Made by a program: the position numbers and the translations under genes
Part shown: positions 1 through 64,000 of the stretch, piece after piece
Layout: each line of letters begins with the position of its first letter
Numbering within the stretch: the first letter of the stretch is position 1
Assembly: GCA_002928515.1 (NCBI GenBank)
Contig: PERI01000005.1
Span: 62,001-126,000, forward strand
Source: Hyphomicrobium sp.
GTDB lineage: Bacteria > Pseudomonadota > Alphaproteobacteria > Rhizobiales > Hyphomicrobiaceae
Length of the DNA: 64,000 nt
Direction: 5' to 3'
Notes under the pieces: model-generated
Told to the model about the DNA's origin: nothing
The model's database searches: none
Seen by the model: the letters and a program-made list of their open reading frames with translations, nothing else

Positions 1-2278
1 ACTGATATGTCGAGATGCCCATCTTCGCCATAACTTTCAACATGGCTTTGCCGATGGCCTTGATATAGCGCTTTTTAACATCTTCCGCCGTCGTACCCTC
101 CGGCAGATCAGGCAGCATCGTGGTAAGAGTTTCAAACGCGAGATACGGATTGATGGCTTCTGCACCATAGCCAGCGAGTGTGCAGAACTGATGCACCTCA
201 TGCGCTTCGCCGGTTTCGACAACCAAACCGACCGACGTACGCAAACCTTGCTTGATCAAATGATGATGCACAGCCGACGTCGCGAGCAGAGATGGAATCG
301 CGATTCTGTCCGGCCCCGCAGCTCGGTCGGACAAAATGATGATATTGAATTCGCCCTCGCGCACATATTCTTCGGCTTCAGCGCACACACAGTCGAGTGC
401 TGGGCCCATGCCCGCTTCGCCCTTTTCGACCGGATAGGAGATGTCGATGGTAATCGACGAGAAGTTGTTATCCTTCACTGCGCCGATGCCGCGAATACGT
501 TCTAAGTCTTCGTTGGCTAAAATCGGCTGATCGACCTCCAGGCGTTTTTCTTTCGACGTGCCTTCCAGATCGAGAATGTTCGGCCGAGGACCGATGAACG
601 ACACGAGGCTCATGACCAATTCTTCGCGGATCGAGTCGATCGGCGGGTTCGTCACTTGAGCAAAATTCTGTTTGAAGTACGTGTGCAGCAGCTTCGATTT
701 GGAGGATAGCGCCGAGATTGGCGTATCCGTGCCCATCGAGCCGATAGCTTCCTGGCCTGTTTCCGCCATCGGCGTCATCAGAAATTTCAGACTTTCCTGC
801 GTATAGCCAAAGCTCTGCTGCAAATCGAGCAGGCTGACATTCGATTTTGCAGGCGTCTTCTTCGCAGGCAAAGGCAACTCTGACACTTTGATCTGTGTCC
901 GCTTCAGCCATGACTCATAAGGATGACTGGCGGCGATCTCCGTCTTCAGTTCCTCGTCAGAAATAATGCGACCTTTTTCCAGATCGATCAGCAACATTTT
1001 GCCAGGCTGCAACCGCCACTTTTTCACAATGTTTTCTTCCGGAACTGGCAGCACGCCAGATTCAGAAGACATGATGACGAGATCGTCTTTGGTTACGAGA
1101 TAGCGCGCTGGACGCAAACCATTGCGGTCGAGCGTCGCACCAATTTGTCGGCCATCGGTGAAGGCCATTGCAGCCGGACCGTCCCACGGCTCCATGAGGC
1201 ACGCGTGATACTCATAAAACGCGCGGCGATGTGCATCCATGGTTGGATTGCCAGCCCACGCTTCCGGGATCAACATCATCGCAGCATGCGCGAGGCTGTA
1301 GCCACCCATGGTTAGGAATTCGAGCGCGTTGTCAAAGCACGCAGTGTCAGACTGACCTTCGTAGGAGATCGGCCACAGTTTCGAAATGTCATCGCCAAAC
1401 AGAGGCGACGACACCGACGCTTGCCGCGCAGCCATCCAGTTGACGTTACCGCGCAGCGTGTTGATTTCGCCGTTATGTGCAACCATCCGGTAGGGATGCG
1501 CCAGTTTCCACGACGGGAACGTGTTCGTCGAAAACCTTTGATGCACGAGTGCGAGGGCAGACGTTAAGCGCGCATCAGAGAGGTCTTTGTAATAGGCTTT
1601 GACCTGAAACGACAGGAACATGCCCTTGTAAACGAGAGTCCGCGTGGACAAGCACACGGTGTAGTGGCCGATGTCACGGCTCTTGTACGCCTCGTGGATA
1701 GCCGCTGACACGACCTTGCGCACGACGAACAGACGACGCTCGAATTCATCCTGGCTGGTCATCGACGCCGGACGCGCAACAAAAACCTGTCGGTGTATCG
1801 GCTCAACGCTGCGCACCATGTCGGAAAGACAAGAGTTATCGACCGGAACGGTACGCCACCCGAGTAAGGGCAAACCTTCCTCTTTGAGGCAGCGCGCCCA
1901 GACACGCTCACAGTGCGCGCGCAAGCGTTCGTCGGCAGGCATAAAGATATGCCCGATCGCATAGTCACCGCGACCCGGCAGTTTGAAGCCAAGACCCTGA
2001 GTTTCCGCAACGAGGAACTCATGAGGGATTTGAATGAGAATTCCAGCCCCGTCGCCAGACAGCGGGTCGGCACCAACGGCACCCCTGTGCTCAAGGTTCT
2101 CCAAAATATTCAGAGCATCTTCAACGATCCGATGCGACTTGCGCCCTTTCAAATCGGCGATGAAGCCTACGCCGCACGCATCGCGTTCTTGCGATGGATC
2201 GAAAAGTCCTTGCGGTGCCGGTCGACCAGACGCATCGACGGCTTCATCTTCGGGGGGCGGCAGGTAGCCTTCACTCAT
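1..2278 (-). CDS. gltB: glutamate synthase large subunit, 5' (N-terminal) part; runs off the left edge of the window
   Basis: Open minus-strand frame from ATG at 2278 (MSEGYLPPPEDEAVDA...) to position 1. Contains DACGVGFIADLKG with the N-terminal nucleophile Cys, HRGAVGADPLSGDGAGIL, HQRFSTNTFPSW and HNGEINTLRGN. Absent from the ORF track because no stop lies in the window. Confidence 0.95.
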   Translation of the reverse strand, partial: MSEGYLPPPEDEAVDASGRPAPQGLFDPSQERDACGVGFIADLKGRKSHRIVEDALNILENLEHRGAVGADPLSGDGAGILIQIPHEFLVAETQGLGFKLPGRGDYAIGHIFMPADERLRAHCERVWARCLKEEGLPLLGWRTVPVDNSCLSDMVRSVEPIHRQVFVARPASMTSQDEFERRLFVVRKVVSAAIHEAYKSRDIGHYTVCLSTRTLVYKGMFLSFQVKAYYKDLSDARLTSALALVHQRFSTNTFPSWKLAHPYRMVAHNGEINTLRGNVNWMAARQASVSSPLFGDDISKLWPISYEGQSDTACFDNALEFLTMGGYSLAHAAMMLIPEAWAGNPTMDAHRRAFYEYHACLMEPWDGPAAMAFTDGRQIGATLDRNGLRPARYLVTKDDLVIMSSESGVLPVPEENIVKKWRLQPGKMLLIDLEKGRIISDEELKTEIAASHPYESWLKRTQIKVSELPLPAKKTPAKSNVSLLDLQQSFGYTQESLKFLMTPMAETGQEAIGSMGTDTPISALSSKSKLLHTYFKQNFAQVTNPPIDSIREELVMSLVSFIGPRPNILDLEGTSKEKRLEVDQPILANEDLERIRGIGAVKDNNFSSITIDISYPVEKGEAGMGPALDCVCAEAEEYVREGEFNIIILSDRAAGPDRIAIPSLLATSAVHHHLIKQGLRTSVGLVVETGEAHEVHQFCTLAGYGAEAINPYLAFETLTTMLPDLPEGTTAEDVKKRYIKAIGKAMLKVMAKMGISTYQ

Positions 2279-2630
2279 ATCTGTCCTCAGATGCCCAAGT
2301 GGGCGCAACGTTATTCAAGACGTACGCTCAAAAACTAAAATCGGCCCAGCCAAGGGGCAATACGATTGTTATGTCGATGTGCGTCCCGCCAATATTTTCC
2401 AGCTTCCCCTGGTTTCACATAGCCTTCAAGGAAAGCTAAATTGGCACCATTGCTGAGGCTGACCAAGCGGACGCCATAAAGGACAGCAATGTTGACCTAT
2501 ATTTAAATTCTACAGATTTCAAGGTGGGGCACAAGCGGTATGTCCAACACGAGAGGAGTGATGCAAAATAACAATATATGAGTAAATTATGTAATTATAT
2601 TGCGCATTGTGTGTAAAGCAGAAATGAAAA

Positions 2631-2656
2631 AGCGGGCCCCTAGGAGGACCCGCTTC
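2631..2656 (-). terminator. Rho-independent terminator downstream of hsp20
   Basis: GCGGG...CCCGC stem; on the minus strand it is followed by TTTTTCATTTC. Confidence 0.55.
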
Positions 2657-2701
2657 TTGATGATGCCAGCGCATAAACGAACGGCATGTCGACAGCGCAC
2701 G

Positions 2702-3157
2702 TTATGCAGCGTTAGCCTCAAGCTGCTTCACATCAGAATTTGAAGCAATCGCAATGGCGCGCGGTTTCATCCGCTCCGGTACGTTGCGCACCAGATCGAC
2801 GTGCAGCAAGCCGTTCTCGAAATTGGCTCCGGTCACGTCAACATGATCCGCGAGCTGATAACGACGCTCAAATGCACGTGCCGCGATCCCGCGATGCAGA
2901 TATTTTTTATCGCTAGTTTCGGCAGCTTTTTCGCCCGTCACCGTCAAGGTCTGTTCTTTGACCTCAATTTTCAGCTCAGCCGGCGTGAAGCCTGCCACTG
3001 CAAGTGAGATGCGGTAAGCATTCTCGCCAGTGCGCTCGATGTTGTAGGGCGGGTAGGTATTTTCGCTATCGTAACCCGATGCCTGATCCAACATTTGGAT
3101 CAAACGATCAAAGCCGATGGCCGAACGGTAGAAGGGTGTAAAGTCTGTGTGTCGCAT
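2702..3157 (-). CDS. small heat shock protein, Hsp20/IbpA family
   Basis: MRHTDFTPFYRSAIGFDRLIQMLDQ...YPPYNIERTGENAYRISLAVAGF...LTVTGEK...HRGIAARAFERRYQLADHV. Start at 3157 preferred over the track start at 3202 because GGAGGA sits 6 nt upstream. Confidence 0.93.
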   Translation of the reverse strand: MRHTDFTPFYRSAIGFDRLIQMLDQASGYDSENTYPPYNIERTGENAYRISLAVAGFTPAELKIEVKEQTLTVTGEKAAETSDKKYLHRGIAARAFERRYQLADHVDVTGANFENGLLHVDLVRNVPERMKPRAIAIASNSDVKQLEANAA

Positions 3158-3250
3158 GACATATCCTCCATAAGAAGCGACATGTGAAGCCAGCACTTTC
3201 AAAGTCCTGGCTTTCGTTAGTACGCCCCCGCTTAGCGGCAGACGTACCCA
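3158..3250 (-). promoter_or_regulatory. candidate ROSE-type RNA thermometer in the hsp20 5' UTR
   Basis: Three successive hairpins: 3220-3247 GTACG/CGTAC with CCGC/GCGG, 3188-3212 AGCCAG/CTGGCT, and 3160-3184 CATGTCGCTTCTTATGGAGGATATG. The last sequesters the Shine-Dalgarno and carries the U(U/C)GCU motif with a G-G opposition. Confidence 0.75.
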
Positions 3251-3375
3251 GGAAATAGGTTGGTCAAAAACACTTTCAAGAGGGGTGCCAGGCGATAATT
3301 TTTGCCTGTATGAGTGTCTGAACTTGTTGGCAAATGGCCCCGCAAATAGGCGTGAATACCAACCGGAGAAGACGC

Positions 3376-4344
3376 ATGAATTTGATTTCGCTTGCGATCA
3401 ATCCGGCCCCCAATGGTGCCGCCATCGCATCGTTCGATGGCTACGATGGGACAAAGCTCAGGACCGCGCTCTGGCAGCCGACCCGAGGTCCTGCCCGCGG
3501 AACGATGTGCATTTTCCCTGGGCGCGGCGAATATATTGAAAAATATTTCGAGGTTATCGCCGATCTTCGACGCCGCGGCTTTGGTGTCGCGATTATGGAT
3601 TGGCGCGGGCAGGGCGGTTCGGAACGGCGCCTATCGGACCCTCGGAAAGGCCACGTGATTGCCTTTACGGAATATGATCGCGATCTCGCGATCTTCATGA
3701 CCACTGTCGTGCAGCCCAATCTGCCGCCGCCATATATCGCGCTGGGCTGTTCGTTGGGGGGCAACATTTTACTGCGCAACGCCCAAGACGAAGACAGCCC
3801 TTTTGCCCGCATGATCTTGGTTTCACCCATGATCAAAATCCACGACGACATGCTGGGAACACGGACATCGCTGGCGCGCGCCTATGCCGAAACCGCTTGC
3901 CTCGCAGGCCTCGCAACCGCTTATGTAAAAGGCGGAGACGACGTGCCTGAAGAGTTTCTCGATTTCGAGACCAACGATTTGACGTCCGATCCCATTCGCT
4001 TTGCCCGCAATAAAGCAGTGCTAGAGCAATCTCCGAATTTAGCGCTGGGTTCGCCAACCAACGGTTGGCTGCGTTCGGCATTGAGAAGTTGTGCCCTGCT
4101 TCAGCGTGCCGATTATCCAAAATACGTGGCTGTGCCGATGCTCATGTTTGCAGCCGGAGCCGATCACGTTGTGTCCGCGCGTGCCATCGAAGACTTCGCG
4201 GTCGATCTTAAGATTGGCGGGCACATTTTGATGCCGGGATCGCGCCATGAAATTTTGCAGGAAAACGATGAGACGCGCCAACGTTTTTGGGCAGCCTTCG
4301 ATGCCTATATGGGCGTCGATATTCCAACTGAACTTTCGGCCTAA
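3376..4344 (+). CDS. alpha/beta hydrolase, PldB/lysophospholipase-like
   Basis: IFPGRGEYIEKYFEVIADLRRRGFGVAIMDWRGQGGSER and nucleophile-elbow-like LGCSLGGNI; start at internal ATG 3376. Confidence 0.85.
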   Translation: MNLISLAINPAPNGAAIASFDGYDGTKLRTALWQPTRGPARGTMCIFPGRGEYIEKYFEVIADLRRRGFGVAIMDWRGQGGSERRLSDPRKGHVIAFTEYDRDLAIFMTTVVQPNLPPPYIALGCSLGGNILLRNAQDEDSPFARMILVSPMIKIHDDMLGTRTSLARAYAETACLAGLATAYVKGGDDVPEEFLDFETNDLTSDPIRFARNKAVLEQSPNLALGSPTNGWLRSALRSCALLQRADYPKYVAVPMLMFAAGADHVVSARAIEDFAVDLKIGGHILMPGSRHEILQENDETRQRFWAAFDAYMGVDIPTELSA

Positions 4345-4375
4345 TGTGTTCGACGATAAAGGAGCCAGCAGCAAC

Positions 4376-5188
4376 CTAACGCTTTGCGATCAGCTCTAAA
4401 GCTGCGTCATGCAAACGCGGATCGCCGCTAGCAACGATGTTGCCGCCATCTATAGCGGGTTTGCCATCCCATGTTGTGATCCGACCGCCTGCGCGTTCAA
4501 TGATCGGGATCAGCGCCACGATATCGTAAGGCTTGAGACCACTCTCGACGATGAGATCGACATAGCCAGCCGCCAACAGACAATATCCATAACAGTCGCC
4601 CCCGTAGCGCGTCATGCGCACAGCACTCTTGAGTTTTGCCAGGGTCTTCTGCTTCGCGGGACCTTCAAACAAATCGGGATGCGTTGAAGTCAGAATGGCC
4701 TGATCCAAGGCCGAACAGGCGCGCGTTTTGATCCGCCGAGCTGGACCATCCGCCATGCGAATGAAGCTTGATGTTTCATCAGACCAGAATCGTTCGCGCG
4801 TGAATGGTTGGTTCATGACGCCCAGGTACGGCGCACCATATTCGCGCACGCCGATCAGTGTGCCCCATAGAGGGCTTCCCATAATGAAGGCGCGTGTCCC
4901 GTCGATCGGGTCGATCACCCATTCAAAACGCCCATCACCTGGGTGCTGACCCAATTCTTCACCGACAATACCATGACTAGGATAGGCAGCGCGCAACGCA
5001 CGAGTCATCACACGCTCGGCACCTCGGTCTGCTTCCGTCACGGGATCGAAAGACAGGCCGCTCGCCTTGTTTTCCACAGTTGGTTGACGGCGAAAGCTCC
5101 GCAATATGACTGACGCTGACCGATCAGCCAGGTCATGCGCAACAGACAACACGCTTTTAAATTCAGACCCTCGGCTCGCCTTAGCCAC
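4376..5188 (-). CDS. hisN: inositol monophosphatase-family histidinol-phosphatase
   Basis: DPVTEADRGAE, GIVGEELG, WVIDPIDGTRAFI, YDIVALIPIIERAGG motifs of the IMPase family. Confidence 0.85.
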   Translation of the reverse strand: MAKASRGSEFKSVLSVAHDLADRSASVILRSFRRQPTVENKASGLSFDPVTEADRGAERVMTRALRAAYPSHGIVGEELGQHPGDGRFEWVIDPIDGTRAFIMGSPLWGTLIGVREYGAPYLGVMNQPFTRERFWSDETSSFIRMADGPARRIKTRACSALDQAILTSTHPDLFEGPAKQKTLAKLKSAVRMTRYGGDCYGYCLLAAGYVDLIVESGLKPYDIVALIPIIERAGGRITTWDGKPAIDGGNIVASGDPRLHDAALELIAKR

Positions 5189-5410
5189 CCGTATGCCCCG
5201 TCATTTCAAATGGTTGCTTTGGTCTTGAGCGCTACTTGCTCAATACTGATGAGATATAGATTTTGCCTTATTGTAAAAGTGTAACGCCGTTTGTTGCGCC
5301 TGCGTTACAGGCATTTATTAATGCGTGTGGGCTACACTGCTGTCGATTGCGGGGTCAGCCGAAGCAGCGCACTCTACCGTTGAGATTGTGCTGATACGCT
5401 TCATCGCAAT

Positions 5411-5475
5411 CGAGCCCGATTTGGGCGTTTCCTCCCTAGACTTGGGCCGTTCGCCAGCCGAACGGCCTTTCTTTA
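5411..5475 (+). ncRNA. mmgR/suhB-type (alpha-r8-like) sRNA, copy 1
   Basis: GCCC-GATTT-GGGC hairpin, then GTTTCCTCCCTAGACTT, then terminator GGCCGTTCG-ccag-CCGAACGGCC-TTTCTTT. Confidence 0.8.
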
Positions 5476-5630
5476 TGAACCCCCCGGATCATCTCAAAAA
5501 CTGTCACACAAGCTTCTTGCATGCTGAGCCACGCGTTTTTAACGCGACAGCTCTGCATTAAATGCAGTTGCCGTTGGTGCGCTGCATGATAATTTTTGCA
5601 GTGCGGCATGCGTGAGCCTCGCTTGCGCGC

Positions 5631-5697
5631 CGCAGCCCTCCTTGGGCGTTTCCTCCCTAGACTTGGGCCGTTCGCTTGTCGGACGGCCCTTTTTTTA
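5631..5697 (+). ncRNA. mmgR/suhB-type (alpha-r8-like) sRNA, copy 2
   Basis: Same architecture as copy 1: GCCC-TCCTT-GGGC, identical TTGGGCGTTTCCTCCCTAGACTTGGGCCGTTCGC core, hairpin ending GGACGGCCC-TTTTTTT. Confidence 0.85.
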
Positions 5698-5743
5698 TCT
5701 ACTCAATTGCAACCGATGCGCGCGCCTAAGATTGAGTGCCTTG

Positions 5744-6643
5744 TTATTCCGCCGCTGCGCGTTGCTCAAATAATCCTGGCACCGATTGGAAAAGCTCCGA
5801 CGCAATGTCGTGCAGGGTTTGACACAACGGACCAAAGCGCTCGCTCTCTTCCAATTTCATTTCATTGAGATAAAGACCGCGATTGATCTCAAGCTGAAGC
5901 GCGTGTGTGTGCCTTGGCGGGCGACCGTAGTGCTCAGTGATATAGCCACCGGCATAGGGACGGTTCATCTGGACCCGAAACCCACGCTTCTGGAATTCAT
6001 CGCGCACCAGATAAGACAGTCTTGGATCAGCCGCCGCGCCAAACCGATCGCCGATCACAATGTCAGGTCTCAGAGCCCCGCCTGGTGTCATGGCCGATGA
6101 AGGCATCGAATGGCAGTCGACCAAAATCGCATACCCAAACGATTGCTTCGTCTCTTCCAATAACCGTCCCAGCTCACGGTGAAACGGAAAATACAGTTGA
6201 TCAATGCGCGCTAAGACATGCGCCAGCGGCAGGCGCCCGCGATAGATATTCTCTCCATCCGCCACAACACGGGCGACCGTTCCCAATCCACCAGCGACCC
6301 GAATGGATAGAGAATTGGCATGCGAGGGTAATTCTTCACTGATCAGTTCAGGATCAAGCTCGTATGGTTCGCGGTTGAGGTCGAGATAGGCGCGTGGAAA
6401 TCGCGCACAAATGAGTGGTGCACCCAATTGCGCGACCGATTGGAACAGCCGATCAACGAAACAGTCCTCCGATCGCCGCAACGTCAACGGGTCCAGTCGC
6501 GACATCTTGAGAAAATCAGCAGGATAGGTTCGCCCCGAATGCGGCGATGAAAAAACGAACGGCGCCGATTGCACGCGCGGATTTAACACGTCGAACGATG
6601 GAAAAAATTGCGCGGGTAGCACTTGGGCAGGGTTCAAGGGCAT
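5744..6643 (-). CDS. N-formylglutamate amidohydrolase family protein
   Basis: FVFSSPHSGRTYP, LDLNREPYELD, ILVDCHSMPS, LQLEINRGLYL; adjacent to cpdR as is usual in Rhizobiales. Confidence 0.88.
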   Translation of the reverse strand: MPLNPAQVLPAQFFPSFDVLNPRVQSAPFVFSSPHSGRTYPADFLKMSRLDPLTLRRSEDCFVDRLFQSVAQLGAPLICARFPRAYLDLNREPYELDPELISEELPSHANSLSIRVAGGLGTVARVVADGENIYRGRLPLAHVLARIDQLYFPFHRELGRLLEETKQSFGYAILVDCHSMPSSAMTPGGALRPDIVIGDRFGAAADPRLSYLVRDEFQKRGFRVQMNRPYAGGYITEHYGRPPRHTHALQLEINRGLYLNEMKLEESERFGPLCQTLHDIASELFQSVPGLFEQRAAAE

Positions 6644-6939
6644 TGCAGTTTTACAGTCTCCAACGGCATCCGCGTGAAAACAGTCTGCGGGCAAACGGCG
6701 TGCGCGTGTATGTCTCGTTAACAGACAGTATGACAATGCCAATCGCGCGTCATGATGTCCAAGACGGTATATGATAAAACAACGTCTTTTGTGCAGTTAA
6801 TCGTTAGCTCATCGCGGCTATCAGTACTTTTCTCGATCTGTCCACAACTTCATCGCCTGTTTACCAAAGTCACGTCAACTTTGCTTGCGATCCAAATTCG
6901 GATATCAATAGCGGCCTACCTCTTCTTAAGCGAGCTACC

Positions 6940-7326
6940 ATGACTGCTAAGCCATCAAGTCTTCCCCTGCGTCGCATCCTGCTCGCCGAAGACGACGACT
7001 CCATGCGCGGGTTTCTGGTCAAAGCCTTGGAGAAAGCCAACTACGACGTCGTGGCCTTCGAGAACGGCGAGGATGCTTACGAGCGTATGAAGCACGAGCC
7101 GTTCTCGCTGCTCTTGACCGATATCGTCATGCCGAAAATGGACGGCATCGAGTTAGCCCGCCGCGCCAGTGAAATCGATCCCGACCTCAAAATCATGTTT
7201 ATTACTGGCTTTGCAGCCGTCGTTCTAAACAGCGACAATGCCCCTCCCAAAGACGCCCGTGTGCTCTCCAAACCTTTCCATTTGAAGGATTTGGTCCGCG
7301 AAGTGGATCGCCTGCTCTCTGAATGA
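6940..7326 (+). CDS. cpdR: single-domain response regulator CpdR
   Basis: ILLAEDDDSMRGFLVKALEKANYDVVAFENG...LLLTDIVMPKMDGIELARRASEIDPDLKIMFITGFAAV...VLSKPFHLKDLV. Confidence 0.93.
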   Translation: MTAKPSSLPLRRILLAEDDDSMRGFLVKALEKANYDVVAFENGEDAYERMKHEPFSLLLTDIVMPKMDGIELARRASEIDPDLKIMFITGFAAVVLNSDNAPPKDARVLSKPFHLKDLVREVDRLLSE

Positions 7327-7412
7327 CGGCAAACAAGCCAAAAAGCCTCGGGTGCGGCCCTATCGAGGGCTTGACCCGACGCCCCATCTCCCTCTAGAAG
7401 CGCTCTTCCTTC

Positions 7413-7487
7413 GGGCACTTAGCTCAGCGGTAGAGCACTACCTTGACATGGTAGGGGTCACAGGTTCGATCCCTGTAGTGCCCACCA
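7413..7487 (+). tRNA. tRNA-Val (GAC)
   Basis: GGGCACTTAGCTCAGCGGTAGAGCACTACCTTGACATGGTAGGGGTCACAGGTTCGATCCCTGTAGTGCCCACCA; anticodon loop TTGACAT; encoded CCA. Confidence 0.97.
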
Positions 7488-7512
7488 TTATTGTTTTTGA
7501 ATCGGTGTCGAT

Positions 7513-7638
7513 ATGAAAGTTAGAAACTCACTGAAATCCTTGCGCTCGCGGCACCGCGACAATCGCGTCGTGCGCCGCAAGGGCCGTGTATATGTGATCA
7601 ACAAGACGCAGCGCCGCTTCAAAGCCCGTCAGGGTTAA
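7513..7638 (+). CDS. rpmJ: 50S ribosomal protein bL36, 41 aa (missing from ORF track)
   Basis: [41 protein letters not shown]. Confidence 0.96.
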
Positions 7639-7751
7639 GGCGATAGCCGGCATGGCTCGATCCGTGCCGACCTGCTGATCTATGATTTTCATTACCGCGA
7701 TTTCACGACTTTGATTTTGACGACGGGCTTGCCCTGACATAGCGTCGGGCT

Positions 7752-8474
7752 ATGAAAACCTATGTCCATATTTCCATCGCAGCAGCCTCATTGATCTTCC
7801 TCGGTCAGTCTCTGGCACACGCGCAATCACCCTCTGCCCCTGATGAGGAACCCCTGGTCCAACAGCCGCCTGCTGCTGCCGCACCAAAAGCTCCCGTACC
7901 GCATGATCGTGCGCCTATGCTTGGCCAGCGCGGCAAGACCAAGGGCGATCCAGGCATGCTTGGCAATCCGTGGCCAAAAACACCTGAAGAAGCAGATAAG
8001 ACAATTGCCAATTTGCTGGCGCATCTGGCCACCAGCGACGATGCTTTGACCGCTGGTTCAATCGCAGCGTCCATCGAAAAGCTCTGGCGCTTGCCAGGCG
8101 GCGATACCGTCAACCTGCTGATGGACCGCGCAGAGAACGAAACTTCAAAAATGAATACGGAACTCGGGTTGAAGTTGCTCGATGCCGCAGTCGAATTGGC
8201 ACCTGACTACGCGGAAGTCTGGAACCGCCGCGCGTATGTTTTTTATCGCATGGGCAACATGCAGGCAGCTCTTGGAGATTTGCGTCGTGCGCTGGCACTC
8301 GAACCCAACCACTTCCGCGCGCTCGACGGTATGGCAAAAATTCTCGACAACCTCGGCGAAAAGAAAGCCGCCCTCAAAGCCTATGACCAGTTGCTAGCCA
8401 TTCATCCGCAAATCGAAGGCGCGCAAGAAGCTGCGGATGAATTGCGCAAAAGTGTTGACGGCCAAGGAATATGA
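7752..8474 (+). CDS. secreted tetratricopeptide-repeat protein
   Basis: N-terminal signal peptide (ISIAAASLIFLGQSLAHAQ) and TPR helices AEVWNRRAYVFYRMGNMQAALGDLRRALALEPNHFRALDGMAKILDNLGEKKAALKAYDQLLAIHP. Confidence 0.85.
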   Translation: MKTYVHISIAAASLIFLGQSLAHAQSPSAPDEEPLVQQPPAAAAPKAPVPHDRAPMLGQRGKTKGDPGMLGNPWPKTPEEADKTIANLLAHLATSDDALTAGSIAASIEKLWRLPGGDTVNLLMDRAENETSKMNTELGLKLLDAAVELAPDYAEVWNRRAYVFYRMGNMQAALGDLRRALALEPNHFRALDGMAKILDNLGEKKAALKAYDQLLAIHPQIEGAQEAADELRKSVDGQGI

Positions 8475-8503
8475 GTTGCCGACGATAAGGCTACGCGTGT
8501 GGA

Positions 8504-9949
8504 TCAAACGTCTTCCGCAATTGGTGCGCCGCTCTCGTCCACGAAGGCAATGCGGATCATGTTGGTCGCGCCCGGCGAACCGAGCGGAATACCAGCCGTA
8601 ATCAAAATGCCATCTCGTGCTTTGACGAGGCCTTCCTCAAAGGCAATACGACACGCTTTGCGCACCATGTGCGACAGGTTTTCGGGGTCGCCCGTCAGGA
8701 TCGATTGCACACCCCACACGAGCGACAAGCGCCGCGCAGTGGATTCCACCGGCGTCAAACCGATGACAGGAATACCCGGCCGCTCGCGCGTCACGCGCAG
8801 CACGGTTGATCCGGTCGCCGTATAACAAACAATCGCACCTAAACGAACCGTGTCGGCAATGGCAGAAGCCGCTGCCGCAATGGCGTCAGCTCCCGTCGGC
8901 TGAGGCTCCGTCTGGGTCGCATACAAAATTGCCTCGTAAACCGGGTCGGCTTCGACCTCGATGGCAATCTTGTCCATCATCTGGATGGCTTCGGTCGGAT
9001 ACTGCCCAACGGCACTTTCCGCCGATAGCATGATCGCATCGGCGCCATCGAACACAGCGGTCGCCACATCGGAGACTTCTGCGCGCGTAGGCATCGGCGA
9101 TGAGATCATGCTTTCCAGCATTTGCGTGGCAACGATCACCGGTTTGCCCGCGGCACGCGACAGCCGGGTGATTTTCTTCTGGATGCCCGGCACTTTTTCA
9201 ACCGGCATCTCGACGCCGAGATCGCCGCGCGCAACCATGATCCCGTCCGATGCGGCAATAACATCTTCGAGGTCGGCAACCGCCGATGGTTTCTCGATCT
9301 TCGACAAGATCGCCGCGCGCGTGCCGATTTGACGACGGACCTCGTGCACGTCTTCGGCGCGCTGCACGAACGACAACGCCACCCAATCGACACCAAGCTT
9401 CAAAGCATGCGCGAGATCGAGCCGGTCCTTTTCCGTCAAAGGCGAAATAGCCAGCAAGGTATCTGGCATCGAAATGCCTTTACGGCTGGCCAACATGCCG
9501 CCTACCGTCACTTCGGCAACGATCTCAGTTTTGCTGGACTCAATCACGCACATGCGTAACTTGCCATCATCCAGAACGAGATTATGACCCGGCTCGATGC
9601 CAGCAAAAATCTGCTCATGCGGCAGAAACACCCGCTCAGCGTTGCCCGGTGTTTCATTGCGGTCGAATTTAAAAATGGACTTCTGCGCAATCTGCACGCG
9701 TCCGCCCTGGAACTCTCCAACGCGAAACTTCGGTCCCTGCAAATCGGCAAGAATACCGATGGGGTGACGATGGCGGGCGGCACACGCACGCACGGCATTA
9801 TAAAGAGTCTTCGCACCGTCATGCGAAGAATGACTCATATTAATCCGAAACACATCGACGCCAGCCAAAAACAACCGCTCGATCATTTCGGGGGCGGCGG
9901 ATGCGGGGCCAAGCGTGGCGACGATCTTGACCCGGCGATTACGTCTCAT
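8504..9949 (-). CDS. pyk: pyruvate kinase
   Basis: MRRNRRVKIVATLGPASAAPEMI...FRINMSHSSHD...DLQGPKFRVG...MVARGDLGVEMP...PVIVATQMLESMI. Confidence 0.97.
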   Translation of the reverse strand: MRRNRRVKIVATLGPASAAPEMIERLFLAGVDVFRINMSHSSHDGAKTLYNAVRACAARHRHPIGILADLQGPKFRVGEFQGGRVQIAQKSIFKFDRNETPGNAERVFLPHEQIFAGIEPGHNLVLDDGKLRMCVIESSKTEIVAEVTVGGMLASRKGISMPDTLLAISPLTEKDRLDLAHALKLGVDWVALSFVQRAEDVHEVRRQIGTRAAILSKIEKPSAVADLEDVIAASDGIMVARGDLGVEMPVEKVPGIQKKITRLSRAAGKPVIVATQMLESMISSPMPTRAEVSDVATAVFDGADAIMLSAESAVGQYPTEAIQMMDKIAIEVEADPVYEAILYATQTEPQPTGADAIAAAASAIADTVRLGAIVCYTATGSTVLRVTRERPGIPVIGLTPVESTARRLSLVWGVQSILTGDPENLSHMVRKACRIAFEEGLVKARDGILITAGIPLGSPGATNMIRIAFVDESGAPIAEDV

Positions 9950-10395
9950 TGCTCTGCTTTTCCCTGACCTTCGCCATCGGTCAGGCGTATCGTCCACTCT
10001 TGGGACTGCCCGGTATCGACCTCAAAGAATCCGCTGCGCTTATAGCCGCGTTTCTGACAATCCTGAACCCCCCGTATAGCAAACGACTTATCCGTCGTGC
10101 ACATGTCGTTCTTGCCGCCCCACTCGCCACCGCGGTCATAATCGATCGCGTGCACATAAACGAACTGGCTTGGCAGCGTGCCTTTGTACAAAGTTTCGCA
10201 CGTTTGCGAGGCGATGTTCCACCAGCCTTCCGTGGTCCAGCCGGTGGTATCTTGATAGCCAATCGCAACGCCAACCCGGCTTGTCGTTGAATTGCACAAC
10301 TTCAAATCGGCCAGCGCCTGTCCAGCGTTGAGCGTCAATGTGGCCATCACAACAACAAAGGCTAGAAAGGGGAATGCGTGAAGACGTGACACCAC
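9946..10395 (-). CDS. DUF1036 family exported protein (start approximate, GTG)
   Basis: LKLCNSTTSRVGVAIGYQDTTGWTTEGWWNIASQTCETLYKG...YVHAIDYDRGGEWGG; stop overlaps the pyk start by ATGA. Confidence 0.82.
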   Translation of the reverse strand: MVSRLHAFPFLAFVVVMATLTLNAGQALADLKLCNSTTSRVGVAIGYQDTTGWTTEGWWNIASQTCETLYKGTLPSQFVYVHAIDYDRGGEWGGKNDMCTTDKSFAIRGVQDCQKRGYKRSGFFEVDTGQSQEWTIRLTDGEGQGKAEQ

Positions 10396-10462
10396 GTCAA
10401 TGTCTCCGAAAGATGATGGAAGCCGTATGATGGTTATGATCCTGTATTGATTTCGCGCAACC

Positions 10463-11758
10463 TCAAGGATCGACCAGGATAACCCGGAAATCGTTGACGT
10501 TAGTTTGCGTCGGCCCACACAGGATTAAGTCGCCGATGGGAGCGAAAAATCCCGTCGAGTCGTTGTTTGCTAGGAACTTGGCGGCATTGAGGTTAGCCGC
10601 GTTCGCGCGTGCCAAAGTATCGGGCACGACAATGGCGCCTGCCGGATCGCCAGCATTGCCGCCACCGCCGTCGATGCCATCGGTATCACCTGCAAGTCCA
10701 CTGATGCCGGGTGCACCATCGAGGGCAAGTGCCAGACCAAGAGCGTACTCCTGATTGGGGCCACCCGAGCCGTTGCCTGTAACGGTGACAGTCAATTCAC
10801 CGCCTGACATGATCGCGACTTTGTCACCGCGCCGCTTGGCATCGAGTGCCATCTGGGCATGGAACCGCGCGACCTCGCGAGCTTCACCTTCGAGGCTGTC
10901 TCCGAGAAAATCGACTTTGTAGCCATGCGCGCGCGCAATCTTCGCAGCAGCTTCGATTGACGCCTTAGGGGCGGCTACAATTTTGTACTCGGAATTGGCA
11001 AGTTTCGCATCGCCAAGTTTCAAAGTCTCATTCGCGCTATCGTTCAGTGCTGCTGCAATTTCCGGCGATGGCGTGATGTTCCAGCGCGCCAAAACATTTT
11101 TAGCATCGAGCAAAGTCGAGCGATCGGCAACCGTTGGTCCTGAACCGATTTCATCGGGATGGTCGCCAGGTACATCCGAAATCGACAGCGTCAGCAACCG
11201 CGCGGGATGCACCACCGCTGCGAGCTTGCCGCCTTTGATGTTTGAGAGATGCTTGCGCACGCAGTTCATTTCAGAAATCGGCGCGCCTGACTTCAAAAGT
11301 TGTTTGGTCAGCGCTTGTTTAGCTTCAAAGCTCACGCCGTTGACGGGGGCGGACCAGATCGCGGAGGCACCACCCGATAACAAGCACAGCACGAGATCGT
11401 TGGGGCCCGCCGAACCTGCCAGCGCGATGGCGCGTTGAGCGCCTTCGATGGAATGGGCGTCGGGCACCGGATGGCCCGCTTCCAAAATTTCGATGATTTC
11501 GGTTGGCAATCCGAAACCGTGACGCGTCGATATCAAACCGGATATTTTGTCGCCTTGGCCGTTGGCGACGTAATGGTGTTCGGTCGCCACTGCCATCGCG
11601 GCAGAACCCTTGCCGGCACCGATAATGATGATCCGGCCATTCGCCGGTACAGCTGGCAGAAAAGGTGGCAAGCAGGTTGACGGATGGGCGGTCGTGTACG
11701 CGGCTTCGTAGAGCTTGTGGAGCAGGGTTCGCGCGCCGCTCGTCTGTCCATCAGCCAT
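10463..11758 (-). CDS. glycerate 2-kinase, MOFRL/GckA-TtuD family
   Basis: IIIGAGKGSAAMA, LVLCLLSGGASAIW, LLKSGAPISEMNCVRKHLSNIKGG, SDVPGDHPDEIGSGPT, MSGGELTVTVTGNGSGGPNQEYAL. Confidence 0.9.
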   Translation of the reverse strand: MADGQTSGARTLLHKLYEAAYTTAHPSTCLPPFLPAVPANGRIIIIGAGKGSAAMAVATEHHYVANGQGDKISGLISTRHGFGLPTEIIEILEAGHPVPDAHSIEGAQRAIALAGSAGPNDLVLCLLSGGASAIWSAPVNGVSFEAKQALTKQLLKSGAPISEMNCVRKHLSNIKGGKLAAVVHPARLLTLSISDVPGDHPDEIGSGPTVADRSTLLDAKNVLARWNITPSPEIAAALNDSANETLKLGDAKLANSEYKIVAAPKASIEAAAKIARAHGYKVDFLGDSLEGEAREVARFHAQMALDAKRRGDKVAIMSGGELTVTVTGNGSGGPNQEYALGLALALDGAPGISGLAGDTDGIDGGGGNAGDPAGAIVVPDTLARANAANLNAAKFLANNDSTGFFAPIGDLILCGPTQTNVNDFRVILVDP

Positions 11759-11930
11759 CTGGTCCCACCCCGGCGGTTTCTCGTTGTTGACCCTGGTTTG
11801 CGCAATCGCATCAACGCCGTCAAGGTTTCCAAGGCCGCAGCGCGCATGCCATGGTGTCCAGCCCTGCCAAACCCTATCTAAAGATAAGTACCCGACCACA
11901 AACCGGCGCTACAAAAGCGCGGAGATAGCC

Positions 11931-12239
11931 ATGAAAACCTTCGACCCCCAAACCACGCTCGAACTCGAAGCCGCAGCGTTTCGCCGCCTCGTCACGCATT
12001 TGCGATCCCGCACCGACGTCCAAAATATCGACATGATGAATCTGGCAGGCTTCTGCCGCAACTGCTTGTCGAATTGGCTGGCCGATGCCGCCCGCGACAA
12101 AGGCCTCGAGCTGTCGAAAGATGACGCGCGCGAGATCATCTACGGCATGCCCTACAAGGACTGGCAGGCAAAATACCAGACTGAGGCCTCGCCGCAGCAG
12201 CAAGCAGCATTTCAAGACAGCAAACCGCACGATCACTGA
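11931..12239 (+). CDS. DUF1244 family protein
   Basis: MNLAGFCRNCLSNWLADAARDKGLELSKDDAREIIYGMPYKDWQAKYQ. Confidence 0.9.
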   Translation: MKTFDPQTTLELEAAAFRRLVTHLRSRTDVQNIDMMNLAGFCRNCLSNWLADAARDKGLELSKDDAREIIYGMPYKDWQAKYQTEASPQQQAAFQDSKPHDH

Positions 12240-12391
12240 ACGCGCGCATCTTATTGAGTCGGCCTGCGCATTCTTGGCGCGTCAAGACCTGATCGCGTGA
12301 TTTCCCTTGGGATTGATCGTTGGCTTTCCTTGTTGCGATCCTCGCGCTTGGCTAGCGTTCGGCTGCAATATCGATCAACGAGGAGTATCCG

Positions 12392-12688
12392 ATGAGCACG
12401 CTTCAAGTTTCGGCGCAAAAGCAGTTGCGCCAATTCGTCGAGCAGATCGAACGGCTCGAAGAAGAAAAGAAGCAGCTCGCCAGCGACGTGCGCGATAAAT
12501 ATCTCGAAGCGAAGGCTGTCGGCTTCGATGTCAAAGCTTTGCGCCAAATCGTACGCTTGCGCAAAAAGAGCCAGTCAGAACGTCTGGAAGAAGAAAGCGT
12601 GCTCGAAGTCTATATGCACGCGCTGGGTATGCTGGACGATGACGGTACGCGCGAAGCGACTGCCGATGCCATGATCGCTGCAGAATAA
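12392..12688 (+). CDS. DUF2312 / GapR-like nucleoid-associated protein
   Basis: QLRQFVEQIERLEEEKKQLASDVRDKYLEAKAVGFDVKALRQIVRLRKKSQSERLEEESVLEVYMHALG. Confidence 0.88.
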   Translation: MSTLQVSAQKQLRQFVEQIERLEEEKKQLASDVRDKYLEAKAVGFDVKALRQIVRLRKKSQSERLEEESVLEVYMHALGMLDDDGTREATADAMIAAE

Positions 12689-12731
12689 CTGACTGCCGCA
12701 GCGCACAATTTATCGAGTGAATTTGACCATG

Positions 12732-12759
12732 AGCGCGGGAAAAGACCCCGCGCTTTTTT
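12732..12759 (+). terminator. Rho-independent terminator after the DUF2312 gene
   Basis: GCGCGGG-gaaaaga-CCCGCGC-TTTTTT. Confidence 0.85.
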
Positions 12760-12868
12760 GCTGGCTATCAAGCAACGGTGATCGGTTGTGCATTGGATCA
12801 GCCGACACCCCATGATAAGGTGATATCGCAAAATAAAAATAATCGATCAGCAAGGCTGATAGCTGCCG

Positions 12869-13795
12869 ATGACCCACGTCACGCTCAAGCATTTGAGATA
12901 TTTCGATGCTCTGGCCCGCGAACAGCATTTCGGCCGTGCGGCGGACGCTTGCTCTGTCACGCAACCCGCTCTGTCCATGCAAATTCAAGAACTCGAACTG
13001 TCACTTGGAATTCCACTGGTTGAAAGGACGCGCGCAGGAATTCGTCTGACGCCGAAAGGCGAGGAAATCGCGCTGCGCGCCCAACGCATGTTGAACGACG
13101 TGCGCGATCTCATCGATTTCGCCAAGCACTCAGGCGGCATCCTCTCAGGCACCTTACGGCTCGGTGTTATTCCATCGATTGCACCTTACTTATTGCCGCC
13201 ATTGCTGCCCTTGTTGCGCAATACGTATCCCGAACTCGAACTGCATATTCGCGAAACGCAAACCCAACCCCTGATGGTCGAGCTAGCCGAAGGCAAGCTT
13301 GACGTTGTGTTGCTGGCCCTGCCAATCAAAAGCCCCGACATAGAATCGTTGCCTTTGTTTGAAGACCGTTTTTTACTGGCCATGCCGAAGGCCAAAAAAC
13401 TGTCCGGCCGCGTCCGCGCGACGAAGGATTTAGTCGAAAGCGATCGCTTGTTGTTGCTGGAAGAAGGCCATTGTTTGCGCGATCAGGCGTTGACCTATTG
13501 CAGCTTGCAGCAAGTCGATTCCATCAACACGTTCGGTGCTTCGAGCCTAGCAACGATCGTGGAAATGGTCGCGGCAGGTCTTGGCATAACACTGCTTCCC
13601 GAGATCTGCGTGGCTGCTGAGGGTCGCAGTCGCGACATCAAGATGATCCGCTTCGTCGAACCCGAGCCTTCGCGCTCAATCGGTCTCGTCTGGCGTCGCT
13701 CAAGCCCGCGTCGCGATGATTTTGTCGCGCTGGGCAGGCTCGTGACGGAAGCCGGAATTGCGGTTCTAAAAAGAGCGGCGATCCCGATTACCTGA
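12869..13795 (+). CDS. oxyR: LysR-type hydrogen peroxide-sensing regulator OxyR
   Basis: N-terminal LysR HTH; LLLLEEGHCLRDQALTYC carries the two redox Cys in OxyR context. Confidence 0.9.
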   Translation: MTHVTLKHLRYFDALAREQHFGRAADACSVTQPALSMQIQELELSLGIPLVERTRAGIRLTPKGEEIALRAQRMLNDVRDLIDFAKHSGGILSGTLRLGVIPSIAPYLLPPLLPLLRNTYPELELHIRETQTQPLMVELAEGKLDVVLLALPIKSPDIESLPLFEDRFLLAMPKAKKLSGRVRATKDLVESDRLLLLEEGHCLRDQALTYCSLQQVDSINTFGASSLATIVEMVAAGLGITLLPEICVAAEGRSRDIKMIRFVEPEPSRSIGLVWRRSSPRRDDFVALGRLVTEAGIAVLKRAAIPIT

Positions 13796-13809
13796 TACGC
13801 GCAATCAGC

Positions 13810-15489
13810 TCAACGCTTACTGGTTCGCACCGCGCGGTTTTCGATGCCCGCTGGTGTGACTAACCGATTCTGATCCATTTCCTGCAGTGCATCCAGATGC
13901 ACGGCCTTGCCTTGGAACTGCTGCGCCCAAAGCACCTGTGCCACTTGTTGACCGGGGCGGAAGCGCATCGGAACAATAGCGCCGACATCGTCGAGCATGT
14001 CGAGCGTAGCGGCAACATCTGGATGTTGTAATCCGGCGAGTTGTGGATCGTGCGCCGATGGCGTGTCTGTCAAAAGCGGAGCCAACGGAAACGGACGATA
14101 GGCAAGTTCTTCAGGGTGGTCTTCGTCGAATTCAGGCGCTTGTACCCAACCGGTGCCGAGGCTGTCAGGGCTCATATCGGTGATGCTGTTGCTCGTGCTA
14201 GATGGTACGAACGCTGCGACCTTCGGTTCTTTACCCGTCAGTTGCGGCTTTGCCGGTGTACCCGGCAGACCCGCAGCAACGGCCGCGGCAGCCAAAGCCT
14301 TTTGCGGACGCACAGCAGGCTTCGGCTCAGAAATCAGTTTGGGCGACGAGGGGGGAACCAACGCGGCTTGTTTGGGGATCAAAGATGCCTGCTGCACCAA
14401 AGCATCGAGCTTGCTGCGGTCTTTCTTCGACGGCCCTTGCGTGAATTGCGATGAGCGCTCGACGATGCGCGGCTCAGCTACAAGTCGCGGTTTGACAGGT
14501 TCGGCAACGGGCGGCGCAAACGCTGCAACCACCTGTTTGCCTGCGACCGTTGCCTTCGCCGTCGCTTGCGGCAGAGGCTCCCAGGTCACGTCCAAGCGCC
14601 GTTGCGGTTCAGCTTTTGGCGAAGCGGGCGCACTATCCCCCAATGAGGCGACAGCAAATGGTCGACGCTCTGGCGAGGGAGGTGACTTGGCCGCGGGCGT
14701 ATTCAAACTCGCACTGAGCCGCACCGCTGGCCGCGCCGACGCAACCAATGTCGTGGCAGGTTTCGGATTGCGTCGATCATCGTGGAACTGGGCGATTTGC
14801 ACCGCAAGATCGCGATACTTCGATTGCGCTTCGCGTACATCGGACGCTGAAATAGGACCGCCTTGAGCAGGCATATGGCGCGTCCGTCCACTCGGGAACA
14901 ACAGCGCCAACTCATAGCGCGGAAGACGCGGCCACGCGCGCACATTGGCCGTATCGACGTGCACGAATGGAATGCCCGATGTCGGATAATAGCCGACGCC
15001 GCCGCGCTCACGGATCAACGCAGAGTAGCGCATGCGCTTGAGCGGCACGTCCGGGAACGTGATGTCCATCGCTTTGCCGGTCATATGCTGGCTTTTGCTG
15101 GCTTGCCCGCCAACCGTGCGCCGCAGCATCGCGTTGGTAGCCGGCGAGCGATAGCCGGAAATGATATGGATCGGTTCTTGCGACCCCAACTCGTTGTGCA
15201 TCTCCCAAGCAAGATCGATGGTCGCAGGTGACATTTGCGTAGCCTGGTTTTTGCGCCAGTCGCGCAAGATCCAATTGATCTTCGCCATCGCTTCTGGAAC
15301 GTAATTCCCATCCTTTTTATAGGTGACGGTAATCCGTTCCTGTGTGTGGATTTGATAGAAGGAAATTGTGCGGTCGCCTTTGCCGGGTGCCGTGACGGCA
15401 GCAGTCGTCAAGCCAGCAACACCAGCAAGCACGCCAATACCAATCACCACCGCATATCGGCGCAATACCACCAGCAATCCCCGTCCCAA
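13810..15489 (-). CDS. DUF882 / YcbK-like (peptidase M15 fold) cell-wall protein
   Basis: HIISGYRSPATNAMLRR...SQHMTGKAMDITFPDV...GVGYYPTSGIPFVHVDT; long Pro/Ala-rich C-terminal region. Confidence 0.85.
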   Translation of the reverse strand: MGRGLLVVLRRYAVVIGIGVLAGVAGLTTAAVTAPGKGDRTISFYQIHTQERITVTYKKDGNYVPEAMAKINWILRDWRKNQATQMSPATIDLAWEMHNELGSQEPIHIISGYRSPATNAMLRRTVGGQASKSQHMTGKAMDITFPDVPLKRMRYSALIRERGGVGYYPTSGIPFVHVDTANVRAWPRLPRYELALLFPSGRTRHMPAQGGPISASDVREAQSKYRDLAVQIAQFHDDRRNPKPATTLVASARPAVRLSASLNTPAAKSPPSPERRPFAVASLGDSAPASPKAEPQRRLDVTWEPLPQATAKATVAGKQVVAAFAPPVAEPVKPRLVAEPRIVERSSQFTQGPSKKDRSKLDALVQQASLIPKQAALVPPSSPKLISEPKPAVRPQKALAAAAVAAGLPGTPAKPQLTGKEPKVAAFVPSSTSNSITDMSPDSLGTGWVQAPEFDEDHPEELAYRPFPLAPLLTDTPSAHDPQLAGLQHPDVAATLDMLDDVGAIVPMRFRPGQQVAQVLWAQQFQGKAVHLDALQEMDQNRLVTPAGIENRAVRTSKR

Positions 15490-15718
15490 CCCCGTTCATG
15501 CATCGCGGATAAGGGAAGACGCTATCAGCGTCTTGGCCATAGATCGTTAAGAGTTAATCCCGAACTCTTAAGACGACGTAACCGCGAACCCTGGCATCTA
15601 ACGATCATGAAAGGGCGACAAAAGGGCAGCCATGCTCACGCTGGGCAAAGGTGCCTGCATAGGCACAAGTGACCGCAAGCCAACGTGATCAAGCAGATAA
15701 TCGTGAGTTGAGTGGCCG

Positions 15719-17932
15719 TTACGGGCCACCAAACAGACCGCCGAAGAAGCCGCCGCCCGATGGCTGCTTGTAACGCCGGCGCGGAGGTGGATAGCCGTAA
15801 CTGTCGTAATAACCGTCAGAATAGGAATAGCGCTGACGATTGCCGCGTCGCTGACGACCATCGGCATAGTACCAGTCGTCGCCGCCACGGCCGCGCGCAA
15901 CGGTTGGGACTTTCACAGGCGCGAGATGGTCGGGACCCTTTGCGATTTTGTCGAAGCGGCCCGCCAGAGCGAGCTTAATGCGCTGCTCGTGCCCATACAC
16001 ATCCGCATAGCGTTTGACGTTGCCAGCATCGTCAATCATCACCGTAAAATAGTTGATGTGAACCCGGATCGGATTTGCAACTTCGACCGCGTTGTCCTCT
16101 GGACCGCGGTTGATGAGGTCTTTGACCTGCTTGGCGCTCCAACCTTTGTCGGCTTGCATCAAAACTTCTGCCAGTTGCACCGGATTGCGCACGCGCACGC
16201 AACCATGGCTGAACGTGCGAACGGTGGAATTGAATAAACTTTTGCTGGGCGTGTCGTGCAAATAGACCGCGTGCTTGTTGGGGAACAAAAACTTGACGAC
16301 GCCAAGCGCATTACTACTGCCGGGCGGCTGATAGATGTAAACTTTGCGAATATCCTGCCGATACCAATCGATACTCCAAGGATCGACAAGGCGGCCATTC
16401 TTTTTGACGACCAAGCCGCGGCCCGAAATCGGATTGCCACCGTTGCGCAAGCTCGGCAACAGCTCGTTCACTTTGATGGATTCAGGCACGTTCCAAACCG
16501 GTTGGAACACGACGGTTTTCATGTAGTCAGAAAAAATAGGCGTTTGAGTATCTTCTTTACCGACGACAATGCGTTCCGAGTGAATCGTCTGGCCGTTCTT
16601 GATGACCCGGACCATGAATTCAGGAATATTGACGTCCACATGCAGATCGCCAAGGTCCTCCGGCATCCAACGCCATTGCTCCATATTGGCCAATAGCACG
16701 TCTTCCGAGAGAGCAGTTTCGGCGTTCAACGCGGAACGCAGAGCGGGCGTTATGGTCGCGTTCACCGGCTCGATACCGTTGCGCTCCTTAAAGCGTTCGA
16801 CAGCGCGCGCTAACGTGTAGTCGTAATAGGTATCGTCAGCAGCCTGACCGTTGGGCTTCAAGCCGGGCGAAGGAACATTCAAACGCTTGCGAATGAGCGC
16901 AATATTACGGTGTGATTTTCCTTCGGTCGTCTTCGGGCCGTTTGGAATTTTCTCAAACTGTTCTGGCTTGGCTTCATTGCGCAGGGCGAGCAATTTTTGC
17001 CGCAAGAGTTCGAATTGTGGATGCTGAGGATGTAGCGAGCGCAAATACGCAGCTTTGTCCGGTGCAACCGCGAGGTTGTCGAGAAAAACGCGGCGATCCA
17101 TGAGGTTCGGCTTGCGATCAAGATACGATGACAACATGGTCGTCGGGTCAGGAATGCGGTCGCCACGCGCATGACGCGCATAAGCCATTGCGACGAGCGA
17201 CAGTTTGATATCGAAATCAGCGAGGCCCTCATCGTCGATATCGCCTGCCCCGATCCGCTCTAGACCAGAGATTCGATAGGTGTCGGACGACAAACCCCAG
17301 TCATCGGCGCGCTGAATTTCATCGATGAGCGCGTTGGCGCCTTCGCTTAAGCCAGATTTTGTGACCCACAACGATTCGCCCAGGCGCGCATCGTAAAATT
17401 GTTCGAGCGTCGTCCGATCGGTTTCGTCGAAATTAGCAAGCGTTACGTCGCCTTTGGTTTCGAAATACGACTTAACCGGCAAATAGAATTTGCTTGGATC
17501 GCGCAGCGGCTCGGCCAATGCTGGTGCGACGTCGATGGTCGTGTGCGGGATATCGGACGGAGCGCTGGGCACGGCAGGTGGCGGCGGTTCTGTAACAAGA
17601 TTTGCCTGTTTGTGACTTGGTGCCGTTTGTAGTGTTTCAGACGGCTGCACGGGCAATATTTCTTGACGCGGCTGTTCAAGCCGATCCCATCCAATGTCAA
17701 CGTTTGTGATGGCCGCGCTGCGCCCATCACCATCGTCATCTGGCGGATCGATGACGTCAGTTTCGCTGGCGTCAGAGCCATCAGGACCTTCTTGCAAAAC
17801 GCGGTCGATCTCGTCCCACGGCGTCTCACGAACGTTTGTCCGCTCGACGGCCCAAACGGGAGATACTTGTACCGGAGTTACCAGTGCCAAAATCACCAGG
17901 GCGCTGAACATCACCCGGCACAAACCACGCAT
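15719..17932 (-). CDS. L,D-transpeptidase (YkuD/YcbB-type) with peptidoglycan-binding region
   Basis: Catalytic FSHGCVRVRNP, VWNVPESIKVNELLP, HDTPSKSLF; signal peptide at N-terminus. Confidence 0.9.
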   Translation of the reverse strand: MRGLCRVMFSALVILALVTPVQVSPVWAVERTNVRETPWDEIDRVLQEGPDGSDASETDVIDPPDDDGDGRSAAITNVDIGWDRLEQPRQEILPVQPSETLQTAPSHKQANLVTEPPPPAVPSAPSDIPHTTIDVAPALAEPLRDPSKFYLPVKSYFETKGDVTLANFDETDRTTLEQFYDARLGESLWVTKSGLSEGANALIDEIQRADDWGLSSDTYRISGLERIGAGDIDDEGLADFDIKLSLVAMAYARHARGDRIPDPTTMLSSYLDRKPNLMDRRVFLDNLAVAPDKAAYLRSLHPQHPQFELLRQKLLALRNEAKPEQFEKIPNGPKTTEGKSHRNIALIRKRLNVPSPGLKPNGQAADDTYYDYTLARAVERFKERNGIEPVNATITPALRSALNAETALSEDVLLANMEQWRWMPEDLGDLHVDVNIPEFMVRVIKNGQTIHSERIVVGKEDTQTPIFSDYMKTVVFQPVWNVPESIKVNELLPSLRNGGNPISGRGLVVKKNGRLVDPWSIDWYRQDIRKVYIYQPPGSSNALGVVKFLFPNKHAVYLHDTPSKSLFNSTVRTFSHGCVRVRNPVQLAEVLMQADKGWSAKQVKDLINRGPEDNAVEVANPIRVHINYFTVMIDDAGNVKRYADVYGHEQRIKLALAGRFDKIAKGPDHLAPVKVPTVARGRGGDDWYYADGRQRRGNRQRYSYSDGYYDSYGYPPPRRRYKQPSGGGFFGGLFGGP

Positions 17933-18285
17933 CGCATTCGCCTTTCATCCGACCGATTACCAATCAGCCGAGATCACCTTAACAAGACCCTATCAACATC
18001 GCCACCCTCAACCCGCGTCGCCGCGTCGAAACCTATGACGATTGTGACTATGAAATCAGCAGGTAACACGATTGTTCCCGAGCCCAAGAGACCGCGCAAC
18101 CGATGCACCCTACCTCAGCCCAATCTAACGGCGGTATGGTTAAGCGAAGCTGACGCTACGAGCACTTTTTTGCTTCCGACTCATGGATATTTGCAAGTCG
18201 ATGAACCTATCGGCTTCTGACGGCGACATTGGGGATGAGGGCAGGCATTAATCAGCCCAAAATAAGAAATAGCCGGAGTGAGCCT

Positions 18286-19206
18286 ATGTCCCGCAAAGCG
18301 CAAATCTCAATGGTAAAATTGGCCCGACTGTCAGCAGTGACGGGTCTCCTGACCACTTGGTCAATCGGGGCAACACACGCTGCGGACCGATTGGCTTTAG
18401 AGATGACCTCATCGGAGCTGACAACCGTTTCGCAAATCAACGTCAGCGGCGATGGCGGGCACTACAACCGTATCCAGGCGCCTAAGCTCGATATCGCGCT
18501 AAAGCTGAGTGCGAAGTTTTTGGCTGATGAAGCCAATGTCAAAATTATTCGCGCCGAATTATTTTTGAAGTCCGACGGTCAACCAGATACGCAGCGCGCA
18601 ACTTTGACATTCGACGGCACCGCACCCGTGCGGGCGCTCGCGATGAACAAATCCTTTAGGCTGTCGTTTCAAGATCAAGGACCTGTAGCCCAAGCAGCCA
18701 TCGCGGCCTGCAATGCTGTGCCCGAGATAGAGCGCTCTCTCAAGACACCCAAAACTGTGACGTTCAATACGCCTGTGCTCTGGCGCGTGACGACAGGCAA
18801 GTTCAATTTCAAGTGGACAGCCTACGACCACGTCGCGCCAAGCGACGATATCGTCAACAATCCTGACGTTTATGCCGAGCGCGAAACACAGGAAGCGGAA
18901 CTGTTGGTGACAGCAACCGCAACGTGCGCGCCGCTCGGTTCCCTTCCATCTATAGCCAGCAAACAAGCACCGATGAAAGCAGTGCCTAAGCTCGAAGCAA
19001 AATTAGCAACGGTGCAAAATCCAATCGTCCAACCTGCTGCTGTAAAAACCGCCGCATTGGAGCAACCGGCAAAAACAACCTGCACCGGCGGCATGTTGCG
19101 CGAAATTGCAAACGACACATCCATATGTCTTTGCCCCGGTAATACACACCGCATCCAACAAAGTCCTGACGCCTTCGCTTGCGTGCGAAAATCGGCACGA
19201 CGATAA
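18286..19206 (+). CDS. exported protein of unknown function with Cys-rich C-terminal motif
   Basis: Signal-like N-terminus ending THAAD; C-terminal CTGGMLREIANDTSICLCPGNTHRIQQSPDAFACV. Confidence 0.7.
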   Translation: MSRKAQISMVKLARLSAVTGLLTTWSIGATHAADRLALEMTSSELTTVSQINVSGDGGHYNRIQAPKLDIALKLSAKFLADEANVKIIRAELFLKSDGQPDTQRATLTFDGTAPVRALAMNKSFRLSFQDQGPVAQAAIAACNAVPEIERSLKTPKTVTFNTPVLWRVTTGKFNFKWTAYDHVAPSDDIVNNPDVYAERETQEAELLVTATATCAPLGSLPSIASKQAPMKAVPKLEAKLATVQNPIVQPAAVKTAALEQPAKTTCTGGMLREIANDTSICLCPGNTHRIQQSPDAFACVRKSARR

Positions 19207-19228
19207 GCAACTTTGAAATGACATACAA

Positions 19229-19256
19229 AAAAGGCCCGGCTAGCGCTGGGCCTTTT
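19229..19256. terminator. bidirectional Rho-independent terminator
   Basis: AAAAGGCCC-ggctagcgct-GGGCCTTTT. Confidence 0.75.
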
Positions 19257-19438
19257 CTGTCGAGCACGCAGCACGCCATGCAGGGTGTTGCGACGCGCCG
19301 AAACCAAAAATTGAGAGATGGTGGTGGGACGGAACACTCTCCCTGTTGCACACGGCCGCCCCACCGGCCCCGCATGCACTCGTCTCAAAACCCGCGCGGT
19401 GCATATGATCGACAGCGCAGGAAATTCTTAATCGCAAA

Positions 19439-20947
19439 TCAGTTCGGGCGTGTTTCGAGCCCGTATTCCTGCATTTTACGATACAATGTCGAGCGACCGA
19501 TGTTCAGGCGCTTGGCCACTTCTGTCATGTGACCGCGATAGCGACCGAGCGCCAATCGGATCATGTCGGCTTCCATGGCTTCCAGTGAACGAATTTCTCC
19601 GTCCTCGGCGACTGCCGGAATTCCAAGCGTGCTGGGCGAGCCCATAGAACGCATTTCAACTGTTTTCGGAACCGTGTTCTCAGCACCCAAAAGTGCTGGC
19701 CCCGTATAAGCCGATGGTTTTTGCAATACTGTCGGCGCAGCCGGAATTTCCGCCGAGAAGCCATCGACGTGGGCAGCAATCTGCGGGAACTCAGCGACGG
19801 TGAGTTCGGGCCGGTCGCATAACACCACGGCGCGGAATACAGCGTTCTCAAGCTGACGCACGTTGCCAGGCCACGAATACAGTTGCAGCATGCGCATCGA
19901 GCTGTCGTCGAAACCGGAAATGCGCTTGCCTTCTTCAGCGGCAAACCGCGCTGCGAAGTGACGAGCAAGCTCCGGCACGTCGTCGATCCGTTCGCGCAAC
20001 GGCGGAACGAAGATCGGGAACACATTTAAGCGATAATACAAGTCTTCACGGAACGCGCCGTCTTTGACCTGTTGGATCATGTCGCGGTTGGTCGCCGAGA
20101 TGAGCCGGAAATTGACTTTCACCGGCTTCTTCGAGCCAACCGGATCGATCTCGCCTTCCTGCAACGCGCGCAGCAATTTCACCTGAGCATCAAGCGGCAA
20201 TTCGCCAATTTCGTCGAGGAATAAAGTGCCGCCGTCAGCTTCTTGGAATTTTCCAATGCGCTTATCGACAGCGCCCGTGAACGAACCCTTTTCATGGCCA
20301 AACAAAATACTTTCGACCAAATTTTCTGGGATAGCCCCGCAATTGACCGTAATGAATGGGCGGCCAGAGCGTTCACTTTCGCCCTGAATGGCGCGCGCAA
20401 TCAGCTCTTTGCCAACGCCGCTCTCGCCTTCAATCAAAACCGGAATGTTGGACGCAGCCGCGCGACGACCGAGCGTGATCACGCGCTTCATCGCTTCGCC
20501 ACGCATGACAAGATCGTTGAATGTCAGCGTGCCATCAGCTTTTTTCTTGATGCGCACGATCTCGCCAGCCAGCGCTTCGATCTTGAGCGCGCTCTTGATC
20601 GACACATCGAGACGTTCTGGTGAAGCTGGTTTGATAACGAAATCAACCGCACCAGCGCGCATGGCGTTGATAGCGGTTTCAATGGAGCCGTGCGCAGTTT
20701 GCACGATGATCGGCGGCATGCCGGGCTGATCGGCGACACGCGCCAATACGCCCATGCCATCCACGCCGGGCATCATCAAATCGAGGATGACGAGGGCAAT
20801 AGGATCGCGCTCTGCAGCTTCCAGAATTTGGATCGCCTGTTCGCCAGACCCGCAGGTCTTTGTTTCGAACCCGAGACGTTTCACCGTTTCTTCGAGAATA
20901 CGGCGTTGGGCAGGATCGTCATCGACGATCAGAACTCTCTTGGACAT
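19439..20947 (-). CDS. sigma-54-dependent response regulator (receiver + AAA+ + Fis-type HTH)
   Basis: VLIVDDDPAQRRILEE, GESGVGKELIARAIQ, FGHEKGSFTGA, GGTLFLDEIGELPLDAQ, C-terminal VAKRLNIGRSTLYRKMQEYGL. Confidence 0.93.
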   Translation of the reverse strand: MSKRVLIVDDDPAQRRILEETVKRLGFETKTCGSGEQAIQILEAAERDPIALVILDLMMPGVDGMGVLARVADQPGMPPIIVQTAHGSIETAINAMRAGAVDFVIKPASPERLDVSIKSALKIEALAGEIVRIKKKADGTLTFNDLVMRGEAMKRVITLGRRAAASNIPVLIEGESGVGKELIARAIQGESERSGRPFITVNCGAIPENLVESILFGHEKGSFTGAVDKRIGKFQEADGGTLFLDEIGELPLDAQVKLLRALQEGEIDPVGSKKPVKVNFRLISATNRDMIQQVKDGAFREDLYYRLNVFPIFVPPLRERIDDVPELARHFAARFAAEEGKRISGFDDSSMRMLQLYSWPGNVRQLENAVFRAVVLCDRPELTVAEFPQIAAHVDGFSAEIPAAPTVLQKPSAYTGPALLGAENTVPKTVEMRSMGSPSTLGIPAVAEDGEIRSLEAMEADMIRLALGRYRGHMTEVAKRLNIGRSTLYRKMQEYGLETRPN

Positions 20948-21188
20948 GGGACGCTACATCACTCGACGGTTACACTGTCGGCCGGGGCAACAACCCGAAA
21001 GATGATCCAGGATCGGACATCTCTTGACTGACAAATTACTAGTACACGTCAGACAATGCCCGATATCGGTAAACGGATCGTTGCGATGTGATGCAATTTT
21101 TTGCAAAGCGTCGATATACGCCAAAATGCCGTGTGCTAATGAATTGGTAAAAAGTCGTTCACGATTTCTAAGCCCGGGGGATCAGCGC

Positions 21189-21686
21189 ATGAGCGCGAAG
21201 GATATTTCTAATATAGGCGCGACATGGATTGGCTTAGCTGCCGCCATGATCGGCGGTTACGCAGCATTTCAAGAATATGGTGAAAGCGTCAATAAGCAGG
21301 TCGATGATCGCTCGATGACTGCCATCAATTTCGTCACGCAATTCCAAGGCGCCCACATGATGCCGTTGCGCGAGAAGATTTACGGCTTCATTTTCTGTCA
21401 GGATGATTGCGTGAGTAAAATGCCGACCAATAGCGAGATATTCGCCTTCGTCGAATTTTTCGATGCCGTGAAATACTGTGCAGATCGCAACCTATGTGAC
21501 GCTGCCATCGTCAAGGACGTGTTCGGTCCCTATGCGACTTGGCACTGGCCGTGCCTGAAACCATTTGTGCAATCGGTAAGGAAAGGTGAGGAAGCGCTCG
21601 GCGTCAGCAATCCTTACGGCCACGGACTTGAACGCTTGGCCATGAAGGACGTCGGCCCCAGCCATTGCGGTAATTTAAAAAGTTGA
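21189..21686 (+). CDS. hypothetical single-pass membrane protein
   Basis: MSAKDISNIGATWIGLAAAMIGGYAAFQEYGESV...; one N-terminal TM segment, Cys-containing soluble part. Confidence 0.65.
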   Translation: MSAKDISNIGATWIGLAAAMIGGYAAFQEYGESVNKQVDDRSMTAINFVTQFQGAHMMPLREKIYGFIFCQDDCVSKMPTNSEIFAFVEFFDAVKYCADRNLCDAAIVKDVFGPYATWHWPCLKPFVQSVRKGEEALGVSNPYGHGLERLAMKDVGPSHCGNLKS

Positions 21687-21787
21687 ACCTAAGAGCCCTT
21701 TCGCGCGCCTTACCATCCCGTCATTTTCATCTCAGCAAGTGCTGTGGTACGCCTCTGCGCCTTGCATAACGAAACTTGGAGTAAAAT

Positions 21788-23659
21788 TTGCCAATGCGCT
21801 TTGATCGGATGTTGCCTGCCATCGAGATTGCCAACGCGGCACTTGCCGCAACCGGCTCTGCAACGCCCGCCGTGGAACTGGGCGCAATGCCGGAATGGAA
21901 TTTGTCCGATCTCTACACCGCGCCAGACGCGCCAGAAATCAAACGCGACTTGGACATCGGCGCCAACGAAGCGGCCCGCATGAAGGCGGCCTACCAAGGC
22001 AAGCTTGCAGCGATGGCTTCCGATGGCGGCAGCCTCGCCGTTGTAATGACAGACTATGAGAAACTCTCAGATCTACTCGGCAAGCTTGGGTCTTATGCAG
22101 GGCTCTACTACGCACAAAACCAAGCCGACCCCGCGCGCGCTAAATTCTACGGCGATATTTCAGAAGCGCTGACCAAGACCTGGACCGATCTGATTTTCTT
22201 GGAACTCGAACTCAATCAAATCGATGCGGCTATCTTGAACACAGCGCTCGCGCATCCCGACCTCAAGCGCTTTAAACCTTGGTTCGATGATCTGCTGAAA
22301 GAAAAGCCGCATCAGCTCGATGAGAAATTGGAGACGCTCTTCACCGAGAAAAGCCAAACGTCGCGCGCAAGTTGGACGCGACTATTCAACGAAACCATGT
22401 CGAGCCTGAAGTTCGACGTCGAAGGCGAGAGCGAACCGCTGTCGCTGGAACCAACACTCAATCTTCTGTCACACACAGATGGTGCCAAGCGCAAAGCTGC
22501 CGCCAACGCATTGAGCAAAGTTTTTCGCGCCAACCTGCCGCTATTCACATTGCTCACGAATACCCTCGCCAAAGATAAGGAAATTTCCGACCGCTGGCGC
22601 GGCTTTAAAGATGTTGCAGACAGCCGCCATCTGGCAAACCGCGTTGAAGCCCCCGTCGTCGATGCCCTCGTGTCGAGCGTGCGCGCCGCTTATCCGCGTC
22701 TGTCTCACCGCTATTACGCTATGAAGGCGAAGTGGATGGGCAAAGACCGCTTGTCGTATTGGGATCGCAATGCGCCACTGCCTGACAAACCGGAACGTGT
22801 CATTGCATGGCCGGAAGCCGAGCAGATCGTACTCAATGCTTACAGCGGCTTTGCGCCTGAAATGGCAGCAATTGCCAAACAGTTCTTCGACAAAAACTGG
22901 ATCGACGCGCCTGTGAAGCCCGGCAAAGCACCTGGCGCATTTTCTGCCTCAACTGTGCCGTCTGTCCATCCTTACGTGATGATGAACTATCTCGGCAAAC
23001 CACGCGATGTCATGACCTTGGCGCATGAACTCGGCCACGGTGTGCATCAGATGCTGGCGCGTGACCAAGGTCCGCTCCTCGCACCGACACCTCTGACGCT
23101 TGCCGAGACGGCGTCCGTGTTCGGCGAAATGCTGACCTTCAAAGCATTGTTGGCGGAAACGAAAAGTCCCAAAGAAAAAAAGGCAATGATCGCGTCCAAG
23201 GTTGAGGACATGATCAACACGGTCGTGCGTCAGATCGCGTTTTACACCTTCGAGCGCCGTGTCCATGAACAGCGCCGTACAGGCGAGCTAACAGCAGATC
23301 AACTGAACGCCATCTGGCTTGATGTGCAAAGCGAGAGCCTCGGTCCCGCGATCGATCTCAGCGAAGGGTACGAAGTGTATTGGGCCTACATCCCACATTT
23401 CATTCACTCGCCATTCTACGTTTATGCTTATGCCTTCGGCGACTGCCTCGTGAATTCGCTCTACGGCCTTTACGCCGAGGCCCATCCTGAGTTTGTCACC
23501 AAATATTTCGATCTCCTGAAGGCTGGCGGCTCTAAGCATCACTCAGAATTGCTCGCACCGTTCGGACTTGATGCGCGAGATCCGGAATTCTGGAACAAGG
23601 GTCTGAAAGTGCTCGAAGGTATGATCGACGAATTGGAAGCCATGGATCGTGCCGCATAA
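21788..23659 (+). CDS. pepF: M3 family oligoendopeptidase F
   Basis: Zn motif LAHELGHGVHQ, FGEMLTF, SEGYEVYWAYIPHFIHSPFYVYAYAFG. Confidence 0.93.
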   Translation: MPMRFDRMLPAIEIANAALAATGSATPAVELGAMPEWNLSDLYTAPDAPEIKRDLDIGANEAARMKAAYQGKLAAMASDGGSLAVVMTDYEKLSDLLGKLGSYAGLYYAQNQADPARAKFYGDISEALTKTWTDLIFLELELNQIDAAILNTALAHPDLKRFKPWFDDLLKEKPHQLDEKLETLFTEKSQTSRASWTRLFNETMSSLKFDVEGESEPLSLEPTLNLLSHTDGAKRKAAANALSKVFRANLPLFTLLTNTLAKDKEISDRWRGFKDVADSRHLANRVEAPVVDALVSSVRAAYPRLSHRYYAMKAKWMGKDRLSYWDRNAPLPDKPERVIAWPEAEQIVLNAYSGFAPEMAAIAKQFFDKNWIDAPVKPGKAPGAFSASTVPSVHPYVMMNYLGKPRDVMTLAHELGHGVHQMLARDQGPLLAPTPLTLAETASVFGEMLTFKALLAETKSPKEKKAMIASKVEDMINTVVRQIAFYTFERRVHEQRRTGELTADQLNAIWLDVQSESLGPAIDLSEGYEVYWAYIPHFIHSPFYVYAYAFGDCLVNSLYGLYAEAHPEFVTKYFDLLKAGGSKHHSELLAPFGLDARDPEFWNKGLKVLEGMIDELEAMDRAA

Positions 23660-23827
23660 AGTTTGTGACACCAGCAAACACGGCAAATCAGCGCCGCTGC
23701 TCCAAATTGGCACTGTCAAGAGGTCGCGCGTCAGCATGGGTGCGAAATTGCCGCTTCCCAAGTCAAGCGCGCGGGAGTAGAAGCCCGCCACTTTGCTGCA
23801 TTGCAGCTTTATCGTGCGAGGTGCCGA

Positions 23828-25741
23828 ATGGCACAGACGCGAGCATCGCGCTCAGGCCCCGAAGCAGGGGCGGCAGACGCTCAACATACTGAGGGTTATT
23901 GGGCACTCGTGATTGGATCGATCGGTGTCGTCTTTGGCGACATCGGCACGAGCCCTCTTTACGCGTTTCGCGAGGCCATGCACGCCGCGCACAGTCGTGG
24001 CATATCGACCGGTGAAGCCGTCATCGGTGTGCTATCGCTGATCTTGTGGGTCCTGATCCTCATCGTCTCGCTCAAGTACGTCATCGTTTTGCTGCGCGCC
24101 GATAACCGCGGCGAAGGCGGCACGTTCGCGTTGATGGCACTGGGCCAAGCCGTGGCCAAACGCAGTTCGCCTTTAATTCTCGCGCTCGGTGTGGCTGGCG
24201 CATCGTTTTTCTATGGCGACGCGGTGATAACGCCGGCGATTTCCGTGCTCTCGGCCGTCGAGGGCTTGAAGCTGATCGCGCCACAACTTGAAAAGGCCGT
24301 CATCCCGGTCGCGCTGGTGATCATTTCGCTTCTGTTTTGGATGCAGTCACGCGGCACGGATCGTATCGCAAAATTTTTCGGACCGATCACGGCCTTATGG
24401 TTTCTTGTGCTGGCCCTGGGCGGACTGTCGCACATCTTCGACAATGCCCAGGTTCTCGAAGCACTCAATCCGCTCAATGGCATGCTGTTCGTATGGCATC
24501 ACGGCGCGATGGGTCTGACGATTATGGGGCTCGTGTTCTTGGCAGCGACTGGCGCGGAAGCCCTTTACGCCGATCTCGGTCACTTCGGCAGAAAGCCAAT
24601 CCAGACGGCTTGGTTCCTGTTCGTGTTTCCAGCATTGCTTCTGAACTATTTTGGACAAGGCGCTTTGGTGCTGAGCGACCCTACAGCACTGGATAATCCT
24701 TTCTACAAGTTGTATCCCGACTGGGCGTTGATCCCGATGTTGATCCTGTCGACGTTGGCAACTGTTATCGCCAGCCAGGCCGTGATCACAGGCGCATTCT
24801 CTCTGACACGACAGGCCATCCAGCTCGGGCTCGTGCCGCGCTTTGAAATTCGCCATACGTCGGAAAGTATGGCTGGCCAAATCTATATGCCGCGCGTGAA
24901 CTGGTTCTTGTTCATTGCAGTGGTGACAGCCGTCGTGATGTTCAAAAGCTCGTCGAACCTCGCAGCCGCATACGGCGTGTCGGTGACGGCAGCGATGGTG
25001 ATCGACAGCTTGATGGCCTTCTTCGTCGTCTGGCAATGTTGGAAATGGCCAATGTGGCGCGCCATTGCTCTGATGTTGCCATTCTTGCTCATCGAACAAG
25101 TGTTCTTCGCAGCCAACATGCTGAAGCTGTTCGAAGGCGGTTGGGTGCCGCTGATGATAGCGGGCTTCTTGACGCTTATTATGTATACTTGGTTACGCGG
25201 CACGCGGGTCCTGGCTAAACAGACCCGCCGCAACGAAGCCGATCTCGATTGGTTGGTTCGCAAGCTCGAAGCCAAGCCCCCACATCGCGTGCCTGGGACC
25301 GCGGTATTCCTCACCGGCGACCCATATGCAGCGCCGACGTCGATGATGCACAATCTGAAGCACAACCGCGTCATGCACGAACGCAACATTCTGCTCTCGA
25401 TCAAGACCGAAGATACCCCGCGCGTCGCCCGACATGAACGGTTGACGGTCGAGCGTGTTTCCGACCATTTCATTCGCATCATTGCCAGATATGGGTTTAT
25501 GGAAACGCCCAACGTGCCAAAAATCATCGAGATGTGTCGGCGCAAGGACGTCAATATCGATATGGGCTCCACGTCGTTTTTCTTATCCCGCCGTTCGTTG
25601 CGCGTGACATCGAAATCAGAATTGCCCCGCTGGCAGGAGCGTTTGTTCATCGCGCTCGCAGGCTCGGCGGAGGATGCGACAACCTTCTTCCAAATCCCAA
25701 CCGATCGCGTGGTCGAAGTCGGCACCCAGGTCACGGTCTAA
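23828..25741 (+). CDS. kup: KUP-family potassium transporter
   Basis: GSIGVVFGDIGTSPLYAFRE, RADNRGEGGTFALMAL, GASFFYGDAVITPAISVLSAVEGL, TGAEALYADLGHFG. Confidence 0.97.
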   Translation: MAQTRASRSGPEAGAADAQHTEGYWALVIGSIGVVFGDIGTSPLYAFREAMHAAHSRGISTGEAVIGVLSLILWVLILIVSLKYVIVLLRADNRGEGGTFALMALGQAVAKRSSPLILALGVAGASFFYGDAVITPAISVLSAVEGLKLIAPQLEKAVIPVALVIISLLFWMQSRGTDRIAKFFGPITALWFLVLALGGLSHIFDNAQVLEALNPLNGMLFVWHHGAMGLTIMGLVFLAATGAEALYADLGHFGRKPIQTAWFLFVFPALLLNYFGQGALVLSDPTALDNPFYKLYPDWALIPMLILSTLATVIASQAVITGAFSLTRQAIQLGLVPRFEIRHTSESMAGQIYMPRVNWFLFIAVVTAVVMFKSSSNLAAAYGVSVTAAMVIDSLMAFFVVWQCWKWPMWRAIALMLPFLLIEQVFFAANMLKLFEGGWVPLMIAGFLTLIMYTWLRGTRVLAKQTRRNEADLDWLVRKLEAKPPHRVPGTAVFLTGDPYAAPTSMMHNLKHNRVMHERNILLSIKTEDTPRVARHERLTVERVSDHFIRIIARYGFMETPNVPKIIEMCRRKDVNIDMGSTSFFLSRRSLRVTSKSELPRWQERLFIALAGSAEDATTFFQIPTDRVVEVGTQVTV

Positions 25742-25933
25742 AGATCGCAGCTCATGCAGGCTGAAATCATGAAAAAATCCGCGCTATTGGGTTGTTTGGC
25801 GTTGTGACCCCTTTCCGCGACCCCTGAGCGAACTGATAGGTCCAAAGTCCGATGTCCACGACTTGATGCGGGACGCCTCATGCGATAGGACACACATCAG
25901 ATTTTGCTTCAAAAACACTAGGGAGACGAAACC

Positions 25934-26077
25934 GTGACTGTCGATACCTCGAACGGACATCCCGAGATGGACTATAAAGAACATGACCGCACCTACGCAG
26001 GTTTCCTGCGGTTCACTAAAATCAGCGTCATCCTTTTGGTGCTGCTGATGGCAGGCATGTACTTTTTCTTGGTTTGA
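25934..26077 (+). CDS. aa3-type cytochrome c oxidase subunit IV-like protein, 47 aa (missing from ORF track)
   Basis: GTG start with AGGGAGA upstream; VTVDTSNGHPEMDYKEHDRTYAGFLRFTKISVILLVLLMAGMYFFLV*. Confidence 0.85.
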   Translation: MTVDTSNGHPEMDYKEHDRTYAGFLRFTKISVILLVLLMAGMYFFLV

Positions 26078-26195
26078 GATTGAACCCGGGTTCGCACCCG
26101 ACATATGATCTCAAATCCGGGCAGGCTCGTTTCCGGGTCTGCCTTTTTCGTTTCCGGCAATGCCGCCGGGCGCTCCCTCTCATTTGGAAGCATGC

Positions 26196-27332
26196 ATGGT
26201 CACGATAGCTGTTGCCAGTGAATCGGCCGATGAACCGCGCATCGCGGTCTCGCCGGACACGATCAAAAAGTTTGCCGCCCTTGGTGCTAAAGTACGTGTG
26301 CAATCAGGCGCGGGACTAAGATCGCGCATTTCCGATGAAGCATACAAGGCCGCAGGCGCAGAGGTTGTCAGCCGCGCCGACGCGCTTGCCGCGGCCGATG
26401 TCTTGCTGGCAGTGCGTCGTCCTTCAGCAGAGGATGTGAAGGCATTGAAGCCGGGCGCCATCGTTGCAGCGATGCTCGATCCCTACAGCGACCGCGACGG
26501 GATCGATGCGTTGGCAGCAACAGGCGCATCCGTATTCTCCATGGAATTCATGCCGCGCACGACCCGCGCCCAATCGATGGACGTACTGTCGAGCCAAGCC
26601 AACCTCGCTGGCTACAAAGCCGTCGTCGATGGCGCAGCGATGTTCGGCCAAGCCCTGCCGATGATGATGACCCCAGCGGGAACGGTCCCGGCCGCGAAGG
26701 CCTTCATCATGGGCGTCGGTGTTGCAGGTTTGCAGGCCATTGCCACCGCGCGCCGCATGGGTGCGCAGGTCACGGCAACCGACGTGCGCCCAGCCACGAA
26801 GGAACAAGTGCAATCGCTCGGCGCCAAATTTGTTGCCGTTGAAGATGAAGAATTCAAGCAGGCGCAAACGGCGACTGGCTACGCCAAGCCGATGAGCCCA
26901 GAGTATCAGGCCAAGCAAGCCGAACTCGTTGCCCAGCACATCAAAAACCAAGATCTCGTGATCACGACGGCGCTCATTCCTGGCCGCCCCGCACCAAAAC
27001 TCATTTCGCGTGCGATGGTCGAAAGCATGAAGCCCGGTGCCGTGATCGTCGATCTTGCGGCCGAGCGCGGTGGAAATTGCGAGCTGACCGAACCCGGCAA
27101 AACCATTGAGACGCCGAACGGTGTCAAGATTTTTGCCCCGCTCAATCTCGCGGGCACGATCGCTGTCAATGCGTCGAGCTTGTATGCCAAGAACTTGTTG
27201 GCGTTCCTCGACATCATGTTCGACAAAAAAGAAAAAACGCTCGCCGTGAACTGGGACGACGATCTGATTAAAGGCACGCTGGTCGCGAAAGACGGCGCGG
27301 TCGTGCATCCAAACCTTCAGTCCAAGACGTGA
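26196..27332 (+). CDS. pntAA: NAD(P) transhydrogenase subunit alpha part 1
   Basis: [79 protein letters not shown]. Confidence 0.96.
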
Positions 27333-27346
27333 TGAGGAACAGACAC

Positions 27347-27745
27347 ATGCGTGCGCTACTGTCCATGATGAGTGCTCTCATCGCCATGTCGCTGATGCCA
27401 GACGCAGCCAACGCTGCTGGCTCCGATGGTGTCAGCCCGTTCGTTTACGAGTTCATGGTGTTCGTGATCGCGATCTTCGTCGGCTACTTCGTGGTCTGGT
27501 CCGTGACGCCCGCGCTGCATACGCCTCTCATGAGTGTGACCAACGCCATCTCGTCGGTTATCGTCGTCGGCGCGCTTTTGGCGGTCGGCGTGTCGCTTGC
27601 GGCCTCGGGTAGCATTTTGGCGAAGTTGTTCGGCTTTCTCGCGCTGATCATGGCCTCGATCAATATCTTCGGCGGCTTCCTCGTCACCAACCGCATGCTC
27701 GCCATGTACAAGAAAAAAGAACCCAAAAAAGAAGAGGCGAAGTGA
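27347..27745 (+). CDS. pntAB: NAD(P) transhydrogenase subunit alpha part 2
   Basis: [35 protein letters not shown]...[20 protein letters not shown]. Confidence 0.95.
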
Positions 27746-28032
27746 CGGATGACGAATGGCGTGCGCTGGTCGCCGAGTTCGTCGCAGACGCGATCGGCCC
27801 CAATGAATTTCATGACCGATTTTTCGATGGCTGGCATGCCCAGCCGCGTCACGGGCCGTTTTGCCCCAACGCAATCGAGAAATTATTTTTCACAGTCGAA
27901 GCCTACTGCCCAGACCCAAAGCTCAGTAGACCGGGCAACCCATTCGAAGCTGATGAACACGAATTGCGCCGCGACGCTGAAATCGCGCTGCAGCGCCTCG
28001 ATGCCGAAATTCCGCAAAGGAAACTGACATGA
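27742..28032 (+). CDS. small acidic protein in pnt operon; colicin-immunity-like pattern
   Basis: GTG start overlaps pntAB stop (GTGA); stop overlaps pntB start (ATGA). Pattern [23 protein letters not shown]...[15 protein letters not shown]...[18 protein letters not shown]. Confidence 0.8.
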
Positions 28033-29450
28033 CCGCCAACGTCGTTGCATTGCTCTATCTCGCCTCTGGCGTGTTGTTCATATTGGCGCTGCGCGGCCTG
28101 TCGAGCCCGGCGAGTTCACGCCAAGGCAACATGTTCGGCATGATCGGCATGGCCATCGCGATCATCACGACGCTCGCGCAATTGTCGGACACCGGCTTCT
28201 TCACGTGGTTCTTGATCATCGCAGGTATTGGTATCGGCGCATTCATCGGTGCTAAAACAGCGCGCGAAATCCCGATGACCATGATGCCTGAGTTGGTCGC
28301 AGCTTTTCACTCGCTCGTAGGCTTGGCCGCCGTCTTCGTCGCAGCTGGTGCGCTTTATGCGCCAGCCGCCTTTGGCATCCTCGTCGATCCAGCCAATCCT
28401 GATCTCGGCATCAAGACTGCTAGCTTGCTGGAAATGGCCATCGGCGTGGCCATCGGCGCGATCACGTTCACCGGTTCCGTCATCGCCTTCGCCAAACTTT
28501 CCGGAAAAATGTCAGGCAAGCCGATCATGCTGCCGATGCGCCATGTCATCAACGGCGCGCTCGGCATTTTCATTATTCTGCTGATCTATTGGTTGATGGA
28601 GTCAGGTGGCTCAGCATGGCTGTTCTGGCTGATCGTGCTGGCAAGCCTCGCATTCGGCGTCCTCATCATCATTCCGATCGGCGGCGCCGACATGCCGGTC
28701 GTCGTCTCGATGCTGAACTCGTATTCGGGTTGGGCGGCAGCCGGTATCGGCTTCACGCTTGGCAACATCGCGCTGATCATCACAGGCGCACTCGTCGGCT
28801 CGTCCGGCGCGATCCTGTCCTACATCATGTGCAAAGGTATGAACCGTCAATTCCTGTCGGTCATCGCCGGTGGTTTCGGTGGTGAGACGGCAGCGGCAGG
28901 GGCTGGCGGCGGCGAACAAAAGCCGGTCAAACTCGGTTCGGCCGAAGATGCAGCCTACGTGATGAAGAACGCCAGCAAGGTCATCATCGTGCCGGGCTAC
29001 GGCATGGCCGTCGCGCAAGCGCAGCACGCTCTACGTGAAATGGCTGACTCACTTAAAAAGGCGGGCGTCGAAGTGAAGTACGCGATCCACCCTGTTGCAG
29101 GCCGCATGCCCGGTCACATGAACGTGCTGCTTGCCGAAGCCAACGTGCCTTACGATGAAGTGTTCGAGTTGGAAGACATCAACAGCGAGTTCAGTCAGGC
29201 CGATGCGGTGTACGTGATCGGTGCCAACGACGTCGTCAATCCCGCCGCCGAAGACGACAAGACTTCGCCGATCTACGGTATGCCCGTGCTGCAAGTCTGG
29301 AAGTCGGCAACCGTGTTCTTCAACAAGCGGTCATTGGCTTCTGGCTATGCGGGCATCGACAATCCGGTGTTCTATCGCGACAACACGGTGATGGTCTTGG
29401 GCGATGCGAAAAAAATGACGGAAGAGATTGCCAAAGCGCTCGCCCACTGA
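28029..29450 (+). CDS. pntB: NAD(P) transhydrogenase subunit beta
   Basis: PELVAAFHSLVGLAAVFVA, MPVVVSMLNSYSGWAAAGIGFTLGN, VIIVPGYGMAVAQAQHALREM, YAIHPVAGRMPGHMNVLLAEANVPYDEV. Confidence 0.97.
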   Translation: MTANVVALLYLASGVLFILALRGLSSPASSRQGNMFGMIGMAIAIITTLAQLSDTGFFTWFLIIAGIGIGAFIGAKTAREIPMTMMPELVAAFHSLVGLAAVFVAAGALYAPAAFGILVDPANPDLGIKTASLLEMAIGVAIGAITFTGSVIAFAKLSGKMSGKPIMLPMRHVINGALGIFIILLIYWLMESGGSAWLFWLIVLASLAFGVLIIIPIGGADMPVVVSMLNSYSGWAAAGIGFTLGNIALIITGALVGSSGAILSYIMCKGMNRQFLSVIAGGFGGETAAAGAGGGEQKPVKLGSAEDAAYVMKNASKVIIVPGYGMAVAQAQHALREMADSLKKAGVEVKYAIHPVAGRMPGHMNVLLAEANVPYDEVFELEDINSEFSQADAVYVIGANDVVNPAAEDDKTSPIYGMPVLQVWKSATVFFNKRSLASGYAGIDNPVFYRDNTVMVLGDAKKMTEEIAKALAH

Positions 29451-29509
29451 CGTAACGCCACTGTCGCTTTGATCGAATACGCTCTAGTTCACAGCCAGAG
29501 AGATGATCC

Positions 29510-30109
29510 ATGACCATGCGCCTTTACGACCTCGAAGTGTCAGGCAACTGCTTCAAAGTTCGTCTGATGTGCTCATTCCTTGGATTGCCGCTTGAGCTCG
29601 TGCCCGTTGATTTCATGGCTGGTGAACACAAGAAGCCGCCACTCACCGACCTCAACCCATTTGGTGAAATTCCGATCTTTGTTCACGGCGACCTAGTATT
29701 GCGCGACAGCCAAGCCATCCTGGTTTACTTGGCCCGCAAATACGGCGGCGAAACGTGGCTGCCGACAGAACCTGTCGCCATGGCAAAAGTCATGGAATGG
29801 ATGATGGTGGGCGGCAACGAAATTATGCGCGGCCCTAACGATGCGCGCTTGCATGTGAGATTTGGCTACGAACTCGACCTCGATCTAGCACGCAAGAAGG
29901 CCGCACGAATTCTGGGTTTGATGGATGCGCACTTGTCGAAAAATCAGTGGCTGGCTTTGGGACGACCGACGATAGCTGACATCGCCTGCTTGCCCTATGT
30001 CGGTATCGGTCACGAGGGTGGGGTGACATTGACCGATTATCCAGCCATTCGTGCCTGGATTGAACGCATCAAAAATCTACCTGGCTTTATTACAATGAGC
30101 GGGCTTTAA
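29510..30109 (+). CDS. glutathione S-transferase family protein
   Basis: LYDLEVSGNCFKVRLMCSFLGLP, NPFGEIPIFVHGDLVLRDSQAILVYLARKYGG, PTIADIACLPYVG. Confidence 0.92.
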   Translation: MTMRLYDLEVSGNCFKVRLMCSFLGLPLELVPVDFMAGEHKKPPLTDLNPFGEIPIFVHGDLVLRDSQAILVYLARKYGGETWLPTEPVAMAKVMEWMMVGGNEIMRGPNDARLHVRFGYELDLDLARKKAARILGLMDAHLSKNQWLALGRPTIADIACLPYVGIGHEGGVTLTDYPAIRAWIERIKNLPGFITMSGL

Positions 30110-30153
30110 GCAAAATTTTGGGCCTAAACAGGCTTGGAACAGATAAATCCAGA

Positions 30154-30190
30154 GGCGCTGCGGCAACACCCGCAGCGCCCTTTGTATTTC
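30154..30190 (+). terminator. Rho-independent terminator after GST gene
   Basis: GGCGCTGCGG-caacac-CCGCAGCGCC-CTTTGTATTT. Confidence 0.75.
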
Positions 30191-30284
30191 AGCGTCGTGA
30201 CCCGCCGTCAGGCTTTGCTATAACCGGGGCACTTGCGAACCGGAGTAGAGTGCAGTGCCACCGCCACTACCATCCCAATCTTTT

Positions 30285-31634
30285 ATGGACGACCTGGACG
30301 CGATCGAAGTTCTCGCGTTCACGCCGGTGCGTCGCGCGTCCGACCTCGCCAACAATTTGAATGAAATTTATCGCCGCGCGGCAAACGCCAAGTTCACGAA
30401 TTATGATGTCGCCGCTGTTGCGAAAGCAGCGCCCGAGCTCATGTATCGCTTGTTCGATCTGCGCGTCGCGCTACGCGAGCGCATTCCGGAATTCGAACAG
30501 AAGAAATTAATGTCTGTCGAAGTTACGCAAGCGCTGCGCGATGTGTTTCGCGTGCTGCGTTACGTCTCAGACATGCTCGGCGAAATTGCCATCGGTCACG
30601 AGCGCCTGCCGCACGGCGAAGGCCCACGTCGCGGCTTCACCGGTTTCGATTTCAACACCCTCATCAACGCCAAATATTATACCGGTGAAAAACTGGCATT
30701 CCGTTCAGGCGACGTTGTTCTGGTGCGCGGCCGTGCTCACAACAGCGCCGCCATCGCGCGGATCGGCGATGTCGATAGCCAATTCAGTCATCTCGGCATC
30801 ATTTACATGGACGACAAGGGCGACCACTTCATGGTCGAAAGCCTGATCGAGGATGGTGCCGTCGTAACGCCGCTCGGAGAAGCGCTTGATCATGGACTGG
30901 TGCGCGCAGCACTCTATCGGCACAAAGACGAAGTGCTGGCAGCGCGTGCAGGCGAGCGCATATATAATTACGTGAAGCGGTCGCATACCTCTTCAGGAAA
31001 GCGAATACTGTACGATTTCACGATGCGGCTCGACGATACATCAAACCTGTTCTGCTCTAAGCTCGTGCGCCTCGCTTACGACAAGGGTAGCGACGGAGCC
31101 TATAAAATTCCGACCTACCCAACGCGCATCGCCATGAAAAATCGCGATTTCCTGGAACGCATCGGTGTTGCAACGGACAAGACGTTCGGACCCTGCGATA
31201 TCGATTTGGAACCAGATTTTGATCTTGTCGCCGAATGGCAGGATTATCGCGAGACATCCAACATTCGCCTGCAAGACTTCACCATGGACAAGATTTTCGA
31301 GTGGATGGAGAAGCATAATCTGCGCTTCACTGAAACACCGGTCATCAAACTCGTTGCTGTGCTCGGGCGGTTCTCGTCGTATTTCTCTGGTAGCGCCAAG
31401 CAATTGATGGCGTCCGTTCTGCCGCGCGTGCCACCCAACATGCGCCGGAAAACGATCGCCACCGTTGCCATGCTGCATCGAACCGCTGAACCTGTGTATC
31501 AAGAGCTGCAAGAACGCGAAATCCAACGCATCGTGCAGACCGGATTGCCCATGCACGGCCTGGAGATCCTCGACTATCTGGAAACCATCCGTGAGCGCGA
31601 GAACAACCGCATTGGCTATCTGCAACCGCACTAA
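30285..31634 (+). CDS. YiiX/YebB-like NlpC/P60 (permuted papain-like) hydrolase
   Basis: GDVVLVRGRAHNSAAIARIGDVDSQFSHLGIIYMDDKGDHFMVES and FCSKLVRLAYDKGS. Confidence 0.8.
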   Translation: MDDLDAIEVLAFTPVRRASDLANNLNEIYRRAANAKFTNYDVAAVAKAAPELMYRLFDLRVALRERIPEFEQKKLMSVEVTQALRDVFRVLRYVSDMLGEIAIGHERLPHGEGPRRGFTGFDFNTLINAKYYTGEKLAFRSGDVVLVRGRAHNSAAIARIGDVDSQFSHLGIIYMDDKGDHFMVESLIEDGAVVTPLGEALDHGLVRAALYRHKDEVLAARAGERIYNYVKRSHTSSGKRILYDFTMRLDDTSNLFCSKLVRLAYDKGSDGAYKIPTYPTRIAMKNRDFLERIGVATDKTFGPCDIDLEPDFDLVAEWQDYRETSNIRLQDFTMDKIFEWMEKHNLRFTETPVIKLVAVLGRFSSYFSGSAKQLMASVLPRVPPNMRRKTIATVAMLHRTAEPVYQELQEREIQRIVQTGLPMHGLEILDYLETIRERENNRIGYLQPH

Positions 31635-31655
31635 TGTGACGGGCCTTCTGGCGAG

Positions 31656-32486
31656 ATGAGTAGCGTTCTCACCTATTTCGTTGGAGCGGCCGGTGCCCTT
31701 TACCTAACAGCGGTCGCGATCATGTTTTTTGCGCAACGCCACTTCCTCTACTTTCCCGATCCCGTGCGCACAGCGCCCATGACAGCAGGATTGCCGGATG
31801 TGGAGGAGCGCATACTTGAAACGCCCGATGGCGAGCGCATCATAGCCTGGTACGGCAAAGCTAAGCCCGGTCAGCCGACGCTGCTCTATTTTCACGGCAA
31901 TGGCGCCGCCTTGGACGACCGGCGCGAGCGCATCCGCGCCTACCTCGATCTCGGGCGCGGCGTTTACATGATGTCCTATCGTGGCTACAGCGGCTCAACT
32001 GGCTCACCGACTGAGCGCGCCAACGTCGCTGACGCGAAATTGGCCTATGACGCGCTGCTGCGCGAAGGCGTTGCGGCCAAGGATATCCTGATCTACGGGG
32101 AATCGCTCGGCACCGGCGTTGCCGTCCAACTCGCGCGCGAAAACCCCACGCTTGGTTTAATCCTCGACAGTCCGTTTACGTCGGTTGCCGAACGCGCGGC
32201 AGACTTTTATCCGTGGCTGCCAGCGCGCCTCTTGATGACCGACCGCTACGATAGTCTGAGTGTCATCGGCGAGGTGCAAACGCCGCTGTTTATTCTCCAC
32301 GGTGAAGCCGATGAGATCGTGCCGGTAGAAATGGGCCGCAAGCTTTTTGCTCACGCCAACGAACCCAAAGAGATCGTGACGCTGCGCGGCGCAGGACATA
32401 ACGATCACTTCATGTATGGGTCATTCGAAGCGATCAATGCATGGATCGACCGGTTACGTGCTGGAAAAATTGCGCCGCAGCGATAG
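31656..32486 (+). CDS. alpha/beta hydrolase, BEM46/ABHD13-like, membrane anchored
   Basis: N-terminal TM; LLYFHGNGAALDDRRERI, YRGYSGSTGSPTE, IYGESLGTGVAVQLA, ILHGEADEIVPVEMG, GAGHND. Confidence 0.9.
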   Translation: MSSVLTYFVGAAGALYLTAVAIMFFAQRHFLYFPDPVRTAPMTAGLPDVEERILETPDGERIIAWYGKAKPGQPTLLYFHGNGAALDDRRERIRAYLDLGRGVYMMSYRGYSGSTGSPTERANVADAKLAYDALLREGVAAKDILIYGESLGTGVAVQLARENPTLGLILDSPFTSVAERAADFYPWLPARLLMTDRYDSLSVIGEVQTPLFILHGEADEIVPVEMGRKLFAHANEPKEIVTLRGAGHNDHFMYGSFEAINAWIDRLRAGKIAPQR

Positions 32487-32497
32487 TCCCGCAAGAC

Positions 32498-32527
32498 AAA
32501 AAAACGGCCCGCACGTGATGCAGGCCG
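32498..32527 (-). terminator. Rho-independent terminator of rpsU
   Basis: CGGCCtGC...GCgGGCCG hairpin with GTTTTTTT on the minus strand. Confidence 0.75.
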
Positions 32528-32556
32528 CTTCGAAACTGAAATTTTATACGTGGTGA

Positions 32557-32897
32557 TCAGCGACCGCCAAAACCACCGCCGCCGCCACCGCCCTGACCGC
32601 CGCCGAAGCCACCGCCCGAACCGCCGCGACCGCCGCCAGCACCTGGGCCGCCCTTACCGCCTGCTGCACCACGAACGGGCGCTGGCTTGCCGGGCAGAAG
32701 ACCTTCACGCTGCAACTTCTTACGAGCGAGCTTGCGCGCGCGCCGAATAGCTTCGGCTTTTTCGCGGGCTTTCTTTTCCGATGGCTTTTCAAAATGACCG
32801 CGAAGCTTCATTTCGCGGAATACGCCCTCGCGCTGGAGTTTCTTTTTGAGCGCCTTGAGAGCCTGATCGACATTGTTGTCGCGAACAAGAACCTGCA
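32557..32897 (-). CDS. rpsU: 30S ribosomal protein bS21 with Gly-rich C-terminal extension; TTG start inferred
   Basis: (M)[60 protein letters not shown]...[26 protein letters not shown]. Confidence 0.92.
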
Positions 32898-33075
32898 AGC
32901 AGTTGTTTCCTTTGGGCAGAGAATGGTTGATCTGGAAGCAGAAAATCACGCGATCCGGGGCATTCAGCCACCAGAACCCGTGCCGATACATGGCGGCTCT
33001 ATACCAAAGGCCGTTCAGCTTGGCAATCGGGGCAAGCAAATCGCTGTGGGACGCAGAAGGGCCGCTGACTTGGCC

Positions 33076-34179
33076 CTACTGCGGCGCTTTGGCAAGCAAT
33101 CGGTTGACGTGCCCCATCTTACGCCCAGGTCGGGCTTCACGCTTGCCATAATGATGCAGAAACGCGCCTGGCTCTGCTGCAATCTCGTGCCAACCCAGAA
33201 TGTCGTCACCGATCAAGTTGATCATTTCCGAGCCCGGCGTCTTCATGCGCGTCGATCCCAACGGCCACCCGGCAACCGCTCGGATGTGCTGTTCGAACTG
33301 AGACGTTTCGCAGCCGTCCATGGTCCAGTGGCCGGAGTTGTGGACGCGCGGCGCCATCTCGTTGACGTAGAGAACCTCGCCAGCGTCCCCTGATAGGGCA
33401 AAAAACTCGATGGCAAAAACGCCGACGTAATCGAGCCGCTCGGCGATGCGACGGGCCGTTTCGACGGCCGATGCTTGAGCCGCAGCACTGATGCGGGCGG
33501 GTGCGATCGAGCGATGCAGAATGTGATCGCGATGCTCATTCTCGGTCACGTTGAAGGCGCGGAATTCGCCGTCGATACCACGCGCTGCGATCACAGAGAC
33601 TTCGCAATCGAATGTCACGAACTGTTCAAGGATCGACGGCTGATCGCGCATCGCAGCCCACGCCGCCTCGGCATCTTCGAGTTTGAGAATTTTCGCCTGA
33701 CCTTTGCCGTCGTAGCCAAAGCGGCGCGTTTTCAACACGCACGGCATGGCAAAGCCATTTTTGAATTGGGCAGAGAGATCGGCCAAGCTGTCGATGGGCG
33801 CAAATTCAGCGGTCATCACGCCGAGTGTACGTGCGAGCGTTTTTTCATGAATGCGATCTTGCGCGCAGGCAAGCGCGCCGGTGCCGGGACGAACAGGAAC
33901 GAGGCGCGAGAGAAATTCGACGGTTGTGACCGGAATATTTTCAAATTCATACGTCGCAACGCTGATGGCTTCGGCAAAGGCTTTAAGTGCCTCCTCATCG
34001 TCATAGGCGGCAATCGTGTGGGTAGCCGCCACATCGAACGCGGGGCTGTCGGCTTCAGGCGCATAGATGTGCGACTTCAAGCCGAGCCGCGCTGCCGCCA
34101 AGGCCAACATGCGCGCCAATTGCCCGCCACCGAGAATGCCAATGGTCGATCCAGGTGGAAGCGCCGTCACATCGGACAT
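33076..34179 (-). CDS. purK: 5-(carboxyamino)imidazole ribonucleotide synthase
   Basis: GSTIGILGGGQLARMLALAAARLGLKSHIYAP, LKTRRFGYDGKGQ, VNEMAPRVHNSGHWTMDGCETSQFEQHIRAV. Confidence 0.97.
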   Translation of the reverse strand: MSDVTALPPGSTIGILGGGQLARMLALAAARLGLKSHIYAPEADSPAFDVAATHTIAAYDDEEALKAFAEAISVATYEFENIPVTTVEFLSRLVPVRPGTGALACAQDRIHEKTLARTLGVMTAEFAPIDSLADLSAQFKNGFAMPCVLKTRRFGYDGKGQAKILKLEDAEAAWAAMRDQPSILEQFVTFDCEVSVIAARGIDGEFRAFNVTENEHRDHILHRSIAPARISAAAQASAVETARRIAERLDYVGVFAIEFFALSGDAGEVLYVNEMAPRVHNSGHWTMDGCETSQFEQHIRAVAGWPLGSTRMKTPGSEMINLIGDDILGWHEIAAEPGAFLHHYGKREARPGRKMGHVNRLLAKAPQ

Positions 34180-34182
34180 GTC

Positions 34183-34677
34183 TCAACCGTCTTTTGGAGT
34201 TTCAGCAACGGCCGCCGTATGACTGGCCCGCCAAGCCTCGACGCGGGCGGCGAGCGCCGTGTCGCACAGCGCCAGAATTTGTGCTGCGAGCAGCCCGGCA
34301 TTTTTGGCACCTGCCTCGCCAATGGCCAGGGTGCCAACCGGAATGCCAGCCGGCATCTGCACGATGGAATACAGGCTATCTTGACCCTTGAGCGCTTTGC
34401 TCTCAACCGGCACGCCCAGAACGGGCAGCGTTGTCATTGAGGCCGTCATGCCCGGCAGATGCGCTGCGCCGCCAGCGCCCGCGATGATAATTTTGAGGCC
34501 GTGTGCCTTGGCACCTTTGGCATACGCGTAGAGGCGATCTGGCGTGCGATGGGCCGACACGATTTTCGTCTCGTAGCCGATCTCAAGCTCGTCGAGGACG
34601 TCGCAGGCAGCCTTCATGGTCGGCCAGTCGGACTGACTGCCCATGATGATTCCGACGAGAGGTGTGCGCGTCGCCAT
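34183..34677 (-). CDS. purE: 5-(carboxyamino)imidazole ribonucleotide mutase
   Basis: [60 protein letters not shown]. Confidence 0.97.
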
Positions 34678-34820
34678 TTGACTGGTCCGCTCCAGGAAAA
34701 CGCGGGGTTTAGTGGGTTGGCGGACAAATCGCAAGAAAAAGTGCGTCCGATGGGCGATACAACGCGCCAGTTGCACGGCAGTGGGCTCTTCGGCAGAGCC
34801 CCTCTAGGCATTAACCTGAC

Positions 34821-35810
34821 CTAGCGCCCAAAAATATCTTCCCGTTTGCCGAGCCTAAGCAACACGGTTGCGCGCTTATTATCGTTGTCGGTGACGGCGT
34901 ATATTTGACCGTCGGCGGCAATCGTCAGCCCCTCGATCTCTTTTTCGACTTTGCGATCGAGGTCGAGAAACATCGGCACGAGATCGAAAACACGGCGTTT
35001 GCTGAGAACCGGTGCGGTGTCCTTGATATCCACACCCGTCGCGGCGCCTAAATCAATTGTCGTGATCCATTTGATCGCGCGGCGCCCACCTTTGCCGTCG
35101 CGTTCGAGCAGCGCGAAGCGTCGATCTCCCAGATGCAGGATATCGCTCAAGCCAGACACGTCGCCGTCGTCAAGCCGCTCCAACGGATACAAGTAGAACG
35201 TCCACGCGCCACTCGCGAGATCGACGACGCCGATGCGTGAGACGTCGTCGGCATCACCCTTAAAGCCAGATTGAAAACTGACGACAAGTTCATCACCCGC
35301 GCTTGACGGCACCAGCGCAACACCCTCGAAGCCTTGGCGTTGAATTTTCCCAGCAACGGCTTCCGGCACATTGATACTGCGCAGCAACCGACCCCCGGCG
35401 TCGATGTCGAGCAGCACATTCGGTGGCGTGTTTCCAGCCTGCCCCTCCGAAGCCAACCAAAATCCACCGTCAGGTTTCATAACAAGCCCTTCAACATCGA
35501 GATCGTCGAAGTTCGGCGCTGAGACATTGATCTGGCGCACAACGCGCGCTGTTGTTTCCGATACCTCGATCTCGACAATGCGTAACGGCGGCGAATCCTG
35601 GTCGGTGACGGCAAACAAGCGCCGCGGATCGGAGCGATGCGCCGTCAACGAAGACAGCGTACCCCAGTCTGGCCCATCGCCCGGCTCGATCTCGATCAGC
35701 GCGCTACCGTCTGCTTTGGCTGCAAAGCCGCTATCCGCGCTCGCACCACCCAAAACCACGAGCACACCTTTGACAAGCGCTGCAATCGACCGTCGCAAAT
35801 CGTTGAACAC
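34821..35810 (-). CDS. esterase-like activity of phytase family protein
   Basis: GTLSSLTAHRSDPRRLFAVTDQD...LDVEGLVMKPDGGFWLASEGQ...KEIEGLTIAADGQIYAVTDNDN beta-propeller pattern. Confidence 0.72.
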   Translation of the reverse strand: MFNDLRRSIAALVKGVLVVLGGASADSGFAAKADGSALIEIEPGDGPDWGTLSSLTAHRSDPRRLFAVTDQDSPPLRIVEIEVSETTARVVRQINVSAPNFDDLDVEGLVMKPDGGFWLASEGQAGNTPPNVLLDIDAGGRLLRSINVPEAVAGKIQRQGFEGVALVPSSAGDELVVSFQSGFKGDADDVSRIGVVDLASGAWTFYLYPLERLDDGDVSGLSDILHLGDRRFALLERDGKGGRRAIKWITTIDLGAATGVDIKDTAPVLSKRRVFDLVPMFLDLDRKVEKEIEGLTIAADGQIYAVTDNDNKRATVLLRLGKREDIFGR

Positions 35811-35928
35811 CGAGTAACCCCCGCATTAAAAACAACTGAGAGACATATCTGGCCTATGCGTTCAAATGATGCGCTATCATCTATAGATCGAAACTAACCG
35901 ATCCGCTCAGGTTGTTTGAAGTTCGCGA

Positions 35929-37563
35929 TCATATCAAAGTGCTCGGAGGCGAAGCAGGCTGATCGGGCACCGCTGTGCTTTGGCCAAGCATCGCCATAAC
36001 CGTCTCTAGCGTCTCGGCCTCGCTAGCCGGTTTATCCCACCGAATGCGATGGATGCGCGGAAAGCGCATGGCAACGCCGGACTTGTGGCGCGCAGACTTT
36101 TGCAAAGCATCGAAGGCAACTTCCAGCACAAGGCCAGGTGAGACCGCACGCACCGGCCCGAATGTTTCCGTCGTATTGGCACGGATCCAACGATCGAGTT
36201 GTTTCAACTCGTCGTCGGTAAATCCTGAGTAGGCTTTGCCGACCGGCACTAGTTCACGTTGGCCTTCCGAGCCGTCACGCCAAACACCGAATGTGTAATC
36301 GGAATAAAACGATGACCGTTTCCCCGATCCACGCTGTGCATACATCATCACGCAATCCAGAGTGAGTGCAGCACGCTTCCACTTGAACCATTGGCCCTTC
36401 ACGCGACCTGCCTGATATACGCTATCGCGCCGCTTCAGCATCAAGCCTTCAATGCCATCGTCACGCGCCGACGACCAAACGGTGTGCAGCGCGTCGAAAC
36501 TCTCGAACGCGACGAGTTGAGATAGATCGGTCAGCGGCGGCTGATGTTCGACATGCCAAGCCTCCAAACGTGCTCGGCGACTATCGAAAGACGATGCGCG
36601 CAAGTCTTCATCGTCAACAAACAGCAGATCATAGAGCCGAACATGCGCTGGATATTCGCGCAGCATTTTCGCCGTGACAGTCTTTCGATTGAGCCGTTGC
36701 TGCAAATCGTTAAACGGCGCAATAACCCCATCGCGCATAACGAGTAATTCACCATCCGCGACGCAAGTCTGCATGGCAAACGCGGAGCGAATTTCTGGAA
36801 ACGCTATCGAAATATCGTCGCCCTGGCGCGAGAACATGCGCACCTCGCCACCGCGCGCGGATATCTGCACGCGGATGCCATCCCATTTCCATTCAGCTGA
36901 AAAATCTTTCGCATCCAGCTTCGGCCAATCGTCGTCTTCAATCGGATGCGCCAGCATAACGGGGCGAAACACGGGCCGCAGTCCAGGGTCGGGTTTGTCA
37001 GCCCGGCCTTCGAGCCATTGGAATAAATCGGAGTAGGGCGCCTCTAGCGCATGCCAGATATCTTCGATGTCGTTGACATCGCGATCAAAAGCCTCAGCAA
37101 GCGCCGTGCGCGCCAAACGTGCCGAGACGCCAACGCGCGGCGCGCCACCGATCAGTTTCAGCACGGCCCATCGTCCTGACGGATCGAGGCTGTCGAGGAT
37201 GCGCCCGAGCGCTTCAGTCCGCTCCGCTGTTGTGCCACTCGCCATCGCCTGCACCACGGTATCGAGCGACGGCCCCTCACCAGCGTTCGCGCGATCTGGC
37301 CACAACAGCGCGACGGTTTCAGCCGTGTCGCCAACATAATCGCGCGACATTTTATAGAGCACCGGATCGATGAACCGGCTGGTGAGACCGGCCAGCATCC
37401 GTCGCAACGACACGCGAATTGGCAAGCCATCGGTCAATGCCGCCAAAGCCCATCCCCGATCTGGATCGGACGCATCGCGAAAATATCGCCCGAGCAGCGC
37501 TGTCTTGCGATTGCGGCTTTGAGTTGTGGCAAGGCCATCGAGCAGGGCCGCGAACGCACGCAT
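35929..37563 (-). CDS. ATP-dependent DNA ligase, LigB/cisplatin-damage-response type
   Basis: Nucleotidyltransferase motif SAEWKWDGIRVQI, DGELLVMRDG, EGLMLKRRDSVYQAGRVKGQWFKWKR. Confidence 0.92.
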   Translation of the reverse strand: MRAFAALLDGLATTQSRNRKTALLGRYFRDASDPDRGWALAALTDGLPIRVSLRRMLAGLTSRFIDPVLYKMSRDYVGDTAETVALLWPDRANAGEGPSLDTVVQAMASGTTAERTEALGRILDSLDPSGRWAVLKLIGGAPRVGVSARLARTALAEAFDRDVNDIEDIWHALEAPYSDLFQWLEGRADKPDPGLRPVFRPVMLAHPIEDDDWPKLDAKDFSAEWKWDGIRVQISARGGEVRMFSRQGDDISIAFPEIRSAFAMQTCVADGELLVMRDGVIAPFNDLQQRLNRKTVTAKMLREYPAHVRLYDLLFVDDEDLRASSFDSRRARLEAWHVEHQPPLTDLSQLVAFESFDALHTVWSSARDDGIEGLMLKRRDSVYQAGRVKGQWFKWKRAALTLDCVMMYAQRGSGKRSSFYSDYTFGVWRDGSEGQRELVPVGKAYSGFTDDELKQLDRWIRANTTETFGPVRAVSPGLVLEVAFDALQKSARHKSGVAMRFPRIHRIRWDKPASEAETLETVMAMLGQSTAVPDQPASPPSTLI

Positions 37564-37564
37564 G

Positions 37565-38578
37565 CTATGCGTCCTCGTCGTCATCGCGACCGACCAGCTT
37601 GAGGGCGCGTGCTGTGATGCCTAAGGTCGAGAGGTGATAGACGAGCGCATCTTCGCGGCCGTGCGTGACCCATATTTCGCCAGCGCTGGTCTCTTGAATG
37701 GTGGCGATTAACTCCGGCCAATCTGCGTGATCGGAAACGACAAGCGGCAGCTCAACGCCGCGTTGCCGCGCCCGTCCGCGAATGCGCATCCATCCGCTCG
37801 CAAACACACTGACGGGGTCGTTGAAACGTCGCGACCAGCGATCGCCGATGGCAGACGGCGGGCACAATACGATGCCACCGACAAATGCTTTGGGATCTTC
37901 GTGCGCAACCGGGCGAACGTCACCCAGTGCAATACCAAGCTGTTGATAGAGATGTGTCAGCGCGACCATGGCACCGTGCAGGTAGATCGGTTTGTCGTAA
38001 CCGGCATCGCGGATCAGCCGGATCATACGCTGGCATTTGCCAAGACCATAAGCGCCGATGAGATGTGTGCGCGACTGCTCGGCTGCCATCGACCGAAAAA
38101 GCTTGTGAACTTCGTTCGCCGCTACCTCATGTCGAAACACCGGCAAACCGAACGTCGCTTCTGTGACAAACACATCGCACGGTACAAGTTCGAAAGCTTC
38201 ACACGTCGGATCGCTGGCGCGCTTGTAGTCACCCGAGACGACGGCTCGCCGACCTGCCCATGTCATGACGATTTGCGCCGATCCCAAGATGTGTCCAGCC
38301 GGAGCGAGTGAAACTTCGACACCGTTCATCGTTATCGGTTCGCGTAGCGCCAGAGATTGAAATGCGCCAGCGCAAGTCTCCCCATATCGCACCTTCATGA
38401 TGGCGATCGTCTCAGGTGTTGCCAGCACCGCACCATGGCCGGACCGCGCATGGTCGCCGTGGCCGTGGGTAATGATGGCGCGATCGACCGGTCGATGTGG
38501 ATCGATATAGAATCCGCCAGGCTCGCAAAACAAACCATGCTCGGTCGGGTACAGCCAACGCTCGACAGATTGTGCCAT
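37565..38578 (-). CDS. ligase-associated DNA exonuclease (metallo-beta-lactamase fold)
   Basis: IDPHRPVDRAIITHGHGDHARSGHG, LAPAGHILGSAQIVM, VVSGDYKRASDPTCEAFE, VTEATFGLPVF; immediately upstream of the ligase. Confidence 0.9.
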   Translation of the reverse strand: MAQSVERWLYPTEHGLFCEPGGFYIDPHRPVDRAIITHGHGDHARSGHGAVLATPETIAIMKVRYGETCAGAFQSLALREPITMNGVEVSLAPAGHILGSAQIVMTWAGRRAVVSGDYKRASDPTCEAFELVPCDVFVTEATFGLPVFRHEVAANEVHKLFRSMAAEQSRTHLIGAYGLGKCQRMIRLIRDAGYDKPIYLHGAMVALTHLYQQLGIALGDVRPVAHEDPKAFVGGIVLCPPSAIGDRWSRRFNDPVSVFASGWMRIRGRARQRGVELPLVVSDHADWPELIATIQETSAGEIWVTHGREDALVYHLSTLGITARALKLVGRDDDEDA

Positions 38579-38700
38579 GATCGTGTTGTGCCATGACCTT
38601 GGTCATTAGGATTGCGGATCTTGAACACCAGTCATGGGTGCAAAGTTCCGATGCCGTTGAGAGAACGAAGAACAGACCGCGCTGGTTCAGATAGCCGATG

Positions 38701-38907
38701 TCAGGCAATAATATCCGGAAGTAGACGATCTTCGATTTGCGTGATGCGATCTTTGAGTACGAGCTTCTTCTTTTTCAACCGCTTGACCAGAAGCTGATCC
38801 GCTGTCGCACTGTTTTCAAGTGCGACGATCTCAAGATCGAGTTGACGGTGTTCAGCCCGTAAACTCACCAATTCATCGCGCAATTCGCGTTCGTCGCGAC
38901 GCTCCAT
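38701..38907 (-). CDS. DUF465 (YdcH-like) protein
   Basis: MERRDERELRDELVSLRAEHRQLDLEIVALENSATADQLLVKRLKKKKLVLKDRITQIEDRLLPDIIA. Confidence 0.85.
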   Translation of the reverse strand: MERRDERELRDELVSLRAEHRQLDLEIVALENSATADQLLVKRLKKKKLVLKDRITQIEDRLLPDIIA

Positions 38908-39184
38908 CGGAGATGCCCGCCCCACTCTTGGCCGCTCATATTCGGCTATTTGGGCGATTGCTTCGCCGAAGGCAACAGGCAAACCGTCAACACGAACGCT
39001 ATGTCAGGCGCGCGAAGGTGAATGCGAGGCTAAATATATGACCCATTTTGAGAATTTAAAGGCTATCGCAGCGCAATGATGAGCTTGTGCTCGTAGCCTT
39101 GCATGGCGAACTGCGTTTCCGGGCTGGACAAGCGACAAATCTATGTCACCATCCAGATGTCGACAGTCTTTCTAGGAGGAACTG

Positions 39185-39361
39185 ATGGCATTGTCTGCTC
39201 ATATCGCAGAGTTAAATGAGAAGCATAGAGCGCTCGAAGAAAAAATTGATCGAGCCGTCGCAAGTCCAGGATCGGACGACATTGAGATCCAGCGCTTGAA
39301 GCGCGAAAAACTGAAACTCAAAGATGAAATGGAGCGCCTGCAAAGGGCGACACGGCATTAG
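39185..39361 (+). CDS. DUF465 (YdcH-like) protein, 58 aa (missing from ORF track)
   Basis: AGGAGG upstream; MALSAHIAELNEKHRALEEKIDRAVASPGSDDIEIQRLKREKLKLKDEMERLQRATRH*. Confidence 0.9.
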   Translation: MALSAHIAELNEKHRALEEKIDRAVASPGSDDIEIQRLKREKLKLKDEMERLQRATRH

Positions 39362-39428
39362 CCGAACATCGGGAGATGTGGAAATCGCAAGCCCTGCCCA
39401 GCGATGGCATCATCGCCAGGCGGGGCTT

Positions 39429-40682
39429 TTATGTTTTCGGCCTATCGCTTGGTTGCGAAACGTCATCTGCACGAGCAAGCAAAAAACGCCGTACGCTATC
39501 GTCTTCACTCATTCCAGCAGCCCTTATGAACGCTTCGCCCGCAGGGCCCGACTGCGACAGTCGAGCGAGCGCTTCGCCGCGTGCAACCCAAAAGGGCTGA
39601 TAGTTTTCGGCAGCGTCCCCCAAAGCGTCGAGCCGCGCTAAAGCCATATCGGGCGCACCAGATTCAGCCAACGCGGCGGCTTCAGCAACGCGCGCACCAA
39701 TCGTTGGTGATAGTTGGCTAAGTAACCCATACAACGCGATGAGTGCGGACCAATTCGTCTCGCCGGTCACGGCGCGATTGACATGGACAGACTGGATCGC
39801 AGCCTCAGTCTGGAACCGGCCTGGCTGCATCGCGCGCGAGGCTTGAAACAACAATCGTTCAGCTTCCACGATTAGGCTTTCTGACCAAAGGCTACAGTCC
39901 TGCTCAGACAGCCGCACAAATTGACCACTCGCCGAGCGCCTCGCCGGGCGACGAGCCTCGCAATAGAGCATGAGCGCAAGCAAGCCCTGGGCTTCAGGAT
40001 CAGGGACCAAATCGACGACCGTGCCAGCCAGCCATATCGCCTCCTCGGTCAAACCCTTGCGTTTGGGATCAGCACCCATCACGTCTTCCCAACCCGTGCC
40101 GTACGCCGCGTAAATCGCTGCCAAAACTGCATCGAGGCGAACCGCCAGCTCATCTGCGCCCGGCACCTCAAATGCCAATCCGGCATCTTTGATTTTAGAT
40201 TTCCCCCGCACCAATCGTTGCGCCATCGCGCTCGGTGAGGAGAGGAAGCAAGCGGCGATGCGGCCAGCGTCGAGGCCAAGAACGGTCTGCAGCATGAGCG
40301 GGGCTTGGAGCGAAGGATCAATCGCCGGATGCGCGCATACAAACATGAGTTTGAGCCGCTCATCCGGGATGACTTCAATGGGGTCAGAAGCAAACCCGGC
40401 GATAATCTCAAGAGTGGGAGAAGCGGCGACTTTCACGCGTTCGTGCCGTTCTTTGTGCCCTGCCGCACGGCGCGCAACGGTCAGCAACCATGCTTCCGGC
40501 CGCAGCGGAATGCCCGACTGCGGCCAAGTCTGTAAGGCAATTTTGAAGGCGTCCGATAAAGCATCTTCGGCCGACGCGACATCACGCGTCCGCGTGCAAA
40601 TCACGGCAATCAGTTTGCCATAGGAAGCGCGTGCAACGCGTTCTGCAGTGTCGCGCGCTTGTTCAGCGGAGACGTCGGACAT
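39429..40682 (-). CDS. ECF sigma factor, ECF42-like, with long C-terminal extension
   Basis: N-terminal sigma-2-like RASYGKLIAVICTRTRDVASAEDALSDAFKIALQTWP; conserved DERLKLMFVCAHPAIDPSLQAPLMLQTVLGL; partner DGPF gene overlaps. Confidence 0.88.
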   Translation of the reverse strand: MSDVSAEQARDTAERVARASYGKLIAVICTRTRDVASAEDALSDAFKIALQTWPQSGIPLRPEAWLLTVARRAAGHKERHERVKVAASPTLEIIAGFASDPIEVIPDERLKLMFVCAHPAIDPSLQAPLMLQTVLGLDAGRIAACFLSSPSAMAQRLVRGKSKIKDAGLAFEVPGADELAVRLDAVLAAIYAAYGTGWEDVMGADPKRKGLTEEAIWLAGTVVDLVPDPEAQGLLALMLYCEARRPARRSASGQFVRLSEQDCSLWSESLIVEAERLLFQASRAMQPGRFQTEAAIQSVHVNRAVTGETNWSALIALYGLLSQLSPTIGARVAEAAALAESGAPDMALARLDALGDAAENYQPFWVARGEALARLSQSGPAGEAFIRAAGMSEDDSVRRFLLARADDVSQPSDRPKT

Positions 40683-41044
40683 CACGACTGCGGTGGCGGC
40701 GGCAGAACGGGCCGGATCTCGACTGAACCATATGTTGCCGACGGACTTCGCGCGGCCCATTCCAGAGCTGCATCGATATTGGCGACCTCGATAATGGCAT
40801 AGCCACCGAGTTGCTCTTTGGTGTCTGCGAACGGACCGTCCTCAACCTGTCGTGTGCCGTTTCTGACTTTGACCACAGTACCCGTATGCGGCGGCTGCAA
40901 GCCGTTGCCCGACACCATAATCCCCGCTTTTTGCACAGCGGCCATGTAGCTCGTCCAGGCGCCCCAATAGGGGCCGCCCTTGACCGGATCTTGCCGCTCG
41001 TCGAACTTGTCTTGGGGTTCGGTAAAGATCAGCATGAACTGCAT
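40682..41044 (-). CDS. YCII/DGPF-domain protein, partner of ECF sigma factor
   Basis: MQFMLIFTEPQ...MVSGNGLQPPHTGTVVKVRNGTRQVEDGPFADTKEQLGGYAIIEVANIDAALEWAARSP; stop/start overlap TGATG with sigma gene. Confidence 0.93.
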   Translation of the reverse strand: MQFMLIFTEPQDKFDERQDPVKGGPYWGAWTSYMAAVQKAGIMVSGNGLQPPHTGTVVKVRNGTRQVEDGPFADTKEQLGGYAIIEVANIDAALEWAARSPSATYGSVEIRPVLPPPPQS

Positions 41045-41249
41045 TATGACATCCTTTCATCGCACACGGGGCGATGGCGCAGATGGCTAGAATGCCCACG
41101 CGCCTTCGGCAGCACTCAAAACAAGTGCTTGCCTACCTACGTGCCGCGAACCTCTGTCAGTTCGACATACCGGAGAAAAAATTTATTGGCTGGTGGGTGT
41201 ATTTTGTTTGCAAGAGCCACGACGGGCAATCGCACCCAAAAACAATCGA

Positions 41250-42005
41250 CTAATCTTCATTTTCGGTCACCTGCTCATCTTCCCGTGTCACGGGAAGTTC
41301 GATCATGGCGTGCGCGAAATGCATGATCGACCGATATTTGTAACGCGCAATGATCTGCTCCCCGACAACTTCGAGCACGACGAATCCAGTCTCATCGCGT
41401 TCATCCAAACCTTCGCCAGTTTCATTGCGATCGATGACGATGCCGGAATCCAGTCTAAGCGTACCGGCATGTCCAGACAGGATCGTGTTCTTGCCCCGTG
41501 TTGGTTGCGAATTGAGGATCAGTTTGCGCAGAGACGTATTGAATGCCAAATGCTGACGCACGGGTATCGCCGTCCGGTGCAGGAGAGAATTGGAAATCAT
41601 GTCGATCCGCCCGAAAGCGTGTTGTGCCGTTTGTCGGCTGCGACAGCTCGGGCTCGAAATGATCGTTTCGATTTGCACGCGCGCGGCTTCGAACACCGAG
41701 CCCATCAACTGCGCTTCGTGTACCCCTTGTTCCGACAAACAGGTAGCGCGTTTGAAAGGCACCGCTTCGGGTTCGTAGTTCTTGAGTAATTCGATAGCGT
41801 CGAAAGCCGTCACATCGATCCATTTCTCACGGTTCGCATGACGAAAGTGCAGAATGTATCCGCCCTCGACGACCTTTTTCCCCCACACGATATCTTGACT
41901 ATCAGCCGCGGGATTGATGGCCAGTTCAGCAGCCACAACAGGTTCACGAGGAATAAGCAGCGTTAGAATTCCCAAAACGATTGCGAAGGCTTTTGAGCAG
42001 AGCAT
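41250..42005 (-). CDS. exported histidine phosphatase superfamily protein
   Basis: Signal peptide; GYILHFRHANREKW, IISSPSCRSRQTAQHAFG, TILSGHAGTL. Start at 42005 preferred (GGAG upstream). Confidence 0.75.
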   Translation of the reverse strand: MLCSKAFAIVLGILTLLIPREPVVAAELAINPAADSQDIVWGKKVVEGGYILHFRHANREKWIDVTAFDAIELLKNYEPEAVPFKRATCLSEQGVHEAQLMGSVFEAARVQIETIISSPSCRSRQTAQHAFGRIDMISNSLLHRTAIPVRQHLAFNTSLRKLILNSQPTRGKNTILSGHAGTLRLDSGIVIDRNETGEGLDERDETGFVVLEVVGEQIIARYKYRSIMHFAHAMIELPVTREDEQVTENED

Positions 42006-42083
42006 GCGGGTCTCCTGCAATTGGCTATCGATCCGTGAGTGATAAGTTTCCGATGTCGTAGGTCTGGTAGCCGAGGGTCGTGA

Positions 42084-43712
42084 CTACGCGTCTTTGGCCA
42101 TCTCGCGCAGTTTAAATTTTTGAATTTTTCCGGTTGAAGTTTTGGGGACTTCGGCAAACACAATGTGGCGCGGAACTTTGTAGCGCGCGAGACCCTGACG
42201 GCACCATTCGAGCAACTCTTCGCCTGTCGCCGTCGCGCCGGGTCTGAGTTCTATGAAGGCGCACGGCGTCTCGCCCCATTTGTCGTCCGGTTTGGCAACG
42301 ACGGCGCAAAACGCAACGGCAGGGTGCTTGTAAAGGACATCCTCGACTTCAATCGATGAAATATTTTCCCCGCCAGAAATGATGATGTCTTTCGAACGGT
42401 CTTTGAGCTGAATGTACCCATCGGCATGCATCACGCCCAGATCGCCGGAATGAAACCATCCACCGCGGAAAGCTTCTTCGGTCGCTTTCGCGTTATTGAG
42501 GTAGCCCTTCATGACGATGTTGCCGCGGAACATGACTTCGCCGAGCGTTTCGCCATCGGCGGGAACGCGCTCCATGGTTTCAGGGTCCATGACGGTCAGA
42601 TCTTCGAGCGCAACATAGCGCACGCCTTGGCGGATTTTCTTGGCATTGCGTTCAGGCTTAGGCAGGTCGTCCCAGCTCACGTCCCATTCGTTGATGGTCG
42701 CGGGACCGTAAGTTTCGGTCAGACCATAAAGATGGGTCAATCTAAACCCGGCATCCGTCATAGCCGACAGAACTGCTTCGGGCGGCGGCGCGGCGGCGTG
42801 GTTGAAAGCGACCACGTGGGAAATGTCGCGCTTCTCGTCCGCGCTCGCGTTGAGCAACGTGGACATGACGATCGGCGCGCCTGAAATATGCGTGACTTTG
42901 TGCGTGACGATGGCATCGAACATGGCTTTGGCACGTACCCAGCGAAGGCACACATGCGTGCCGCCTACCATCGAAATCGACCACGGAAAGCACCAGCCGT
43001 TGCAGTGAAACATTGGCAGCGTCCACAGGTAGACGCTATCGCGCGTCATGCCGGTGGCCATGGTATTCGCATAACACATCAATGCAGCGCCGCGATGATG
43101 ATAGACAACGCCCTTGGGATTTCCGGTGGTGCCTGATGTGTAGTTGAGCGAGATCGCATCCCATTCGTCATTGGGCCAGCGCCATTTGAAATGTGGATCG
43201 CCCTTGGCGATAAACGCTTCGTAGTCGTCTTGAGATAACGCGGTGCCGGTCTGGGAAAATTCAAGATCGTTATAGTCGATGATGATTGGCTTGACCTTGG
43301 CGAGCGCCAAAGCCTCGCGCATCGTTGCCGAAAATTCGCGGTCGGTGATCAGCAGCTTAGTATTTGCGTGATCGAGCTGAAACGCGATGATCGCCGCATC
43401 GAGCCGCGTGTTGATCGTGTGCAGAACGGCCCCCGTCATGGCGACGCCGTAGTGCGCTTCGAGCATCGGTGGGGTGTTGGCGAGCATGACTGAAACGGTA
43501 TCGCTAGGTCCCACATTGCGCATGGCGAGCGCTGAGGCGAGGCGCCGGCATCGGGCGTAAAACTCGGCATAAGTGACCCGCACATTCCCATGAATAATCG
43601 CCGTGCGATCGGGCGTTACAGTTGCGGTGCGCTCAAGGAATGACAGCGGGGTCAGCGGCTGAAAATTGGCGGGATTTTTAGGCAAGTTCTGTTCGTAGGG
43701 ATTTGACTGCAT
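42084..43712 (-). CDS. AMP-dependent acyl-CoA synthetase/ligase
   Basis: NYTSGTTGNPKGVVYHHRGA, LYGLTETYGPATI, GWFHSGDLGVMHADGYIQLKDRSKDIIISGGENISSIEVEDVLY. Confidence 0.94.
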   Translation of the reverse strand: MQSNPYEQNLPKNPANFQPLTPLSFLERTATVTPDRTAIIHGNVRVTYAEFYARCRRLASALAMRNVGPSDTVSVMLANTPPMLEAHYGVAMTGAVLHTINTRLDAAIIAFQLDHANTKLLITDREFSATMREALALAKVKPIIIDYNDLEFSQTGTALSQDDYEAFIAKGDPHFKWRWPNDEWDAISLNYTSGTTGNPKGVVYHHRGAALMCYANTMATGMTRDSVYLWTLPMFHCNGWCFPWSISMVGGTHVCLRWVRAKAMFDAIVTHKVTHISGAPIVMSTLLNASADEKRDISHVVAFNHAAAPPPEAVLSAMTDAGFRLTHLYGLTETYGPATINEWDVSWDDLPKPERNAKKIRQGVRYVALEDLTVMDPETMERVPADGETLGEVMFRGNIVMKGYLNNAKATEEAFRGGWFHSGDLGVMHADGYIQLKDRSKDIIISGGENISSIEVEDVLYKHPAVAFCAVVAKPDDKWGETPCAFIELRPGATATGEELLEWCRQGLARYKVPRHIVFAEVPKTSTGKIQKFKLREMAKDA

Positions 43713-43912
43713 TAGGCGGCCCGTCTCCAGCGCTCGAAGTTCGCATGACGCTAGCGAATGAGGGCCGCGCCGACAACGGAGGAAATGCATGCGAGCTGGT
43801 GACCCAACGGTCTTTTGGGATGAGACAAACCCTAAACCCAAGCCCCGTGCTTCATCCTTCGGTTACCCTGACCCGTTAATCTCGGCTCTAGCCCCCTTCG
43901 GAGCCCGTCGAA

Positions 43913-45139
43913 ATGCGCCGCCTACCTCTGACAGTTTTGTGGATTGCGACCGTGTTGGCGCTGCCCTATGCGCTGGTCGCGTGGCATGGCTTTTTCGCGC
44001 CCGATGAAAACGGCGTGATGGCGACCGGGTCGCACGTCGGTTTGGATTTTGTTAACTTCTGGTCGGCCGGGCGGCTCGCGCTCGAAGGTCTGGTGACGCA
44101 GGGCTACGATCCGGAAAGTTACAAAGCACTGCTCGCGACTTGGTTCGCACCGGCAACGGCTTTTACAAATCTCTCATACCCGCCGAGCCTCCTGCCGTGG
44201 CTCGCACCATTCGCTCTGCTGCCGTTTTCTAGCGCGTATGTGCTTTGGACAATGTTGGGTGCGGCGGCGTTCCTGGTGGCAGCACTTGGCCGATGGCCAA
44301 CGCGCCAGGATGCCCCTTTAGTTGGGGTGCTATTCCTCGCGCCAGCGGTCGTCTCCAATGTCATCTTTGGCCAAATCGCACTGTTCATGGCAGCGCTTTT
44401 TATTGGCGCACTCCGCGTGCTGCCGATGCGGCCTATTTTGGCAGGTGTCATGTTTGGCTTTCTCACGCTGAAACCTCAGATCGCGCTTTTACTGCCGTTG
44501 TTTCTGATCGCGTTTGGGGCTTGGCGTTCGCTCGCAGCGATGACAACAACCACCCTCGCGCTCGTGCTATTCAGTATTGCCCTCTTCGGAATTCAACCGT
44601 GGCAGGCCTACTTCATCGATACGGCACAACTGCAATGGTCCTACATCCTGGCCATGGATGATTTCTACGCGATTCACATGACGACGCCGTATGCAGCTCT
44701 CTGGTCATTGGGGGCGTCAACGCACGTTGCACTCGCGGGACAATGGCTCATCTCGGCAGCCATCGTGGCAACGACATTCGCGGTAGCGCGTAGTGATGCG
44801 ACGCTGCCCGTAAAGTCCCTGATCTTGACGCTCGGCACCATGATGGTGGTGCCCTATGCGTTAGCGCACGATCTCGCCGTGCCACTCGCAGCTTTGATCT
44901 GGTATTGGCGCGCACGAAGGGATGCACCATCACCGATTGAGCTGACGCTCGGCGGACTTTTATGGCTATTGCCCTTCCCGCTGACGTTCGTGCTGCAACA
45001 TCAAGGGATACCAGCAACGCAGATGATGATGCTGGGACTGTACGCGTGGCTCGCGGCCAACGCGCTGGGTTGGAACCCACTGTCTCGCCGCGATAACTCA
45101 GCCGAACCCGCTATTGTCTGGACGCGCGCACGCGCCTGA
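43913..45139 (+). CDS. polytopic membrane protein, glycosyltransferase 87/DUF2029-like
   Basis: Multiple TM segments; GLDFVNFWSAGRLALEG, NLSYPPSLLPWLAPFALLPFSSAYVLW, LKPQIALLLPLFLIAFGAWR. Confidence 0.82.
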   Translation: MRRLPLTVLWIATVLALPYALVAWHGFFAPDENGVMATGSHVGLDFVNFWSAGRLALEGLVTQGYDPESYKALLATWFAPATAFTNLSYPPSLLPWLAPFALLPFSSAYVLWTMLGAAAFLVAALGRWPTRQDAPLVGVLFLAPAVVSNVIFGQIALFMAALFIGALRVLPMRPILAGVMFGFLTLKPQIALLLPLFLIAFGAWRSLAAMTTTTLALVLFSIALFGIQPWQAYFIDTAQLQWSYILAMDDFYAIHMTTPYAALWSLGASTHVALAGQWLISAAIVATTFAVARSDATLPVKSLILTLGTMMVVPYALAHDLAVPLAALIWYWRARRDAPSPIELTLGGLLWLLPFPLTFVLQHQGIPATQMMMLGLYAWLAANALGWNPLSRRDNSAEPAIVWTRARA

Positions 45140-45141
45140 AA

Positions 45142-45906
45142 TTATTCCTGGCTTGGCTCGTCGTCGGCTGTGACACCCGACATGCCTTTGAGCTTGGCCA
45201 GCACGCGGGCCTGTTCCTGCTCTGGCGTTTCCTCCGGGGCCTCAGCAGCAACCTTCGGCGCGAGGATCTGAGCGGTGTTCGTGGATGCAGGCGGCGGTGT
45301 CGTCGTCTCGGTCGTGGACAGCAGTGTGCCTGCCTTGTCCTGACCCTTGCCAGACTCTTTGCGCTCGCGATCAAGCCGGCGCGCCGATTTCTGAACCTCG
45401 GCATCCAGATCGATCTGTGTGCATAGCCCGAGTGTCACCGGATCCTGCGGCGTCAATTGCGCTGAGTTCCAGTGCGTGCGATCGCGAATTTGCGCAATCG
45501 TCGGCTTGGTGGTGCCGACCAAGCGCATGATCTGGCTGTCTTTGAGCTCGGGGTGATTACGCAAAATCCACAGCACGGCATTTGGCCGATCATGACGCCG
45601 CGAAACCGGGGTATAGCGCGGACCTTTGCGCGATAGCGACGGCGGAGGCAATTCGACTTTGCTTTCGGCTAACTTCAATTTGTAGCCGTGATCTTTTTCA
45701 CCGCGCGCAATTTCATCGCGCGTCAGTTGACCGTTGGTCACAGGGTCCATGCCCTTAATGCCTTGGGCCACGTCGCCGTCAGCGATGCCTTTGACTTCGA
45801 GTGGATGCAGGCCGCAGAATTCAGCGATCTGGTCGAACGCAAGACCGGTATTCTCAACCAGCCAAACGGCGGTCGCTTTCGGCATCAGTGGTCTGCGGTC
45901 GCTCAT
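45142..45906 (-). CDS. trcR: DUF1013 / cell cycle transcriptional regulator TrcR-like
   Basis: LMPKATAVWLVENTGLAFDQIAEFCGLHPLEVKGIADGDVAQGIKGMDPVTNGQLTRDEI...PNAVLWILRNHPELKDSQIMRLVGTTKPTIAQIRDRTHWN. Confidence 0.92.
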   Translation of the reverse strand: MSDRRPLMPKATAVWLVENTGLAFDQIAEFCGLHPLEVKGIADGDVAQGIKGMDPVTNGQLTRDEIARGEKDHGYKLKLAESKVELPPPSLSRKGPRYTPVSRRHDRPNAVLWILRNHPELKDSQIMRLVGTTKPTIAQIRDRTHWNSAQLTPQDPVTLGLCTQIDLDAEVQKSARRLDRERKESGKGQDKAGTLLSTTETTTPPPASTNTAQILAPKVAAEAPEETPEQEQARVLAKLKGMSGVTADDEPSQE

Positions 45907-46165
45907 AATTGTATGTCTCCGGTCCGGCGCGGGGGGGGTCCGCAACGGCCAACTGCAGGATGAAATGGGAATACCTGCTTATAGCGGTCAAGAGGCCAGC
46001 AAAGCAATCGCGAATTGGCGGAACTGAAACGCCATGTGCGGCAAGAACGCCGCAGGCTCATGCCCTGGTCGTCAGTTGCAGCCGTCCGCCTGCGACGTTA
46101 CTGTGACATTGCGCGCGAGTGAATTTGAACTCTCGCTCTGTCTGACCGAACCAAGGACACTACGC

Positions 46166-46603
46166 ATGCTCGCGACCGCCGGCCGCACGAAATACTTCGA
46201 AGATTTGCAGGTCGGGCAAGAAGCCTCGATGTCCAGAGTGGTATCGGAAGCCGACATCGTCGCTTACGCGGCTTTATCGGGCGATTACAACCCAGTGCAC
46301 TTGGACCCCGGTTACGCGGCCACGACAATCTTCAAAGAGCGGATTGCGCACGGCATTTTGTCGGCGGGCTACATATCGGCCCTGTTTGGCATGAAGTTAC
46401 CAGGGCCTGGTGCGATCTACATCTCACAGTCTTTGAATTTCAAAGGTCCGGTGAAGATCGATGATCGGGTCGAGTCGATTGTGCGCCTGATCGAACTCAT
46501 CCCGGAAAAGCGCCGCGCAAAATTCGATTGCCTGTGCACCGTCAACGGCAAAGCCGTTCTGACGGGAGAAGCGGTCTTGATGGTGCCCGGCCGTCCTGCT
46601 TAA
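46166..46603 (+). CDS. MaoC-family (R)-hydratase
   Basis: TKYFEDLQVGQEAS...AYAALSGDYNPVHLDPGYAATTIFKERIAHGILSAGYISALFG. Confidence 0.93.
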   Translation: MLATAGRTKYFEDLQVGQEASMSRVVSEADIVAYAALSGDYNPVHLDPGYAATTIFKERIAHGILSAGYISALFGMKLPGPGAIYISQSLNFKGPVKIDDRVESIVRLIELIPEKRRAKFDCLCTVNGKAVLTGEAVLMVPGRPA

Positions 46604-46718
46604 AGGTCGTTCTGCTTAAAGCTCGTTTTGCTGTTGGCCGACGAGCTCCACAGCTTTCGCAATGTTGATCGCTTAATCTCGACGGCGCACGTTTGATCCG
46701 CAGGAGCTTATCGCCGCG

Positions 46719-47639
46719 ATGCAGGTCGTTCACGGTCACACGCATGTGCCGCTCGAAGCGCGCGGCGCGGTTGTCGCCATCGGCAATTTCGATGGGGTGC
46801 ATCGCGGCCACCGCGCACTGATCGCCGAAGCGGTGTCACGCGCTAAAGCATTAGATCGCGCACCCGCCGTCATGCTGTTCGAACCGCACCCACGCGAATT
46901 TTTCCAACCCGACGAACAACACTTTCGCCTCACACCGCTGACGCGCAAATTGCATTTGTTCAAAGAGCTTGGCGTGAAAACCGCGTTTGTCGAACCGTTC
47001 AATGCGCAACTGGCCGGCATGACCGCGCAAGAGTTTATCGAGCGTGTGCTGGTGGCAGGGCTCGGCGTCGCGCATGTCATCATCGGCTACGATTTTTATT
47101 TTGGCAAGAAACGCGGCGGCAATCCGGAATTGATGGCACACGCAGGCGAGGAGCTTGGCTTCGGCGTCACGGTGATGCCGCCGGTGGCCGAATCCGGGGA
47201 AGTGTTTTCGTCATCCGGCGTGCGCTTGCACTTAGCGCAAGGCGATGTGAAGGGCGCAGCGCATATGCTGGGTGATAATTGGCGCGTGTCTGGTAAAGTC
47301 GTCGGCGGTGCCAAGCGCGGCACCGGCATGGGATATCCGACCGCCAACGTGCCGATGCCGAAGGGAACCACGTTGGGCCACGGCATCTATGCCGTGCGCG
47401 CGCATGTAGACGGCGCTGTGCACGACGCTGCGGCCTACCTCGGGACACGACCCACGTTCGATGACGGCAAGCCGGTGCTGGAAGTTTTTCTTCTGGACTT
47501 CGATGGCGATTTGTATGGCCACGAGATGGAGGTCGAGTTCGTCGATTTCATCCGCCCCGATCGCAAGTTCGATAGCGCCGACGAACTCATCGTCCAAATG
47601 AACGCCGATGTCTCCAACGTGCGGGCGATTCTGAGTTAG
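46719..47639 (+). CDS. ribF: bifunctional riboflavin kinase/FAD synthetase
   Basis: VVAIGNFDGVHRGHRALI, VIIGYDFYFGKKRGGN, GTGMGYPTANVPMP, YLGTRPTFDDGKPVLEVFLLDFDGDLYG. Confidence 0.96.
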   Translation: MQVVHGHTHVPLEARGAVVAIGNFDGVHRGHRALIAEAVSRAKALDRAPAVMLFEPHPREFFQPDEQHFRLTPLTRKLHLFKELGVKTAFVEPFNAQLAGMTAQEFIERVLVAGLGVAHVIIGYDFYFGKKRGGNPELMAHAGEELGFGVTVMPPVAESGEVFSSSGVRLHLAQGDVKGAAHMLGDNWRVSGKVVGGAKRGTGMGYPTANVPMPKGTTLGHGIYAVRAHVDGAVHDAAAYLGTRPTFDDGKPVLEVFLLDFDGDLYGHEMEVEFVDFIRPDRKFDSADELIVQMNADVSNVRAILS

Positions 47640-47648
47640 CTGTAAGTT

Positions 47649-47751
47649 GTCATCCCGGACGCGATGCCGCGCATCGCGATCCGGGACCCAGGCTTCTAAG
47701 AAAGATTTCTGGGTCCCGGTTCTCGCCGCATGGCGGCTCGCCCGGGATGAC
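47649..47751. repeat. palindromic intergenic repeat (REP/MITE-like)
   Basis: Outer arms GTCATCCCGG/CCGGGATGAC and inner arms GGGACCCAG/CTGGGTCCC around gcttctaagaaagattt. Confidence 0.75.
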
Positions 47752-47897
47752 AATTTTTCTGATGGCAAATGTGCGGAAAGTCGGTGACGACCCACGCGAA
47801 ACTCGAAAAATTGCGTGTGCCTGCCGACCTTGCTAGAACGCGCGCTGATTTGACGGCGGAGCGCGTGCATCTGCCAGACCCAGAAAGATCGAACAGA

Positions 47898-50800
47898 ATG
47901 TCGAAGGACAAGCGCCCACCGTCGAAGGTTGAGGCGGAGCCGAGCAAAACTCAAACAGCGGCGAAGGCGGCAGCAGGCGCCGATGCAAATACCGCAGCAG
48001 CGGGCAGCGCGCGCGACTGGAGCGAAACGCTGTTCCTGCCTCAGACCGAATTTCCTATGCGCGCCGGACTGCCCGAACTCGAACCGAAATTACTCAAGCG
48101 CTGGGACGAGATGGGCCTCTACGAAAAGCTGCGGGCGCATGCCAAGGGCCGCACGCGCTTCGTGCTGCACGATGGCCCGCCGTACGCAAACGGCAACATC
48201 CACATCGGCCATGCGCTCAATAAAATTCTCAAAGACCTCGTGGTGAAATCGCAGCAGATGCTGGGCCATGACTCACCGTACGTGCCAGGCTGGGATTGTC
48301 ACGGCTTGCCGATCGAATGGAAGATCGAGGAGGCGTATCGCGCCAAGGGAAAAGAAAAGCCGGACTTCTCAGACGCCAAAGCGATCAATGCGTTTCGCGA
48401 TGAGTGCCGCAAGTTTGCCGGTCAATGGCTCGACGTGCAGCGCGAGGAATTCAAGCGCCTCGGCGTGATCGGCGATTGGGCCAACCCCTATTCGACGATG
48501 AGCTACAAGGCAGAAGCGACGATAGCCCGCGAACTGATGCAGTTTGCCAAGTCAGGTTTGCTGTATCGCGGCTCGAAGCCTGTGATGTGGAGCGTGGTTG
48601 AGAAAACCGCGCTCGCGGAAGCCGAGATCGAGTACCAGGATTATCAGTCCGATATGATCTGGGTGAAGTTTCCGGTTGATCGGCACGACACTGCTCGGGC
48701 GCGTGATAGAGCAGCTGATACGTTGGGACTCGCTGGAGCAAATATCGTTATCTGGACTACAACGCCGTGGACACTACCGGGCAACCGAGCGATTAGTTTT
48801 TCAAGCCGCATAGATTACAATCTTTACGAAGTAACCGACGCCCCAAAAGACAACTGGGCCAAGGTCGGCGACAAATTTGTGCTGGCCGAAAAGCTGGCCG
48901 ACCAAGTCACGAAGGCTGCTAAAATTGATGGCCTCCATCTCGTGCGCCGCGTATCTGCAGCCGAACTTGCCAGTGCGATTTGCGTGCATCCGTTGGCGAA
49001 GCTCGCTTACGACTTCGACGTCCCACTCCTCGACGGCGATCACGTCACCGATGATACCGGCACCGGCTTCGTGCACACCGCGCCGGGGCATGGTGCTGAC
49101 GACTACATCATCTGGAACAAAAATCAGAAGGCGCTACGCGAGCGCGGCATTGACACAACTGTTCCCTTCACAGTTGACGCAGACGGCGTAATGACGAGCG
49201 CTGCGCCGGGCTTCGAAGGCAAGCGCGTTCTCAAAGAAAACGGCGACAAAGGCGATGCCAACGACGCGGTGATTAAAGCGCTGGCAGACGCTGGCAACAT
49301 CATCGCGCGCGGACGCTTGAAGCATCAGTATCCGCACTCTTGGCGTTCCAAGAAGCCGGTGATCTTCCGCAATACACCCCAATGGTTCATTGCAATGGAC
49401 ACTCCTGTTGCGCCCGGCGACTCTCCTTCGTCGAGCCGGCCGCCGGGCGCGGAGCGCCGGAATTCTTTGAGAGATATCTCACTTGCGGAAATTAAGAACA
49501 CCGAATGGGTGCCCAAGTCCGGCCAGAACCGCATCACCGGCATGATCGAGGCCAAGCCCGATTGGGTCGTCTCGCGTCAGCGCGCGTGGGGCGTGCCGAT
49601 CACGGTATTCCGAAATGTCGAAACCGATCAGGTCATTCCCGGACCGGGATTTGCAGAGTCCGATGAACTCGTCGCGCGAATTGAAAAAGCTTTTGAAGAG
49701 CACGGCGCGGACGTGTGGTTCGAAGCCGACGCCAAAGATCGCTTCCTGAAAGGTCTCATTCCAAAAGCCGAACGCGACAAGTGGGAGCAGGTCAAAGACG
49801 TGCTCGACGTCTGGTTCGATTCCGGTTCGACCCACGCCTTCACGCTCGAAGATCCCGCAACCTTCCCGGCCTACAAAGGCCTCGCGCGCAAGCCAAAGGG
49901 CCAGGATCGCGTGATGTATTTGGAAGGCTCCGACCAGCATCGCGGCTGGTTCCACTCATCGCTCATCGAAAGCTGCGGCACGCGCGGTCACGCGCCCTAT
50001 GACGTGGTGCTGACGCACGGCTTCGTGCTCGACGAGAAGGGCCAGAAAATGTCGAAGTCGCTCGGCAACGTCGTCGCGCCGCAAGACGTGATGGCGAAAT
50101 CGGGTGCAGACATTTTGCGCCTGTGGGTGGCAGCCTCCGACTATTCCGACGACCTGCGCATCGGCCCGGAAATTCTGAAAACATTTTCGGAAACCTATCG
50201 CAAGCTGCGCAACACGCTGCGCTGGATGTTGGGCGCGCTCGCGCACTTCGATGCGAAGTCCGATACCGTTGCCGTCAAGAACATGCCGGAACTCGAACGC
50301 TTGATGCTGCATCGCTTAGCGGAAATCGACCACGACGTGCGCAAGGCGTACGAGACCTACGACTATCGCAAGATCGTCGGCATCCTTTCGCAATTCATGA
50401 ACACCGAATTGTCGGCGTTCTATTTCGACATCCGCAAAGACGCGCTGTACTGCGAAGCGCCATCGAGCGTGAAGCGCAAGGCGGCACTCACCGTCGTCGA
50501 TCACTTGGCGGAATGTCTGATCAAGTGGCTCGCGCCCATTCTGTCGTTCACGGCGGAAGAAGCGTGGCTACTTTATAAACCGGGCGAAGCAGACAGCGTA
50601 CATCTGGCAGCGTTCCCGAAAATCCCGCGCGGTTGGCGCGACGACAATCTCGCCGCCAAGTGGGACCGCGTGCGCGAAGTGCGGAGCGTGGTCACCGGCG
50701 CACTTGAAGTCGAACGCGCGGCCAAGCGCATCGGCTCGTCACTCGAAGCCGCACCCGAGGTTTACGTCACCGATGCCGATTTGATGGCTGGCCTCGAAGG

Positions 50801-51059
50801 CGTTGATATGGCGGAAGTTTGCATCACGTCCGACATTGCGATCAGCGATAAGCCAGCGCCCGCTGGCGCGTTCATGCTGCCGAACGAACCGGGCGTCGGC
50901 GTCGTCATCAAGCGCGCGGACGGTACCAAGTGCGCCCGTTCCTGGCGCATCACCAAAGACGTTGGGTCGAACCCCGCCTATCCCGATCTATCGGCGCGCG
51001 ATGCTGCCGCCGTCGCCGAAATAGATGCCCAGAAAGACAGCATGAAAGTTGGCGCGTGA
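47898..51059 (+). CDS. ileS: isoleucyl-tRNA synthetase
   Basis: [69 protein letters not shown]. Start inferred at 47898. Confidence 0.97.
49410..49450. repeat. palindromic element inside ileS coding sequence
   Basis: Perfect 10-bp inverted repeat GCGCCCGGCG ... CGCCGGGCGC with 21-nt loop, translated in frame as part of [18 protein letters not shown]. Confidence 0.65.
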
Positions 51060-51583
51060 TGCAAGCCAACGAAACGCACACCGACGCAAAGTCCAACGGC
51101 TGGCTCTGGGGTCGCTGGTCGGCGCTCGGTCTGACGGTCGCGCTCGCCACCGCCATCATCGACCAAGCGCACAAGTACTGGATGATCTACATCTACGACA
51201 TCCAGTCCAAAGGACGGGTCGAGGTCACGCCGTTTCTCGATCTGGTGTTCGTGAAGAACACCGGCATCAGCTATTCGATGTTTGCGACCGACACGATGGA
51301 AGGGCAGCTCATTCTGGCCAGCTTCGCAGCGGTCGCGAGCATTGCGATGTGGGTGTGGCTTTCGCGTTCGGCGACTGGGCGATTGATGACCTGGAGCATC
51401 GCGCTGATCATCGGCGGGGCCATCGGAAATGCCATTGATCGCTTGACGTTAGGGGGCGTCGCAGACTTCTTCTCGGCGCACGCCTTCGGCTTTTACTGGT
51501 ATGTGTTCAACATCGCCGATATGGCCATCGTTGCCGGGGTGGTCGGGCTGTTGTATGACTCATTCAGGCCAGAGTCGGCGTGA
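51059..51583 (+). CDS. lspA: lipoprotein signal peptidase
   Basis: IIDQAHKYWMIY, VFVKNTGISYSMF, GGAIGNAIDRLTLGGVADFFSAH, YVFNIADMAIVAGV; TGATG overlap with ileS stop. Confidence 0.94.
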   Translation: MQANETHTDAKSNGWLWGRWSALGLTVALATAIIDQAHKYWMIYIYDIQSKGRVEVTPFLDLVFVKNTGISYSMFATDTMEGQLILASFAAVASIAMWVWLSRSATGRLMTWSIALIIGGAIGNAIDRLTLGGVADFFSAHAFGFYWYVFNIADMAIVAGVVGLLYDSFRPESA

Positions 51584-51656
51584 GTCGTAATCTGGCCTCA
51601 AACCCGTCTTAACTCGGGGAATAGGGGACGTGCGCGCGTCAGCGCTGGGGAAAGTC

Positions 51657-52112
51657 ATGGCATTGATAAAATTATCGAAAATTGCCAGGATCGCAGCCGC
51701 GGCAACACTGGCTGTGGCGCTCTCCGCTTGCGGGTTCGATGGCGTCGAACTCAACGGCAAGATTTTCGATGCCGTCGGTTTGAACACCGGCTCGACCCAA
51801 ACAGCAGTCCCGAAACTGAAAGAACGCGCCCCGCTCGTTGTTCCGCCTGGCTTAGAAGCATTGCCAGAACCTGGCAGCGGTAAAGCCGCCGTCGCTGAAC
51901 TGCCTGTCCAAGATCACGACGCCGCAAAGAACGTCAGCAAGAGCGAGCTTGAGCGGCAACAGGCCGAATATTGCGATAAGCATTATCGCCTCGCCAAAGC
52001 CCACGGCGACGAAAGCGCAGATTCCGTCAAAGGCCCACTTGGTCCATGCCGCGGATCCATTTTGACGGCCATTGGCAGCATCAACAAACCGGCTGAGACA
52101 GACGAAGAATAA
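51657..52112 (+). CDS. putative lipoprotein
   Basis: Signal peptide with lipobox-like LAVALSACG; no family recognised. Confidence 0.7.
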   Translation: MALIKLSKIARIAAAATLAVALSACGFDGVELNGKIFDAVGLNTGSTQTAVPKLKERAPLVVPPGLEALPEPGSGKAAVAELPVQDHDAAKNVSKSELERQQAEYCDKHYRLAKAHGDESADSVKGPLGPCRGSILTAIGSINKPAETDEE

Positions 52113-52422
52113 TCTCTGTTTCTGAGCTGTAAGTCGATTGCGGCAAGCTGCGATCTGAGGTTGAGCGACCGCGACGGTAAATGCGGAAGATCTACGCACG
52201 CCAATCACGTGTCATCACAGCCAAACGAAATATAAGGCGTGCCATATGAACGCCTTGTCATTTGACTTACCCACCCCAAATCCGGCTCATAGCATCATGC
52301 GTTACGGCTGCCGGTAGCAGCGTTAACCAGCGAAAATAAACTTATCCCCGGGCTCAGCCAGGGGCTTATCCTGAGGGTTGCGAGCCGACAGTGGCGTAGC
52401 AACCGGATGAAGGACTGAACGA

Positions 52423-53868
52423 ATGCCGATTTGTGCTCGCTTCGCACCCGACGTTTTTAGGCTTCAACGTTTTTGGATTTTAACCGTACTGGCCATCTCC
52501 ATGCTCGCACTGAACCCACACGCTTATGCCGCCGCATCCGCAACACGCGCCACCGAATTCAAACTCGACAACGGCATGCAGGTCGTCGTCATCCCGGATC
52601 GCCGCGCGCCTGTCATCACGCACATGGTCTGGTATCGCGTCGGCGCCGCAGACGAAGATCGCGGCACATCCGGCATCGCTCACTTCCTCGAACATTTGAT
52701 GTTCAAATCCACCGAAAAAATTCAGGTCGGCGAATTCTCGAAAATCGTCAGCCGCCTCGGTGGCCAGGACAATGCTTTCACTGGCAACGACGCGACGGCA
52801 TATTTCCAACGCGTGTCGAAAGATCGTCTGCCGCGCATGATGGAGATGGAAGCTGACCGTATGGTCAATTTGCGGCTCGATGAAAAAGAGGTGCTGACCG
52901 AGCGCGACGTGATTTTAGAAGAGCGCCGCTCGCGTATCGAAAACAATCCATCTGCGTTGCTCAACGAGCAGATGAACGCGGCGATGTATTTGAACCATCC
53001 CTACGGCGTGCCGATCATCGGTTGGTATCACGAGATGCAAAAGCTCTCGCGTCAGGACGCGCTGGAGTTTTACAAAAAATACTATGCGCCCAACAACGCC
53101 ATCCTGATTGTTTCCGGCGATGTGACGCCGGAAGAAGTCAAAACGCTGGCAGACGCCACGTATGGCAAAATTCCCTCGAACCCGGATGTCATCACAAAGC
53201 GTGTTCGTCCGCAGGAACCACCATCACTCGTGCCGCGTCGTGTCGAACTGAAAGACCCGCGTGCCGGCAATTTCTCGTTCCACCGCGATTATCTGACGCC
53301 GAGCTACACGACGGCCAAACCCGGCGAAGCCGAAGCATTGGATCTGATGATGCAGATTGCGGCCTCTGGTTCGACCAGTCGGCTGTATAAAAAACTCGTC
53401 GTTGAAAGCAAATTGGCGTCGAGCGCATCGGGCAGCTATTCAGGCAGCGGTCTCGATAGCGGATCGTTGTCGCTCTATGCAATTGCTGCCGATGGTGTCG
53501 CCTTACGCGACGTCGAAGCCGCCATCGATGCGATTTTTGCGGACATTGTAAAAAACGGCGTGACGCAAGCAGAACTCGATCGCGCGAAAAGCAGTTATCT
53601 CGCCGATTACATCTATGAGAGTGACAATCAGGCGACTTTGGCACGTCGTTATGGTTGGGCCTTGGCTGTCGAGCGCACGGTCGCCGACGTCGAAGCATGG
53701 CCTGAGGCGATCGGCAAAGTCACACGCGAAGAGATACAGAAGGTGGCGGCGCAATATCTGGATTTACGCCGCTCTGTGACCGGCTATCTCATTCCCGACA
53801 AGAGCGGAGTTGCGCAAGGTGGCGACGCGCCTGCGACTGATGATGCCGCCAACAGCGTTGTGAGGTAA
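52423..53868 (+). CDS. M16 family zinc metallopeptidase (catalytic type)
   Basis: Inverted zinc motif GIAHFLEHLMFKST; signal peptide. Confidence 0.93.
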   Translation: MPICARFAPDVFRLQRFWILTVLAISMLALNPHAYAAASATRATEFKLDNGMQVVVIPDRRAPVITHMVWYRVGAADEDRGTSGIAHFLEHLMFKSTEKIQVGEFSKIVSRLGGQDNAFTGNDATAYFQRVSKDRLPRMMEMEADRMVNLRLDEKEVLTERDVILEERRSRIENNPSALLNEQMNAAMYLNHPYGVPIIGWYHEMQKLSRQDALEFYKKYYAPNNAILIVSGDVTPEEVKTLADATYGKIPSNPDVITKRVRPQEPPSLVPRRVELKDPRAGNFSFHRDYLTPSYTTAKPGEAEALDLMMQIAASGSTSRLYKKLVVESKLASSASGSYSGSGLDSGSLSLYAIAADGVALRDVEAAIDAIFADIVKNGVTQAELDRAKSSYLADYIYESDNQATLARRYGWALAVERTVADVEAWPEAIGKVTREEIQKVAAQYLDLRRSVTGYLIPDKSGVAQGGDAPATDDAANSVVR

Positions 53869-53872
53869 GCCA

Positions 53873-55279
53873 ATGACGCTTGTGTCGCGTGTCCTGAACG
53901 CGGGTCGTGAGACCATCGCGCATCTCGAAAATGGCTTTCGCCTGACAGTGCTCGCCACTGTTCTCGGTTTCACACTTACAGCACCGGCCGCAGCCATGAA
54001 CATTCAGACGATCAAAAGCCCAGGCGGTATTGAAGCGTGGCTCGTTGAAGAGCACGGCGTGCCGTTGATGGCACTGCGCTTTGCATTCGATGGCGGCAAC
54101 AGCCAAGATCCAGTCGGCAAAGACGGTGTTGCCAACTTCATCACTGCGATGATGGATGAGGGTGCTGGCGACATCAAAGCCGAAGAGTTCCAGGAGCGCA
54201 TGGAAGATATCGCCATGCGCATGAGCTACGAGGATAGCAAAGACACCCTCTATGGCACGATGGAAACACTGACGGCTAACCGCGATAAAGCGGTCGATCT
54301 GTTGAAGCTCGCCATCCAAAAGCCGCGCTTCGATAAAGATGCTGTCGATCGTATTCGCCAGCAGCTTCTGGCCAATGTGTCTTACGAAGAAAAAGATCCC
54401 GATAAAGTCGCCATGAAGCAGTGGTTGGCGACGGCCTTCGAGGGCCACCCCTACGGCCGCCCCGCGTTGGGCACCGTCGAGACCTTGTCGAAGGTCACAC
54501 GCGACGATCTCGCGGCCTATCACAAGCGCATCTTCACGCGCTCGAATTTAAAAGTTGTTGCCGTCGGCGACATCACCGCCGCCGAATTGGGCAAATTGCT
54601 CGATGAAGTGTTTGGTGGCCTTCCCGAAACAGCGGACCTATTGCCGGTCGCTAAAACCGAACCGGTCAATTCCGGCAAGCAGCAGATCGTCGATATGAAC
54701 GTACCGCAATCGGTGGCAGTGTTTGGATTGGGCGCGATGGCGCGCAAGCATCCCGACTTCATGACCGCATTTGTGATCAACCACATCCTCGGCGGCGGCG
54801 GCTTTTCAGCCAAGCTGATGGAAGAGGTGCGCGAAAAGCGCGGGCTGGCGTATTCAGTTTACACGTATATCCAACCGTTCCAGCACACGTCGATTTTGGC
54901 AGGCTCGGTTGCGACGAAAAATGAATCGATGGCCGAAAGCCTCGACATTATCCGTGCCGAATTGAAGAAGATGGCCGATGCCGGTCCAACCCAGGAGGAC
55001 CTCGACTCGGCCAAAAGCTATCTGACAGGCTCCTATGCGCTGCGCTTTGACACCAACTCGAAAATCGCCAGTCAGCTTTTAGGATTGATGCAGGAAGGCT
55101 TCGGGCCCGATTACGTCGAGAACCGCAACAAGCTGATCGAAGCCGTGACGATGGACGACATCAAGCGGGTTGCAAAAACCTTGCTCGATAGCGATGCGTT
55201 GATTGTGACAGTGGTCGGCAAGCCGGTGGGACTAAAGTCGGCGGCCCCAGTCGCGGTCAAACCTGCAACGCGCGGATAA
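53873..55279 (+). CDS. M16 family peptidase-like protein lacking HxxEH (non-catalytic partner)
   Basis: M16 fold similarity (ILGGGGFSAKLMEEVREKRGLAYSVYTY) but GVANFITAMMDEG at the zinc-motif position. Confidence 0.9.
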   Translation: MTLVSRVLNAGRETIAHLENGFRLTVLATVLGFTLTAPAAAMNIQTIKSPGGIEAWLVEEHGVPLMALRFAFDGGNSQDPVGKDGVANFITAMMDEGAGDIKAEEFQERMEDIAMRMSYEDSKDTLYGTMETLTANRDKAVDLLKLAIQKPRFDKDAVDRIRQQLLANVSYEEKDPDKVAMKQWLATAFEGHPYGRPALGTVETLSKVTRDDLAAYHKRIFTRSNLKVVAVGDITAAELGKLLDEVFGGLPETADLLPVAKTEPVNSGKQQIVDMNVPQSVAVFGLGAMARKHPDFMTAFVINHILGGGGFSAKLMEEVREKRGLAYSVYTYIQPFQHTSILAGSVATKNESMAESLDIIRAELKKMADAGPTQEDLDSAKSYLTGSYALRFDTNSKIASQLLGLMQEGFGPDYVENRNKLIEAVTMDDIKRVAKTLLDSDALIVTVVGKPVGLKSAAPVAVKPATRG

Positions 55280-55412
55280 AACGCGCTTCAATTGTCAATT
55301 TGCCACGAAGCTGCCCTTTGCAGCGTGACTATAATCATGTCCGGCCACAGTTGTGTGGCCGGTGAGCGTTTCGGTGGACGCTGGTGGGCAATCGAAGGGG
55401 CAGGGGCAATCC

Positions 55413-56774
55413 ATGGCGGATGATGGCGGCGTGGCCAAAAAGGCATCGGGTGGCTACCGGCAATCGATTGATGGGTGTTTGGAAAGCACCATTAGTTCGC
55501 ACGGAATATCCAATTCGACGTTGGAAGCTTGGCTAGCGCGCACCGAACCGTTTCTGAAAGAGTTGCGACGCGATTATGCCGACGGTCGCCTTCCGCTGTT
55601 GCGCATTGCTGAAGAACGACAGGATATTTTGGATGCAGCGCGCGCCCTACAAGCACTGTCGGTTGGCGCCAAGACGATCGTGTTTTTCGGTACCGGTGGA
55701 TCAAGCCTTGGTGGCCAGACTCTCGCGCAGTTGGCGGGATGGAATATCCCTGGTGGCGCTGACGCCAAACAACGCACGCGCCCGCGCACGCGTTTCTACG
55801 ACAACCTAGATGGCACGACGCTGGCCGGTGGCTTGAGCGGGCTCGATCTGGCGACCACACGCTTTATCGTCACGTCGAAGTCTGGCGGCACGGCAGAAAC
55901 AATAGCCCAAACAATCGCTGCCTTGCAGACTGTCCATGCGGCGGGTCTCGATGCGCAAATCCCGAAAATGTTTCTCGGTATCACGGAGCCCGCCGATCCC
56001 GAGAAATCGAACGGACTGCGCGCGCTGTTTGAAAGTTTCTCGATCCCGATCTTGGACCACCATCCAGGGATTGGTGGGCGCTATTCCTGCCTGACGAATG
56101 TCGGATTGATGCCCGCGATGGCGCGCGGGCTTGATCCGGTCGCCATCCGTCAAGGCGCGCAAACCGTCATCGACGATTTATTGCAGGCACACTCTGCCGA
56201 TGCCTTCGCACCCGCGCTGGGTGCAGCGATGGCCGTTGCGCTCAACAAGAAAGGCCTGAAGACCTTCGTCGTGATGCCCTATGCCGACAGGCTCGGGCGC
56301 TTAGCAGCCTGGTTTGTGCAACTGTGGTCCGAGAGCCTTGGCAAAGCGGGCAAAGGCACCAGTGCCATTGCAGCGCTCGGTCCGCTCGACCAGCACAGCC
56401 AGTTGCAGCTCTATATGGACGGACCACGCGAGCATTATCTGACGGTATTGCGGGTCGATAGCGCAGGCGCGGGCCCGCGTCTGTCGCCGCAGTTGGCACG
56501 CATCGCAGGTGCTGAATATCTCGGCGGTCAGGCGATTGGCGATATCGTGGCAGCGCAATCCCATGCCGTTCCCGAAGCCCTCGCACGGGCGAATCGTCCC
56601 GTGCGCACCATCGATCTGGACGTACTGAACGAAAAGACTCTCGGCGCCCTGCTGATGCACTTTATGATCGAAACGATTCTGGCCGGCCGATTGCTGGGCG
56701 TCGATCCGTTCGATCAGCCCGCGGTCGAGATGGCCAAGATATTAACGAAGGAGCGCCTCGCCCAAGGCGCATAA
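55413..56774 (+). CDS. pgi: glucose-6-phosphate isomerase
   Basis: VFFGTGGSSLGGQTLAQL, FIVTSKSGGTAETIAQ, GIGGRYSCLTNVGLMPAMARGLD. Confidence 0.85.
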   Translation: MADDGGVAKKASGGYRQSIDGCLESTISSHGISNSTLEAWLARTEPFLKELRRDYADGRLPLLRIAEERQDILDAARALQALSVGAKTIVFFGTGGSSLGGQTLAQLAGWNIPGGADAKQRTRPRTRFYDNLDGTTLAGGLSGLDLATTRFIVTSKSGGTAETIAQTIAALQTVHAAGLDAQIPKMFLGITEPADPEKSNGLRALFESFSIPILDHHPGIGGRYSCLTNVGLMPAMARGLDPVAIRQGAQTVIDDLLQAHSADAFAPALGAAMAVALNKKGLKTFVVMPYADRLGRLAAWFVQLWSESLGKAGKGTSAIAALGPLDQHSQLQLYMDGPREHYLTVLRVDSAGAGPRLSPQLARIAGAEYLGGQAIGDIVAAQSHAVPEALARANRPVRTIDLDVLNEKTLGALLMHFMIETILAGRLLGVDPFDQPAVEMAKILTKERLAQGA

Positions 56775-56804
56775 CGCGCTAGTTTTGCGCGGGAGCTGCC
56801 TGCC

Positions 56805-58583
56805 GTGTTGATCCGTCAGCTATCGCCCGTAACGATCAATCGCATTGCCGCGGGCGAAGTGATTGAACGGCCGGCAAGCGTCGTCAAGGAACTGGTTGAA
56901 AATTCCATAGATGCGGGCGCGCGCCATATCGAGATCGTGATTGCGGACGGCGGGTTGTCGCTCATTCGTGTCAGCGATGACGGGCACGGTATGGGGCCGG
57001 ACGATTTGGCAATGTCGGTCGAGCGCCATGCAACATCGAAACTGTCTGAAGAAGATTTGTTCGATATCCGCAGCCTAGGATTCCGCGGCGAAGCACTACC
57101 GTCGATTGGCGCCATCGCGCATCTGGAGATATCATCGAAGGCCGCAGCGGCGCGTGATGCTTTCAGCCTCGCAGTCGTGCGTGGCGCGAAGGGCGCGATC
57201 AAACCTGCGGCACTGAACAGCGGCACGACGATTGATGTGCGCGATCTATTTTCCGCGACACCCGCGCGGCTGAAATTCATGAAATCGCAACGTGCCGAAG
57301 CCATGGCCGTGATGGAAACGGTACGCCGCTTGGCAATGGCGCATCCAGCAATCGGGTTCATGGTGCAAACCGGCGAGCGCAAGCCGACGCAATTTTCAAA
57401 GCAATCATCAAGTCCGGACGGATTGCTCGTCAGGCTTGGCGATATTATGGGCCGCGCATTCATGGACGATGCGTTGGAAATTGCAGGCGGTGCTTCTGGT
57501 GCGAGCGGACCTATGCGCGTGTTTGGCTTTGCCGGTTTACCGACCCTGCATCGCCCGGATGCCAGCCAACAATATCTCTTCGTGAATGGTCGGCCCGTCA
57601 AAGATAAGCTGCTAATCGGCGCGGTGCGCGCAGCCTATGGCGATTTGATCCCGCGCGGTCGTTCGCCCTTGCTGGCGCTGTTTCTGGAAGTCCAACCCAG
57701 CGATGTCGATGTCAACGTGCATCCGGCCAAAGCCGAGGTCCGCTTTCGCGACAGCGGCCGCGTGCGGGCCATGATGGTTGGCGCGTTGAGCGACGCCTTA
57801 GCGAAAGCGGGGCACCGCGCATCGGCGCGGGGCGGCATAATGACCATTGAAACATTTGAGCCAGGCGTGCTGCCGCACATGGCAGCGCAAGCCTCAACGC
57901 ACGATGGTTTTGCAGAGGCAATGCAAGCGCCGTTCGACGGACTTGATGCGCCAAGTGGCGATGCGCGGGCTGGTGTGACCGATGTCCCAGAAGCTTTGCT
58001 CGACAGGCCGCTTGGCGCAGTGCGCGCGCAAGTGCACGAAAATTATATCGTCGCGCAGACGCGCGATGGGCTGGTCATTGTCGATCAGCACGCAGCCCAC
58101 GAACGCCTCGTCTATGAGCGCCTGAAAGCAAGCTTGGCAAATGGTGGCGTGGCCACGCAAGGCTTACTCATTCCTGCTATTGTCAGCCTCGAGTGCGATG
58201 ACGCAGATATTTTGGTTTCACGTGCCGATGAATTGGCGCAGTTGGGACTGGTGCTCGAAGGGTTTGGCGAAGGAGCCATCGCTGTGCGCGAAACACCAGC
58301 CTTACTTGGCGATACCGATATCGAAGGCTTGGTCAAAGATATCGCCGCAGAGTTGCGCAGCATCGGTTCGGCACGCGCCTTGAGAGACAAACTCGAAGCG
58401 GTGGCATCTCGCATGGCCTGCCACGGAAGCGTGCGCTCGGGGCGAAGATTGTCGGCAGACGAAATGAACGCGCTGTTACGCGCGATGGAAGCGACGCCTT
58501 ACTCTGGCCAATGCAACCATGGGCGACCGACCTATGTGGCTTTGAAACTTACCGACATCGAGCGGTTGTTCGGACGACGCTAA
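56805..58583 (+). CDS. mutL: DNA mismatch repair protein MutL
   Basis: IRQLSPVTINRIAAGEVIERPASVVKELVENSIDAGA, VSDDGHGM, RHATSKL, LGFRGEALPSIGAIA, DQHAAHERLVYE. Confidence 0.97.
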   Translation: MLIRQLSPVTINRIAAGEVIERPASVVKELVENSIDAGARHIEIVIADGGLSLIRVSDDGHGMGPDDLAMSVERHATSKLSEEDLFDIRSLGFRGEALPSIGAIAHLEISSKAAAARDAFSLAVVRGAKGAIKPAALNSGTTIDVRDLFSATPARLKFMKSQRAEAMAVMETVRRLAMAHPAIGFMVQTGERKPTQFSKQSSSPDGLLVRLGDIMGRAFMDDALEIAGGASGASGPMRVFGFAGLPTLHRPDASQQYLFVNGRPVKDKLLIGAVRAAYGDLIPRGRSPLLALFLEVQPSDVDVNVHPAKAEVRFRDSGRVRAMMVGALSDALAKAGHRASARGGIMTIETFEPGVLPHMAAQASTHDGFAEAMQAPFDGLDAPSGDARAGVTDVPEALLDRPLGAVRAQVHENYIVAQTRDGLVIVDQHAAHERLVYERLKASLANGGVATQGLLIPAIVSLECDDADILVSRADELAQLGLVLEGFGEGAIAVRETPALLGDTDIEGLVKDIAAELRSIGSARALRDKLEAVASRMACHGSVRSGRRLSADEMNALLRAMEATPYSGQCNHGRPTYVALKLTDIERLFGRR

Positions 58584-58600
58584 GTGGAGCGTAGACAACC

Positions 58601-58637
58601 AAAGAAAAAGCCTCCCGCGATGTGTCTCGCGAGAGGC
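58601..58637 (-). terminator. Rho-independent terminator of bfr
   Basis: Minus strand: GCCTCtcGCGAgacacaTCGCggGAGGC followed by TTTTTCTTT. Confidence 0.85.
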
Positions 58638-58670
58638 ATCAGATGTCGCCGAAACATTGCGCGATAAATC

Positions 58671-59168
58671 TTAGTGATCCTTCGACTCGTCCGCGCTTTC
58701 AGCTTGCAGAAGTCCGTAATTTTCAACGCCAATCTGCTTCAGCAAATCGAGCTGCGTTTCCAGGAAGTCGATGTGGCCTTCCTCATCTTTCAGCAATTCT
58801 TCGAATAACTGCATCGACACGTAATCGCCGTGTTCGCGGCACAGATCGCGTGACTTGGCATAGGTCTCCCGCGCGATGTATTCGCCCTTCAAATCGCATT
58901 CGAGAACTTCTTTGACGTTCTCGCCGATCATGAGGGGCGCGACGTGTTGAAGGTTCGGATGACCTTCAAGAAAAATGATGCGATCGACGAGTTTATCGGC
59001 GTGCTCCATCTCTTCGATGGATTCCTTGCGTTCTTTTTTGGCAAGTTTGGTGTAGCCCCAGTCGGCCAATAGACGGTAGTGAAGCCAATATTGGTTGATC
59101 GCGCCGAGTTCGAGTTTGAGCGCCTCGTTGAGACGCGCGATGACTTCCTTGTGGCCCTTCATAAACAA
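58671..59168 (-). CDS. bfr: bacterioferritin
   Basis: [71 protein letters not shown]...[21 protein letters not shown]. Confidence 0.96.
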
Positions 59169-59184
59169 AACCCTCTCATGCTTA

Positions 59185-59210
59185 AGCTAGTTTAGAATTC
59201 TTCTAGCATA
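59185..59210. promoter_or_regulatory. candidate Irr box / iron control element
   Basis: GCTAGTTTAGAATTCTTCTAGCATA, 17-42 nt upstream of the bfr start; resembles the TTTAGAA-N-TTCTA ICE pattern. Confidence 0.5.
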
Positions 59211-59312
59211 AGAGATCAGGCAAAGCCAAGGGCTTGCTCAACGCCAAAAGCGCACATCGATGGGGTCGCGTTTCGGTGTGCTTTAAAATGCAAAAAATGA
59301 GAATGTTCAGCC

Positions 59313-59642
59313 TCAGGCGACGCGGCGCGGTAAGCCCAATTCAGCACGTCGGGCAGCGACCATGGCTGTGCGCGCCTGCTGGCGTTCTTCCAGGCGAATG
59401 AGCTTGGCTCGAGCTTCGGCCAGAATAAACGGGCAAACGCGCGTATCGGCCTGAAGGCGATCCATGGCATTATAAATCGTCGCGACCGTGAGCGGCGCGC
59501 ACGTGCAGCAATTCATTTTTTTGTTGAGGTGTCGAAACACAACGCCAGGCGTTGGCAGCAGCGCTTGTGGCGCGCTCATAATTTCAACCACGGCATGCTC
59601 GATATCTCGGGCAGAGATAACGGCGCAAGAACATACAATCAC
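59313..59642 (-). CDS. bacterioferritin-associated [2Fe-2S] ferredoxin-like protein
   Basis: MIVCSCAVISARDIEHAV...NKKMNCCTCAPLTVATIYNAM; CxC...CxxC-like cluster ligands. Confidence 0.8.
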   Translation of the reverse strand: MIVCSCAVISARDIEHAVVEIMSAPQALLPTPGVVFRHLNKKMNCCTCAPLTVATIYNAMDRLQADTRVCPFILAEARAKLIRLEERQQARTAMVAARRAELGLPRRVA

Positions 59643-59970
59643 GTGCCTTAGTCTCCAATCATACGGGGTTCAAGGCCCCGGCATCGGACGTCCGATAGTG
59701 GACAATAAGAAATTGCGCTTCTCAACAAGCGCCGTCAAGTGCCTTGCCCAAACTGCGGCGACACAGCAACATTATGATTTAGAACACTTAAAAAGTAGCG
59801 CTGAAAAGTCGACAATGTGAGCCGAGCAAGAAAGGTGAGCTCGGCGACCTGATGCACGCCTCGATAGCTCTAGGTGTATGATGTACCAATATTTTTTCTA
59901 ATTTACGCTATCGCTCGCGCCATTCAATTGATTTACCGTCTCACCGCACTGACACGATAGGGGCGCGATA

Positions 59971-61230
59971 ATGACCGGCGGGACCAAGATTGAAGCAAGC
60001 GCTCTGGGACCGATGCTCACCATCGGCATCCTGTTTTTCATTTTCGGGTTCGTGACGTGGCTCAACGGCCCACTGATTACATTTGTAAAACTTGCCTTTG
60101 AGTTAGATGACGTGAGCGCCTTCTTGGTGCCAATGGCGTTCTATCTGTCGTACTTTTTTCTCGCATTGCCTTCGGCCGGAATTCTGCAGCGCACGGGCAT
60201 GAAACGCGGCATGGCGTTGGGCCTGCTCGTGATGGCCATCGGTGCCGTTGTGTTTGGTCAATTCACGACCATGCGCGATTACACAGGCGCATTGGGCGGG
60301 CTGTTTGTCATCGGTGCCGGTCTGTCACTGCTGCAAACGGCGTCGAATCCTTACATCAGCATCATCGGACCGATCGATACCGCTGCTCGGCGCATAGCGT
60401 TCATGGGCATCTGCAACAAATTTGCAGGCTTCCTGGCACCGTTTGTATTCGGTGTGCTCGTGCTGCACGGCCTCGATGATTTCGATGCGCAAGTGAAAGC
60501 CGCGCCGACACTCGATGCGCGCAACACGCTGCTCGATACCTTCGCCGCGCAAGTACACGCACCCTACATGCTGATGGCTGCATTACTGGCTGCACTCGCG
60601 ATTTGGATCGCCCGCTCTGGCCTACCGGAGATCATGCCAGAGGCGGTCAATGAGCAATCCGAAGTGAATAACAATGGCTCACGCAGTATTTTTAGCTTCC
60701 CGCATTTATGGCTGGGCGTCGTCTGCTTATTTTTGTATGTCGGCGTCGAAGTCATGGCAGGCGACGCGATCGGCGTCTATGGCGCGAGCTTTGGCATACC
60801 CCTCGACGACACGCGTCTGTTCACGTCTTACACACTGTTTGCGATGTTGATCGGATATATTGCAGGCTTGTTGCTTATTCCTCGCTTCGCGTCACAACAG
60901 ACGTATCTTGCGTTGTCCGCAGTGCTCGGTGTTGTGTTGACGGTACTTGCAACGCTCACCAGCGGCATCGTGTCGGTCGGCTTTATAGCTAGTCTTGGTT
61001 TTGCCAACGCGATGATGTGGCCTGCGATCTTTCCACTGGCGATTAAGGGGCTGGGACGTCACACCGAAACGGGCTCGGCACTTCTCATCATGGCAATCGC
61101 CGGCGGCGCGCTGATGCCCTATGCGTTTGCTGTACTGAAGGAATACATAGATTTCCAGCTAGCTTATGCCGCGATTGCTGTGCCAGCGTACGCGTACATT
61201 TGTTTTTATGGCGTGCGGGGATGGCGTTAG
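59971..61230 (+). CDS. MFS sugar transporter, FucP/GluP-like
   Basis: FFIFGFVTWLNGPLITFVKLAFEL, YFFLALPSAGILQRTGMKRGMALGLLVMAIGAVVF, GAGLSLLQTASNPYISIIGP. Confidence 0.92.
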   Translation: MTGGTKIEASALGPMLTIGILFFIFGFVTWLNGPLITFVKLAFELDDVSAFLVPMAFYLSYFFLALPSAGILQRTGMKRGMALGLLVMAIGAVVFGQFTTMRDYTGALGGLFVIGAGLSLLQTASNPYISIIGPIDTAARRIAFMGICNKFAGFLAPFVFGVLVLHGLDDFDAQVKAAPTLDARNTLLDTFAAQVHAPYMLMAALLAALAIWIARSGLPEIMPEAVNEQSEVNNNGSRSIFSFPHLWLGVVCLFLYVGVEVMAGDAIGVYGASFGIPLDDTRLFTSYTLFAMLIGYIAGLLLIPRFASQQTYLALSAVLGVVLTVLATLTSGIVSVGFIASLGFANAMMWPAIFPLAIKGLGRHTETGSALLIMAIAGGALMPYAFAVLKEYIDFQLAYAAIAVPAYAYICFYGVRGWR

Positions 61231-61301
61231 CATGAGTGCAAGCACATTCTACGGACACGCTTATACAATCCGTGGCGCGAGTATCTCTTCGAGGCCAATC
61301 T

Positions 61302-61874
61302 CTATTGCCCGGTATTCACGAGCAAATAATTATCGATAAGATATTTCAAACTACGCGACCAGCTTTCATCGGTGTTGCCGCGAATATCGACACTATGCAC
61401 GAATGTCATTTTGTTCGTGGCGACGTCACCCATATAGACGTTCAAATTCAGTATGAGATTTGAAACTTTTTGAACCGTGATCCAGGCGATGAGATCGCTG
61501 TTTAGTTCTTTTCCATACTCCACTTCGCAGCCACGACAATCGCCGATGAACTGCCCAGCCTCGATTTTTGCTTTCACGTCATCGGGAATGACGACAAAGC
61601 GAAAGCGTCCAGAGCCTTCAAGATGACTTTTAAATTGCTCGCCAAGCTGTGCCAGACGTGCGTGTTCAGCATCGCTGGTGGGATCTAACTCTTCGTTGTC
61701 GTTTTGCAAGCGTACACTGAGTAGGGCGACGGATTTGGCGGGGATTGTTGCTGCATTTTTCTCCGCTGCAACAGCACTGCTTACCGCAAGAAACATGGCG
61801 CTGACAAATAGTGCAAACAATACGGCAGCTAACGAGTGCGCTGCAGGTTTCGAGCTCATCAACGCCGGATACAT
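61302..61874 (-). CDS. exported DUF2380-like protein
   Basis: VALLSVRLQNDNEELDPTSDAEHARLAQLGEQFKSHLEGSGRFRFVVIP...LNVYMGDVATNKMTFVHSVDIRGNTDESWSRSLKYLIDN. Confidence 0.68.
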   Translation of the reverse strand: MYPALMSSKPAAHSLAAVLFALFVSAMFLAVSSAVAAEKNAATIPAKSVALLSVRLQNDNEELDPTSDAEHARLAQLGEQFKSHLEGSGRFRFVVIPDDVKAKIEAGQFIGDCRGCEVEYGKELNSDLIAWITVQKVSNLILNLNVYMGDVATNKMTFVHSVDIRGNTDESWSRSLKYLIDNYLLVNTGQ

Positions 61875-62002
61875 GGCTTACTCCTACATGAAAACACGTT
61901 GATATATGTAGGCGCGACGCCGCAGCAAACAACCTCATCAGCTTCATGAATTTGGTTGAGTAAGCCGCGAGTACGAAACGCGGCTTCTAAACGTTGAAAT
62001 GA

Positions 62003-62479
62003 CTAGAAAGTGAGTGTGAAATGTTCGCCCATATCTGGTTTGTCGCCTGTAAGTTTGGCTTTAGCGATTTGATACAAAAAGGCGATGCTGCTTTTGCTTG
62101 TGGCCCAAACTTCGGCATCGGCGATTGAAAGCTGCAAAAGACGAATATCAGGATCGCGCTTGCCATCTTCGAACCAGCTCGATGCGACAGCGTTCCAAAT
62201 TTCATCAAGCTTAGCAGCATCAGTGCTCAACGATAGACGACCGTTGACGAGCGCATAAAGCCCATCACCCCCACTGGCGATCACGTATTGCGAATCTTTC
62301 GCACCGCTTTCGACTGCACTGACGAGATCGGTACCCTGTGCCGTGATGAACCAAAGACTTTTGGTTTCGGCATCAGCATAATGTGACATCGGAACCAAGC
62401 GTGCATCGTCGCGAACACCGAGCATCCCAGCGTTGACGCCAGCCATACGATCCCAAAATGATTTCGTGTCGTCAGACAT
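62003..62479 (-). CDS. pyridoxamine 5'-phosphate oxidase-like / general stress protein 26 family
   Basis: FWDRMAGVNAGMLGVRDDARLVPMSHYADAETKSLWFITAQGTDLVSAVESG...WNAVASSWFEDGKRDPDIRLLQLSIADAEVW. Confidence 0.85.
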   Translation of the reverse strand: MSDDTKSFWDRMAGVNAGMLGVRDDARLVPMSHYADAETKSLWFITAQGTDLVSAVESGAKDSQYVIASGGDGLYALVNGRLSLSTDAAKLDEIWNAVASSWFEDGKRDPDIRLLQLSIADAEVWATSKSSIAFLYQIAKAKLTGDKPDMGEHFTLTF

Positions 62480-62617
62480 AGTGTGAAACTCCGATGCGTT
62501 TGATCTTAATTTTGTTTACGATCAGGAAGAAACAGGCAATGCGGCGTGATCTCGGCAACGCAACAACGTGCCAACGCGCCATGCGTTCCCAGCGATAAGG
62601 TATTGGAGCTCTAAGAT

Positions 62618-63181
62618 TTAAGTAGGTCGGTAGCGCAGGAAGTGGATTTCGCTGTCGCCATATGTGCGCGTGTCGCTGCGTTCAAATGACGACGGGTGCG
62701 TGATCGCGGTACCAGCCCGCTCTTCCAGCACGATGAGCGCGCCAGGAATCAACCAATGACCATCAGCGAGAGACTGAAGCGCGCGGTCGCCCAGACCTTT
62801 TCCATAGGGAGGATCGAGAAATGCGATTGAGAATGGGGCCATCGTACCAACGGGACCGAGATCGGTCGCGTCGCGCCGAAACAATCGGGTCTCACCAGTC
62901 AGTCCAAACGATTCCACGTTGCTGCGAATAAGCCCACGCGCGGCCGCCGCATCTTCCACAAACAAGCAGAATGCAGATCCACGCGAGATGGCCTCAAGTC
63001 CGAGCGCGCCTGTCCCGGCAAAGAGATCGATGACCCGCGCGCCATTCATGGAGACATCATCAAACCCATGCGCAAGAATGTTGAATACGCTTTCGCGCAC
63101 GCGATCAGAGGTGGGACGGATCGATTGATCGTCAGGTGCAGTGAGAGCACGACCGCGAAATTTCCCAGCGACAATTCTCAT
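62618..63181 (-). CDS. rsmD: 16S rRNA (guanine966-N2)-methyltransferase
   Basis: MRIVAGKFRGRALTAP...RPTSDRVRESVFNIL...RVIDLFAGTGALGLEAISRG...IAFLDPPYGKG. Confidence 0.95.
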   Translation of the reverse strand: MRIVAGKFRGRALTAPDDQSIRPTSDRVRESVFNILAHGFDDVSMNGARVIDLFAGTGALGLEAISRGSAFCLFVEDAAAARGLIRSNVESFGLTGETRLFRRDATDLGPVGTMAPFSIAFLDPPYGKGLGDRALQSLADGHWLIPGALIVLEERAGTAITHPSSFERSDTRTYGDSEIHFLRYRPT

Positions 63182-63978
63182 GCGTCATCATCATGCCGAT
63201 GGGAAGCCTTGCCACGCGTGTGGCGTGCCTTGCGGTCCTCAGGACTTTCGGCGAGCCCAAGCTCTTGCGAAAGTTTGGTGCCGAGTTGCTCGGCCAGCAC
63301 GCGACGCTTGACAGCCTCAACGCCGCCTGGAGCCAAATCAAGTAACTGAAATGGCCCGAAGGAGACGCGGATGAGGCGGTTCACACTCAGCCCAAGGTAG
63401 GTCAAGATTTTGCGCACTTCGCGATTTTTGCCTTCGCGGATGGCAATGGTCAGCCACATGTTGGCACCTTGAACGCTGTCGATGGCAGCTTCGATCGCGC
63501 CGTAGCGGATGCCCTCGATCTCGACGCCGTCCTTGATCCGGGCAAGATCGTCGGGGGTCACGCGGCCTTTAGCGCGGACACGATAGCGACGCACCCATCC
63601 CGTTGCGGGCAGCTCAATGTGTCGCGCAAGATCACCGTCGTTCGTCAGCAGCAGGAGGCCTTCGGTATTATAGTCGAGACGACCGATGGAGACGACACGC
63701 GGCATCTCAGGCGGCAGTTTTTCAAATACCGTCGGCCGACCCTCAGGGTCTGAATGTGTCGTCACAAGGCCCTTGGGTTTATGATACCGCCACAGGCGCG
63801 CCGGTTCAGCCGTAGGCAATGGCCGACCGTCAACGATGACTTTATCCGCGCCGCTCACTTCGAAGGCCGGTGTTTTAAGCAGCTTGCCGTTGACGCTGAC
63901 GCGGCCATCTGCGATCCAGCGCTCGGCTTCGCGGCGCGAACACAATCCGGCACGCGCCATGGCTTTGGCGATGCGCAT
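63178..63978 (-). CDS. pseudouridine synthase, RluB/RsuA-like; true start may lie beyond the right edge
   Basis: S4 domain RIAKAMARAGLCSRREAERWIADGRVSVNG; SIGRLDYNTEGLLLLTNDGDLARHIELP; EGKNREVRKILTYLGL. Frame stays open upstream of 63978. Confidence 0.92.
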   Translation of the reverse strand: MRIAKAMARAGLCSRREAERWIADGRVSVNGKLLKTPAFEVSGADKVIVDGRPLPTAEPARLWRYHKPKGLVTTHSDPEGRPTVFEKLPPEMPRVVSIGRLDYNTEGLLLLTNDGDLARHIELPATGWVRRYRVRAKGRVTPDDLARIKDGVEIEGIRYGAIEAAIDSVQGANMWLTIAIREGKNREVRKILTYLGLSVNRLIRVSFGPFQLLDLAPGGVEAVKRRVLAEQLGTKLSQELGLAESPEDRKARHTRGKASHRHDDDA

Positions 63979-64000
63979 CGGGGCGAACGACGAGCCGCTC

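Follow-up and report, generated by a model that had tools for sequence, protein, structure and literature searches.

Two adjacent small RNA (sRNA) genes of the αr8 family (suhB/MmgR/SisA-type) stand between hisN and a gene for N-formylglutamate amidohydrolase (FGase) in Hyphomicrobium sp., and putative PhaR operators accompany only one of them. All coordinates refer to the window, the 64,000-nucleotide stretch of DNA that was analyzed. In our judgment, the locus quite probably encodes two trans-acting αr8 sRNAs that go back to an old duplication within the Hyphomicrobiaceae and kept the same UUUCCUCCCU seed, with the FGase-side gene (copy 2) gated by PhaR (AniA), a repressor that senses the carbon-storage polymer PHB, and the hisN-side gene (copy 1) free of PhaR. 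The features of the locus are as follows:

4376–5188, minus strand: hisN, histidinol-phosphatase of the inositol monophosphatase family, on the copy-1 side (TIGR02067, 303 bits vs a cut-off of 275; PF00459, 167.6 bits)
5346–5375, plus strand: predicted promoter of copy 1, with −35 ATTGCG (5346–5351), CGAA (5360–5363) and −10 CACTCT (5370–5375)
5382–5474, plus strand: predicted transcript of copy 1, the hisN-side αr8 sRNA, about 93 nt (RF00519 match; ends predicted)
5384–5411, plus strand: P0, 5′ hairpin of copy 1 (GATTGTG...CGCAATC), from folding and covariation in the hisN-side alignment
5414–5426, plus strand: P1 hairpin of copy 1, GCCC-GATTT-GGGC, loop without CCUCCUU
5428–5437, plus strand: 10-mer TTTCCTCCCT of copy 1, predicted anti-Shine-Dalgarno (anti-SD) pairing segment (10-mer as defined in PMC12559287)
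5444–5475, plus strand: terminator of copy 1, 10-bp stem with the interrupted T tract TTTCTTTAT
5567–5593, plus strand: predicted promoter of copy 2, with −35 GTTGCC (5567–5572) and −10 GATAAT (5588–5593), from conservation and tentative
5578–5586, plus strand: putative PhaR operator 1, TGCGCTGCA, fitting TGCRNYGCA, between −35 and −10 of copy 2 and phased in relatives
5597–5605, plus strand: putative PhaR operator 2, TGCAGTGCG, fitting YGCRNYGCR, 19 nt from operator 1 and over the predicted copy-2 start
5600–5696, plus strand: predicted transcript of copy 2, the FGase-side αr8 sRNA, about 97 nt (RF00519 match; start within 5599–5605; ends predicted)
5602–5634, plus strand: P0, 5′ hairpin of copy 2, from folding and alignment
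5635–5647, plus strand: P1 hairpin of copy 2, GCCC-TCCTT-GGGC, with a second anti-SD stretch, CCUCCUU
5649–5658, plus strand: 10-mer TTTCCTCCCT of copy 2
5665–5696, plus strand: terminator of copy 2, 10-bp stem followed by TTTTTTT
5744–6742, minus strand: FGase-family gene, convergent, start codon uncertain (PF05013, 256 bits)

An earlier note on this DNA had described a core shared by two segments and placed both in the suhB/mmgR (αr8) family. The core, TTGGGCGTTTCCTCCCTAGACTTGGGCCGTTCGC, is an exact 34-nt match, and in the covariance-model search that the note proposed both segments score above the RF00519 gathering score of 41 bits (copy 1: 5407–5483, 53.5 bits, E 3.5e-8; copy 2: 5628–5703, 75.4 bits, E 8.8e-14). 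No further suhB match above the cut-off was found in the whole 2.9-Mb genome. In both copies, the 10-mer is single-stranded and lies 3′ of a GCCC-N5-GGGC hairpin. The covariance model, the 10-mer and the FGase synteny together confirm that both segments are αr8 sRNA genes. The two neighbors had also been named correctly, and the position of the pair, on the plus strand between hisN and the FGase gene, is the usual αr8 location. The FGase-family gene scores under the hutG equivalog cut-off; its protein places the genome near Hyphomicrobium, the best matches being 76–78% identical. Further along the window, a tRNA gene (7413–7484; RF00005, 70.6 bits; anticodon GAC judged by position) lies downstream of a single-domain response regulator (6940–7326).

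The strong terminators reported in the earlier note are Rho-independent, with 10-bp stems at 5444–5468 and 5665–5689; the U tract is perfect in copy 2 and interrupted in copy 1. The interrupted tail CTTTCTTTAT is found in copy 1 and in the orthologs of close Hyphomicrobium relatives, unlike copy 2, and may affect termination or Hfq loading. A third suhB match in the genome, at 28 bits, was considered as a third αr8 copy and is instead BjrC1505 (RF02356, 53.1 bits), an alphaproteobacterial sRNA that lies outside the window (C1:517381-517521; L003:1426-1566 / L188) and has its own CCTCCCTG segment. BjrC1505, present once in the genome, shares a CCUCCCU segment and a strong terminator with the αr8 RNAs but differs in its Rfam family, in the context of its motif (CCTCCCTGATGACTTT) and in genomic location. 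Its suhB score hints at a shared anti-SD design.

Transcript starts near 5400 and 5620 had been assumed. Since a covarying 5′ hairpin, P0, stands before each GCCC stem, the RNAs probably begin about 20 nt earlier, near 5382 and 5600; for copy 1, the position of the −10 element was also used to place the start. P0 is a stem-loop of about 20–33 nt directly before P1 in each gene. Compared with shuffles, segments that end exactly at P1 are unusually stable (mean z −2.6 for hisN-side copies, −2.6 for FGase-side copies and −3.2 for order-level copies), with 85–100% of them below z −1.5 across the three sets, and segments shifted by at least 10 nt from P1 have no excess stability except a weak effect at a few offsets. 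RNAalifold recovers P0 in all three alignments. In the order-level alignment, 94.6% of cells pair, vs 84.4% in shuffles and 33–52% when the stem is slid, and there are 35 double changes vs 13.8 in shuffles; in the hisN-side alignment, double changes occur in all nine pairs. The earlier note had argued from differing loops and constant stems to selection on structure, which is a weak argument from two copies; P1 itself is silent on structure because GCCC/GGGC never varies in the alignments. P0, which that reading had missed, does pass the structure test.

P0 read as a DNA palindrome instead of an RNA hairpin was considered and set aside: stem mismatches are G·T in 96 cases vs A·C in 18 (84% G·T, where composition predicts 65%). 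This excess favors P0 as RNA on the sRNA strand, with a moderate margin over composition and among related rows. A long-range pairing between GATTGCG (5345–5351) and the base of the copy-1 P1 stem was likewise rejected: the conservation is better accounted for by the local P0, and GATTGCG overlaps the −35 element. Each gene thus has three stem-loops: P0, P1 and the terminator. MmgR of Sinorhizobium meliloti has been reported as a 77-nt RNA with three stem-loops (PMC7143759), a description that fits this arrangement, and P0 is probably the first of the three. A suspected clash between the published mmgR start and P0 disappears if the listed PhaR site is operator 1, which puts that start at the foot of P0, as we infer from the coordinates in PMC12542648 and PMC2873474. 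The Rfam model omits most of P0, beginning only 7 nt before P1, and P0 suggests a route to extend it.

The pair is shared across the family. At least one αr8 match was found in 99 of 103 family genomes. In named genomes, αr8 genes stand beside FGase at 43 loci, of which 31 have two copies, eight have three and four have one; the two-copy and three-copy loci together with the window make up the 40 Hyphomicrobiaceae loci compared here for copy number and synteny. A quick tree groups the copies by position and not by genome, with 35 of the 40 hisN-side copies in a single clade. Just one copy in 80 is most closely related to another copy of the same locus, which speaks against a recent duplication or gene conversion. 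Since the copies cluster by position across species, the duplication is, judging from these sequences, old and family-wide and no peculiarity of the window genome; the copies would have separated before the genera did.

The two positions differ in the P1 loop. TCCTT or a close variant is present in 36 of 40 FGase-side copies, in 8 of 8 middle copies of three-copy loci, in 27 of 27 order-level single copies and in 4 of 40 hisN-side copies. Together with the stem, this loop creates CCUCCUU, a second anti-SD stretch that copy 2 has and copy 1 does not. Because single copies elsewhere share its loop, copy 2 is probably of the ancestral type and copy 1 derived. Three αr8 genes stand in a row at L075, L077, L079, L080, L081, L083, L086 and L088, where the extra FGase-proximal copy has a TCCTT-type loop. 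Phased PhaR operators accompany this extra copy at one of the eight loci, likely a second, independent loss of PhaR control.

The clearest difference between the copies lies in their promoters. The counts cover only operators correctly spaced relative to P1; by this rule, shuffled sequence yields well below one (about 0.3). Phased operators are present at all 32 FGase-side copies of two-copy loci and at all eight middle copies of three-copy loci, vs 1 of 39 hisN-side copies; upstream of copy 1 in the window, a PhaR operator was sought and not found. The split between positions has a Fisher P of 2e-19, which overstates independence because of shared descent among the loci. None of the 40 multi-copy loci lacks a PhaR-type copy. 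Single-copy αr8 genes elsewhere in the order have the operators in 26 of 27 cases, among the best-scoring loci returned by the search and not a random sample. In these genes the promoter is clear: CTTGAN and CATATT stand about 17 nt apart, operator 1 lies in the spacer, and operator 2 covers the start. The predicted copy-2 promoter lies at the position homologous to this CTTGAN-N17-CATATT promoter, and its −35/−10 spacing, about 15–16, is short. A simple sigma-70 consensus scan found none, and the promoters were deduced from conservation. The free triplet of the operators varies (GCT, GGC, GCC, AGC, ACC, AAC and others) and the YGCR/YGCR frame is constant, as predicted by selection for one DNA-binding protein.

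The hisN-side copies have a promoter element of their own. TTG-N9-13-CGAA-N5-7-CA occurs in 35 of 40 hisN-side copies, in 0 of 40 FGase-side copies and in 0 of 27 order-level copies (shuffled mean 0.0). The −35/−10 geometry remains similar to that of the single-copy promoter (TTG-N20-CAT in 34 of 40; shuffled 0.3), and the spacer holds CGAA in place of the PhaR operator. The −10 element reads CACTCT in the window and CAT in most relatives.

These promoters bear on whether the copies are merely redundant, supplying the dosage of one sRNA with neutral differences upstream. Such redundancy would fit the identical seed and 34-nt core, and redundant tandem siblings are known, for instance OmrA/OmrB (PMC12559287). 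However, PhaR operators are kept at one position and absent at the other over 40 loci, and the hisN-side copies are set apart both by a conserved promoter element and by their loop type; neutral drift would not preserve such differences across genera, which makes redundancy unlikely. The earlier note had offered redundant or condition-specific regulators. Promoter sequence argues for the second, with PhaR operators at one copy only throughout the family.

The assignment of the operators to PhaR rests on the motif and on where else it occurs. YGCRNYGCR is the heart of the S. meliloti PhaR motif (PMC12542648), and the PhaR/AniA operator in Bradyrhizobium is TGCRNYGCASMA (PMC6201568). Gel shifts with S. 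meliloti PhaR show binding to the mmgR promoter, and mmgR is repressed by this protein (PMC12542648). The window genome has phaR (PF07879, 102.6 bits), divergent from the adjoining phbA, and its phasin promoter holds TGCGCTGCACCA, a perfect PhaR consensus; phaR was found in 57 of 60 family genomes. A PhaR-type site is also present in the phaR–phbA intergenic region (L134:1740-1975) in most relatives examined, possibly for autoregulation. A palindrome, CTGCATTAAATGCAG (5553–5567), adjoins the predicted copy-2 −35 element and is kept in relatives in a form like CTGCGTAAATCGCA; it is possibly the operator of a further regulator. That palindrome shows that other factors may bind here, and the YGCRNYGCR sites, known at this locus from sequence, could themselves serve a factor other than PhaR. 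This is improbable, as the motif matches the published PhaR consensus of both S. meliloti and B. diazoefficiens (PMC12542648, PMC6201568) and recurs in the phasin promoter and the phaR–phbA region.

As for what the RNAs do, the SisA 10-mer represses a target by anti-SD pairing in Caulobacter, where it pairs with mRNA near the start codon and lowers translation with Hfq (PMC12559287). In S. meliloti, MmgR limits PHB accumulation and PhaR represses mmgR (PMC7143759, PMC12542648). The window genome has hfq. phbA was considered as a conserved target and rejected: its ribosome-binding site in this genome, AGGGAGG, is complementary to the seed, but just 4 of the 28 relatives retain GGGAGG there. In Caulobacter, the αr8 family is under the control of an RNA sponge, CrfA (PMC12559287); a pattern search of the genome for the complement of the 10-mer gave no convincing CrfA-like candidate and no exact match beyond the αr8 genes, and one site with one mismatch (C1:471019), with overall counts below the control. 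That one copy serves chiefly to titrate the other copy or Hfq, by competition or as a sponge, and not to regulate mRNA, as the CrfA precedent and the looser U tract of copy 1, which may alter Hfq loading, could suggest, is very improbable, since the seeds are the same and not complementary, so that the copies cannot pair through them, and no good complement was found elsewhere in the genome.

The favored reading is one of two regulators with one seed under different control. Aided by Hfq, the UUUCCUCCCU seed would base-pair to the Shine-Dalgarno regions of mRNAs and block their translation. Copy 2 (5600–5696) would be the MmgR counterpart. It would be silenced by PhaR sitting on both operators, the first between the −35 and −10 elements and the second across the start site; once PHB granules had drawn PhaR off, the released sRNA would be a readout of the carbon store. 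Copy 1 (5382–5474), without PhaR control and with a CGAA element in its promoter, would supply the same seed at other times. A more specific version, to which we lean with some reserve, is that a storage-sensing sRNA has split into PHB-gated and PHB-blind copies with one seed, the blind copy having come under another regulator through CGAA and having shed the anti-SD stretch of its loop, maybe with a narrower set of targets.

Much of this arrangement has precedents. The αr8 family, its multiple and adjacent copies, its FGase linkage, the PhaR control of MmgR and the seed are already known (PMC12559287, PMC12542648). MmgR (SmelC689/sm8, suhB RNA, RF00519) belongs to the same family, with the same seed, terminator and FGase-adjacent position and a PhaR operator in its promoter. 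S. meliloti has one copy, whereas the window has two, only one with PhaR operators; for mmgR one operator is listed, and copy 2 has two. The C. crescentus siblings SisA–D (PMC12559287) carry the same 10-mer, sisA adjoins FGase, and the sibling promoters are unrelated; SisB–D, however, lie at other genomic sites, whereas the window copies are in tandem. Caulobacter also has the CrfA sponge, for which no good candidate was found in the window genome. OmrA/OmrB of E. coli are, as here, tandem siblings with a shared pairing region (per PMC12559287), but they are of an unrelated family and share one regulator, whereas the window promoters differ. In the literature searched, no report of a positional split of PhaR operators between tandem Hyphomicrobiaceae copies was found; the main αr8 phylogeny, cited in PMC12559287 for distribution and adjacent copies, lies outside that search. 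The split control is thus the new element, with priority not settled.

αr8 RNAs are among the most widespread sRNAs of the Alphaproteobacteria, and several lineages have multiple copies without a clear reason. The Hyphomicrobiaceae offer a clean and testable one: the copies would have parted at the promoter, so that only one answers to the PHB sensor PhaR, with the operators, the promoter element and the predicted 5′ ends defined to the base.
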